From a virus: a stretch of 37,037 nt of DNA. The translations under genes were made by a program, and so were the position numbers. Numbering within the stretch: position 1 is the first letter of the stretch; each line of letters begins with the position of its first letter. The DNA lies in IMG/VR virus record IMGVR_UViG_3300025030_001001, positions 1 to 37,037 of that record, one strand, 5' to 3'. Shown here piece after piece: positions 1 through 37,037 of the stretch. The notes under the pieces are model-generated. The model was given only the letters and a program-made list of their open reading frames with translations. It was not told the DNA's origin and did no database searches.

Positions 1-843
1 ATTGCTGCAATATAATACTCTTAATGAATCTGGCAATTTCGGCAACCTTGTTAAGTGATTACTGCTACAGTCCAAATGAGCAAGAGCAGTAGCACCTGAA
101 ACATCCAAACTTGGTAATTGATTATTGTAACAGTACAAATAAGTAAGAGCCGTATTAGCGGAAACATCTAAACTTGTTAATGGATTATTAGAACAGTTCA
201 ATTCAGTAAGAGCCGTATTAGTGGAAACATCCAAACTTGGTAAGTGATTCTTGGAACACCACAAATTAGTAAGAGCCGTATTAGTGGAAACATCCAAACT
301 TGGTAAGTGATTCTTGGAACAGTTCAATTCAGTAAGAGCCGTATTCTTTGAAACATCCAAACTTGGTAATTGATTACTGTAACAGGACAAAACAGTAAGA
401 GCCGTATTAGTGGAAACATCCAAACTTGGTAAGTGATTCTTGGAACACCACAAATTAGTAAGAGCCGTATTAGTGGAAACATCCAAACTTGGTAAGTGAT
501 TCTTGGAACAGTTCAATTCAGTAAGAGCCGTATTCTTTGAAACATCCAAACTTGGTAATTGATTACTGTAACAGGACAAAACAGTAAGAGCCGTATTAGT
601 GGAAACATCCAAACTTGGTAAGTGATTCTTGGAACACCACAAATTAGTAAGAGCCGTATTAGTGGAAACATCCAAACTTGGTAAGTGATTCTTGGAACAG
701 TTCAATTCAGTAAGAGCCGTATTCTTTGAAACATCCAAACTTGTTAATTGATTATAGGAACAGCCCAAAACAGTAAGAGCCGTATTAGTGGAAACATCCA
801 AACTTGGTAAGTTCTGGAAAGAAACATCTATTTTTGTTTTCAT
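1..843 (-). CDS. Leucine-rich-repeat protein (C-terminus cut by window edge)
   Basis: The frame is open for 281 codons from an ATG at 843 to base 1 with no stop, so the C-terminus lies outside. It begins MKTKIDVSFQNL and then consists of about a dozen 21-residue repeats of the type LPSLDVSxNTALTxLxCSxN, a bacterial LRR pattern. The last visible repeat departs from the pattern (LPDSLRVLYCSN). There is no signal peptide, so it probably acts in the host cytoplasm, although many bacterial LRR proteins of this kind are surface proteins. The start overlaps the stop of the upstream gene as ATGA, showing translational coupling in the second early operon. LRRs are protein-interaction scaffolds; the partner is unknown. 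LRR assignment is near certain, the role is not. Confidence 0.88.
   Translation of the reverse strand, partial: MKTKIDVSFQNLPSLDVSTNTALTVLGCSYNQLTSLDVSKNTALTELNCSKNHLPSLDVSTNTALTNLWCSKNHLPSLDVSTNTALTVLSCYSNQLPSLDVSKNTALTELNCSKNHLPSLDVSTNTALTNLWCSKNHLPSLDVSTNTALTVLSCYSNQLPSLDVSKNTALTELNCSKNHLPSLDVSTNTALTNLWCSKNHLPSLDVSTNTALTELNCSNNPLTSLDVSANTALTYLYCYNNQLPSLDVSGATALAHLDCSSNHLTRLPKLPDSLRVLYCSN
215..742 (-). repeat. 189-bp higher-order tandem repeat inside the LRR gene
   Basis: The 63-bp LRR unit is organised in triplets. The tract beginning GTATTCTTTG recurs at 341, 530 and 719, exactly 189 bp apart. The units 341-529 and 530-718 read as identical, and identity extends left to about 215 and right to about 742. 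One period equals three 21-residue repeats, so gain or loss keeps the frame. Confidence 0.9.
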
Positions 844-1106
844 AGTTTGTTTAATTTTGCTTTCGCATTATCTAATTCATTGATAAAGGCATCATCAACT
901 ACGGCTGGGGACATAAAGTCCACTGCTTGGCGTGCTGTTATCTCCGATACACAATTATAACACATATAACCGTTCAAAAAGGTTACAATTAACGTTTGAC
1001 TGTCTAAGATGTCGTAACTTTCTTTGCAAAAAGAACATACTTTTAAGTCTTTTTTTTCTACCCTATCGTAGGGGTCTTGTACTCCATAATTTAAGTGATT
1101 TCCCAT
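840..1106 (-). CDS. Small Cys4 (zinc-finger-like) protein
   Basis: This is an 88-residue protein with two CxxC pairs, CSFC near residue 24 and CYNC near residue 49, spaced like a small treble-clef or zinc-ribbon finger. Metal binding is inferred from these cysteines alone. The start is ATG at 1106; the stop TGA overlaps the ATG of the LRR gene by four bases. The downstream part is rich in helix formers. I do not recognise the family. It belongs to the run of small minus-strand early proteins that starts at 2224. Confidence 0.75.
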   Translation of the reverse strand: MGNHLNYGVQDPYDRVEKKDLKVCSFCKESYDILDSQTLIVTFLNGYMCYNCVSEITARQAVDFMSPAVVDDAFINELDNAKAKLNKL

Positions 1107-1193
1107 TTTAATTAAATTTAGTTTGTTTGGTTTATTGTTGATTATTTTTCCACTCTACAAGTATACTATCCAAATATTCAAAAACTTCTTCTT

Positions 1194-1370
1194 TTATTTT
1201 TTTTTGAAATTCCACATTACTTCAGCAAAAGGCATTCCACTTTGTTTTAAATGTTCCTTTTCTTCCAATAACTCCGTACATAATTCAACCAACTGGTCAA
1301 TGGCTTCCATTACTCCGATAGTAGGTACTGATGCCCTAATTTGCTCGGCTTTATTTAATTTTGTTTTCAT
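1194..1370 (-). CDS. Small early protein ending at an A9 run; possible -1 frameshift extension to 1132
   Basis: ATG at 1370 opens a 58-residue ORF, starting MKTKLNKAEQIRASVPT and ending WNFKKK just before TAA at 1196-1194. The lysines come from nine consecutive A on the coding strand. In the -1 frame after this run, reading stays open for about 22 more codons (KIKEEVFEYLDSILVEWKN...) to a TAA at 1134-1132. That tail looks like real amphipathic protein, so either a -1 slip makes a protein of about 80 residues or a base is missing from the homopolymer in the assembly. The family is not recognised. It shares its MKTK start with its neighbours. Confidence 0.6.
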   Translation of the reverse strand: MKTKLNKAEQIRASVPTIGVMEAIDQLVELCTELLEEKEHLKQSGMPFAEVMWNFKKK

Positions 1371-1380
1371 AATTTTGGTT

Positions 1381-1770
1381 TTAATTGTTAATTAATTGTG
1401 CAATAGCTCTCATCTCTGGACGGTCTTTAATATTGTGGCAATAGTTTGACGCCCAGCAAGAGTCTGTAATTCTGTCCCTAACTTCCTTTCTGTCCTTCAC
1501 ATTTTTACAATATTCATACGCCCACCAAGATTCTGTAATTCTATCTCTTACTTCTTTTCTGTCTTTGATTTTCTCGCAATAGTAATACGCCCACTCTGAT
1601 TCTATAATCCTGTCCCGAACTTCTTTTCTGTCTTTGACATTTTGGCAATAATAATACGCCCACTTTGATTCCATAATTTGGTCACGAACTTCTTTCATGT
1701 CATATATGTAATGACAATATTCATATGCCTTTTCACTAGAAGTGAAAGGTTTAATTGTTGTTGTTTTCAT
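1381..1770 (-). CDS. Protein of five tandem 23-residue WAYxYC...KDRKEVRDRI repeats
   Basis: The 129-residue protein has a short leader (MKTTTIKPFTSS) and then five back-to-back 23-residue units of the form S-x-W-A-Y-x-Y-C-x-x-V/I-K-D-R-K-E-V-R-D-R-I-x-E. The central three are closest; the first and last are diverged caps. Each unit is 69 bp, so the array grew by tandem duplication. The unit has one helix with Trp/Tyr/Cys and one with alternating Arg/Lys and Glu/Asp, suggesting a helical-hairpin solenoid. Similar WAYxYA-type repeat proteins of unknown function occur in phages and hosts, and DUF4116-like repeats look comparable; I cannot confirm membership. No signal peptide or TM segment. It sits in the early operon of small proteins. 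Confidence 0.8.
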   Translation of the reverse strand: MKTTTIKPFTSSEKAYEYCHYIYDMKEVRDQIMESKWAYYYCQNVKDRKEVRDRIIESEWAYYYCEKIKDRKEVRDRITESWWAYEYCKNVKDRKEVRDRITDSCWASNYCHNIKDRPEMRAIAQLINN

Positions 1771-1836
1771 CTTTTTTTGTTTGTTAGTTAATTTGTTGAT
1801 TTATGTAATGCTTTGCAATTATTTGGCAAAAAAAAA

Positions 1837-1995
1837 TTAGGTCATAATTAATATCTGCCCTTTAATTTTCTTTGTTTTCAGCTTGCCTTTTTCTATCCAG
1901 TCATATACAGTCCTTAGTGGCATTGCTTTTAAAGCTGCATATTCTTTTGGCGTGAAAAGTTTGTCTATTGTTTCTATTGCTTCATTTAATTTCAT
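1837..1995 (-). CDS. Excisionase/MerR-type small HTH DNA-binding protein
   Basis: ATG at 1995 opens a 52-residue ORF. After a short helical lead comes FTPKEYAALKAMPLRTVY and then DWIEKGKLKTKKIKGQILI. This is the helix-turn-helix_17 or excisionase layout: a tri-helical HTH (residues about 14-35) followed by a basic wing with a 'KGKLKTKKIKG' turn. Such proteins act as excisionases or small transcription regulators. It sits one gene into the second early operon, so a control role is plausible. Function is inferred from fold pattern only. Confidence 0.7.
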   Translation of the reverse strand: MKLNEAIETIDKLFTPKEYAALKAMPLRTVYDWIEKGKLKTKKIKGQILIMT

Positions 1996-2047
1996 CTTTT
2001 TTTGTGGTTGTTAGTTTGATAGATAATACCCGCTTTGCATAAATTTT

Positions 2048-2224
2048 TTAAAGTAAGTCCTTCTTTTTTGGCTCATCTTCGCCTTTTGTTTTATCGATTA
2101 AAGGCATATCACAGGTTTCTCCTACCCAACTTTTTAAAGTGAGAGGACTGGTGTAGGTTACGCTATAATGTCCATGTCCTGAAGGCATGAACCTAAAGTC
2201 TGATAATTCAATTCTTGTTTTCAT
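2048..2224 (-). CDS. Small hypothetical early protein, first gene of the second early operon
   Basis: I chose ATG at 2224 (MKTRIELSDFRF, 58 residues) over a TTG at 2245, because neighbouring genes start the same way (AAACT-ATG-AAAAC). The middle is beta-rich (HYSVTYTSPLTLKSW) and the end is a charged tail, DEPKKKDLL. No family is recognised. It lies about 38 bases downstream of the predicted start of transcription from the control region at 2266-2300 and is therefore probably the first gene of that transcript. Confidence 0.6.
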   Translation of the reverse strand: MKTRIELSDFRFMPSGHGHYSVTYTSPLTLKSWVGETCDMPLIDKTKGEDEPKKKDLL

Positions 2225-2265
2225 AGTTTTTGTTTTTTTATTCAAAACCTTAATTGATTTTGGTT

Positions 2266-2436
2266 ATGCAAATATATGCAACTCTGCGAAGCTATGCAAG
2301 TTTTTTATCAATTATTTTGTAATTTTATTTGTTTGATATTTAATTGTTTGCAAAGATTTGCAAAAATAAGTTGGTTTTCACTGAAAAAAAGAGGGGCGAA
2401 TTTCGTCTGTTTTTGGCGAATTGGAAAAAAAAGTGA
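2266..2436 (-). promoter_or_regulatory. Early control region, copy 1 (171-bp direct repeat; promoter plus GCAA iterons)
   Basis: On the minus strand the sequence gives TTG (2299-2297), 20 bases, then TATATTTG (2276-2269), an exact Bacteroidota -7 element (TAnnTTTG). It lies just upstream of the gene at 2224. Short GCAA/GCGA motifs recur across it at 8-10-base steps, with TTTGCAA pairs further on, like operator or iteron arrays. The whole 171 bp aligns without length change to 7175-7345, with scattered substitutions. Binding of a common phage regulator is inferred. Confidence 0.7.
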
Positions 2437-2450
2437 CAGCATTATAATAA

Positions 2451-2473
2451 GGGGAGCAACTGGCATCCTCCCC
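2451..2473 (-). terminator. Possible weak terminator after the ParB-like gene
   Basis: GGGGAG (2451-2456) and CTCCCC (2468-2473) form a perfect 6-bp stem with an 11-base loop. It lies 38 bases past the stop of the ParB-like gene. On the minus strand only a broken T-rich tract (TTATTATAA) follows, so termination may be partial. Confidence 0.4.
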
Positions 2474-2510
2474 ATTTCGCCAGCCTGATGAAAACTTACC
2501 ACAGTAAACA

Positions 2511-3116
2511 TCAGGATTTATCTACTTCCCAGCTTCGGGAAAATTCTTTATCCGCAAATGCTTCCGCAAGCCCTGTAATTTGCTTTAATCTTAAAACTTC
2601 ATCTGCATCCATTCCGAGTTCTTTTCCTATTCGTGCGTTTGTCCAGTTATGCTTTTTAAGCATTATAATAAGTTTAGCCGATAGTTCTACTTGATGTGTT
2701 CCCCTTGCCATATTATGCCTCACGGTAGATGTAATTCTATCTTCAATACCTTTATTAAGTTTTGATACAGGCAAATACCCGAACAAACTTTCACGAATAT
2801 CTTTTTTCATCGCTACTTGTGTTCGTCTATGAAATCCATCAACAACAACATATCCGCTTTCATCATTAGCCACAACACAAGGCATTGTTAATCCATCTTT
2901 ACGAATTGATAAAGCAAGTAAATTCATTTCTGGTGGAGCAACTTTATTTGGGTTGTAATCATTGCCTTTCACATCATCAACTGGCACAAGTTGAACATTT
3001 AATACTGGATGGTTAACACCAAGAAAATCATAAAGCTGCTGCGAAATAGCATTATATATTTTAACCTTCTCGTCAAAGGTGCAATCAGCGTTTTGTTTCA
3101 AAATTTCATCTATCAT
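2511..3116 (-). CDS. ParB/Srx-fold protein, IbrB-like
   Basis: The 201-residue protein has a ParB N-domain-like core: NPNKVAPPE (about 56-63), then SIRKDGLTMPCVV, then VVDGFHRRTQ with the DGFHR motif at 93-97. A C-terminal HTH-like region follows (about 157-182, WTNARIGKELGMDADEVLRL). The end (FSRSWEVD) resembles IbrB proteins as I remember them. In E. coli prophages IbrB is paired with the PAPS-reductase-like IbrA; here the partner lies immediately upstream and the genes overlap by 4 bases. ParB-fold proteins of this type bind or hydrolyse nucleotides, or bind DNA. The activity here is unknown. It is the last gene of the first early operon. Confidence 0.85.
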   Translation of the reverse strand: MIDEILKQNADCTFDEKVKIYNAISQQLYDFLGVNHPVLNVQLVPVDDVKGNDYNPNKVAPPEMNLLALSIRKDGLTMPCVVANDESGYVVVDGFHRRTQVAMKKDIRESLFGYLPVSKLNKGIEDRITSTVRHNMARGTHQVELSAKLIIMLKKHNWTNARIGKELGMDADEVLRLKQITGLAEAFADKEFSRSWEVDKS

Positions 3117-4297
3117 AATTCAGAATATTTGGTAATCAATTCAACTTGTTTTTCCATTTCTCTTTTTGTTGCTGAAAACGAAAGTCCTTTACACCAGTAA
3201 TCATTTTTTAAAAGCACTTTTACAATTCTTCGCCAAGAAGGAATTTTCTTTGCCGCTTCCATTTTTGCATCTGAAATATCTGGAATGGTTTCAAAGTTTT
3301 CTTTCTTCCAATATTCTAAAAACTTATCAATCTTCTTTTGGTAATGTTCTTTCAAATACGGTGGCATTGTGTCCAATAAAAACTTTGCGTAGCTCTCATA
3401 AGTATGTCCTTCGGGCAACAGCACTTTATAGTTTCCTAAAGTGGTTTTATCGTTTTCGGAATATCTATTTCCAAAATTTGCTCCCTCAACCCTGTTCACA
3501 ACTTTAGCCCAAGTTGTAGGCTCAAGAATTTTAAAGAGATATAGACCTTTTCGTTGGTCATCTCCATACGGCTGACAAATTCGCATTTGATGTATTGATA
3601 ATCCTGCAAGGTGCATCAAATCATACACCTTGTTATATTGCCATTTTTTAACTGCATTTGCTTTCCAAATATCTTCAGTTCGCCAGTCATAAATAGGATA
3701 AGCGTTGTAAAGCTTGTCATTCAGCTTTGTTGTCCATTGCTTGCCATTAAAAGTTTCTTTCTCATCGCTTGCAATAGTTCTAAACCTGTTCAAACTTTCA
3801 TCACTTCTAATTCCAACCATACAAGCGGTTTTCTTTCCATTTGCAAACCAATTACCGAAAGCAGGAACAAACTCTTCAAACTCCATTCCTACCTTAAAAA
3901 ATGGAAAATAATTTACATCGTTGATACAATTCTTTGGCAAATCACGCACCCAAGCATCTTTTTTATTTTCATCCCAACAAAGCCAATGCGGTTGAAATTG
4001 GCTTACTGCATTTCTTAAATGAATAGGCAAGCACACCCAATAAGGTTTAATTTCAGGGTTTTTCAAGATTAATTCCGCAAAATCAATCGTGCTTTTATAT
4101 TGTGCTTCCAAATCAATAAATAAGACATTAAGCGGCAGTTTGTTTTGTTTCCTTGCAACTTCTAAAGCCATTTGCACCATTACTCCACTATCTTTTCCAG
4201 CAGAAAAAGAAACATATACCTTTTCAAATTCAGGAAAGATAAGCTCCATTCGCTGAATTGCAGCATCGTAAACATTTATGTCCAAGTATTTCTTCAT
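3113..4297 (-). CDS. PAPS-reductase-like PP-loop protein, IbrA/DUF3440-like
   Basis: The 394-residue protein has an ATP-pyrophosphatase PP-loop SAGKDSG at 32-38. Other conserved-looking blocks are CMVGIRSDESLNRF (159-172), PIYDWRTEDIW, GLSIHQMRICQPYGDDQRKG and, near the end, WRRIVKVLLKNDYW. This architecture matches the DUF3440/IbrA group rather than true assimilatory PAPS reductases. PP-loop enzymes adenylate or transfer sulfur; DndC, used in DNA phosphorothioation, is a distant relative. Overlaps of 4 bases on both sides tie it to the nuclease and to the ParB-like gene. Sulfur-based nucleic-acid modification is a hypothesis. The family call is firm. Confidence 0.88.
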   Translation of the reverse strand: MKKYLDINVYDAAIQRMELIFPEFEKVYVSFSAGKDSGVMVQMALEVARKQNKLPLNVLFIDLEAQYKSTIDFAELILKNPEIKPYWVCLPIHLRNAVSQFQPHWLCWDENKKDAWVRDLPKNCINDVNYFPFFKVGMEFEEFVPAFGNWFANGKKTACMVGIRSDESLNRFRTIASDEKETFNGKQWTTKLNDKLYNAYPIYDWRTEDIWKANAVKKWQYNKVYDLMHLAGLSIHQMRICQPYGDDQRKGLYLFKILEPTTWAKVVNRVEGANFGNRYSENDKTTLGNYKVLLPEGHTYESYAKFLLDTMPPYLKEHYQKKIDKFLEYWKKENFETIPDISDAKMEAAKKIPSWRRIVKVLLKNDYWCKGLSFSATKREMEKQVELITKYSEL

Positions 4298-4809
4298 AAG
4301 TCATTTTTTATCTGATAAATTTTACTTAAACATTTTAGGATTAGTTCTGCTCTTGAATAGTCAAATACAACTTCTTTAATTATCATTTCTGGTATTTGTA
4401 TTATAGCTGTTTTGTATTCAGCATGCCCCATCCTATAAGCTGCTAATTGTAACTTGTTTTCAATATAAATGCTTGAATTGCTTTTAAAGTCTGCAACATA
4501 AATATTGCCGTTCATTTCAAATTCAATGTCTAAACGCCCCCTGAACCATTTATTCTCTATGTTTTTTTCTATTGATAATATTTTTTTATCTTTAAATAGA
4601 TATTCTAACGCTTTTTGATGTTCAATATTTTCAAATGGGTTTTTGTATTTAAAATAATTTTCTATCTGCTTATGTAAAGATGAACCTTTGCTTTTACTCT
4701 CTTTTTGATAGTCTTCTAATTTTATGCCTTGCAACCCTATATTGTTCGCCCACTTCATTAAAGCGGGCTTGTTTAATAATTCTAATAGTTGAGATACTGT
4801 AGGTTTCAT
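4294..4809 (-). CDS. PD-(D/E)XK nuclease (Cas4/RecB-like)
   Basis: The 171-residue protein carries the full motif set: His46 in SSLHKQIE, Asp94 in FRGRLDIE, the D-x-K pair Asp107/Lys109 in VADFKS, and QLAAY (121-125), the motif typical of RecB/Cas4-type exonucleases. I see no cysteine cluster of an iron-sulfur Cas4, so a phage exonuclease or recombination nuclease is more likely. Start and stop both overlap neighbours by 4 bases, placing it between the helicase and the PP-loop gene. It may process DNA ends for phage replication or recombination with the adjacent helicase. Confidence 0.88.
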   Translation of the reverse strand: MKPTVSQLLELLNKPALMKWANNIGLQGIKLEDYQKESKSKGSSLHKQIENYFKYKNPFENIEHQKALEYLFKDKKILSIEKNIENKWFRGRLDIEFEMNGNIYVADFKSNSSIYIENKLQLAAYRMGHAEYKTAIIQIPEMIIKEVVFDYSRAELILKCLSKIYQIKNDL

Positions 4810-6002
4810 AATTCTTTTTTTAATTGTTCAACACTCATTCCGGCAAACACATCTAACAAATTTCTTTTTCTTTCAATGTTTTTGTTTATCATATTTTCCA
4901 GTCCAACATTTCCAGTCAAATCATAATAAATACACTCTGAACTTTGTCCTATTCTAAATATCCTTCTTTCAATCTGCTCTCTTTGGGAATAATCCCAAGT
5001 TTTATCCCAAAATATTATCACATTATAATCTTGCAAATTCAATCCGTATGAATGCTTCTGTAAACTCATTATCCGAACATCTTTGTAATGCTTTGTAAGG
5101 GCTTCTTGTGTAGCAAGATACTTTGCATAAATTAATACTTTTGACTTGTCAATTTCTGACAATAATTTATCTATTATTTCAAATTTTACAGGACTTAAAG
5201 AATAATTGTGCTGCATCTTTTGAGTAATTTCTAAAAAGATATTATTATTCCGCGCAAGCAAATATTCATTGTCTAAATATTTCGTTTTTAATTTATCGTG
5301 TTGCTCCTTTTCTTCCTCAGTTAAATGGTAGTCAATATCAATATGCTGTTGCCCGATGCTTAGGGATAATTTACTTTCAAAAATAAACGGCTCAATTAAT
5401 GAATATAGATAATCAATGTTATGGTATTTTTTAATAAACTCTTTTGAATATGAACGCCCATATCCTGATGAATGATAAGTTATTTTTATATATTCGCAAA
5501 AAGTATTTTTAAATTCAGCTAATCCCATTTTTAGAATTTTCGAAGAAAGAAATTCCATTTGCGACCATAGGTCAAGTAAATTACGGCTCAATGGGGTACC
5601 GTTTAATATTATTCGATATGCTGATTTTTCGGATAATTGTAATAGTCTTTTTGTCCTTTTAGCATCTGCATTTTTAATTTTCAAACTTTCATCAACAATG
5701 ATGAACGCCCTTTTTGCTTGCTCACATTTGGACATATATTCTAAATAAATTCTATCGCTGTTTTGAATACTTTCAATGCCAACTATATCACAATCTAACT
5801 CACCCCATTTATTTATTTCTGTCTGTAAATTTTCTTTTGTTTGAAACGGAGTAAACCAAAGAACATAATCAGCATCAGTATTTTTAATTAATTCCATCGC
5901 AGAACGGGTTTTGCCAGTTCCCGCTTCCATAAATAAAGCTCCACACTTTACAATATTTAGTTTATCAATCGCTTTTAGTTGGCTATCTAAAAAGGTCTGC
6001 AT
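4806..6002 (-). CDS. SNF2-like superfamily 2 helicase
   Basis: The 398-residue protein shows Walker A EAGTGKT (26-32), a DExx box DESLKIKN (104-111), motif III NGTPLSR (134-140) and motif VI QREQIERRIFRIGQ (340-353). The RIGQ ending is characteristic of SNF2-family helicases. It is short and has no visible extra domain, as in phage SNF2 helicases used in replication or recombination. It overlaps the upstream gene by 20 bases and the nuclease by 4, suggesting a helicase-nuclease pair. Confidence 0.9.
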   Translation of the reverse strand: MQTFLDSQLKAIDKLNIVKCGALFMEAGTGKTRSAMELIKNTDADYVLWFTPFQTKENLQTEINKWGELDCDIVGIESIQNSDRIYLEYMSKCEQAKRAFIIVDESLKIKNADAKRTKRLLQLSEKSAYRIILNGTPLSRNLLDLWSQMEFLSSKILKMGLAEFKNTFCEYIKITYHSSGYGRSYSKEFIKKYHNIDYLYSLIEPFIFESKLSLSIGQQHIDIDYHLTEEEKEQHDKLKTKYLDNEYLLARNNNIFLEITQKMQHNYSLSPVKFEIIDKLLSEIDKSKVLIYAKYLATQEALTKHYKDVRIMSLQKHSYGLNLQDYNVIIFWDKTWDYSQREQIERRIFRIGQSSECIYYDLTGNVGLENMINKNIERKRNLLDVFAGMSVEQLKKEL

Positions 6003-6264
6003 CGTGCTTTATATTTGCTTTGTCTTGTTTTTTTGGAATATGATATATTATTTCAATATCGGGTTTACAATCATCAATATCTATCCCCAATCTGCCGACT
6101 ATAAAAAATGGAACACATACATTTCCTCCAAGTTTATTATTCACAATCAAATTGCGACATAGTTTCTTTGGCAACCAGTGTTCAACTCCATTGATACGGA
6201 CAAGAATTGCCTTGCCCGTATCGTGTAGGAATTTTTCAAACTTTATTCTGACTGATTTTATCAT
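5983..6264 (-). CDS. Hypothetical early protein (93 aa)
   Basis: A longer frame extends to 6363, but ATG at 6264 is preferred: it overlaps the upstream stop as ATGA and avoids an overlap of about 100 bases. The product starts MIKSVRIKFEKFLHDTGKAI and has a compact alternating strand pattern (AILVRINGVEHWLPKKLC) followed by a charged tail, DADLFR. I do not recognise a family. Position before the helicase suggests a role in DNA metabolism, by context only. Confidence 0.65.
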   Translation of the reverse strand: MIKSVRIKFEKFLHDTGKAILVRINGVEHWLPKKLCRNLIVNNKLGGNVCVPFFIVGRLGIDIDDCKPDIEIIYHIPKKQDKANIKHDADLFR

Positions 6265-7100
6265 TGGATTGCTTCTGTGAATTTTTTCCAATTCAAACCA
6301 CTTTCCGCTTTTGCTATCATTACTTCTGCAGGGGCAGGGTGAAAAAATCCGTTGATTTTCCAAGTAAAAAGAATTGCTTGCAAATCATTAGGATTTATTT
6401 CAGCAAGTTTAGCTACAAGGTCTTCTCTTTTCTTATCGGCTTCTTCTGCCTTTGCTTTGGCTGCTTTTTCAGCTTCTTCAGTCCTTTGCTTTTCAGCTTC
6501 TTCTTGTTTTGTTTTTCTTTCAGCAACTCTTTGTGCTTCGCCTTGTAAGTTCGGCTCTTGACCATATTCATAAAGAATTTCCTTTTCTTCTTTTTCTAAA
6601 GCAATGGAAAAATCCTCATTATTCAAAGCAATAAATCCAACAGGTGCTTTTGCAGTTGCTCCTTTATAGGTGTGAACTTTTTGTTTCCTACGATAAGCTA
6701 ATTTCCCATAAGAGTTAATAGCAACTCTTTCTTCGTGACATCTCATATAGTAGCCCTGAACCTTTTCTTCTGCATCTAATGCAGTTTGAATTTTAATTTG
6801 TGGATTTTCAATTTCGCATCCAAATTCTTCAATAATTTCAGCTATTTGCTCCATTAAAGGATTTGCAATAGCTTCTTCTTGTGAGTTAATCCAATCAATA
6901 TTTTGGCTTGGACAAATTATTGTACAGCTAACACCGAATGTTCCATTTTGTTTTTGAAACACGTAGGTTTTAGTTGACATTTTTTTGGTGTTGTAGCCCT
7001 TATCTAAATAGATTCGTTTTACATCACCTTTAGCCCATAATTTACCGTTGATTTTTTCAGCAAGTGTTTCAATGCTGATTGTTTTGATTGTAGTTTTCAT
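6261..7100 (-). CDS. Hypothetical protein with central coiled coil, first gene of the first early operon
   Basis: This 279-residue protein has a beta-rich N-terminal half (YVFQKQNGTFGVSCTIIC), a highly charged Glu/Lys/Ala coiled coil at about residues 195-230 (AEKQRTEEAEKAAKAKAEEA), and a short helical C-terminal domain. No catalytic motif is visible. The ATG at 7100 lies just downstream of the control region at 7175-7345, so it opens the operon that continues through helicase, nuclease and the IbrA/IbrB-like pair. A structural or adaptor role in replication is possible but unproven. Confidence 0.75.
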   Translation of the reverse strand: MKTTIKTISIETLAEKINGKLWAKGDVKRIYLDKGYNTKKMSTKTYVFQKQNGTFGVSCTIICPSQNIDWINSQEEAIANPLMEQIAEIIEEFGCEIENPQIKIQTALDAEEKVQGYYMRCHEERVAINSYGKLAYRRKQKVHTYKGATAKAPVGFIALNNEDFSIALEKEEKEILYEYGQEPNLQGEAQRVAERKTKQEEAEKQRTEEAEKAAKAKAEEADKKREDLVAKLAEINPNDLQAILFTWKINGFFHPAPAEVMIAKAESGLNWKKFTEAIQ

Positions 7101-7174
7101 TGTGGTAAGTTTTTTGGCATCTTTTTCCTTCTGCCATTGGCTGCATCTGTTTCTATGCGTTGTTTAATTTTGAT

Positions 7175-7345
7175 ATGCAAATATCTGCAAAGTTTTGCAA
7201 GTATGCAAGTTTTTTATCAATTATTTTGCAATTTTATTTGCATGATATTTAATCAGTTGCAAAGGTTTGCGAAAATAAGTTGATTTTCGCCCAAAAAAAG
7301 AAGGTGAAATTTCGTCAGTTTTTGGCGAATTGAAAGAAAAAGTGA
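7175..7345 (-). promoter_or_regulatory. Early control region, copy 2 (171-bp direct repeat)
   Basis: This aligns end to end with 2266-2436, from ATGCAA to AAGTGA, with scattered substitutions and no net length change. On the minus strand TTG (7208-7206), 20 bases, then GATATTTG (7185-7178) matches the TAnnTTTG element except for one base. GCAA motifs at 7178, 7188, 7198 and 7206 are 10, 10 and 8 bases apart. It drives the operon starting at 7100. The rest of the gap 7101-7645 holds only the decayed + strand ORF. Confidence 0.65.
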
Positions 7346-7378
7346 ACATCTACAGTTGTGTCAATCCTTCAATGGTGA

Positions 7379-7660
7379 AACAAAGCACACTTAGGAATTA
7401 TTAAGTGTTTTTATAATTATTCATATAAGTTTGATATTAATAATATTGATACATTTATTCAAGGGGCTTGGAAGGGGCTTAGAAGCCCCTCAGGTATAGG
7501 TAATGGTATAGGTATAGGTAATAATAAAGAATATAACAAAATCCGTTGCAACCTTCGTTCTCAGGAATTTCTGTATAAGGAAGAAAAAGAAAAAGAAAAA
7601 AAAATAAATAAGATAAAAGCAAAAGCCAACAGAGGAGAGGAAAAATTACTTAACGATTAA
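7379..7660 (+). pseudogene. ATG-less + strand ORF, probable remnant of a larger gene
   Basis: After a TGA at 7376-7378 the + strand stays open for over 90 codons to TAA at 7658-7660, with no ATG in frame. The translation looks protein-like: DTFIQGAWKGLRSPSG, a Gly-Ile-Gly-Asn run (7494-7522), a KEEKEKEKK stretch, then GEEKLLND. Gly/Asn linkers followed by Lys/Glu runs are common in phage replication-initiation or replisome-organiser C-termini, so this may be the tail of such a gene. It overlaps the 3' end of the spanin-like gene by 15 bases, convergently. A non-ATG start cannot be excluded. Confidence 0.3.
7473..7490. repeat. Perfect inverted repeat AGGGGCTT/AAGCCCCT
   Basis: Eight-base arms separated by AG make an almost loopless palindrome in the gap downstream of the lysis genes. 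A related half, AAGGGGCTT, lies just before it at 7461-7469. No T-tract follows on either strand, so it is not a standard terminator, though it could stabilise a 3' end. Confidence 0.55.
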
Positions 7661-8344
7661 CCCTGCTATCAATCCAGCAATAGCTCCACCAACGCCCCAC
7701 TTCCATTTACGGACACTTTTATCGGCTTTTATTTGGAAGGATTGAATGTCTAATGTCCTTGTCGATGGGTTGAGATTCACAACCTCAATAACTGGATGCT
7801 TTGATTTATACCACTTGTCTCTTTCGTATTGTGTAGTAATATCAAACTTATTAAAAGAAGTATGGCGTAGTTCAAATTCTTTGTCATTTACCTTTGCTTT
7901 GAAACTATACCATTCCGTACTATCACTTGCAGTATAGGTGGGATTTTTATCAACGACATGGATAACGGTATCTGTTTTAACTACAACTACTGTTTCTGTC
8001 TTTGTTTGTATATGCGTTGCTGATATTAACCGCTTATTTTCTTTCTGGAGCATCCTGTTAAGCTCAGTGAGCTTTTTTTCGCTGTTAGCATATAACACCC
8101 CCATTTTATAATTGGATGCCTCTAATACGTTCTTTTTAGCTACCCATTCCTTTTCTTTATTTTGGAACGTTAAAAGGGTGTCATTAGATGCCTTGTACAG
8201 ATTCTCAATCTCGTTCTTTTGGGACTCGCAACTGTCTAAAAAGAAACATAATATTACTATGATAGTAACTGCTGATAATAAAGCCCAAGCCATATATGAC
8301 TGTTGCTTTTTGTATGTTGTTAGTTTTTCCGTTGTTGTTCTCAT
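7646..8344 (-). CDS. Membrane-anchored coiled-coil protein, spanin-like
   Basis: The 232-residue protein has an N-terminal hydrophobic segment (about 18-36, MAWALLSAVTIIVILCFFL), a long polar region with heptad character (about 42-105), a beta-rich middle (TETVVVVKTDTVIHVV) and a short C-terminal glycine-rich hydrophobic segment (VGGAIAGLIAGLIV). Two membrane contacts joined by a periplasmic coiled coil fit a spanin linking inner and outer membranes. FFLDSC resembles a lipobox but has Asp at -2, so lipidation is doubtful. It overlaps the upstream membrane gene by 4 bases. Family not recognised by sequence. Confidence 0.65.
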   Translation of the reverse strand: MRTTTEKLTTYKKQQSYMAWALLSAVTIIVILCFFLDSCESQKNEIENLYKASNDTLLTFQNKEKEWVAKKNVLEASNYKMGVLYANSEKKLTELNRMLQKENKRLISATHIQTKTETVVVVKTDTVIHVVDKNPTYTASDSTEWYSFKAKVNDKEFELRHTSFNKFDITTQYERDKWYKSKHPVIEVVNLNPSTRTLDIQSFQIKADKSVRKWKWGVGGAIAGLIAGLIVK

Positions 8345-8688
8345 TTTCTGTAAATAGTATTAAATCCAATGCCAAAAGCAGTGCGGATAATTAAAAAGTC
8401 AATGATAATATTAAACATAGGAGTATATAATACTACTCCAAAACCTATACATAATAACATGATAGCTTTTATTAAGTGCCAACCGTCTGTAAACATTACT
8501 GGAATGTTTAATATCCACCATTTTCTCCTTCCGTCTCCTACCATCTGATTATTATATTTATTAACCCAGCTATAGTGAGGATTCCAAAACTGTTCGTTTA
8601 AATTCCAATTATAAGGATAATGAAACTGCAATCTATCCATCAATCCATTACAAAATCCTGCTACAAATAACAGTATTATGCTAACCAT
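8341..8688 (-). CDS. Small polytopic membrane protein
   Basis: The 115-residue protein starts with a hydrophobic stretch (MVSIILLFVAGFCNGLMD), has an aromatic-rich amphipathic middle (residues 22-42, many Tyr, Trp and Asn), and two more hydrophobic segments (IKAIMLLCIGFGVVLY, MFNIIIDFLIIRTAFGIGF). About three membrane passes are likely. It overlaps neighbours by 8 and 4 bases. No known holin family is recognised; membrane function in lysis is inferred from location. Confidence 0.7.
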   Translation of the reverse strand: MVSIILLFVAGFCNGLMDRLQFHYPYNWNLNEQFWNPHYSWVNKYNNQMVGDGRRKWWILNIPVMFTDGWHLIKAIMLLCIGFGVVLYTPMFNIIIDFLIIRTAFGIGFNTIYRK

Positions 8689-8887
8689 TTCTTTTGTAAA
8701 TTAGATAATATGATAATATCATCGCACACCATATTCCAAAAAAACATAGTGACACAAACAATGCTACTGTTGGGTTCTCTTGTCGTGATGACACCGACCC
8801 GCAGATTAAGAAAGCCATAAAGCAAGTTAATCCCAAAACGCCAATAGCTCGCTTTCGTTGGCTAAATAGAAATTTAATAAAGTTCAT
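8681..8887 (-). CDS. Small two-TM membrane protein (possible holin-type)
   Basis: I chose ATG at 8887 (MNFIKFLFSQRKRA, 68 residues) rather than the upstream ATG at 8914, because a promoter element (8892-8919) overlaps the longer version and places the transcript start at or next to ATG 8887. Two hydrophobic segments (GVLGLTCFMAFLICGSV and ALFVSLCFFGIWCAMILSYY) flank a short polar turn, a class II holin-like shape. It heads a three-gene membrane operon with the spanin-like gene. The holin role is inferred. Confidence 0.65.
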   Translation of the reverse strand: MNFIKFLFSQRKRAIGVLGLTCFMAFLICGSVSSRQENPTVALFVSLCFFGIWCAMILSYYLIYKRNG

Positions 8888-8891
8888 TCTG

Positions 8892-8919
8892 CAAAGATAA
8901 TAATTATTGTTCACTACAA
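8892..8919 (-). promoter_or_regulatory. Promoter of the membrane-protein operon
   Basis: On the minus strand TTG (8919-8917), 17 bases, then TATCTTTG (8899-8892) matches the Bacteroidota consensus. Transcription would begin at about 8885, giving a leaderless or nearly leaderless mRNA for ATG 8887. Two TAGTTATCAG repeats lie about 33 bases upstream. Confidence 0.65.
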
Positions 8920-8929
8920 ATTAATCCAT

Positions 8930-9200
8930 AGAAACTTTTATCCCTTAATAATAGTTATCAGAGAATATAGTTATCAGATTAAGATTGATGACAACTATTA
9001 GGCTACCTATCATTACCCATATCCCTTATATGGTTATCAGTTTAAAGCTATTTAAACTATTATTAAGGACAACGTTGTCAAGTTTCAGACATAGCGTTGA
9101 TTTCACTTTAAACATCAACAATGAACATAACCTCTACTTTTTGTTTAAACGACTTCAATCTTGTCGTTAGGGAGTGGCTGGTTTTGAACTCCGTTATGTG
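8930..9200. other. Gene-free region with direct and inverted repeats
   Basis: No convincing gene is present. It contains TAGTTATCAG at 8952-8961 and 8968-8977 and a related GTTATCAG at 9033-9040. It also holds a perfect 12-bp palindrome GACAACGTTGTC (9067-9078), GTTGAT/ATCAAC arms (9095-9100, 9113-9118), AACGAC/GTCGTT arms (9148-9153, 9163-9168) and GGAGT/ACTCC arms (9171-9175, 9188-9192). Repeats upstream of the promoter at 8892 may be activator or repressor sites; the palindromes could be protein-binding or recombination sites. Confidence 0.5.
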
Positions 9201-9204
9201 AAAA

Positions 9205-9244
9205 TAAAAAAACCCAAACAATAACTGGGGAGCCGTGTCTGGGT
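9205..9244 (-). terminator. Rho-independent terminator of the small RNA
   Basis: On the minus strand ACCCAGA (9244-9238) pairs with TTTGGGT (9218-9212), seven pairs with one G-T, followed by a run of T through 9206 and ATTTT. The 19-base loop contains the GGCTCCCC that can pair with upstream sequence. It would also stop read-through from the DUF5675 gene. Confidence 0.7.
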
Positions 9245-9330
9245 CTTAGCTATTTCATTACGAAATAGTTTATGATTATTTACTGGCTTCCCCTGAGTAA
9301 ACTATATGTAAAGAACTTTTTCTTATCTAC
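9205..9330 (-). ncRNA. Predicted free-standing structured small RNA
   Basis: A promoter at 9336-9366 would start a transcript near 9330 that ends at a terminator with a seven-T tract at 9212-9206, about 125 nt and without an ORF. On the minus strand I see ATAGTTTA (9305-9298) pairing perfectly with TAAACTAT (9272-9265); CTATTTC (9268-9262) with GAAATAG (9256-9250); and the terminator stem. GGGGAAGCC (9293-9285), in the loop of the first stem, can pair with GGCTCCCC (9234-9227), in the terminator loop, with one bulge. That would be a kissing-loop or pseudoknot. The first two stems share four bases, so a switch is possible. No known RNA family is recognised. Confidence 0.55.
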
Positions 9331-9335
9331 AAGTG

Positions 9336-9366
9336 CAAAAATAAACAATGTTTCATTACAAACCAA
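9336..9366 (-). promoter_or_regulatory. Promoter of the predicted small RNA
   Basis: TATTTTTG (9343-9336 on the minus strand) matches TAnnTTTG. TTG triplets lie 15 bases (9361-9359) and 20 bases (9366-9364) upstream. The element sits between the DUF5675 stop at 9421 and the structured RNA. Confidence 0.55.
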
Positions 9367-9420
9367 ATAAAAAGACAACTATTTTTTAATTATTTTTGCT
9401 TTGTAATGTTCACGGCAGTT

Positions 9421-9858
9421 TCAAACAATAATCAATTTAAATTTATTCGGCATCATCTCGTAAATTTTGGCAAGGGTATTTTGAGAATCCAATATATCGT
9501 CTTGACCATCTTTATTGATGTCCCCACGACCTTGCCCTACTAAGATGCAACCACGGCTGTTAAAGAAGTGGTTGCCATAATGTATAAGTATCTCGCTTCT
9601 TCCATCTACATTATGTATCCAAAAGCATTTAGCGTAATGTGGAGAACTGTGCTTTACCACTTCATATTCTCCTTTTGGGATACAGCTTTTTCCATATTCA
9701 TTATCTTTCTCTGGCAGTTCCAGCGTATCAACTTCATAAAAAGGATGCCCCCATTCATCGAGCAAGGTCATCTTGCCAATAGTCTGAACACCGTTGTCGG
9801 GTTCTCTAACTATTTTCATTGAGAAGTTATCTTTCATTGAAAGGTAATATTTTTTCAT
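9421..9858 (-). CDS. DUF5675-family protein (phage lysis-region protein)
   Basis: The core pattern is TIGKMTLLDEWG, VDTLELP, CIPKGEYEV, then SEILIHYGNHFFNSRGCILV, which matches DUF5675; the H-x-G-N plus GC pairing recalls YkuD-like folds, but catalysis is unproven. An insertion GDINKDGQDDILDS looks like a dockerin/EF-hand calcium loop. ATGs are available at 9858, 9837 and 9819; I give the most upstream. The frame continues upstream to a TTG at 9882 and then a TAG. The protein is the only plausible wall-active candidate in the window, next to holin-like genes. Confidence 0.75.
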   Translation of the reverse strand: MKKYYLSMKDNFSMKIVREPDNGVQTIGKMTLLDEWGHPFYEVDTLELPEKDNEYGKSCIPKGEYEVVKHSSPHYAKCFWIHNVDGRSEILIHYGNHFFNSRGCILVGQGRGDINKDGQDDILDSQNTLAKIYEMMPNKFKLIIV

Positions 9859-9885
9859 TGAACGGATATTGTTTAGCAGCAACTG

Positions 9886-9957
9886 CTACAATGCTTTTAT
9901 ATCAGAATTAATTTCATCTAATCTCATCTTAAGATAAGCGTCTTGTCTTTTTCCCAT
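9886..9957 (-). CDS. Possible 23-residue leader ORF ending in TAG, in frame with DUF5675
   Basis: ATG at 9957 reads MGKRQDAYLKMRLDEINSD and four more residues to a TAG. The same frame then runs on without a stop into the DUF5675 ORF. It lies five bases from a TATTTTTG element at 9962-9969. It could be a leader peptide, or the stop could separate a formerly fused N-terminus. Weak evidence: short length. Confidence 0.3.
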   Translation of the reverse strand: MGKRQDAYLKMRLDEINSDIKAL

Positions 9958-9961
9958 GCGA

Positions 9962-9969
9962 CAAAAATA
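9962..9969 (-). promoter_or_regulatory. TATTTTTG promoter -7 element
   Basis: This is an exact TAnnTTTG match on the minus strand, within the extended form shared with other late-gene upstream sites (ACAAAAATAAT on +). No clear TTG at the expected spacing is visible, so strength is uncertain. It would serve the leader ORF and the DUF5675 gene. Confidence 0.4.
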
Positions 9970-9997
9970 ATAAAATTAATTGTACTACTGCCTTCTT

Positions 9998-10246
9998 TCA
10001 CGTGGGTTTAACCCATGCCACAATAGAAGCTATTAAAGCACTCACTGCTGTTGCTATGCCAGTGAAGTACCACTTGTTACGCTTAAACTCGTCTTTGAGG
10101 TCGTAATAGTCTCTTTTAAGAAATTTATGTTCTTTTACAAGACCATCATTGCCATATTCATCTCCTGCTAAGACCTTTTTTATCTCCTTGACATCACTTG
10201 ATATTATATCAAGTTTCTTCTCAAACTCTACCAACTCGCCTGCCAT
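9998..10246 (-). CDS. XhlA/holin-like coiled-coil plus C-terminal TM protein
   Basis: The 82-residue protein has a charged helical N-terminal region with heptads (LVEFEKKLDIISSDVKEIKK), a second helix, and one C-terminal membrane segment (FTGIATAVSALIASIVAWV) ending KPT. This is the layout of XhlA-type hemolysin/holin accessory proteins and of several small phage membrane proteins. It lies between another small membrane protein and the DUF5675 gene, as expected in a lysis cassette. Holin activity is not shown. Confidence 0.65.
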   Translation of the reverse strand: MAGELVEFEKKLDIISSDVKEIKKVLAGDEYGNDGLVKEHKFLKRDYYDLKDEFKRNKWYFTGIATAVSALIASIVAWVKPT

Positions 10247-10248
10247 TA

Positions 10249-10482
10249 TTATACAATATTTAATGATTTAGCTCCTTTATTTAATGATTTAACTCCTTTA
10301 TGCACTTTATGCAATAACCCTATGCCTCCTCCATACTGAACGGCATCGATTAAAAAAGATAATAGTTCTGGCTCTATGTGGCTAGCTATATATGTCTGAT
10401 GCAATAACCAATATGAGACAGCAAAGATAGTAGTCTTTTTGCCGTCTAAAAATTTCCATAAATTTAATAATGCTTTTTTCAT
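10249..10482 (-). CDS. Small holin-like membrane protein
   Basis: The 77-residue protein begins LLNLWKFLDGKKTTIFAVSY, a start seen in many small phage membrane proteins of the FLDGKKT type. It has a first hydrophobic segment (TIFAVSYWLLHQTYIA), a second weaker one (FLIDAVQYGGGIGLL) and a basic tail, HKGVKSLNKGAKSLN. It ends two bases from the start of the XhlA-like gene. A holin or holin-associated role is likely from size, topology and position. It could instead be a tail-lysis linker protein. Confidence 0.65.
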   Translation of the reverse strand: MKKALLNLWKFLDGKKTTIFAVSYWLLHQTYIASHIEPELLSFLIDAVQYGGGIGLLHKVHKGVKSLNKGAKSLNIV

Positions 10483-10540
10483 TTTAATAAAGTTAAATTA
10501 ATTTAATTATCAATGTTTATTATATTATAGTATTCTATAG

Positions 10541-12121
10541 TTATTGAGCAAGCCTACTTATTATTTGAAATTGTGTTCCATCATACACTACCTGCACCAT
10601 TTGTCCTGCTGAAATATCAGATGCAGCAAGTGCTGTGTTTATAGCACCAACTGATGCCTTTGTTATTGCTTTTGCCGTTAATCCATTTATCTTTAAAGTA
10701 GCCCCTCCTGTGTTAGCTACACCCATCTTTATAGTATATACTTGTCCTACTGTAAGTGCTATTATCCTTGCATCTACTATTCCATAATCATTATTTCCTG
10801 CTGTAATACTTGTATCTTCAAAATAATTTAAAGTATTGGTTGTTAATAAACTACCATAAACAGTCAATGATGAATCGTTAAATGTCCCTTTCATTAAAGG
10901 TCTTGTAGTACTTGTGTTAGCCAAATAAAAGGTATTACTTCCTGTCTCATTCATGCCTGCCGCAAATCCTAAGAATATATTACTATCGCCTAAACAAGAA
11001 AGTCCTGCTTTATTGCCTATTGCTGTATTCTTTATGCCTGTTGAATTAGTTGTTAGGGCGTTATATCCTATTGCTACATTATAATAACCTGTTAAATTAG
11101 TTTGTAATGCTTTAGAACCCACTGCTATATTATAATAACCTGTTGTATTAAATTGTAAGGTATTAGAACCAAATCCCGCATTAGCTTTACCACTTATATT
11201 CCGGCTCAACGCAGATGTCCCTACTGCTGTATTACTATCAGCTACCGAAACACTTAATGCGTTGTATCCTATTGCTACGTTATTCTTAGTTGTTTGATTG
11301 GAATACAACGCATGCCAACCTACTGCTACGTTATTCCTGCCTGAACTATTCTTATTTAGGGCACTATTACCTATCGCTACGTTAAAACTGCCTGTTGTAT
11401 TCAGGTCTAGGGTATTACTCCCAAGAGCCGTATTAGCTGAACCACTTGTATTTATTCGCATAGCACCTGACCCTACCGCCGTATTACTATCAGATGTCGA
11501 AACATTTAAAGCGTAGTTTCCTATTGCTGTATTTTTCTTACCTGATATATTAAATCGTAAGGCATTAGCCCCTATCGCTGTATTACTTATGCCTGTTGTA
11601 TTAGATTGTAGGGCGTGATAACCTACTGCTGTCATATTAGTCCCTGTCGTATTCACTAAAAGAGTTGAATCTCCAAGTGCTGTTGAAGATAAAGTATCAT
11701 TAAACTTTATTAAATCAACTACTTCAAAAGTGCTACTTGGAGAAGCCACTCCAACGCCTACCCTTCCATCTGTCGTTATCACAAAGGAATTGCTCCCAAA
11801 TAAGGCACTATCTAAAGTCCCCCCTTCAATAGTGTCCCTTACTACGCCTGCACCCCCAACTACTTGAGATAATGCTATATTACCAGTAAGGGTATCTGAT
11901 GCTCTTGAGGTATCAGCATATAGAACTGAATCAACATACGCCTTTAAAGTGAAAGCCCGCATCTTTGCCGTTGTGTAATACCCTGCTGAGTCGTATCTGC
12001 TGACATCAAACCAGCTACTGTCATTTAAAATAGTTACGCTATCGGGATACTGTGTTACCTTATACTGAGCCATGCCTTGCACGCCCCAAAGGATAAATAA
12101 TAATAATAAAAGTTTTCTCAT
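10541..12121 (-). CDS. Tail-fibre-like protein with YadA-head-like repeats and a signal peptide
   Basis: The 526-residue protein starts MRKLLLLLFILWGVQGMAQ, a clear Sec signal peptide with a Bacteroidota-type MAQ cleavage site. GRVGVGVASPSS (about 119-130) is the VGIGT-SPS-like fibre motif. From about 150 to 400 come about eleven repeats of some 23 residues of the type NTAIGxxALxxNTTG, as in trimeric YadA-like head and phage fibre beta-rolls. The C-terminus (ATLKINGLTAKAITK) is a fibre-tip-like beta domain. It is the last gene of the tail operon, where receptor-binding proteins usually lie. A signal peptide on a virion protein is unexpected; a surface-displayed protein of the infected cell is the alternative. 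Confidence 0.8.
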   Translation of the reverse strand: MRKLLLLLFILWGVQGMAQYKVTQYPDSVTILNDSSWFDVSRYDSAGYYTTAKMRAFTLKAYVDSVLYADTSRASDTLTGNIALSQVVGGAGVVRDTIEGGTLDSALFGSNSFVITTDGRVGVGVASPSSTFEVVDLIKFNDTLSSTALGDSTLLVNTTGTNMTAVGYHALQSNTTGISNTAIGANALRFNISGKKNTAIGNYALNVSTSDSNTAVGSGAMRINTSGSANTALGSNTLDLNTTGSFNVAIGNSALNKNSSGRNNVAVGWHALYSNQTTKNNVAIGYNALSVSVADSNTAVGTSALSRNISGKANAGFGSNTLQFNTTGYYNIAVGSKALQTNLTGYYNVAIGYNALTTNSTGIKNTAIGNKAGLSCLGDSNIFLGFAAGMNETGSNTFYLANTSTTRPLMKGTFNDSSLTVYGSLLTTNTLNYFEDTSITAGNNDYGIVDARIIALTVGQVYTIKMGVANTGGATLKINGLTAKAITKASVGAINTALAASDISAGQMVQVVYDGTQFQIISRLAQ

Positions 12122-12131
12122 ATTTACAAAT

Positions 12132-13049
12132 TTAGCAATTAATTTTTATATGGTTTTCTGTTCGGTCTGAAAATGTAAGATTATATACTGCTTGACGTGT
12201 CGTGTTGTATTTCGTTTCGCCTATGTCTTTCAGCCGTACCGACCTCCTTATGAAGTTATAACAGAAATTCTTTATATTATAATCTGTTATTTTAGTAATG
12301 TTGGCTTGTAGAAGGTTGCGAAACTCCCTTCCAATGCAACAAGGGATGACAGCTATCTCGCATTTGTAATTCGGGATAAGCTCGTTACGTATCTGCCAGT
12401 TGGCATAATTACTGTCTTTCCACTCCTCCTCTTCAAATTTAAGTTGCTCGTTGCCGAAAAATCCTGGAACTCTCATGGCATTATACCAATCTATCCCAGT
12501 ATAGTCTATGCCGTCAATTATCTGTCCGTTCTGCGTCCACTCTATCCAAATAGTATTATCAGCCAAATCAACGGAATAGTTACGTAGATTGTAATTGTTA
12601 GTATATAGAGTGTCCGAAGTGTACAAAACTCTGTCTATCTTTATACGATAGTTACCTTCGCCAAAAGACGAGAGCACAGAAGCCCACTTTATCTTGTATC
12701 CTTTTAAGTTATCGTTGCCTTTGAATCTGTTGTCGCCAAAATCATAAAACGTGCCATAGGTGTCATCAACCAACAACGCCACACTAGCATACGTGCCTCC
12801 TGCCTCTTTTTCTAAGTCAAAATCTATCGTATGCGTGCTGTCATATCGCTTATATAAGAAGGAGCTAACATCGTTTTGATGTGCTCCAGTGCCTCCTGCC
12901 AGTGTTAAATTAACATAACAGCATCCTGCAACAAAGCCCCTATCTTCCTCTGTGAGGGTGTCCTGTGGTATAATCAAATTGACAATCCTTTGGGTGGCAA
13001 AACCCCTCAATGTCATCGGCGTTCCGTTGGTTAAAGTTGTCGTTATCAT
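12132..13049 (-). CDS. Probable distal tail/baseplate protein
   Basis: The 305-residue protein is beta-rich throughout, with many Tyr, Thr and Asn, several cysteines (GCCYVNL, IPCCIGREF) and no signal peptide or TM segment. It overlaps the large upstream tail protein by 4 bases and precedes the fibre gene by ten bases. I do not recognise a family. The location after the tape measure and distal-tail genes argues for a virion component that connects to or forms part of the tail tip. Confidence 0.65.
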   Translation of the reverse strand: MITTTLTNGTPMTLRGFATQRIVNLIIPQDTLTEEDRGFVAGCCYVNLTLAGGTGAHQNDVSSFLYKRYDSTHTIDFDLEKEAGGTYASVALLVDDTYGTFYDFGDNRFKGNDNLKGYKIKWASVLSSFGEGNYRIKIDRVLYTSDTLYTNNYNLRNYSVDLADNTIWIEWTQNGQIIDGIDYTGIDWYNAMRVPGFFGNEQLKFEEEEWKDSNYANWQIRNELIPNYKCEIAVIPCCIGREFRNLLQANITKITDYNIKNFCYNFIRRSVRLKDIGETKYNTTRQAVYNLTFSDRTENHIKINC

Positions 13050-16000
13050 TCTTTTATTTTGTAAAATCCACTTTCTGTTATCTTTTGTGTCCCATCTTCC
13101 ATAAGTTTAATTTCGTCTACTATATCGCACCCATCGGAACATGTATATTCTAAAACGCTACCACCATAGCCGCAAGCGTAGCCCTTTGTAGTGCTTATCA
13201 TCTGAATGTCAACAAGTGCCTCTATAGCTAATCCAGTCTGCTGTGTCCACGTTGCTCCTCCATCATCTGTATAATATATCCTTCCGCTAGTCGTACAAAT
13301 CCATCCATTTAAAACATCCACCATCGAGATGGAGAATATGTTTAACGTAGCATCTATGCTTATACCTGTCCATGTAGTGCCCCCATTGATAGTCTTTAAG
13401 ACAGTTCCGCTATCACCCACACACCACCCATTTGAGGAGTCGATAAATATTATCTTTTTCAAATCTCGTATAGTGCCACTTGTTTGTGCCGTCCAGTCCT
13501 CGCCCACGTTTGTCGTTTTTAAAACAAGCCCACCACTGCCACATGCCCATCCAGTAGTAGCATCAATAAAATAAATATCTGGAATATATGACCCCACAAT
13601 AGTACCTATATATTTCTGTGTCCACGTGGCACCGCTATCAGTAGTTTTATAAATTCTATCTGTAAAACTTCCCATGAATCCCAAGTCTTCCGTTATGAAA
13701 AACAATCCCCAATTAATAGATGAAGATGGAGCAGTCTTGGTAACCCATGTAGTACCTCCGTCTGTTGTCTTCGACACGAACCCATTTTGTCCACAAACAT
13801 ATCCTATCGAAGCATCGAGGAAAAAGATATTAAAATAGATACGATATACGGTAGGTGCTGCTGGCGTCCACGTTTCTGCTCCGTCAATAGTTTTCAACAA
13901 AACACCAGCCGTTCCGCAAACATATCCTATGTCTTCTGTCACAAAATCCATTGCCAGCAAGTCAGCCATAGTCTCGGGTGCTTTCACTTCCCAAGCACAT
14001 GCAGTAATGTCTTCGCAAGCCGTCCCCATGCGACCGCTAATCTTATATTGTGCCGAAGGATTTAATCGCTCATAGTCTATTGAACATTCTGTTATTACAG
14101 TAGTTGCTCCTGTTGTTATCTTGGTATAGCTTTGTCCTGAAAGTGGTATTAAGGGGTCGTTGTCCGCTGCCCCCCTGAAGGATGATAGCTCCCAGATTCC
14201 TGTCAGTCCCCCTTGTTGGTATTCTTCTAATCTTATAATGGCGTACAATACTACCTCTGTGATTAACCCAGTCAAAGAAGTATACGTTATCTTTATGTCG
14301 GTGTTTTCTTCGTTCAATATTGCACCGCTTACATCATTGGACGACTGGTCAAAGGTCTCAACCAAAGCACTCCACTTTGTTGAAGGGTCTCCTGTGTCGT
14401 CTGTGTCGTAATAATATGTCTTTATGTCAGGGGAAATAAATCGGTAGGGAGTGTCAACAACGCCATTACTTACAACGGCATCAATGAATACTACTATCTC
14501 GTAATTTGAAAGCCCTGAATAGTTAGAAGTAAGATGGTTTAAATTGTTTTTTTTCTTCGTCTTGTCATAAAAAACAGTATCGGCATCCAACAATGGTATC
14601 CAGTCCATCCACTGTAATTTTATCCCGATGTCTAAATCGTAATGTTGCTTGCCAGCAACGAGTGCCATCTTTTGTATGCGTACTAAATTAAATTGACTAT
14701 CATCTACTAATCTGAACCCTCGTGTGATGTCTATATCTATCTCTTGTATTCCTGAACTTATAAGAGTGGCAGAGAAATTAAATGGCACTTTTCCAAACTC
14801 AAAACTGTTTCCTGTTGATGAATTATATGCCATCAGTCGCACATTCATAGTCTTAATAACAGCATCTAAAGAGGTATCAAGCCAAAAGTCTGAGCTTAAT
14901 AATATTCCGTCTTCAACCCATCCTTTGAAATCTGTCTTCCCTTGCGTTCCTTTGTCAAAAGGATGCTCATAAAAGTAGTTGGTATCAACGCCCATAAGGT
15001 CTGGTACATCATCATTTGCAAAAAAACTACCAATATCACACAATACATTAACGGTATTGGCTGCATCGATAAGTTGGGTGTGGTCAGTAGTCGCTACGGC
15101 CATGATAAATTTGCCCTCCTCAATTAATGCTTGCTGTGCTATAGTGAAGTCCACATCTGCCGTTATCACCAACTTATCTGCTACTACATTCCCTATTACG
15201 TTGCTCAATATGCCATTATCGCCGCTGTTGCTATTGCCGTCCGCCAAAGCAAAACATGTATCGTAGGTGAAGTTTGTGTCGATATTTGCCGTTAATGAAA
15301 TTTCTTCGTTTAAAAATACTATCTGTAGCTGAAATTTACTATAATCTTGAAGAAACAAGTTGTTTACGCTGTCTATCGTAATCGTTACCCCTGTCGTTTC
15401 TGTTATTGAAATGGTGCTTTCGCCTTCTCCGTTGGTATAGACAATACTATTAAAAGAGTATTCTACGGGAGTATAGCCGTTAAAGTGCTCATCATAATAC
15501 GATGAATTTCCCCATGTTTCAGGTATCAAGTCATCAGTAATGGTATGTTTTGTGATGGGATTTAACTTTGACGGCTTTGCGTCAAATTTCGCTATATGTC
15601 GTAAGCTATTGTTTGCCTCGTAATATGTAGGTTTAGTGCCATCTTCTAGATTGGCAATATTGTCAAAGAACGGAGTTAAAGTGAAAATCTCTGTTATTTC
15701 AAATTTCTGGTGGTAAACATTACCTGCCGCAGGAACTTGAGTACATTTTGCCGTGACGCTGTCGCTTGTCATCCTCCAGCTAGGATTTACACCCGTAGGT
15801 GTTGCCGTTACTATAGTTGCTGCTGCATATTCGGCGGGCGTAAAGTCAACAGTATATTTTCTTGTCGAAATACTATCAACTTTTGAGACAAAGTTTGCTG
15901 GATCTTCATTTTCTACAAAGTTAGAAAAGTAGTTTAAAGCATATTGTGGCGTTTTTAGACATACTATTATTGATATTGTGTCATTGCCATAACTAGGGAG

Positions 16001-16339
16001 TGCTACATTTACAGTGATAGTAAGGTCTGTTACGTTCGTTATTGTTCTATCAAGGTCATACGGTATACTGTTCCATATACCAATGACCTGAATAATATCG
16101 CCTGTTATAAATCCATCTTCCCTAAAGCTCCCCGTCTCCCTCGTTATCGTATATTCGCCTATCGTGTAGGTATTATATTCAGAAGCCTCTGATTTTGCGA
16201 ATACTTCTATCTCTGTAACCCTCTTATATCGTCCTCCAACCCATCCCAATAAGTAGTTAGTATAAAGATTAAGATTAGACCCTAATGCTGTACCGTTTAT
16301 AAACTGGTTATAATACTTCCTGCTGTTTACTTGTATCAT
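13046..16339 (-). CDS. Large tail-tip protein with C-terminal BNR/Ycf48-like propeller
   Basis: The 1097-residue protein is beta-rich. Roughly its last 300 residues are repeats of about 45 residues of the form I-x-F-x-D-x-x-x-G-Y/W-x-C-G-x-x-G-x-V-L-K-T-T-D-G-G-x-T-W. I count six Asp-box-like ends (GAETW, GGTTW, SGATW, GEDW, GGTTW, GGATW) plus a final blade, which fits a seven-bladed Ycf48/sialidase-like propeller. Such propellers bind or cleave surface glycans in other proteins; no catalytic residues can be assigned. A Cys-rich end (TCSDGCD) follows. N-terminal parts are probably baseplate. It overlaps the small upstream gene by 32 bases. Confidence 0.78.
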   Translation of the reverse strand: MIQVNSRKYYNQFINGTALGSNLNLYTNYLLGWVGGRYKRVTEIEVFAKSEASEYNTYTIGEYTITRETGSFREDGFITGDIIQVIGIWNSIPYDLDRTITNVTDLTITVNVALPSYGNDTISIIVCLKTPQYALNYFSNFVENEDPANFVSKVDSISTRKYTVDFTPAEYAAATIVTATPTGVNPSWRMTSDSVTAKCTQVPAAGNVYHQKFEITEIFTLTPFFDNIANLEDGTKPTYYEANNSLRHIAKFDAKPSKLNPITKHTITDDLIPETWGNSSYYDEHFNGYTPVEYSFNSIVYTNGEGESTISITETTGVTITIDSVNNLFLQDYSKFQLQIVFLNEEISLTANIDTNFTYDTCFALADGNSNSGDNGILSNVIGNVVADKLVITADVDFTIAQQALIEEGKFIMAVATTDHTQLIDAANTVNVLCDIGSFFANDDVPDLMGVDTNYFYEHPFDKGTQGKTDFKGWVEDGILLSSDFWLDTSLDAVIKTMNVRLMAYNSSTGNSFEFGKVPFNFSATLISSGIQEIDIDITRGFRLVDDSQFNLVRIQKMALVAGKQHYDLDIGIKLQWMDWIPLLDADTVFYDKTKKKNNLNHLTSNYSGLSNYEIVVFIDAVVSNGVVDTPYRFISPDIKTYYYDTDDTGDPSTKWSALVETFDQSSNDVSGAILNEENTDIKITYTSLTGLITEVVLYAIIRLEEYQQGGLTGIWELSSFRGAADNDPLIPLSGQSYTKITTGATTVITECSIDYERLNPSAQYKISGRMGTACEDITACAWEVKAPETMADLLAMDFVTEDIGYVCGTAGVLLKTIDGAETWTPAAPTVYRIYFNIFFLDASIGYVCGQNGFVSKTTDGGTTWVTKTAPSSSINWGLFFITEDLGFMGSFTDRIYKTTDSGATWTQKYIGTIVGSYIPDIYFIDATTGWACGSGGLVLKTTNVGEDWTAQTSGTIRDLKKIIFIDSSNGWCVGDSGTVLKTINGGTTWTGISIDATLNIFSISMVDVLNGWICTTSGRIYYTDDGGATWTQQTGLAIEALVDIQMISTTKGYACGYGGSVLEYTCSDGCDIVDEIKLMEDGTQKITESGFYKIKE

Positions 16340-16490
16340 TAAGTATGTCTTTTATTTTTAATTTTCCTACCTTTGCATCTTCGTACATCTTTTGGTATCG
16401 GATTTTTAACTCTTCAGGAGCGTCTTTCAGCACTTTTAAAAAGAAGTCTTCGTTTTGCTTTATAAAAGCTTTTAGCCCATCTACTGTCAT
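16308..16490 (-). CDS. Small helical tail-region protein
   Basis: The 60-residue protein is lysine-rich and almost wholly helical (AFIKQNEDFFLKVLKDAPEE). It overlaps the upstream tail gene by 4 bases and the downstream large gene by 32, which argues for a real coupled gene. No family is recognised. It may be an assembly chaperone or small virion component. Confidence 0.6.
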   Translation of the reverse strand: MTVDGLKAFIKQNEDFFLKVLKDAPEELKIRYQKMYEDAKVGKLKIKDILNDTSKQQEVL

Positions 16491-18226
16491 GCTATCCTGT
16501 CTTTTAGATTCTTTGTAAATATGCTTTTTATCCTAAAATCTGCCGTTGCAAACCCTCCGTCAATGTTACCCTCTATCTTGTCAAACTTTCCCTTATCTCC
16601 ACCCTTCGTATTAAACCAGCTATTCTCCTGCAAAGAAACGAAATTCTTAAAACAAAAAGGTATCTTTATATTTTCATAAACCTTATATTGAGAATAGTTG
16701 TCATCTTCTACAGAAAAGGTATTTATGTAATAATAGCTGTAGTGAAGCACCTCTGCATTGATGATGCTTCTATAATTTACTGGTATCTTCCCCCCTTTTA
16801 ACGGCACTATCTTCGGCACGCTTGTAAAGTCATTGGCAATGCTCAACGCCCCTTTTCTATCTTTTATCTTCGCAGAATATCCCGTGCCTAAAAATGTATC
16901 CACCTTCTTCGCTAACTCGGACAACCTATTTTCTACATTTGTCAGCTTATCTTTTCTTGTCGGCAAAGTTACGGCAATGTTTACTTTTTCTAATCCCTTT
17001 AATGTTACATTTTTTTTATTATTGACAATGACTGGCTCTGTTATTCTTTGGAAGTTTGTCTTGTTGTTTTTATAATTCGTTAGCGTGGTATCGTCCCTTT
17101 CGTCTAGTGCGAACTCTATGTTAAGGTTACTATTTATCTCGGAAGCGTTGTATTTATATTCACGCAATAGAACATCAGGAAGGGTATAATTGCTTAAGGT
17201 GCTCCAATAGTCTTTTCTTTCTATATGTATCACAGTGCCTATCACCCTTATCTTGCCATTTATCAAAGTCTTAAAGAATTGTAGAATATCATAGTATGTA
17301 TACAACTGCCCTTTGTTGGTGGGAAATCCGTAATCAACGACTTTATTTCCGTCCAATTGTACTATCTTTCCGTTTTCCGCCTTGCCCTCTTTTACAGGTA
17401 GTATGCAAAGGTTTTGGTTGTTTGTGTTGTCAAAAAAAGTACTCTCGAAAGTATATCCCATGTGTTCAGCTCCTACTTCTAGCAACTTTTGTAGCTTCAT
17501 AGCTTTGTAATACCCAACAGGAGCCATCAAAGCATCAAGGAACTCCTCTATTAACTTCTTTAGTGCTATTGTCATCCCCGCCAAAAAAGCGGTATCTACC
17601 GCTGCTAATGCTATCCCAGCAGCGATACTACCTGCTGGGTTGGGTGGGTAATCTACGATGTCACCTACTACTGTGGCGGCGTCTTTCCCTAGCTGCCTTG
17701 CCCCATCATATATCTCTTTTGACATCACCAATATAGCAAGCGATAATAATAGCACTTCTTTAATATCTGGCACGTGAGCCAATACATAAGGTATGTTTAC
17801 GAAGTCCGTTTGTTTTATCTCGCCCTTTGAGAATAGATACGCAAAGCTAATAGCTTGACTTCGCTCCGTGAGTTGATTTAATCCCCCCTTGCGTTTTAAT
17901 TTTACCCTGACAGTATTGCAGTCTACAAACAGCATATCGTTTGTCATGTCAAGCAATCCATTGAATACATCTAGCCGCGATGTTCCGTCTGTTATCTCTA
18001 TCCGAAGGTCAGGTGGCTCATATATGCCAACACCCCCCCCATCGATTCCGTCATCAATCCACTTTCTTATATCGGCATTGGTAGCTAACACAAATTCTAG
18101 CTCGTCCGTTTCTATTGATGGCTGCACATTCTCATCCTCAAAAGTCATGGCTACCGTAATACCCTGCCAGTTGTTAGCTATACCAACAAGATTGTTGTCC
18201 AAATACATTCTTATCTCATTTCTCAT
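16487..18226 (-). CDS. Tail protein after the tape measure (baseplate hub-like)
   Basis: The 579-residue protein begins with a beta domain (IRMYLDNNLVGIANNWQGIT), as in distal-tail proteins that receive the tube. A central hydrophobic/alanine-rich helical segment of about 100 residues follows (about 155-245, GSIAAGIALAAVDTAFLAGM), then a long beta/alpha C-terminal half. The start overlaps the tape-measure stop by 4 bases. The position matches Dit/Tal-type genes in siphoviruses. The internal hydrophobic helices are unusual for a baseplate protein and could interact with membrane during DNA entry. Family not recognised. Confidence 0.65.
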   Translation of the reverse strand: MRNEIRMYLDNNLVGIANNWQGITVAMTFEDENVQPSIETDELEFVLATNADIRKWIDDGIDGGGVGIYEPPDLRIEITDGTSRLDVFNGLLDMTNDMLFVDCNTVRVKLKRKGGLNQLTERSQAISFAYLFSKGEIKQTDFVNIPYVLAHVPDIKEVLLLSLAILVMSKEIYDGARQLGKDAATVVGDIVDYPPNPAGSIAAGIALAAVDTAFLAGMTIALKKLIEEFLDALMAPVGYYKAMKLQKLLEVGAEHMGYTFESTFFDNTNNQNLCILPVKEGKAENGKIVQLDGNKVVDYGFPTNKGQLYTYYDILQFFKTLINGKIRVIGTVIHIERKDYWSTLSNYTLPDVLLREYKYNASEINSNLNIEFALDERDDTTLTNYKNNKTNFQRITEPVIVNNKKNVTLKGLEKVNIAVTLPTRKDKLTNVENRLSELAKKVDTFLGTGYSAKIKDRKGALSIANDFTSVPKIVPLKGGKIPVNYRSIINAEVLHYSYYYINTFSVEDDNYSQYKVYENIKIPFCFKNFVSLQENSWFNTKGGDKGKFDKIEGNIDGGFATADFRIKSIFTKNLKDRIA

Positions 18227-21200
18227 AACAGAGGCATCTTATAATGTGTCTTTTTCTTTCTGTCTTGGTATCTTACTATATTGATGACCTCTTTTGTTGA
18301 AGTATCAAAATAACTTTCTACGTTTGGAAGACTATTTTTTAACTCATTTCTCATAGCTTGCATCTCAACTATTAAAAGATTAATGTCCCTGTCAGACTTA
18401 GGAATAGCATCGGTCATAAATCTCGTGTTGTCTATATACTTCTCAAATGTACCTTCGTGCATAGCTTTTAACATAGGCTTGTATTCTTTCGTCTGTTTTG
18501 CGGGCATTATATATTCCGTGCCTTCTTCGCCTACCATCGCTAAGGTGGCTTTGTTTGGCGTTTCTCCACCTTCCGCAAAAGCTAGCGACGAGGCTATCGT
18601 CCTGGAGAAGGCTTCGCCAATGCCAAACTTGGTGATGGCATCCATTACGCTGTCGCTATTTGCTAAAATGTTCCAGAATGCACTAATCTTTTCGGCTATC
18701 GCTTTCTGCTTCTCGGCTTCAATTTTTTCCTGCAATGCCTTTGCCCTTTGTTCTTGCTCGAATTTCAAAGAGTTTTCTAACCCGTTTGCCGCAAGTTGTT
18801 CCTGCCTATCAATCTGCTTTTCTGTAGCTGCTATCTCATCATCGGCAGCCTTAATAGCTGCATCGGCTCTTTTCTCTATTGCCTTTATAGCTTGGTCAAC
18901 TCCGTAATCCCTTATCTCTTTTATCCTTTTCTCTTTTGCTAATTCTGCATCAATTTCTTTTTGTCTTTTATCTTGAAATAATTTAAGCGTATCGGTTTCT
19001 GTTTCTGCACGTCCAATTACTTCCTTTTTTACACTGTCGTCTACTCCCTTGCTTTGTACTTTTTGCAACACAATCTCTGCATTAATTAGCTTGTTTATCT
19101 TATCAATCTTATCCTGCGTATTGGCTATTGCTACCTTTGCCCTTATCACATCAGTATCGGATGCTTCTTTGTTTTCTGTAGCTAACATTTCTAATGCTTT
19201 CTCTTGTTCTTTTAGTAGTTTTTGTAATTCTTCTAGTCGTGTTTTTTGGTCTGTTTTCTTATCATCTTCGCTATCTAATAATGCTATTCTTTTTTGCACT
19301 AATACTATCCAATCATTAAACACTTTTAATTCTCCTTTTCTTCCTTCAACAAATACCTTAGTATCTGCTATTGCTATTTCTCGTAATTCGTTTAGATTAT
19401 TTTGTGCGTCTGCAAATGTTTCTCCATTTTCTAATAATGTCTTATCTTGGTTATTTATTCTTTGCTGTATGCTTTCAAGTTGCTTTAACTCTAATTGTTG
19501 TTGAGTAACAGACTCTGTTTCTTTTTGCGATAATGCCAACTTCTCTTTTCTTTCTTGTATATCAGTTAAAAGTTGGTTTAATCCTTCTTTACTAAGTGAA
19601 TTAATAGCTTTTAATCTGTCTTCTATTGATTCTTGTTCTTTTTTGTCTAATGCTAATGCCTCTCTTTGTAATGCAATAGCTTTCTTTTTCGCCTTGTTCA
19701 TCCTATTTTGTTCTTCCACTGCTTCACGAGCTGAATCTCTAAAAGCATAAAAAGCTGCTACTGCCGTTGATAATATAGCAACTAAAGCACCTATTATGTT
19801 AGCCTTTGATGCAGTATTAAAATCCTTCATTGCAATAGTGGATAATTTTATTCCTCCAGTGAGGGCAGCTTTAGCAACTCTTAAAGCATTCGTTATAAAT
19901 GTATATGCCTTCATAGCATTATTGACAATAAAAACAGTTGTCTTATATACAACAAAAGCACCAGTAACTAACGATAATACCTTTAGAAAATTCCTTATCT
20001 CATTTATTCCAATGTTTTCAACAAATGATTTTAAACTCATTACAACAGGGGATATTCCTTTTACAATTAATTCTCCGAATCGCTCTTTTAAATCTCCTAC
20101 CGCATTAGATAATTGTTTAAATCCTCCGTCTGCAAGTGCAGCAGCTTCAGCACTACCCCCATATTGTATATTTAGTTCATCTAATATAATTGTTTGTGCT
20201 TCTGCTAATCTTCCAGATTCTGCTAGGTCTTTTATTACTTCTTTTTGCGATGTGCTAAATTGAATCCCAGACTTGCTTAATGCAGAAAGATTCGCTACTG
20301 GGTCGTTTAGTGCTTTCCCTAATTGTATAGAAGCGCCTTTTAAATCGCCATCCAATCGTGTTGCTAAATCTAGTGCAGCCTTTTGTGTTCTTTCAAAATT
20401 AATACCAGCAATATTTGTAAATGTTAATAGTTGTGCCGTTGCTCCTTGTAATATCTCATCATCTCCAAATAGTGTAGTCTTTTGTAAATCTGTTGCTTGT
20501 TTTTGTAGTTCTTCTATCGTAAAACCAACAGTGCCACCAGTTGATTCTAACCCTGCTCTTACTTGAGCTATCGCTTTCTCACTTTCCCTAAAAGCATCCA
20601 CGCTGCTTGTTGTTACCGATTTTAATGCAGTTATACCAACCGTGACTCCTAAAAAGCCCAGTCCCTTTAATAGTACGTTCTTTAATCCACTAAAAGCACT
20701 TTTATAGTCGCCTACCTTACGCTGTGAGTTGCCTATTGTGGTATCTAACTGCTTAATCTTAGCATCTTGCTGCTGAATTGTAGTAAGAAGTTTTCCTCCT
20801 ACCTTAATATTGTTACGCTGTTCCTCTGAAAGATCTCTATATTTTATCCTGTTCAACGCCAAAGCGGAAGATAGCTGTACCATACTACCCTGCTTCGCCC
20901 TGTTTAGATTTATCTCTTGCGTAGTGATTGAGTTGTTCCTACGTATTACATCTTGTACTTTCTTTGCCTCTATTCCAGCATTGCTCTGTGCTATCTTTAG
21001 CTTGTTTTCTGTAGCTATTAGCTGTTCCTGAGCCTTTCTGTTTAAATCTATTTCTTTTCGTAATCCCTCAGTAGCTTTTCTATTCTTTTCTATCTGTGCA
21101 GGAGCGTCTTTGTCTGTTAGTTTTATCCCTTTTGTTGCTTCTTTAATCTTTTTTGCACTACTAACTATCTCTTTTTCTGCATTTTTAAAATGTACGATAA

Positions 21201-21267
21201 GATCCTCAAATCCTTGCTTAAGACTTTCTTCGTCTATTAGTTCGTTATATTTAATTGGATTTGCCAT
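18223..21267 (-). CDS. Tail tape measure protein
   Basis: The 1014-residue protein is the longest helical protein in the window. It has N-terminal coiled coils (residues about 25-180), a hydrophobic stretch (GLGFLGVTVGITALKSV, about 205-220), then a TMP core with GATAQLLTFTNIAG and KALNDPVANLSALSKSGI. A second membrane-like segment (IIGALVAILSTAVAAFYAF), more coiled coils and the MVGEEGTEYIMPAKQTKE block near the C-terminus follow. All of these are typical of tape measure proteins. At about 0.15 nm per residue it predicts a tail of roughly 150 nm. It follows the frameshifting chaperone genes, as in siphoviruses. Confidence 0.93.
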   Translation of the reverse strand: MANPIKYNELIDEESLKQGFEDLIVHFKNAEKEIVSSAKKIKEATKGIKLTDKDAPAQIEKNRKATEGLRKEIDLNRKAQEQLIATENKLKIAQSNAGIEAKKVQDVIRRNNSITTQEINLNRAKQGSMVQLSSALALNRIKYRDLSEEQRNNIKVGGKLLTTIQQQDAKIKQLDTTIGNSQRKVGDYKSAFSGLKNVLLKGLGFLGVTVGITALKSVTTSSVDAFRESEKAIAQVRAGLESTGGTVGFTIEELQKQATDLQKTTLFGDDEILQGATAQLLTFTNIAGINFERTQKAALDLATRLDGDLKGASIQLGKALNDPVANLSALSKSGIQFSTSQKEVIKDLAESGRLAEAQTIILDELNIQYGGSAEAAALADGGFKQLSNAVGDLKERFGELIVKGISPVVMSLKSFVENIGINEIRNFLKVLSLVTGAFVVYKTTVFIVNNAMKAYTFITNALRVAKAALTGGIKLSTIAMKDFNTASKANIIGALVAILSTAVAAFYAFRDSAREAVEEQNRMNKAKKKAIALQREALALDKKEQESIEDRLKAINSLSKEGLNQLLTDIQERKEKLALSQKETESVTQQQLELKQLESIQQRINNQDKTLLENGETFADAQNNLNELREIAIADTKVFVEGRKGELKVFNDWIVLVQKRIALLDSEDDKKTDQKTRLEELQKLLKEQEKALEMLATENKEASDTDVIRAKVAIANTQDKIDKINKLINAEIVLQKVQSKGVDDSVKKEVIGRAETETDTLKLFQDKRQKEIDAELAKEKRIKEIRDYGVDQAIKAIEKRADAAIKAADDEIAATEKQIDRQEQLAANGLENSLKFEQEQRAKALQEKIEAEKQKAIAEKISAFWNILANSDSVMDAITKFGIGEAFSRTIASSLAFAEGGETPNKATLAMVGEEGTEYIMPAKQTKEYKPMLKAMHEGTFEKYIDNTRFMTDAIPKSDRDINLLIVEMQAMRNELKNSLPNVESYFDTSTKEVINIVRYQDRKKKTHYKMPLL

Positions 21268-21547
21268 GTATCTCTAATAAGCTATAAAATTCAAATACTG
21301 TCATCGTCTTGAGGTTCTTTTGTGTGTTCTTTTGTAACATATTACATAATATCTCAAAGTCTTTGTCGTGCTTCTTGTCGTCCCCATAGTCGCTGAAGTT
21401 CTTTATATCCATGTAATGTGCTATGTGCTTCTCAATCTTGGCTATAAGCTCCTTGTTGTCCTTGTTTTCTATTATCTCATCTAATTCTAATACTAACTTT
21501 TTAATCTCTCCACCTAATAATTCATGTCTTCCGCTACTTGAGAACAA
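21251..21547 (-). CDS. Tail assembly chaperone, frameshift (T) part
   Basis: This frame has no ATG start near its beginning; the first candidate is TTG at 21547. In the -1 frame it is open without a stop from the A10 run at 21589-21580, reading KIYDELETHFDSLFSSSGRH. It is therefore best read as the C-terminal extension of the upstream chaperone made by -1 frameshifting, like lambda gpGT. It is about 98 residues from the TTG, acidic and helical, with HIAHYMDIKNFSDYGDDKKH in the middle. It overlaps the tape measure start by 17 bases. The fusion would recruit the tape measure during tail assembly. Confidence 0.8.
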   Translation of the reverse strand: MFSSSGRHELLGGEIKKLVLELDEIIENKDNKELIAKIEKHIAHYMDIKNFSDYGDDKKHDKDFEILCNMLQKNTQKNLKTMTVFEFYSLLEIHGKSN

Positions 21548-21564
21548 CGAATCAAAGTGTGTTT

Positions 21565-21990
21565 CTAGTTCGTCATAGATTTTTTTTTTACTTCCTTAGA
21601 CTTCTCATCCATCATCTTTTTTACCAATCCTATGTCCTTTAACTTGCCCAACGTAGCACTTATCTCTCCGTCCGAATATCCTACTTCGTTGCCATTGATA
21701 GTCTTTACCAGACAAGCAAAAGCTAAACTTTCAGGAGAAATCTCATTCATGATATGCCAAAACAAATGCCTTATGTTGCTCAATTCTATTACTGTTTTGT
21801 CTTTGTTTTCCCCGCTAACGAGTTTGAATAACCGCTCAAAATGACCATCAAAGTCCCCTATGCTGTCCCCTATGCCACTACTTATAAGCTGGTATTTCTG
21901 CATCTTTGAGAATGCCACAATAGGCATACTCTCTATGTCTTCGTATAATTCTACTTCGTGCCTTCTTATTCCTTTCCAAATAGTTATCAT
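21565..21990 (-). CDS. Tail assembly chaperone, G-like part
   Basis: The 141-residue helical protein ends EVKKKSMTN, where the lysines come from ten A bases followed by a TAG 13 bases later. Position directly before the tape measure and the -1 extension identify it as the G-type chaperone. Start ATG at 21990 overlaps the upstream stop as ATGA. The unshifted product should be the more abundant form. Sequence shows no strong family motif; the call rests on the frameshift and location. Confidence 0.82.
   Translation of the reverse strand: MITIWKGIRRHEVELYEDIESMPIVAFSKMQKYQLISSGIGDSIGDFDGHFERLFKLVSGENKDKTVIELSNIRHLFWHIMNEISPESLAFACLVKTINGNEVGYSDGEISATLGKLKDIGLVKKMMDEKSKEVKKKSMTN
21580..21589 (-). 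promoter_or_regulatory. Programmed -1 frameshift site (A10 run)
   Basis: On the minus strand GAA-GTA-AAA-AAA-AAA-TCT is read in the zero frame. The run satisfies the slippery pattern X-XXY-YYZ with all A, and the -1 frame is open into the T-like ORF while the zero frame stops 13 bases on. I cannot judge a downstream stimulatory structure by eye. Confidence 0.8.
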
Positions 21991-22565
21991 GAGGTATATG
22001 TATTAATGGTACATTTAGTATTAAGATAATATACGGTACAATCGATACGCAAAGCTCCGTATCGTTCTTTGAGAAATTCAGGATTAATCTCTGAAATGGA
22101 GAAATCGGAGAACGCATCCTCCACCTCGTCACTTGTTCCATTTACCTCCAACCCCCTTACGTTGCCTAATTTAATAAGTACGTCCTCTTTCAGTAGCTCT
22201 GTAAATCTATATTGTAATGTGTTGTCAATCTTTTCTAAGTCGAAGAAAATAATAACGGATATTTTCCTTTGTATATTATGTATTTTGCTCCCTTTCTCTA
22301 TTATTTCTTCAGGATTTACATAAATAAAAGAATACGCTGTTAAATTATCGTTCGGGAAACCATCGTAGTAGTCGCTTTTCCATGATTGAAATATAGCAGG
22401 ATAGGTTACTGTCCTACTATCTACTAATCTAGTATGCTTGTATGCACGCCCAAAAGACTTAGTTATCCACGTCAACGATGCTAGCTGCGTCTGTATCTTT
22501 TTAATGATAACATCTACTAAATGCGGGCTTGTTATTACTTGTTCTGTCGGTGTAGTGTAGCTCAT
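21987..22565 (-). CDS. Probable tail terminator/completion protein
   Basis: The 192-residue alpha/beta protein (RKISVIIFFDLEKIDNTLQ in the middle) lies just before the chaperone genes, where tail terminator proteins are often encoded. No diagnostic motif is visible. It is coupled to the chaperone gene by a 4-base overlap. The role is inferred from order and size. Confidence 0.55.
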   Translation of the reverse strand: MSYTTPTEQVITSPHLVDVIIKKIQTQLASLTWITKSFGRAYKHTRLVDSRTVTYPAIFQSWKSDYYDGFPNDNLTAYSFIYVNPEEIIEKGSKIHNIQRKISVIIFFDLEKIDNTLQYRFTELLKEDVLIKLGNVRGLEVNGTSDEVEDAFSDFSISEINPEFLKERYGALRIDCTVYYLNTKCTINTYTS

Positions 22566-22566
22566 A

Positions 22567-22821
22567 TTACCATCTATTTATTTCACATTTACCATTCTTT
22601 ACTTTTACCGTTACCTCTTCGTCTGACTTCGTACATACTGGCACTACCGCCCCATCTGGGAAGTCAATATATTTTCTCATCTCTGACCTATTAAAGTCGC
22701 ATGTAGCACACCTTAATCCCCTATATCTTATCACGTCCCCATCAACGCCCAAGTCATTACCCAACAATTCTATGATATATTCAAATTTACCTTTGCCTTT
22801 TCCACAATCACTACAAGCCAT
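22567..22821 (-). CDS. Small Cys-rich (zinc ribbon-like) protein
   Basis: The 84-residue protein starts MACSDCGKGKGKFEY and has a second pair RCATCDFNRSEM near residue 38, followed by a lone cysteine in PVCTKSDEE. The two CxxC pairs suggest a structural zinc site. It overlaps the upstream gene by 11 bases and sits among head-tail joining genes, so a small virion or assembly protein is likely. Related Cys-rich proteins in this position are common in Bacteroidota phages, to my knowledge without assigned function. Confidence 0.65.
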   Translation of the reverse strand: MACSDCGKGKGKFEYIIELLGNDLGVDGDVIRYRGLRCATCDFNRSEMRKYIDFPDGAVVPVCTKSDEEVTVKVKNGKCEINRW

Positions 22822-23248
22822 TTCTGAAATATATTAATAAATCAGGTTTGAGGAAGTCGTTTTTAAACTCATTCAAATTGCTCTCTGTTAAATACAATAT
22901 CGCTTCTCCGTATTCGTTTATTAAATTAGTTCCGTCCTCTTTTACTGGGTCTGATGTTATCTGTACCCCCGCACTTGTCAAAATAACCTTTATGCTTTTG
23001 TGAAACTCTCCTGTATCTCTTAATGTAATATGGTCAATCCTTTGTCCTTTTGTTGATTTTATTTTCTTAGTATACGGTGAATACTCGCCTAAACTTTTAC
23101 CAAAGCCATCAATACCTTTGCTCCACATCTGGTCATCCGTGATGTCGTCCTCTATGACGTGCTTGTCTGCCTCAATAGACTTCTTTACGGCATTAAGCAC
23201 CCCCGCCTTGACGATATTTATCTCTTTTATTTTTCTGTCAAATAGCAT
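22811..23248 (-). CDS. Head-tail joining/minor tail protein (HK97 gp10-like by pattern)
   Basis: The 145-residue protein has an N-terminal helix and then GEYSPYTKKIKSTKGQRIDHITLRDTGEFHKSI. 'Y-S-x-x-T...R-x-T-G-x-x-x-x-S' is the pattern of phage tail-completion or virion-morphogenesis proteins, where the mid-domain reads L-R-x-T-G-x-L-x-x-S. The rest is a beta domain. The call is from this pattern and the gene order. The 59-base gap after its start (23249-23307) shows no further gene. Confidence 0.6.
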   Translation of the reverse strand: MLFDRKIKEINIVKAGVLNAVKKSIEADKHVIEDDITDDQMWSKGIDGFGKSLGEYSPYTKKIKSTKGQRIDHITLRDTGEFHKSIKVILTSAGVQITSDPVKEDGTNLINEYGEAILYLTESNLNEFKNDFLKPDLLIYFRNGL

Positions 23249-23307
23249 AAACTAAAATAGCCCATAGCGTTGATGCTATCGGCTACTTATTTTTTTAGTG
23301 GTTGAAC

Positions 23308-23478
23308 TTATTTTTTTTTTACTTCGGCTTCCTTATCCTCCTTTTTGGGCTCTTCTTTCTTCGTCTCTATTAAAATCTTCCATCCCGCCTTTTTGTTTGA
23401 AGGACTTTCAATTATTCTCATAGCATCAACCTCATCAAGAGTTTGTTTCAATTCGCCACAAATGATAGTTACCTTCAT
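23308..23478 (-). CDS. Small protein ending at an A10 run
   Basis: ATG at 23478 shares a base with the stop of the upstream gene (TAATG). The 56-residue product begins MKVTIICGELKQTLDEVDAM and has a strongly charged tail ending EAEVKKK. The last codons GAA-GTA-AAA-AAA-AAA are identical to the chaperone slip site and are followed at once by TAA. A -1 slip would add about 12 residues (KISSTTKKISSR). No family is recognised. Confidence 0.65.
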   Translation of the reverse strand: MKVTIICGELKQTLDEVDAMRIIESPSNKKAGWKILIETKKEEPKKEDKEAEVKKK

Positions 23479-24089
23479 TAGTTTGTTATGTCTATTAAAG
23501 CATCAAAATCTATAGGAGTTGTTTTCGTAGCCGTATTTGACCATCCTGATTCTAACTGAAAGCCGAAACGGTTTTTATTCATAGCTCTTTTTTTCATCTC
23601 GAGGTCTTGCATAAAAAAGCTGTTGTTGCTGACTTTAAAAGCATAAACTTTCGTTCCACTTAGTCCGTGAATAATATTTCCTTCGCTGTCAATTAACATT
23701 ACATAAAGTACTTTTTCACATGTAAGTTGTTTAAACAAAGCAACGGTAGACTGAGGAGCTCCCCATAATTCGCCAGTAAAAACTGTTGGCTCGTAGCCAG
23801 TAACCAGTTTTCTTAAAGTTGCTTCTTCCGTGATAGGAGCACCTGGCTCGTTCTCTACGTTTTCAAGAGTCGGAGTTACTAAAGTCTTTGTCCCATCAAC
23901 GGCTGCCAAAGTAGCAGTCCATTCTGCTAGCGTACCTAACTTGGCTACAGTAGACGGAGCAACAGTACATTGAAACTCTTGGAGCCGGCAAACGATAATT
24001 TTTGAAATTTCGGAAAATTTAACTGGACACGAATAATCCGTGATTGTTGAAAGAGATGCCGCATTCGGACATGAACATAAACTTGCCAT
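23478..24089 (-). CDS. Probable major tail tube protein
   Basis: The 203-residue beta-rich protein has a Cys-containing start (MASLCSCPNAASLSTI) and patterns such as WTATLAAVDGTKTLVTPTLE and VLYVMLIDSEGNIIHGLSG, which resemble tail tube proteins of Bacteroidota phages. It has its own upstream -7 element (24115-24122), as expected for a highly expressed structural gene, and lies before completion, chaperone and tape measure genes. No sheath gene is adjacent. A head-tail connector remains a possible alternative. Confidence 0.6.
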   Translation of the reverse strand: MASLCSCPNAASLSTITDYSCPVKFSEISKIIVCRLQEFQCTVAPSTVAKLGTLAEWTATLAAVDGTKTLVTPTLENVENEPGAPITEEATLRKLVTGYEPTVFTGELWGAPQSTVALFKQLTCEKVLYVMLIDSEGNIIHGLSGTKVYAFKVSNNSFFMQDLEMKKRAMNKNRFGFQLESGWSNTATKTTPIDFDALIDITN

Positions 24090-24114
24090 AATTTTATTTG
24101 TTTTAATTAATATA

Positions 24115-24151
24115 CAAAAATAAAGAGTATTATTTTATTTAAAATGTACAA
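24115..24151 (-). promoter_or_regulatory. Promoter-like element for the tail tube gene
   Basis: TATTTTTG (24122-24115) lies 26 bases upstream of the ATG. TTGTAC (24151-24146) sits 23 bases further upstream, the same arrangement as at the protease gene. The adjacent stretch also holds a short direct repeat, TTCTTACAACCCA, at 24153 and 24171. Confidence 0.5.
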
Positions 24152-24173
24152 TTTCTTACAACCCAACAAATTC

Positions 24174-25259
24174 TTACAACCCAGCAAAAGAGAACCTATC
24201 CCTTGCAGGAAGAAACATGCTATCAATAGAAGAAAGGTCAAACTCAGACTCTTTAATAGCTTGCTGTAGCCGCCACGATAGACCTATCTCTCTATTGGCA
24301 TCCGTTCCGTGCAACTCCGCAAAGGCATACGACCTTGTCTCTTTCTTTATGGCATTGTTACGGGTGGAGTTGATAATCCTTTCTAACATGTCATAGGCAA
24401 ACTGATAGCCTATTAAATTTGCAAACATATTTTTATTATCTGAAATAAAAGAAGTAAAATCAGAGCTTACTGTTATCTCAAAATTTAATCCGTGAGTATA
24501 TGTGCTGTCTTTTATATCTCCGAGAGGAGGCAACTCGACACCTGAATATGTATCTACATAAATAGGTTTAATGCCAACGTATTTAGTAGCATTTTGTGTC
24601 CCTGAATCCTCAAAGCCCCGACCTATAGCTTGCACCGACCCTAAATCTGACTGCTTATATCCTATATAATATTTTCCTCCTACATAGTTGTCGCTTAGAT
24701 ATGTCATTATAAAGGTAGTCAAATCGGTAAAGGTGCTGTTATCTAATACCGTTGTAACCTCTTTAGAAGCTATCGCTGTAGCTTGCGAGCTATGATAAAG
24801 ATAAATGGTGAATGTCTTGATACCATCAAACTGGGTTCCTATAGAATTAATCGTTACTTTTATATTATTATTCTTCGCTAAATCAAATTCGTATCCCACA
24901 AAGTAGTTGTTATTATCAATCAAATTAGCCATCTCTGGCTCATTGTCAAATAAATACATCTTTTGGATTAGGTCTTTTACTTGCGGCTTTTTCTTTTGTA
25001 TCACTTCCAGTATAACTTTAGCGATAGAACCCTTCACCATACTAGATAATTCAGTATTAAGATTAGCCGTTGATAGTGTTGGCGGCAATATGTTCTTGAT
25101 TGTTTCCGTTGTTATTAATGGATGAAAGTCGTTAAAATACAACCCCGATGATGTTGCTATGTTTTCTGCTGTCAAGATAGCAAACTCTGTTTCTAATGAC
25201 TGCCTAAACCCTACCAGCCCGAATAGGTTGGTCTGTAATGTTGAAAGGTTATAAATCAT
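24174..25259 (-). CDS. Structural protein of unknown type
   Basis: The 361-residue protein starts MIYNLSTLQTNLFGLVGFRQ. It has a helical N-terminal third (KVILEVIQKKKPQVKDLIQK), a beta middle (KVTINSIGTQFDGIKTFTIY) and a helical C-terminus (AELHGTDANREIGLSWRLQQ). No signal peptide or TM. It lies between the adhesin-like genes and the tail tube, so a connector, neck or decoration protein is possible. I do not recognise a family. Confidence 0.6.
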   Translation of the reverse strand: MIYNLSTLQTNLFGLVGFRQSLETEFAILTAENIATSSGLYFNDFHPLITTETIKNILPPTLSTANLNTELSSMVKGSIAKVILEVIQKKKPQVKDLIQKMYLFDNEPEMANLIDNNNYFVGYEFDLAKNNNIKVTINSIGTQFDGIKTFTIYLYHSSQATAIASKEVTTVLDNSTFTDLTTFIMTYLSDNYVGGKYYIGYKQSDLGSVQAIGRGFEDSGTQNATKYVGIKPIYVDTYSGVELPPLGDIKDSTYTHGLNFEITVSSDFTSFISDNKNMFANLIGYQFAYDMLERIINSTRNNAIKKETRSYAFAELHGTDANREIGLSWRLQQAIKESEFDLSSIDSMFLPARDRFSFAGL

Positions 25260-25275
25260 TTTTTTTAATCAGTAT

Positions 25276-25473
25276 TTAATTAATTTCTATAATGTTATAA
25301 TGTTCTTTTGTTATTATCTTGTCTATCATTTCCTTATATTTTAAATACAAGTCCTCTTCTATTACCCATACCCCCGCCTCTATCTCTACTGCTTTTATCT
25401 CATTGTATTTGTCAATAGTTATTGAAAGCTCGTCTTTATGAGCTATGTCGGTTGTAAGGTATCTTGTTGTCAT
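25276..25473 (-). CDS. Small hypothetical structural-region protein
   Basis: The 65-residue acidic protein (MTTRYLTTDIAHKDELSITI) has a mixed strand-helix pattern with a central GVWVIEEDLY. It lies 13 bases after the adhesin gene and just before the 361-residue protein. No family is recognised. Compact spacing and same orientation support a real gene. Confidence 0.55.
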   Translation of the reverse strand: MTTRYLTTDIAHKDELSITIDKYNEIKAVEIEAGVWVIEEDLYLKYKEMIDKIITKEHYNIIEIN

Positions 25474-25486
25474 TGTATTAATAGTT

Positions 25487-26872
25487 TTATAAGGATGCTA
25501 GATATGCCTGATATGCTGTATAAAGTGCCAATGCTTGTGGTGCTGTTAATTTTCCTCCTGCATACCACATTGTTATTTGCTGACCTGCCAACCCATTGGT
25601 GAAAGAGCCAATATTGTTAAGTCCCCCGATAAAGAATGCTAAAGGGCATAAGGAATTACTATTACTTGTCGTTGTCCCTACAGAGACACCATTAGCAAAC
25701 TGTTCTATAGTTGTATTATTATTCCTTTGATTATGAAACATTCCAGTGGTAATTCCGAAGGCGTTTAAAGGCGTTATGTTAACACCGTTCATAGCTTGGT
25801 CAGCAGGAGCACCAGCATTATCTAATTTTAGATAAGCCCTATTACCGAGTACTGACAGCGTCCCTGTTATGTATGGCGAGCCAGTTGATGATGATAGACA
25901 GATACCGACAGAAGCATCATTTAAAACATAATTAACACCATCTATACTTGGTCTAAAATTAGAGTTGAGATATCTTGTAGCAGAAGAAGCATATCCATTA
26001 TCTGCGGTGAATACCATTGCATTGACATTAGTAGCATTAAGGGAGGGATTTTTCCAATTAATCAGAGATGCTTGGGCGTTGGCTGCTATAAGCACGTATA
26101 AGGCATCTAATATATCCCATACATTCCCTGCCTTTAAAGCTAATATGAAGTTGTTTATTGCTATTTTTCTCGCCTCTGTTGGTGGAGTTGTCATGGCTGC
26201 GAATAAAGCCAAAGCATCAGCATCATAGCTAAAACCATGTTTAACAACTTTATTGTTCACTGTAAGCCATTTACTGCCCACCATGATAGCTGTGGTTGTT
26301 ATACTCGGAGTTGAAACGGTATATGTTATTGTTAGTTTTGGTCTTAAAGATGCTGTAGCATAATCACTACTTGCGAAGTCATGCCCTGCCTCTGCAGTTG
26401 TCATGTGCAAACCATAATTGTTCCAACTTCCACTATACCAATTCTGAACAGCAGTAGTTATATTAAAAGACTTCCAACCTGTACCCGAAGTGGCATAATT
26501 ACCTATATTCCCACTAATTATAGGTTGGTTGTTCCAAGTAACAGTATTTTCCAGCCAACTTTGAGTTATTCTCGTTAATACCTGCGTACCTCCACCATAG
26601 TTAACTACTACATATAATTCCATGATAGCACTTGTTATTGTTGCACCTACAGGGATAGAAGATAAATCCCATTGTATAAGTCCATCAAATTGACCAAAAT
26701 CCTCATCAAATCCTGAACCTATTCTTATATCAGTTCCATAATTAGTACTACCTTCAATATCATTTATATACGCATCTTTTCCTGCAGTTGCATCTGGCTG
26801 TAAGATAAGAACCGTTTGAGCGAAGCAATTTACTGTCAGGAATAATATTAATATGGATAATATATTTTTCAT
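25487..26872 (-). CDS. Secreted-type adhesin: signal peptide, DNRLRE domain, LamG-like C-terminus
   Basis: I chose ATG at 26872 because it begins a perfect signal peptide, MKNILSILILFLTVNCFAQ (cleavage after Ala); the longer frame would put ten residues before it. The next 180 residues read as a DNRLRE-type carbohydrate-binding domain: DAYINDIEGSTNYGTDIRIG, IQWDLSSIPVGATITSAIM, WLENTVTWNNQP, FNITTAVQNWYSG. The C-terminal half resembles LamG/concanavalin-like domains of phage adhesins (ALYTAYQAYLASL at the end). It is adjacent to another signal-peptide fibre gene. Either a virion receptor-binding protein or a cell-surface protein made during infection. Confidence 0.78.
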   Translation of the reverse strand: MKNILSILILFLTVNCFAQTVLILQPDATAGKDAYINDIEGSTNYGTDIRIGSGFDEDFGQFDGLIQWDLSSIPVGATITSAIMELYVVVNYGGGTQVLTRITQSWLENTVTWNNQPIISGNIGNYATSGTGWKSFNITTAVQNWYSGSWNNYGLHMTTAEAGHDFASSDYATASLRPKLTITYTVSTPSITTTAIMVGSKWLTVNNKVVKHGFSYDADALALFAAMTTPPTEARKIAINNFILALKAGNVWDILDALYVLIAANAQASLINWKNPSLNATNVNAMVFTADNGYASSATRYLNSNFRPSIDGVNYVLNDASVGICLSSSTGSPYITGTLSVLGNRAYLKLDNAGAPADQAMNGVNITPLNAFGITTGMFHNQRNNNTTIEQFANGVSVGTTTSNSNSLCPLAFFIGGLNNIGSFTNGLAGQQITMWYAGGKLTAPQALALYTAYQAYLASL

Positions 26873-26873
26873 T

Positions 26874-28085
26874 TTATAATCTATTAGCCCCAAATCCCCC
26901 ATGTGTTATCGTTACTGTAGAACCAGCACCAGTTCCCTTTACTTTAATCTTTAATACTTCTCCTCCATCCAGCCACACTCTAGCACCCCATGAAGTATTG
27001 CTAATGCCTAACAGAGTAGGGGTACACTCTGCTTCAAATGTTTCATTTTTAACATCATCAATGAATAATGAAAAGTATACTGATTGTAGTGTTATTGCTG
27101 AATAGCTGAATGATGCGAAAAAATTAATAAAATAATACCCACTACCAGTAGCATCCAATGTAAGTGTTGAATCGGTTGCTGTAAAGTTTTCTAACAATGT
27201 ATCCCTCCAGAGAGCAGTAGTGTAATAAGCACCTGCATCTGTTGTTGTAATCGTGCTATCACCATTAGTAAGTAATTGAGCTAAATAATACGGTGATATA
27301 GTCTTTCCGCTTAATACATTCGCAAAGATAGTATCTGCTGGCGTTCCACTTGAAGCTAAATTGCCAGTAAATGCCGTTGCATCAATGCTCCCATCAATGG
27401 TATCTGTGCCTATTGTTACAACTTGGGTCTTAATGGTATCAAATTGGGGACTTGCCGTAGTTCTTAGGTCTTGGTCAATATATGTATGGTCTGTACCATT
27501 AGAACTCCTATGAACGGTGTTTAGCCCTACCCTTGTGCTTATTCCTGTCGTATCTGTGATGTTTAACTTTAAATTTATCCTATTACTCAAACTGATTGTG
27601 TCAGCACTATTCAATTTAAGGTTTATTCTATTAGATAATGATGCCGTGTCAGATTTATTGAGCTTTAAATTAATACGATTTGACAACGATGTAGTATCTG
27701 AACCGATAAGAAATCCCTGTGCATTTACCCATACCTTGACTGCCGTTGAATCAAAATATTTTAATAACGTATCTATCAATGCCGTTTCTGTTATCACAAA
27801 AGAAGTATCGGAAAGTAACATATATGCCGCCGCTTCAATGCCTCCTAAGGAATCAGCGTTGTCCACGCTCATAGCTCCTGCCGTTGTCCCGATAGTCCCA
27901 TCAGGATACAGTATAGCTTTTTGAACATTAACGGTATCATGAAAGATGGCTTCACCTGCGACACCCAGCGTATCATTCACTTTCACATTGCCCTGAAAGT
28001 AGGGCTTTGTATAATTCTCTGTTACATTGGTCTGCGAAAAGACAAACAAAGGCAAAGAAAGGAATATAAAGATTAATTTTTTCAT
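26874..28085 (-). CDS. Fibre with signal peptide, triple-repeat shaft and jelly-roll-like tip
   Basis: The 403-residue protein starts MKKLIFIFLSLPLFVFSQ, a clear signal peptide. At about 135-190 four repeats of about 15 residues (SDTTSLSNRINLKLNK type) form a likely trimeric beta shaft. The last 90 residues (GYYFINFFASFSYSAI, WLDGGEVLKIKVKGTG) look like a C1q/TNF-type jelly roll, common at fibre tips. The start shares one base with the upstream stop. It lies between a capsid-linked modification cassette and the adhesin gene. Confidence 0.78.
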   Translation of the reverse strand: MKKLIFIFLSLPLFVFSQTNVTENYTKPYFQGNVKVNDTLGVAGEAIFHDTVNVQKAILYPDGTIGTTAGAMSVDNADSLGGIEAAAYMLLSDTSFVITETALIDTLLKYFDSTAVKVWVNAQGFLIGSDTTSLSNRINLKLNKSDTASLSNRINLKLNSADTISLSNRINLKLNITDTTGISTRVGLNTVHRSSNGTDHTYIDQDLRTTASPQFDTIKTQVVTIGTDTIDGSIDATAFTGNLASSGTPADTIFANVLSGKTISPYYLAQLLTNGDSTITTTDAGAYYTTALWRDTLLENFTATDSTLTLDATGSGYYFINFFASFSYSAITLQSVYFSLFIDDVKNETFEAECTPTLLGISNTSWGARVWLDGGEVLKIKVKGTGAGSTVTITHGGFGANRL

Positions 28086-28402
28086 TACACTTGATATATA
28101 AAGATTATTGTAGCATCAGTAATTGACCCTCCTGCTAGATTGACATTAAAATTGTTTATATTAATATCGTTTCCAGTAGTAGCTACATACGTGCCTCCAT
28201 CTTTTACTGAATAAGCAATAGGATTAACACCTAAAGTATGTGTCACGGTGTTATCACCCGCATTTAGCGTCTGCGTAATAGTCTTGTTAGATAGGTTGCC
28301 ACCGCCCGAAGCATAGGGGTTGCCATCTATGTCTACTAAGATAACTTTTTGTACAGAAGCTCCATCATTGAGCTCTTGTATGCTTTTAAATGGTTGTGGC
28401 AT
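28085..28402 (-). CDS. Small beta-rich virion-like protein
   Basis: The 105-residue protein begins MPQPFKSIQELNDGASVQKV and is followed by a Thr/Asn/Gly-rich beta pattern (GDNTVTHTLGVNPIAYSV). This looks like a fibre-tip or capsid decoration domain. It overlaps the glycosyltransferase stop by 17 bases and the fibre start by one. No family is recognised. Confidence 0.6.
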   Translation of the reverse strand: MPQPFKSIQELNDGASVQKVILVDIDGNPYASGGGNLSNKTITQTLNAGDNTVTHTLGVNPIAYSVKDGGTYVATTGNDININNFNVNLAGGSITDATIIFIYQV

Positions 28403-30164
28403 GTCTTTTTATTTTTTTATTGTTATATGGTTGTTTTTCTGCTTTGTTTTCATAGAGTATCTTTTCCGCTTTTAAGTTTTGGTTTTCCTCTTGAAGACTT
28501 TTAATGATGTCGCCCTGTCCCGATATTGTTAGCATAGCTCTCTCTAGCTCATCTTCCGCAAAGAGCTTCTCGTCTTTTGGAGCGTCCAAAATAACAACGA
28601 GTCCCTTTTGTACAAACGATTTAGCCGTGCTTGCATCCAACTCTAATATTTTGCCAATCGGCTGAAAGGGTTTACCCCTAAATCTGTCATTGATAACTTT
28701 ACATTTCATCATTCCTAAATTATTAGTTAATATTATTTTATCATCTTTTTTGCCACTTCCATTGCCTGACTCTCTCTGTGTTCCTGTCAGCACTAAATCT
28801 ATCCATACTATATTTAGCTTCTTGTACAATTCGCTTATCACCCTATAGTCGCCACGCCTCCACTCTGTCCATGTTACGTCTTTTAGGTGTTTTGAATTAA
28901 ACATAAAACCAATTCCTGAAATATCTTTAACCACTGGCTCACATCCAAAATGTTCATCGCTTGGAACTATAATGCTTCCGATTTTCACCCTCCATAATAT
29001 CAAGTCGTCTTCTCCTGTGATGCTATTAGTAATAGTATCAAGAGCATTGTTATTTATGAAAATATCATCATCATCAAGGTATATCACCCACCCCTCCTTC
29101 ACCTCTTTTGCCATCTCATTCAAATAAAGATTGTAAGGGAAGTGAGCACCGTAATTTTGTGTGTTTTTATGTAGGGTTTTATCGACTTCTATCCTATCAT
29201 AATATGTAGAATAGGCATTGTATTTATAAGTGTATGTATCAACCGCCCCTTTCTCTATGCCTAATATTGACTGCACGTTCTTATATTTTTGGAAATATAT
29301 ACTGTTCATTAATCCGTCTATGTAGTTGGCTCTGTTGCTTGCCCTTGTCAGTATGTTTACTTTTGGCTTCTCATCTACATATACCTGCTTGATGGTCTGT
29401 AGTAAGCCCTCGTAGTTGTCGCTGTAGTATATGTCGCTGCCTCCTATCTTTGGATACCATCGCCAAAACGACCCCACTTGAAGCTCTTTACATTGCTTGC
29501 TATATATGATATTTTTGCCTCCAAAATAAGAAGCCAGGATACTATGTCCTCCATTCATGGTGATGAAATGTTCGCAATTGGCAAATATTTTCAACTGTAT
29601 AGTATTGAAACTTTCATCTTTAAAGTCGTGGATATTGATGACCTCTGGATATTGTTTTAATAGTTCAAAGTCTCCTATATTTACAGGCTCTATATTGTCG
29701 TAGTATTCCTCCCTTCCTTTTATATTGATATAAACTATCGTATATTTGTCTTTTAAGAGGTCAAACATATCCCTTAGACATCGTATATTGAAATAGTTTA
29801 TCGGCGGCTTGCCCCATTCTTCATTAATTCTGTTGCATATCACTACAGTTGGCTTGTCCCATTTGTATTTAGTATTCTTGTAATGATATTTGTAAGGTGG
29901 CACTTTAAACTTACTAAAGTCAAAGTATGGGTTGTGGATGGCTACATTGGGCACTCCTGAATGTAATGCCGCCTCCATATTATCCCATGACCGCCCTGTG
30001 TCCTCCTCTGTGTGGTCAGGGGAGAAGTAATATAAAGGCGAAGTGTCGAAGCTACTTATAGTGCCATCTAGCTCACCCTGCATGTGTAGGTAGTACGCAT
30101 AAGGCAAAGCACTCAACAGCTCGTACCCGAACTCTATATGATTTGCGTGTACTATTTTGGACAT
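28386..30164 (-). CDS. Two-domain glycosyltransferase
   Basis: Residues 1-265 form a GT-B-like domain (ANCEHFITMNGGHSILASYF at about 195-214, then FGGKNIIYS). Residues 268-480 are a GT2-like GT-A domain: VNILTRASNRANYIDGLMNS, then WVIYLDDDDIF (359-369) with the acidic metal-binding motif. A short C-terminal module follows (KILELDASTAKSFVQKGLVV), which is common at ends of phage head proteins, and then a coiled coil. It transfers sugar from an NDP donor to an unknown acceptor; virion proteins or host glycans are candidates. It overlaps the methyltransferase gene by 13 bases. Placement after the capsid gene is unusual. Confidence 0.8.
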   Translation of the reverse strand: MSKIVHANHIEFGYELLSALPYAYYLHMQGELDGTISSFDTSPLYYFSPDHTEEDTGRSWDNMEAALHSGVPNVAIHNPYFDFSKFKVPPYKYHYKNTKYKWDKPTVVICNRINEEWGKPPINYFNIRCLRDMFDLLKDKYTIVYINIKGREEYYDNIEPVNIGDFELLKQYPEVINIHDFKDESFNTIQLKIFANCEHFITMNGGHSILASYFGGKNIIYSKQCKELQVGSFWRWYPKIGGSDIYYSDNYEGLLQTIKQVYVDEKPKVNILTRASNRANYIDGLMNSIYFQKYKNVQSILGIEKGAVDTYTYKYNAYSTYYDRIEVDKTLHKNTQNYGAHFPYNLYLNEMAKEVKEGWVIYLDDDDIFINNNALDTITNSITGEDDLILWRVKIGSIIVPSDEHFGCEPVVKDISGIGFMFNSKHLKDVTWTEWRRGDYRVISELYKKLNIVWIDLVLTGTQRESGNGSGKKDDKIILTNNLGMMKCKVINDRFRGKPFQPIGKILELDASTAKSFVQKGLVVILDAPKDEKLFAEDELERAMLTISGQGDIIKSLQEENQNLKAEKILYENKAEKQPYNNKKIKRHATTI

Positions 30165-30796
30165 AATATTAAAAATAATTGGTCGTGTGGTTGTTTTGTT
30201 TCGCCTCCAAAACTTTTTATAATAGTGAATCCTTTTAATGCGTCTAATATTTCTGCGATAGAATATACTGTCCTCGCCTCGTCTAACGTTGGAGCATTAG
30301 GTGGCGATGTAAACCATGTACATAACAGCTTGCCGTCTTTTTTTAACACCCTCTTAATCTCTTGTATATAAACCTCGCAGGCTAACATAGGTTGGATGTG
30401 TGTAAATACACTCGTCAATGTTATGGTGTTAAAATAACTATCCTCAAAAGGAAGTATCATGGCTTCAGGCGGTATCGTTCCCATAGGGTTGTATCGCTTG
30501 TTGTATACGTCGAGATAATGAAAGGCAAATGTAGGATATTCCATAAAAGCCTCGTTGCAATATTCAACACACCCTTTTATTATTTCTAATCCGTGATATT
30601 CAATATCCTTATCTACCTGCCCCATAGCAAGCCTTCCGTTCCCGCTTCCTATGTCTAGCACCCTGTATCCGTCCTTTATTATATCTAATCCGTTAATTAA
30701 ATCTTTCAATACTAGATAGTTCTTGTAGAACTTCTCTAAGGATCCTCCGCTTACCGGCCCCGCTTTAATGTTTTGTATTTTATTTTTCCAATCCAT
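30152..30796 (-). CDS. Class I SAM-dependent methyltransferase
   Basis: The 214-residue protein has motif I VLDIGSGNGRLA (46-57), an acidic motif II (YHGLEIIKG), a post-motif with LPFEDSYFNTITLTSVFTHI, and FLILCPK at the end. This is the UbiE/Methyltransf_11-type small-molecule or sugar methyltransferase pattern; no DNA methyltransferase signature (DPPY/NPPY) is present. The adjacent glycosyltransferase makes O-methylation of a transferred sugar likely. The start is six bases after the terminator T-run, so expression needs read-through or a promoter inside the capsid gene. Confidence 0.85.
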   Translation of the reverse strand: MDWKNKIQNIKAGPVSGGSLEKFYKNYLVLKDLINGLDIIKDGYRVLDIGSGNGRLAMGQVDKDIEYHGLEIIKGCVEYCNEAFMEYPTFAFHYLDVYNKRYNPMGTIPPEAMILPFEDSYFNTITLTSVFTHIQPMLACEVYIQEIKRVLKKDGKLLCTWFTSPPNAPTLDEARTVYSIAEILDALKGFTIIKSFGGETKQPHDQLFLILCPK

Positions 30797-30801
30797 AGTT
30801 T

Positions 30802-30833
30802 AAAAAAAAAGGGAGAGCGTTATTTACCCTCCC
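30802..30833 (-). terminator. Rho-independent terminator after the major capsid gene
   Basis: On the minus strand GGGAGGG (30833-30827) pairs with CTCTCCC (30817-30811), seven pairs with one G-T, a nine-base loop, then nine T (30810-30802). It lies 24 bases past the capsid stop and ends just before the methyltransferase ATG. It would cap high capsid transcription. Confidence 0.85.
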
Positions 30834-30856
30834 CTCCCAATTATTAAAAACTACAA

Positions 30857-32227
30857 TTAAGAACCTGAATCGATAGCCGCTTTGTCAGTAGAGATAGTTC
30901 CTTTTAAGAAAGCAAAAGTTTTGTAGATAGGTAACAAACCTTCAATTTCAAAGTTGAACGTAACAAGATTTTTGATGAAGTTAGTATCATGTTGTTCTGA
31001 TACACTCATTGTCAAACCTTGTGTCTCATACCATTCTAAGGAAGTAGCTGAATAATCACCTACTAAATAAGCGTCAGCAGAAACATGGAAAGTATCAAAC
31101 ACAGGAACACCGTCAATATATAATTGACCCGCTCTCCTTTCTACCATAACAGCACTTTCTACATATTCTCCTGTTGAGCTTTTAGTAACTTTCACACCGT
31201 AAACGTCTTTAGGGTTCATAAAGATTGCTGTACCCCTAAGGTTCGTGATTTCAGAAAGTCTACACAAAGCAGCAGAGATAACGTCCGCAGTGTTTGCAGA
31301 ATCAACAGTAGAAGCTAATGTCCCAGCTGTGAAAGTTGTTGCGTTGTTAAACAATCCATCTACGGTGTTTGAAGTACCATCACCGTTTATAATAGAGTTA
31401 TTCAATGTTTCAATCAACTGCTCATTGAACCTGTTAGTCAAGTGATTTATAAGGAAACTAGTATTTCTCAACGCCTTCTTACTTACGTCGATATGTGTTC
31501 CCATACGTACTGAAGTAGTCTTCACCTGTTGTAGATTGAGAGTACTTTCAGCTGATGCAGCATTTTCTGCTAAAAATCCAGCTGCATTACTGTATCCTGT
31601 TTCTTTGATGTGGTCAAGAACATCAACATCTGAAGTACCCCCTGAAAGGATTGCTCTAATGTCAAATTTCTTTGGACCCAAGAAAGCAACCTCCGGCCCC
31701 TTTCTTTCTGGCGTAACTACGTCATTGGTAAAACCTCCCATTGTTACATCTTTCAGTTGTATCCCCTTAGACTGTCCTCTTTGTCCTCTATCATTGAACT
31801 CTTTAAACTCGTCACTTTGTAATGCTTTTGCTATAGCATCTTTTAAAGTAACAGTTTTTTTAGAAACACCAGTTTCTTTCAACTTAGTGATAGAAAGTCC
31901 TGCTTCGTCAATCTGTTTTTGGATGTCCAATTTTAAGTCCTCTATGGATTTTGTTAACCCTTCTGTTTTGCTTGATTCTTTTAACGCATCAAGTTGGTCT
32001 GTAAGCTTCTTCATTTCGTCATCAAAGTATTCTTTTTTAATCAAACCCCTTGATTCTTTTTCAGAAAATTCTTTCATCTTTGCTTCGATTTTTCCAAATA
32101 ACGCTTTTTCTTTTTCTGTTGGCACGTCAGCACCAGCACCCCCTTCACCTTCTACTATATACATAGCAAATGTGAAGGGCATAAATACAGAGATTAAAAA
32201 TCTCATAAATAAATTCTTTGTTTTCAT
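30857..32227 (-). CDS. Major capsid protein (HK97 fold)
   Basis: The 456-residue protein has a helical delta-like scaffolding region (about 35-130, KEKALFGKIEAKMKEFSEKE onward), then a typical HK97 gp5-type capsid core: TTSVRMGTHIDVSKKALRNT, NNSIINGDGTSNTVDGLF, TAIFMNPKDVYGVKVTKSS, AGQLYIDGVPVFDT. Residues 7-23 are strongly hydrophobic (FMRFLISVFMPFTFAMY), resembling a signal peptide; they lie in the part normally removed by the prohead protease, encoded next door. It is followed by a strong terminator. Capsid identity is secure; the hydrophobic N-terminus is odd. Confidence 0.93.
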   Translation of the reverse strand: MKTKNLFMRFLISVFMPFTFAMYIVEGEGGAGADVPTEKEKALFGKIEAKMKEFSEKESRGLIKKEYFDDEMKKLTDQLDALKESSKTEGLTKSIEDLKLDIQKQIDEAGLSITKLKETGVSKKTVTLKDAIAKALQSDEFKEFNDRGQRGQSKGIQLKDVTMGGFTNDVVTPERKGPEVAFLGPKKFDIRAILSGGTSDVDVLDHIKETGYSNAAGFLAENAASAESTLNLQQVKTTSVRMGTHIDVSKKALRNTSFLINHLTNRFNEQLIETLNNSIINGDGTSNTVDGLFNNATTFTAGTLASTVDSANTADVISAALCRLSEITNLRGTAIFMNPKDVYGVKVTKSSTGEYVESAVMVERRAGQLYIDGVPVFDTFHVSADAYLVGDYSATSLEWYETQGLTMSVSEQHDTNFIKNLVTFNFEIEGLLPIYKTFAFLKGTISTDKAAIDSGS

Positions 32228-32237
32228 TGTTTTTAAA

Positions 32238-32942
32238 TTAGTTAAATAAATTAGTAATGATTTCTATTCTCGGCTCGTCAATCTTTGGAGTGATTTTTGT
32301 CGGCTCCTCTTTGATAAGTGAATTATATAGCGTTTGGATTTGCTTCAGATCTACCTGAAACTGCTCCATAGTCTCGTCTGAATATGTGCCATTAGATAAT
32401 GCCTTTACAAGTTTGTCCATCCTGGCATTAAGCATATCTATCTGCTCCATTTTGTTTCCCTTTGCACTTACAATGTGCGTGAGGTGGTTTGCTCCCCATG
32501 TGACGCTCGAATATTCCCATAGCTTCACCTCTGATATTTTCCAATATAGGATTTGGTCGCCCTCTATTACTTTTTCCGTCTTGATGGTGTTGAATCCTAT
32601 GCTCAATTCTGTGATGATGCCGTCAATGTGCTGTTGTAATTTATCTTGGCTTGGCTGGTCTGTTCCGAACTTACTTACAAAGAACAATCCCTTTTCGTCT
32701 TCTTGTAGCGTGGTTGGGATTGCTATCGGTGTCCATGAATCATGTTGCCATAGGTGTTTTATTCGTGGTATCTTAGCATCAACTCCCCTCTCTTTAAGTG
32801 TCTTCTTAAAAGCACCCTTCATTACCATATCCCTGTCGCTATCAATCACATTAAATATAGATGCGTATCCAGCTACTGTCCCCTTCTCGGTGTCAATATC
32901 CTTTATTTCTGTTTGTGCTTTTATCTGATAAAAGGTCTTCAT
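32238..32942 (-). CDS. Prohead maturation protease (HK97 family)
   Basis: The 234-residue protein matches the herpes/HK97 prohead protease pattern: VAGYASIFNVIDSDRDMV near the start, catalytic His63 in IKHLWQHD and Ser114 in ELSIGF. These are followed by WEYSSVTWGAN. It cleaves the delta domain of the capsid protein during maturation. It lies between portal and capsid as expected, with its own promoter-like element (32976-33012). Confidence 0.93.
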   Translation of the reverse strand: MKTFYQIKAQTEIKDIDTEKGTVAGYASIFNVIDSDRDMVMKGAFKKTLKERGVDAKIPRIKHLWQHDSWTPIAIPTTLQEDEKGLFFVSKFGTDQPSQDKLQQHIDGIITELSIGFNTIKTEKVIEGDQILYWKISEVKLWEYSSVTWGANHLTHIVSAKGNKMEQIDMLNARMDKLVKALSNGTYSDETMEQFQVDLKQIQTLYNSLIKEEPTKITPKIDEPRIEIITNLFN

Positions 32943-32975
32943 TATGTGTGATTGTGTTTTATGAAATACTTTTTA

Positions 32976-33012
32976 CAAAAATAATGCACTTAGTGTTAAT
33001 AAAAAGGTACAA
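32976..33012 (-). promoter_or_regulatory. Promoter-like element for protease and capsid
   Basis: TATTTTTG (32983-32976) lies 34 bases upstream of the protease ATG within the shared sequence TTTTTACAAAAATAATG (+ strand). TTGTAC (33012-33007) is 23 bases further upstream, as for the tail tube gene. It faces away from the + strand promoter at 33028. Confidence 0.55.
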
Positions 33013-33027
33013 TATATTACAAGGTAT

Positions 33028-33058
33028 TTGTTGAAGGTGTCGTTTTTTTTTACTTTTG
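33028..33058 (+). promoter_or_regulatory. Promoter of the + strand HTH gene
   Basis: TTG (33028-33030 or 33031-33033) and TACTTTTG (33051-33058) are an exact Bacteroidota promoter with 20- or 17-base spacing. Transcription would start near 33065, seven bases from ATG 33072. Confidence 0.75.
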
Positions 33059-33071
33059 CAAAAATTCTTAT

Positions 33072-33332
33072 ATGTATAAAGACGTTTCCATATCTCAACT
33101 ACCCCATCAGTGGGTTTTAGATAACCTTACCGATTACCAAAAGAAGACGTTGGAGATTAAATACTTCGTAAAAAGAGAAGTAAAGACAAGGGAAGGCAAA
33201 AGAGTTGATGTCATCTGGGACTTAGGCAAGGAGATGGGGCTGTCATCAGAAGCCATCAGTAAGATATTCTATAAGGCTACCGACGTTGACTTACCTGCAT
33301 CCTCTAATAAAACTAATGATGAAGGTATGTAA
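33072..33332 (+). CDS. Small HTH regulator on the opposite strand (sigma region 4-like)
   Basis: The 86-residue protein reads LPHQWVLDNLTDYQKKTLEI (10-29), then VIWDLGKEMGLSSEAISKIF (48-67), a pattern close to sigma-70 region 4 or a LuxR-like HTH: 'L-x-x-x-Q-x-x-x-L-x-x-x-Y ... G-L-S-x-x-x-I-S-K-x-x-Y-K-A'. It is the only intact + strand gene, lies between portal and protease, has an excellent own promoter, and overlaps the 3' end of the portal gene by 64 bases. Likely a transcription regulator, possibly of the divergent protease/capsid promoter. Exact family uncertain. Confidence 0.75.
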   Translation: MYKDVSISQLPHQWVLDNLTDYQKKTLEIKYFVKREVKTREGKRVDVIWDLGKEMGLSSEAISKIFYKATDVDLPASSNKTNDEGM

Positions 33333-34618
33333 ATCTTGTCCATCGCTGGGTCTGGCATGACATCCATCCCTTGTATCGTTCTCCTTTGGTTGGGCGACAT
33401 CCACCATGTCTTTTCTAGCGTTGCAGCCATCTCTTTAAAATTATCTTGCAATACCGATACGTTCTTCCAGTTCAAGTCCAGCCAATATGTCTTACCTTCT
33501 GCTAAAGAATAGGGCTTTACTAGCCAGCTATTAAGCTCGTCCCTCAAGTCATTCATAATAGGCATAACCACCTCTGTGATTAATGACTTCTTTGCTTCCT
33601 CTTGATTGTTGTATGTCTTATTTTCAGGGTCGTTGAATAGCTGCGACTGTACACCGTAGATATTACATAGCGTACGTAAATCTAATTTCTTGCTCTCGAT
33701 GATAGCTAAGTCAACAGGCGACATCCCCATATTGTACCATCTGACATTGGCAGCGGTAAATAAAACCTTGTTAATATTTTCAGTGCCTCCGAACTTCTCT
33801 CTATATTTTTCTTCTACTGCTTTAACTTCATCACCACTCATAGCCATACTCTCGTCTCGGGCATCACCCGAGATGATACCCATAGCTCCGTTGTTAATAA
33901 AGGATTTAACCCTTGCCGTGTCGGCACTATTGGATGCTGCGATGTTTTTAAACGCTGCTTTTAGCGGAGATATCCCCCATAAATAAGCCCCATTGGCATA
34001 TTCAGGATTGAAATACCTTGAATGTAGTACGTTTTCCGCTGGGATGTCGTGTCGCCTATTGTATGTTATATTAAGCCTATAGCCCTTAATTGGCTCTCTC
34101 CAATCCCCCGCCACTATGTCCGTAAGCTGCGGAGGCATCAACCATAGTTCTTGAAACAACCCTTTGTTCTTGCCGAAGTCAGGAGCCACCCCATTGATTA
34201 AAGCGTTGCCAGTTGTTAGCTTAAATCCTACATAGTTACATAGGAACTCCGTATATCCCTGTATATTGTTGGGGTGTTCTAATAGGTCTAATATCCTGTG
34301 CTCTGGTATTTCTTTCAATGCCTTTGTGCGGTATATCTCCGACTTTATAGTAGCGGCATTGTTGATCTGTTTGTAGTGTCGGAGCTCTTTCTTATTGACC
34401 ACTTCGTTGAGCGTCCACTCTATAGAAGAACAAGTCTTGCAAATTTTATCAATGATAGAATACACATCAGCGTTGCCCATGTATCCCTCTTTAATAAAGT
34501 TGTCGAAGCTTGCTTCTTTGTAGATGGGGTTGCCCATCCCTATAAACCTGAAAATCTCTTTGCTTATAACAGAGCCGATAGCCCTTGATATTTGTTTGCG
34601 GAAAAACCCTCTAAACAT
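33269..34618 (-). CDS. Portal protein (HK97 family)
   Basis: The 449-residue protein matches HK97-type portals: NPIYKEASFDNFIKEGYMGN, DVYSIIDKICKTCSSIEWTL, ELWLMPPQLTDIVAGDWREP, AENVLHSRYFNP, LRTLCNIYGVQSQLFNDPEN, MSPNQRRTIQGMDVMPDPAM. It forms the dodecameric DNA gate of the head. The gene lies between terminase and protease, in the expected order. Its last 64 bases overlap the + strand HTH gene. It has its own -7 element at 34634-34641. Confidence 0.95.
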   Translation of the reverse strand: MFRGFFRKQISRAIGSVISKEIFRFIGMGNPIYKEASFDNFIKEGYMGNADVYSIIDKICKTCSSIEWTLNEVVNKKELRHYKQINNAATIKSEIYRTKALKEIPEHRILDLLEHPNNIQGYTEFLCNYVGFKLTTGNALINGVAPDFGKNKGLFQELWLMPPQLTDIVAGDWREPIKGYRLNITYNRRHDIPAENVLHSRYFNPEYANGAYLWGISPLKAAFKNIAASNSADTARVKSFINNGAMGIISGDARDESMAMSGDEVKAVEEKYREKFGGTENINKVLFTAANVRWYNMGMSPVDLAIIESKKLDLRTLCNIYGVQSQLFNDPENKTYNNQEEAKKSLITEVVMPIMNDLRDELNSWLVKPYSLAEGKTYWLDLNWKNVSVLQDNFKEMAATLEKTWWMSPNQRRTIQGMDVMPDPAMDKIYIPSSLVLLEDAGKSTSVAL

Positions 34619-34633
34619 AATAAAACATTTTTA

Positions 34634-34668
34634 CAAAAATAATGTTTATTATGTAACTTATTATGTAA
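34634..34668 (-). promoter_or_regulatory. Promoter-like element for the portal gene
   Basis: TATTTTTG (34641-34634) lies 16 bases upstream of the portal ATG, within the same TTTTTACAAAAATAATG (+ strand) found at the protease gene. AATTACAT, upstream at about 34670-34663, occupies the position of TTGTAC in the two related sites. Confidence 0.5.
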
Positions 34669-34707
34669 TTTATTTTATATGGGTAGTTCACAATATTAAT
34701 TACATAA

Positions 34708-34842
34708 TTAAAAGGATTGCTTAAACATCCTCATTGCTTCTTCTTTTTCGCTTTGCGTTGGAGGGGTAACAACGTATGAGGTGTATGCTGGGAAGTATTG
34801 AGCCCTCCATATCTTAAATGATTCTAATGCTTTTGCTGTCAT
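34708..34842 (-). CDS. Small hypothetical protein (44 aa)
   Basis: ATG at 34842 opens MTAKALESFKIWRAQYFPAY, ending AMRMFKQSF. The composition (WRAQYFPAYTSYVV, then a charged helix) looks like real protein. It lies between terminase and portal in the same orientation, in a gap of 361 bases that would otherwise be empty. No family is recognised. Confidence 0.55.
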   Translation of the reverse strand: MTAKALESFKIWRAQYFPAYTSYVVTPPTQSEKEEAMRMFKQSF

Positions 34843-34845
34843 GTT

Positions 34846-34944
34846 TTAGTTTTGTTTTCGTAGTTGAGCAAGTAGCCCTATCTCCTGATTATCAATGTTA
34901 ATTATTTTGTATATGATTTCATTATTTATGCAAATAAATAACAT
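34846..34944 (-). CDS. Possible tiny ORF (32 aa)
   Basis: ATG at 34944 reads MLFICINNEIIYKIINIDNQ and ends LRKQN, stopping three bases before the ATG of the 44-residue gene. The tight spacing supports translation, but the small size leaves it uncertain. Confidence 0.35.
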   Translation of the reverse strand: MLFICINNEIIYKIINIDNQEIGLLAQLRKQN

Positions 34945-34979
34945 TAATTTCAATATACAAACAAAAAAATGATTTATTA

Positions 34980-36419
34980 TTATGCAACAGCAAAAGCAAC
35001 CCTTATATTCTTTTCAATGATGCCAGTCAGAGCGTCAGGGGCGTCATCGTGCTTGTTCTTGCCTACCCTCTGATAACTTGTAACATCTTCGTAGAACTTC
35101 TGCCATCTGTCCATCCAATTGTCGGGGAAGAGTATATACTGCTGAACATTGGAACTGTTGCTATTGATACGCTGTTGCTTATTTTTGGACTGATGAAACC
35201 ACTTTACCGAACAATGATATTGATTTTCGTCCACTATTCGCTGTACATTACGTGCAAAGGCACGACCTCCTGCATTACTTTCTATGTCCACCGTCTTTGC
35301 ATCGTTTCTAATAAGCAGTTTTGCAACCTCTATTTCTGTTATCTCGTTTGCGTCAGTAGTATAATATACATCCAGTATGTACCGCTCTTGCCTATATTTG
35401 CCATATACGATAGCACAAAGGAAGTCCTCCCCTTCGTCAGCCGTATCTATGTATACCTTGACCTCCAATAGGCTGTTGCCGTTGTCATCTCTCGGGATGT
35501 CTTTATACGTCTTTAGGTTTTGATACAACGCCCCAGCTATGTCAATGACCTCCTGCTGGTAGTTGGCAAGGAATATCATCTTGGTATTGTTGTCCCTAAA
35601 GGATGAAATCTTTCGCTCCTCGTAGGTCTTCCTGTTGAGGAAGTCCTCACATAGCATACTGTCGGTGTCTTTGTTGTATGCTGGTCTTTTCAGCACATAC
35701 CAGCTGCCATCATTATTAGCTAATATACGCCCCGCTATGTCGTTCTTGTTCCATCGTGTGTGATTTACTATCTCTAGCGGCTCGCCTCCTTTTGCCGACA
35801 CCCTACTCTTAAACGTCCCCTCGTACCATAGCCATATCTTTGATAGGTGGGTCTCATTTAATGCCTCCTCTGCTCCCTTCACTGGGTCATCAACTATCAA
35901 TATTGTTGCACCTTTTCCTGTTATACCTCCTCCTACCCCTGCTGATAGGAAGTTGAAGTGTTCACCCTCCAAAGCCCATTTCTGTACCCCTTTATCGCCT
36001 TCTTTCTGCTTTGCCGTGAAGATGTCCGAATATACCACCTCGTCCATGTTCTTCTTTTCCATCATGCCATCCCGTACATATCTGCTGAACTCTGTCGCTG
36101 CCCAATCGGAATAGCTACATTGTATAATACGTTCCTGTTGGTTTAGACCAAATACCCACTGACAAAAGTTCGTTAACGTGATAGTCTTTAAATGTTGAGG
36201 GGGATAGTTGATGATTAACTTCTTGTATACTTTTCCGTCTTCTTGAGGCAATCCAAAATATAGGCGTTCTAGCGTATCGCATAACTCAACAGCATGTTCT
36301 TTTCCAGTATATAATTGTGGATGCTTAAGCTCGCAAAAGTCATATAGATGCCTCCTAGCTAGCTCAATCTTTAGTGCCTTCCAGTCGCTTAGCAAGTACC
36401 GCAACGTTTCGGAGCTCAT
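34980..36419 (-). CDS. Terminase large subunit
   Basis: The 479-residue protein has a variant Walker A PPQHLKT (73-79), Walker B ILIVDD (173-178), the coupling-type motif NHTRWNKNDIAGR (219-231), and a C-terminal RNase H-like nuclease with acidic sites YIDTADEGED (323-332), VDIESNAGG (377-385) and HDDAPDALTG (457-466). These are the motor and nuclease needed for DNA packaging. It overlaps the small-subunit gene by 56 bases. Confidence 0.96.
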   Translation of the reverse strand: MSSETLRYLLSDWKALKIELARRHLYDFCELKHPQLYTGKEHAVELCDTLERLYFGLPQEDGKVYKKLIINYPPQHLKTITLTNFCQWVFGLNQQERIIQCSYSDWAATEFSRYVRDGMMEKKNMDEVVYSDIFTAKQKEGDKGVQKWALEGEHFNFLSAGVGGGITGKGATILIVDDPVKGAEEALNETHLSKIWLWYEGTFKSRVSAKGGEPLEIVNHTRWNKNDIAGRILANNDGSWYVLKRPAYNKDTDSMLCEDFLNRKTYEERKISSFRDNNTKMIFLANYQQEVIDIAGALYQNLKTYKDIPRDDNGNSLLEVKVYIDTADEGEDFLCAIVYGKYRQERYILDVYYTTDANEITEIEVAKLLIRNDAKTVDIESNAGGRAFARNVQRIVDENQYHCSVKWFHQSKNKQQRINSNSSNVQQYILFPDNWMDRWQKFYEDVTSYQRVGKNKHDDAPDALTGIIEKNIRVAFAVA

Positions 36420-36771
36420 CGTCTGATAATTTAGTTAAATCTACTTTAGTGTTTACGGTGGCTTCTACCTTTGTCTCGTTGTAATTCATTGATAGTGATT
36501 TTCTTTCTTCATGCTCGCAAATAATCTTAAATAATGCTAATTGTAACGTGGGGTTGTCTGATTTATACCACTTTGATAAAAGAGAATGTTTTGTCCTGTT
36601 TTTGTTATCATCCAACGCCTTTATTAGGGTGTCCGATTTATTAAGCCCTATCTCATAAAATTGGCTTCTTGATATACCACTATAAAAAGAGAATATCATC
36701 TCTACTGTAAAGATATTGTTTTTTTTAATACATTCTAATATCTCTATTTCGTATTTTTTAAATTCTTTCAT
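36364..36771 (-). CDS. Terminase small subunit-like protein
   Basis: The 135-residue helical protein precedes and overlaps the large subunit gene. An N-terminal HTH-like region (MIFSFYSGISRSQFYEIGL) is followed by NPTLQLALFKIICEHEERKS, a pattern seen in phage small terminases (K-A-x-W-L-L-E-H-x-D-x-x-x-Y analogues), and a C-terminal oligomerisation-like tail (LSDDELRNVAVLAKRLEG). It would recognise the packaging site. The call rests on pattern and gene order. Confidence 0.8.
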   Translation of the reverse strand: MKEFKKYEIEILECIKKNNIFTVEMIFSFYSGISRSQFYEIGLNKSDTLIKALDDNKNRTKHSLLSKWYKSDNPTLQLALFKIICEHEERKSLSMNYNETKVEATVNTKVDLTKLSDDELRNVAVLAKRLEGTKD

Positions 36772-36976
36772 TATGTTTTATACTTGTCATGCCTCCTTCC
36801 AGATACTTACATATTTCTGCTACTATTTCAGGGCAATATTTCATTTTAAACGGAATAACAAACATCTTATCGTGAAAATCACAAAACGGAATAACAAACA
36901 TCTTATCGTCAAAATCACAAAACGGAGGGCTAACCATATTGCCAGTATTGCGTCTAATAGTGTTCTCATAATTCAT
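36758..36976 (-). CDS. Small protein with a 12-residue internal duplication
   Basis: I chose ATG at 36976 (MNYENTIRRNTGNMVSPPF), which shares one base with the SSB stop (TGATG), over the TTG three bases upstream. A 12-residue unit PFCDFxDKMFVI occurs twice in tandem, then a third partial start (PFKMKY). The end is a helix, PEIVAEICKYLEGGM. It overlaps the small terminase start by 14 bases. No family is recognised; Cys, Asp and His in the repeat could bind metal. Confidence 0.6.
   Translation of the reverse strand: MNYENTIRRNTGNMVSPPFCDFDDKMFVIPFCDFHDKMFVIPFKMKYCPEIVAEICKYLEGGMTSIKHNERI
36851..36922 (-). repeat. Two tandem 36-bp units
   Basis: Units 36851-36886 and 36887-36922 start CGGAATAACAAACATCTTAT and differ at one base (G or C at the 24th position). 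They code the duplicated 12 residues in the gene at 36758-36976. Confidence 0.9.
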
Positions 36977-37037
36977 CAAAAAGGGAGGTCGTCTTCATAC
37001 CCTTGAATAGGTATTGCTGTTTGTGTAGCCGAATGTT
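36976..37037 (-). CDS. ssb: Single-stranded DNA-binding protein, C-terminal end only
   Basis: The last 20 residues before TGA (36978-36976) are visible, ending PIQGYEDDLPF. The acidic tip with DDLPF is the signature SSB C-terminus that recruits replication and repair partners. The OB domain lies beyond the window edge. It shares a base with the next gene start, linking replication genes to the terminase genes. Confidence 0.8.
   Translation of the reverse strand, partial: HSATQTAIPIQGYEDDLPF

Follow-up and report, generated by a model that had tools for sequence, protein, structure and literature searches.

Genomic setting and anatomy of the RNA locus

The window (i.e. the whole 37,037-base stretch of DNA analysed here) is the IMG/VR virus contig IMGVR_UViG_3300025030_001001. 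Every phage gene that Pfam or PHROGs recognized in it is on the minus strand, and the gene order runs from terminase, portal, capsid, tape measure and tail genes through small genes to early genes. The genome has a GC content of 36.5%, and the closest relative found is another IMG/VR contig (L007; 58% for one tail gene). The host is probably a member of the Bacteroidota because the late proteins resemble those of Flavobacterium phages (28–29% identity). The RNA locus sits ~77 nt after a DUF5675 gene and ~300 nt before the next gene. The label 'lysis region' is plausible for these surroundings, given the DUF5675 gene before the RNA and three short putative membrane/spanin-like genes after it. 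The features of the locus are:

9421–9882, minus strand: upstream gene, DUF5675 (PF18925), from an open reading frame and a domain match
9336–9367, minus strand: Bacteroidota-type promoter, TTTG-N20-TATTTTTG (-7 box 9343–9336), from a pattern match
9265–9305, minus strand: alternative stem, ATAGTTTA (9305–9298)/TAAACTAT (9272–9265), from folding
9278–9302, minus strand: hairpin H1, stem GTTTACT/AGTAAAT (9302–9296/9284–9278) and loop CAGGGGAAGCC (9295–9285), from folding
9285–9293, minus strand: kissing arm 1, GGGGAAGCC, in the H1 loop, from pairing energy
9264–9275, minus strand: linker-like stretch TCATAAACTATT, with two mismatches to the linker WAARAAMYTATT of the RNA class described below and an extra hairpin after it
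9250–9268, minus strand: hairpin H2, CTATTTC-GTAAT-GAAATAG (9268–9262/9256–9250), an insertion relative to that class, from folding
9206–9246, minus strand: intrinsic terminator with a 9–11 bp stem, a 15-nt loop and a run of seven T (9212–9206)
9227–9234, minus strand: kissing arm 2, GGCTCCCC, in the terminator loop, from pairing energy
8892–8920, minus strand: second Bacteroidota-type promoter, TTTG-N17-TATCTTTG, immediately 5' of the next gene, from a pattern match
8681–8914, minus strand: next downstream gene, a short putative membrane protein with no family assigned

Transcription is expected to start near 9330, and the predicted RNA from there to 9206 is ~125 nt long. The original prediction described a minus-strand TAnnTTTG promoter, about 125 nt of non-coding sequence with three inverted repeats and a terminator with seven T. 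All of these are present: the box TATTTTTG lies at 9343–9336, H1, H2 and the terminator (stem ACCCAGACA/TGTTTGGGT, 9244–9236/9220–9212) form the three repeats, the T run occupies 9212–9206, and there is no convincing reading frame (no minus-strand open reading frame of at least 60 aa crosses the locus). The proposed pairing of the first loop with the terminator loop is likewise found: GGGG(A)AGCC at 9293–9285 pairs with GGCTCCCC at 9234–9227 through eight pairs and one bulged A, with a computed energy of -13 to -16 kcal/mol. Two stems were also thought to compete for four bases. The alternative stem does share CTAT (9268–9265) with H2 and overlaps H1 as well, but it is ~6 kcal/mol worse than H1 plus H2 and the competition is weak. 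As anticipated, no known family was recognized: the window RNA has no Rfam or tRNA match, and the Rfam near-misses within the window (snoRNA, K10 TLS, Phe leader and others) are attributed to chance. From its letters and predicted folding, a self-standing, terminated, structured RNA with a contact between loop and terminator is well supported.

Several further features lie near the RNA. The second promoter (8885–8920 region) stops 4 nt short of an in-frame ATG of the 8681–8914 gene, which suggests a very short or leaderless 5' end. A perfect 14-nt inverted repeat (8943–8956/9055–9068) surrounds GTTATCAG repeats, and the fold of 8943–9068 beats shuffles on both strands (z of -2.3 and -3.0); it may represent an operator or another RNA. 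A 44-nt stretch at 9107–9150 has 84–87% identity to a segment of a Hint/intein-like frame from Prevotella Lak phages and, with its stops and frameshift, is possibly a decayed remnant or a chance match. Farther away, a long non-coding stretch 5' of the early genes (7100–7645) is rich in TTGCA repeats, also has ACCTATACC repeats together with a GGGGCTTCTAAGCCCC hairpin, and looks origin- or operator-like.

A class of kissing-terminator RNAs in phages

No homologue of the window copy was found by blastn in phages, by its exact terminator pattern in IMG/VR, or by searches with the neighbouring proteins, and the closest relative (L007) gave no match. A pattern with the exact loop letters matched once, in coding sequence of a GC-rich virus, and this match was discarded. 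Because no sequence relative was found, the layout was searched instead. A common arrangement emerged in L035, L037, L066 and L103, which are distant relatives, and in Danklef and Freya, phages of Polaribacter: a short hairpin follows a TAnnTTTG-like box, and an A-rich linker leads on to a terminator with a large loop complementary to the first loop.

IMG/VR was scanned with a pattern of promoter, linker and T run only, and all class counts are counts among the matches listed. The finder gave 59 matches in 3.2 Mb, of which 50 (scores of at least 28, among the matches listed) were kept as clean members, while an equal amount of shuffled DNA gave 13 matches with a best score of 25.5. A stricter descriptor fitted 0 of 800 shuffled copies of the pattern sites (first 80 loci). 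The 76 strict-pattern matches in bacterial genomes included none that fit the full layout. The class thus defined consists of at least 50 phage RNAs in IMG/VR plus those of the Polaribacter phages.

Members share the order TATATTTG promoter, H1, an A-rich linker close to AAAGAAATTATT, a kissing terminator and usually a start codon next. The RNA would start a few nt after TATATTTG, and H1 begins 1–10 nt after the promoter box. In many of the terminators the outer stem is followed by an internal loop, GAGUAG/CGAAA, and then by a short inner stem that carries the kissing loop; the AGUA/GAA part of the internal loop presumably resembles a bulged-G (loop E) module. The RNAs are squeezed tightly between genes: in 42 of 50 members no more than 31 nt separate a same-strand stop from the start of the promoter box, and in 49 of 50 the T run ends 0–29 nt before an ATG. 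They are located before replication, helicase or HNH genes, and among the products of the genes behind them are DUF6291 and HTH proteins, helicases, NUMOD4/HNH endonucleases, a ParB-like methylase and a primase-polymerase.

Members in IMG/VR include L141, L155, L168, L171, L174, L176, L183, L209, L212, L233, L234, L255 and L258, each with its own self-complementary loop pair and mostly right before an early-type gene. Three contigs (L183, L171 and L255) carry two members with different and non-matching kisses. The isolated Polaribacter phages Danklef_1 (L071:1520–1622) and Freya_1 (L072, same place) have a member with the kiss GGTGGAA/TTCCACC, downstream of DnaA-HTH and NTP-PPase genes. In MT732458.1 this member lies near 28556–28660, and its RNA would be about 85–95 nt long, with the T run at its end. 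Flavobacterium phage FPSV-S2 (L010:23095–23168) contains a class-like leader in which a TATATTTG promoter, a hairpin and an A-rich linker precede a terminator with a plain GAAA loop and no kiss, which suggests that the contact can be dispensed with. No convincing member was found in Maribacter phage Panino or in LR756500, a phage of 462 kb, although both gave promoter-like matches.

Covariation of kisses and stems

The 45 distinct loop pairs comprise 39 different kiss sequences, and within each RNA the two loops are complementary over 6–10 nt. By contrast, when loops are paired across members whose kisses differ, 2.1% of the combinations are complementary over 6 nt or more. Because a kiss of at least 5 was already a requirement of the finder, the unbiased count was made on pattern matches without a kiss requirement. 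With a broad pattern, a kiss of at least 6 occurs in 40 of 51 distinct intergenic viral sites (among the matches listed); with one strict pattern, a kiss is present in 15 of 18 distinct viral sites versus 2 of 74 sites in bacterial genomes. One further site (L166) seems by eye to pair with a G-U wobble.

The stems also covary. MAFFT misaligned the hairpins of the full set, and a narrow seed with a covariance model was used instead. In the resulting alignment of 44 matches, which may contain a few false ones and leans towards structure because it was fitted to structure (the kiss being outside the model), all 20 stem pairs show double changes and 95% of cells are paired. None of 500 shuffles reached the covariation score, and pairing falls to 52–56% if the partner is shifted by one column. 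Pairwise identities, from a small sample and rough alignments, hint that the kisses change faster than the rest.

Covariation had been named as a check on the original prediction. No alignable homologue of the window copy itself was found; in about 50 other phage RNAs, compensatory change maintains the same kind of contact.

Relationship of the window RNA to the class

The window RNA, which shows the layout of the class and lacks several of its features, is likely a divergent member. A TAnnTTTG promoter lies upstream on the same strand, the intrinsic terminator has its T run, and the H1 and terminator loops are complementary over eight pairs with one bulged A, against a class minimum of 6 nt, with an energy within the range of members. 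Ahead of the terminator lies a linker-like stretch that deviates from the class linker at two positions. By contrast, H1 begins 34 nt after the promoter box, the extra hairpin is inserted in the linker, the AGUA/GAA internal loop is absent, and the RNA is not squeezed between a same-strand stop and an ATG. Class covariance models give the window copy 9.3–13.7 bits (E of 0.02–0.05 in a 361-nt search) and, run over the whole window, report no match at the RNA locus.

These differences bear on the alternative that the locus is an ordinary intergenic promoter plus terminator, with loop complementarity that arose by chance and a class elsewhere that is unrelated. Taken by itself the promoter pattern has no significance (4 sites across the window versus 2.3 expected). 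The fold is more stable than nearly all shuffles (z = -2.3; 3 of 200 equally stable). An upstream partner as strong as that of the window terminator occurs for 11 of 1,803 terminators (0.6%) in shuffled genomes. Over all terminators of the relatives, complementarity at -12 kcal/mol or better is not enriched (8 of 140 real versus 11 of 138 shuffled); kissing alone is thus not above background and counts as evidence only in combination with promoter, linker and context. Against chance, a whole-layout descriptor, which combines promoter and T run with H1, the linker-like stretch and the kiss, finds one site in the window and none in 3,157 shuffled genomes, a figure that is optimistic because the descriptor was written and loosened after the window was seen. 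Also, the kiss is GC-rich in a genome of low GC content and falls exactly within two hairpin loops. Although the class models miss the window copy and its linker, spacing and gene context differ, we regard chance as an unlikely explanation, albeit one of some weight.

Proposed mechanism

The reading that we prefer, at about even chances, is that the window RNA is a self-terminating RNA of the attenuator type, with its own promoter and terminator and an H1–terminator pseudoknot, and that the contact most likely sets termination. This rests on analogy as well as on the predicted anatomy. The promoter would produce a ~125-nt phage RNA (9330–9206, minus strand) that is ended by its own terminator. 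During transcription, the H1 loop would pair with the terminator loop and lock the 5' hairpin and the terminator into a compact loop–loop pseudoknot. The contact would then set the efficiency of the terminator, and read-through would depend on pseudoknot formation, as in an attenuator-type leader. It may strengthen the terminator or hinder closure of its stem, as the sequence fits either direction. In the window, the RNA may act mainly as a stand-alone small RNA and as a terminator or boundary that separates the DUF5675 gene from the small genes after it, because the next gene is ~300 nt away and has its own promoter (8920–8892).

The original prediction offered either a phage small RNA or a switch that decides termination. 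The self-standing, terminated RNA and its loop contact are well supported at the level of sequence, the competition between two stems is weak, and the compensatory upkeep of the contact in ~50 other phage RNAs favours the reading as a switch.

A trans-acting phage small RNA, base-pairing with host or phage mRNAs through exposed loops, would also have its own promoter and terminator, a stable 3' end and no gene directly behind it. However, both loops are predicted to be engaged with each other and no other site within the window is complementary to either of them, and we consider this role distinctly improbable. It is very unlikely that the RNA is a ligand- or protein-sensing riboswitch, in which the kissing fold, conserved linker and internal loop would form an aptamer that includes the terminator: the two-hairpin topology with a terminator hairpin, as in guanidine-IV/Gd4v, and the retention of the linker and often of the AGUA/GAA internal loop in class members would fit, but the kiss is hypervariable, unlike the highly conserved guanidine-IV pseudoknot, the downstream genes are diverse and the window copy has no internal loop.

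If the attenuator-type reading is true, a widespread RNA module of Bacteroidota phages, as yet without a name, links a 5' hairpin to the terminator directly before replication and endonuclease genes, through a loop pair that is hypervariable yet always self-complementary. To our knowledge, early-gene control in these phages is poorly understood. Isolated Polaribacter phages carry a class member, which makes the idea testable in culture.

Comparison with known systems

Neither the window nor any of 18 class loci has an Rfam match that reaches the family's threshold, and no published description of the class was found in the literature searched, which covered sources other than the expected source description of RT-14. 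The nearest catalogued relative of the class is RT-14 (RF02921), because it matches class members in the A-rich linker, the terminator stem (13 bp) and the UAGUA/GAA internal loop; the short inner stem is also alike. The 5' half differs, however, class members score 22.8–33.1 bits, all below the gathering score of 48.1, and the window copy has no RT-14 match.

In plasmid copy-control RNAs (e.g. of the ColE1, R1 and pIP501 types), what becomes of a transcript ahead of a replication gene depends on fast loop–loop pairing. The loops vary in sequence among relatives, and the pairing partner is antisense, transcribed from the opposite strand, whereas in the class both loops are within one RNA. The kisses might be a fast-changing specificity code, by which each RNA recognizes only its own terminator loop. 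Released leaders could then act in trans on transcripts that the same phage is still making, while sparing those of relatives that infect the cell at the same time and those of a second copy within one genome. This would give phage replication operons an equivalent, on the same strand, of the RNAs that govern copy control and incompatibility in plasmids, and we see it as a long shot.

The abiF RNAs (RF03085, e.g. RCd22) are phage-encoded units of promoter, small RNA and terminator directly 5' of a gene, in which the terminator limits read-through (PMC12373285). The class has the same kind of unit before a gene. In contrast to it, abiF RNA is an RNA antitoxin for AbiF, and the genes behind class members are not abiF.

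Guanidine-IV and Gd4v riboswitches consist of two hairpins and a pseudoknot, the second hairpin being the terminator, and switch termination (PMC9788692). The class and guanidine-IV (mepA motif)/Gd4v are alike in having two pseudoknot-joined hairpins with an intrinsic terminator as the 3' hairpin. They differ in that the pseudoknot nucleotides of these riboswitches are highly conserved, whereas the kiss of the class differs between almost all members, and there is no guanidine-IV Rfam match in the window or in the class member examined. Because the topology and the kind of place are the same, control of terminator efficiency appears to be the most economical mechanism for the class, and guanidine-IV shows that an equal topology can make a real termination switch.
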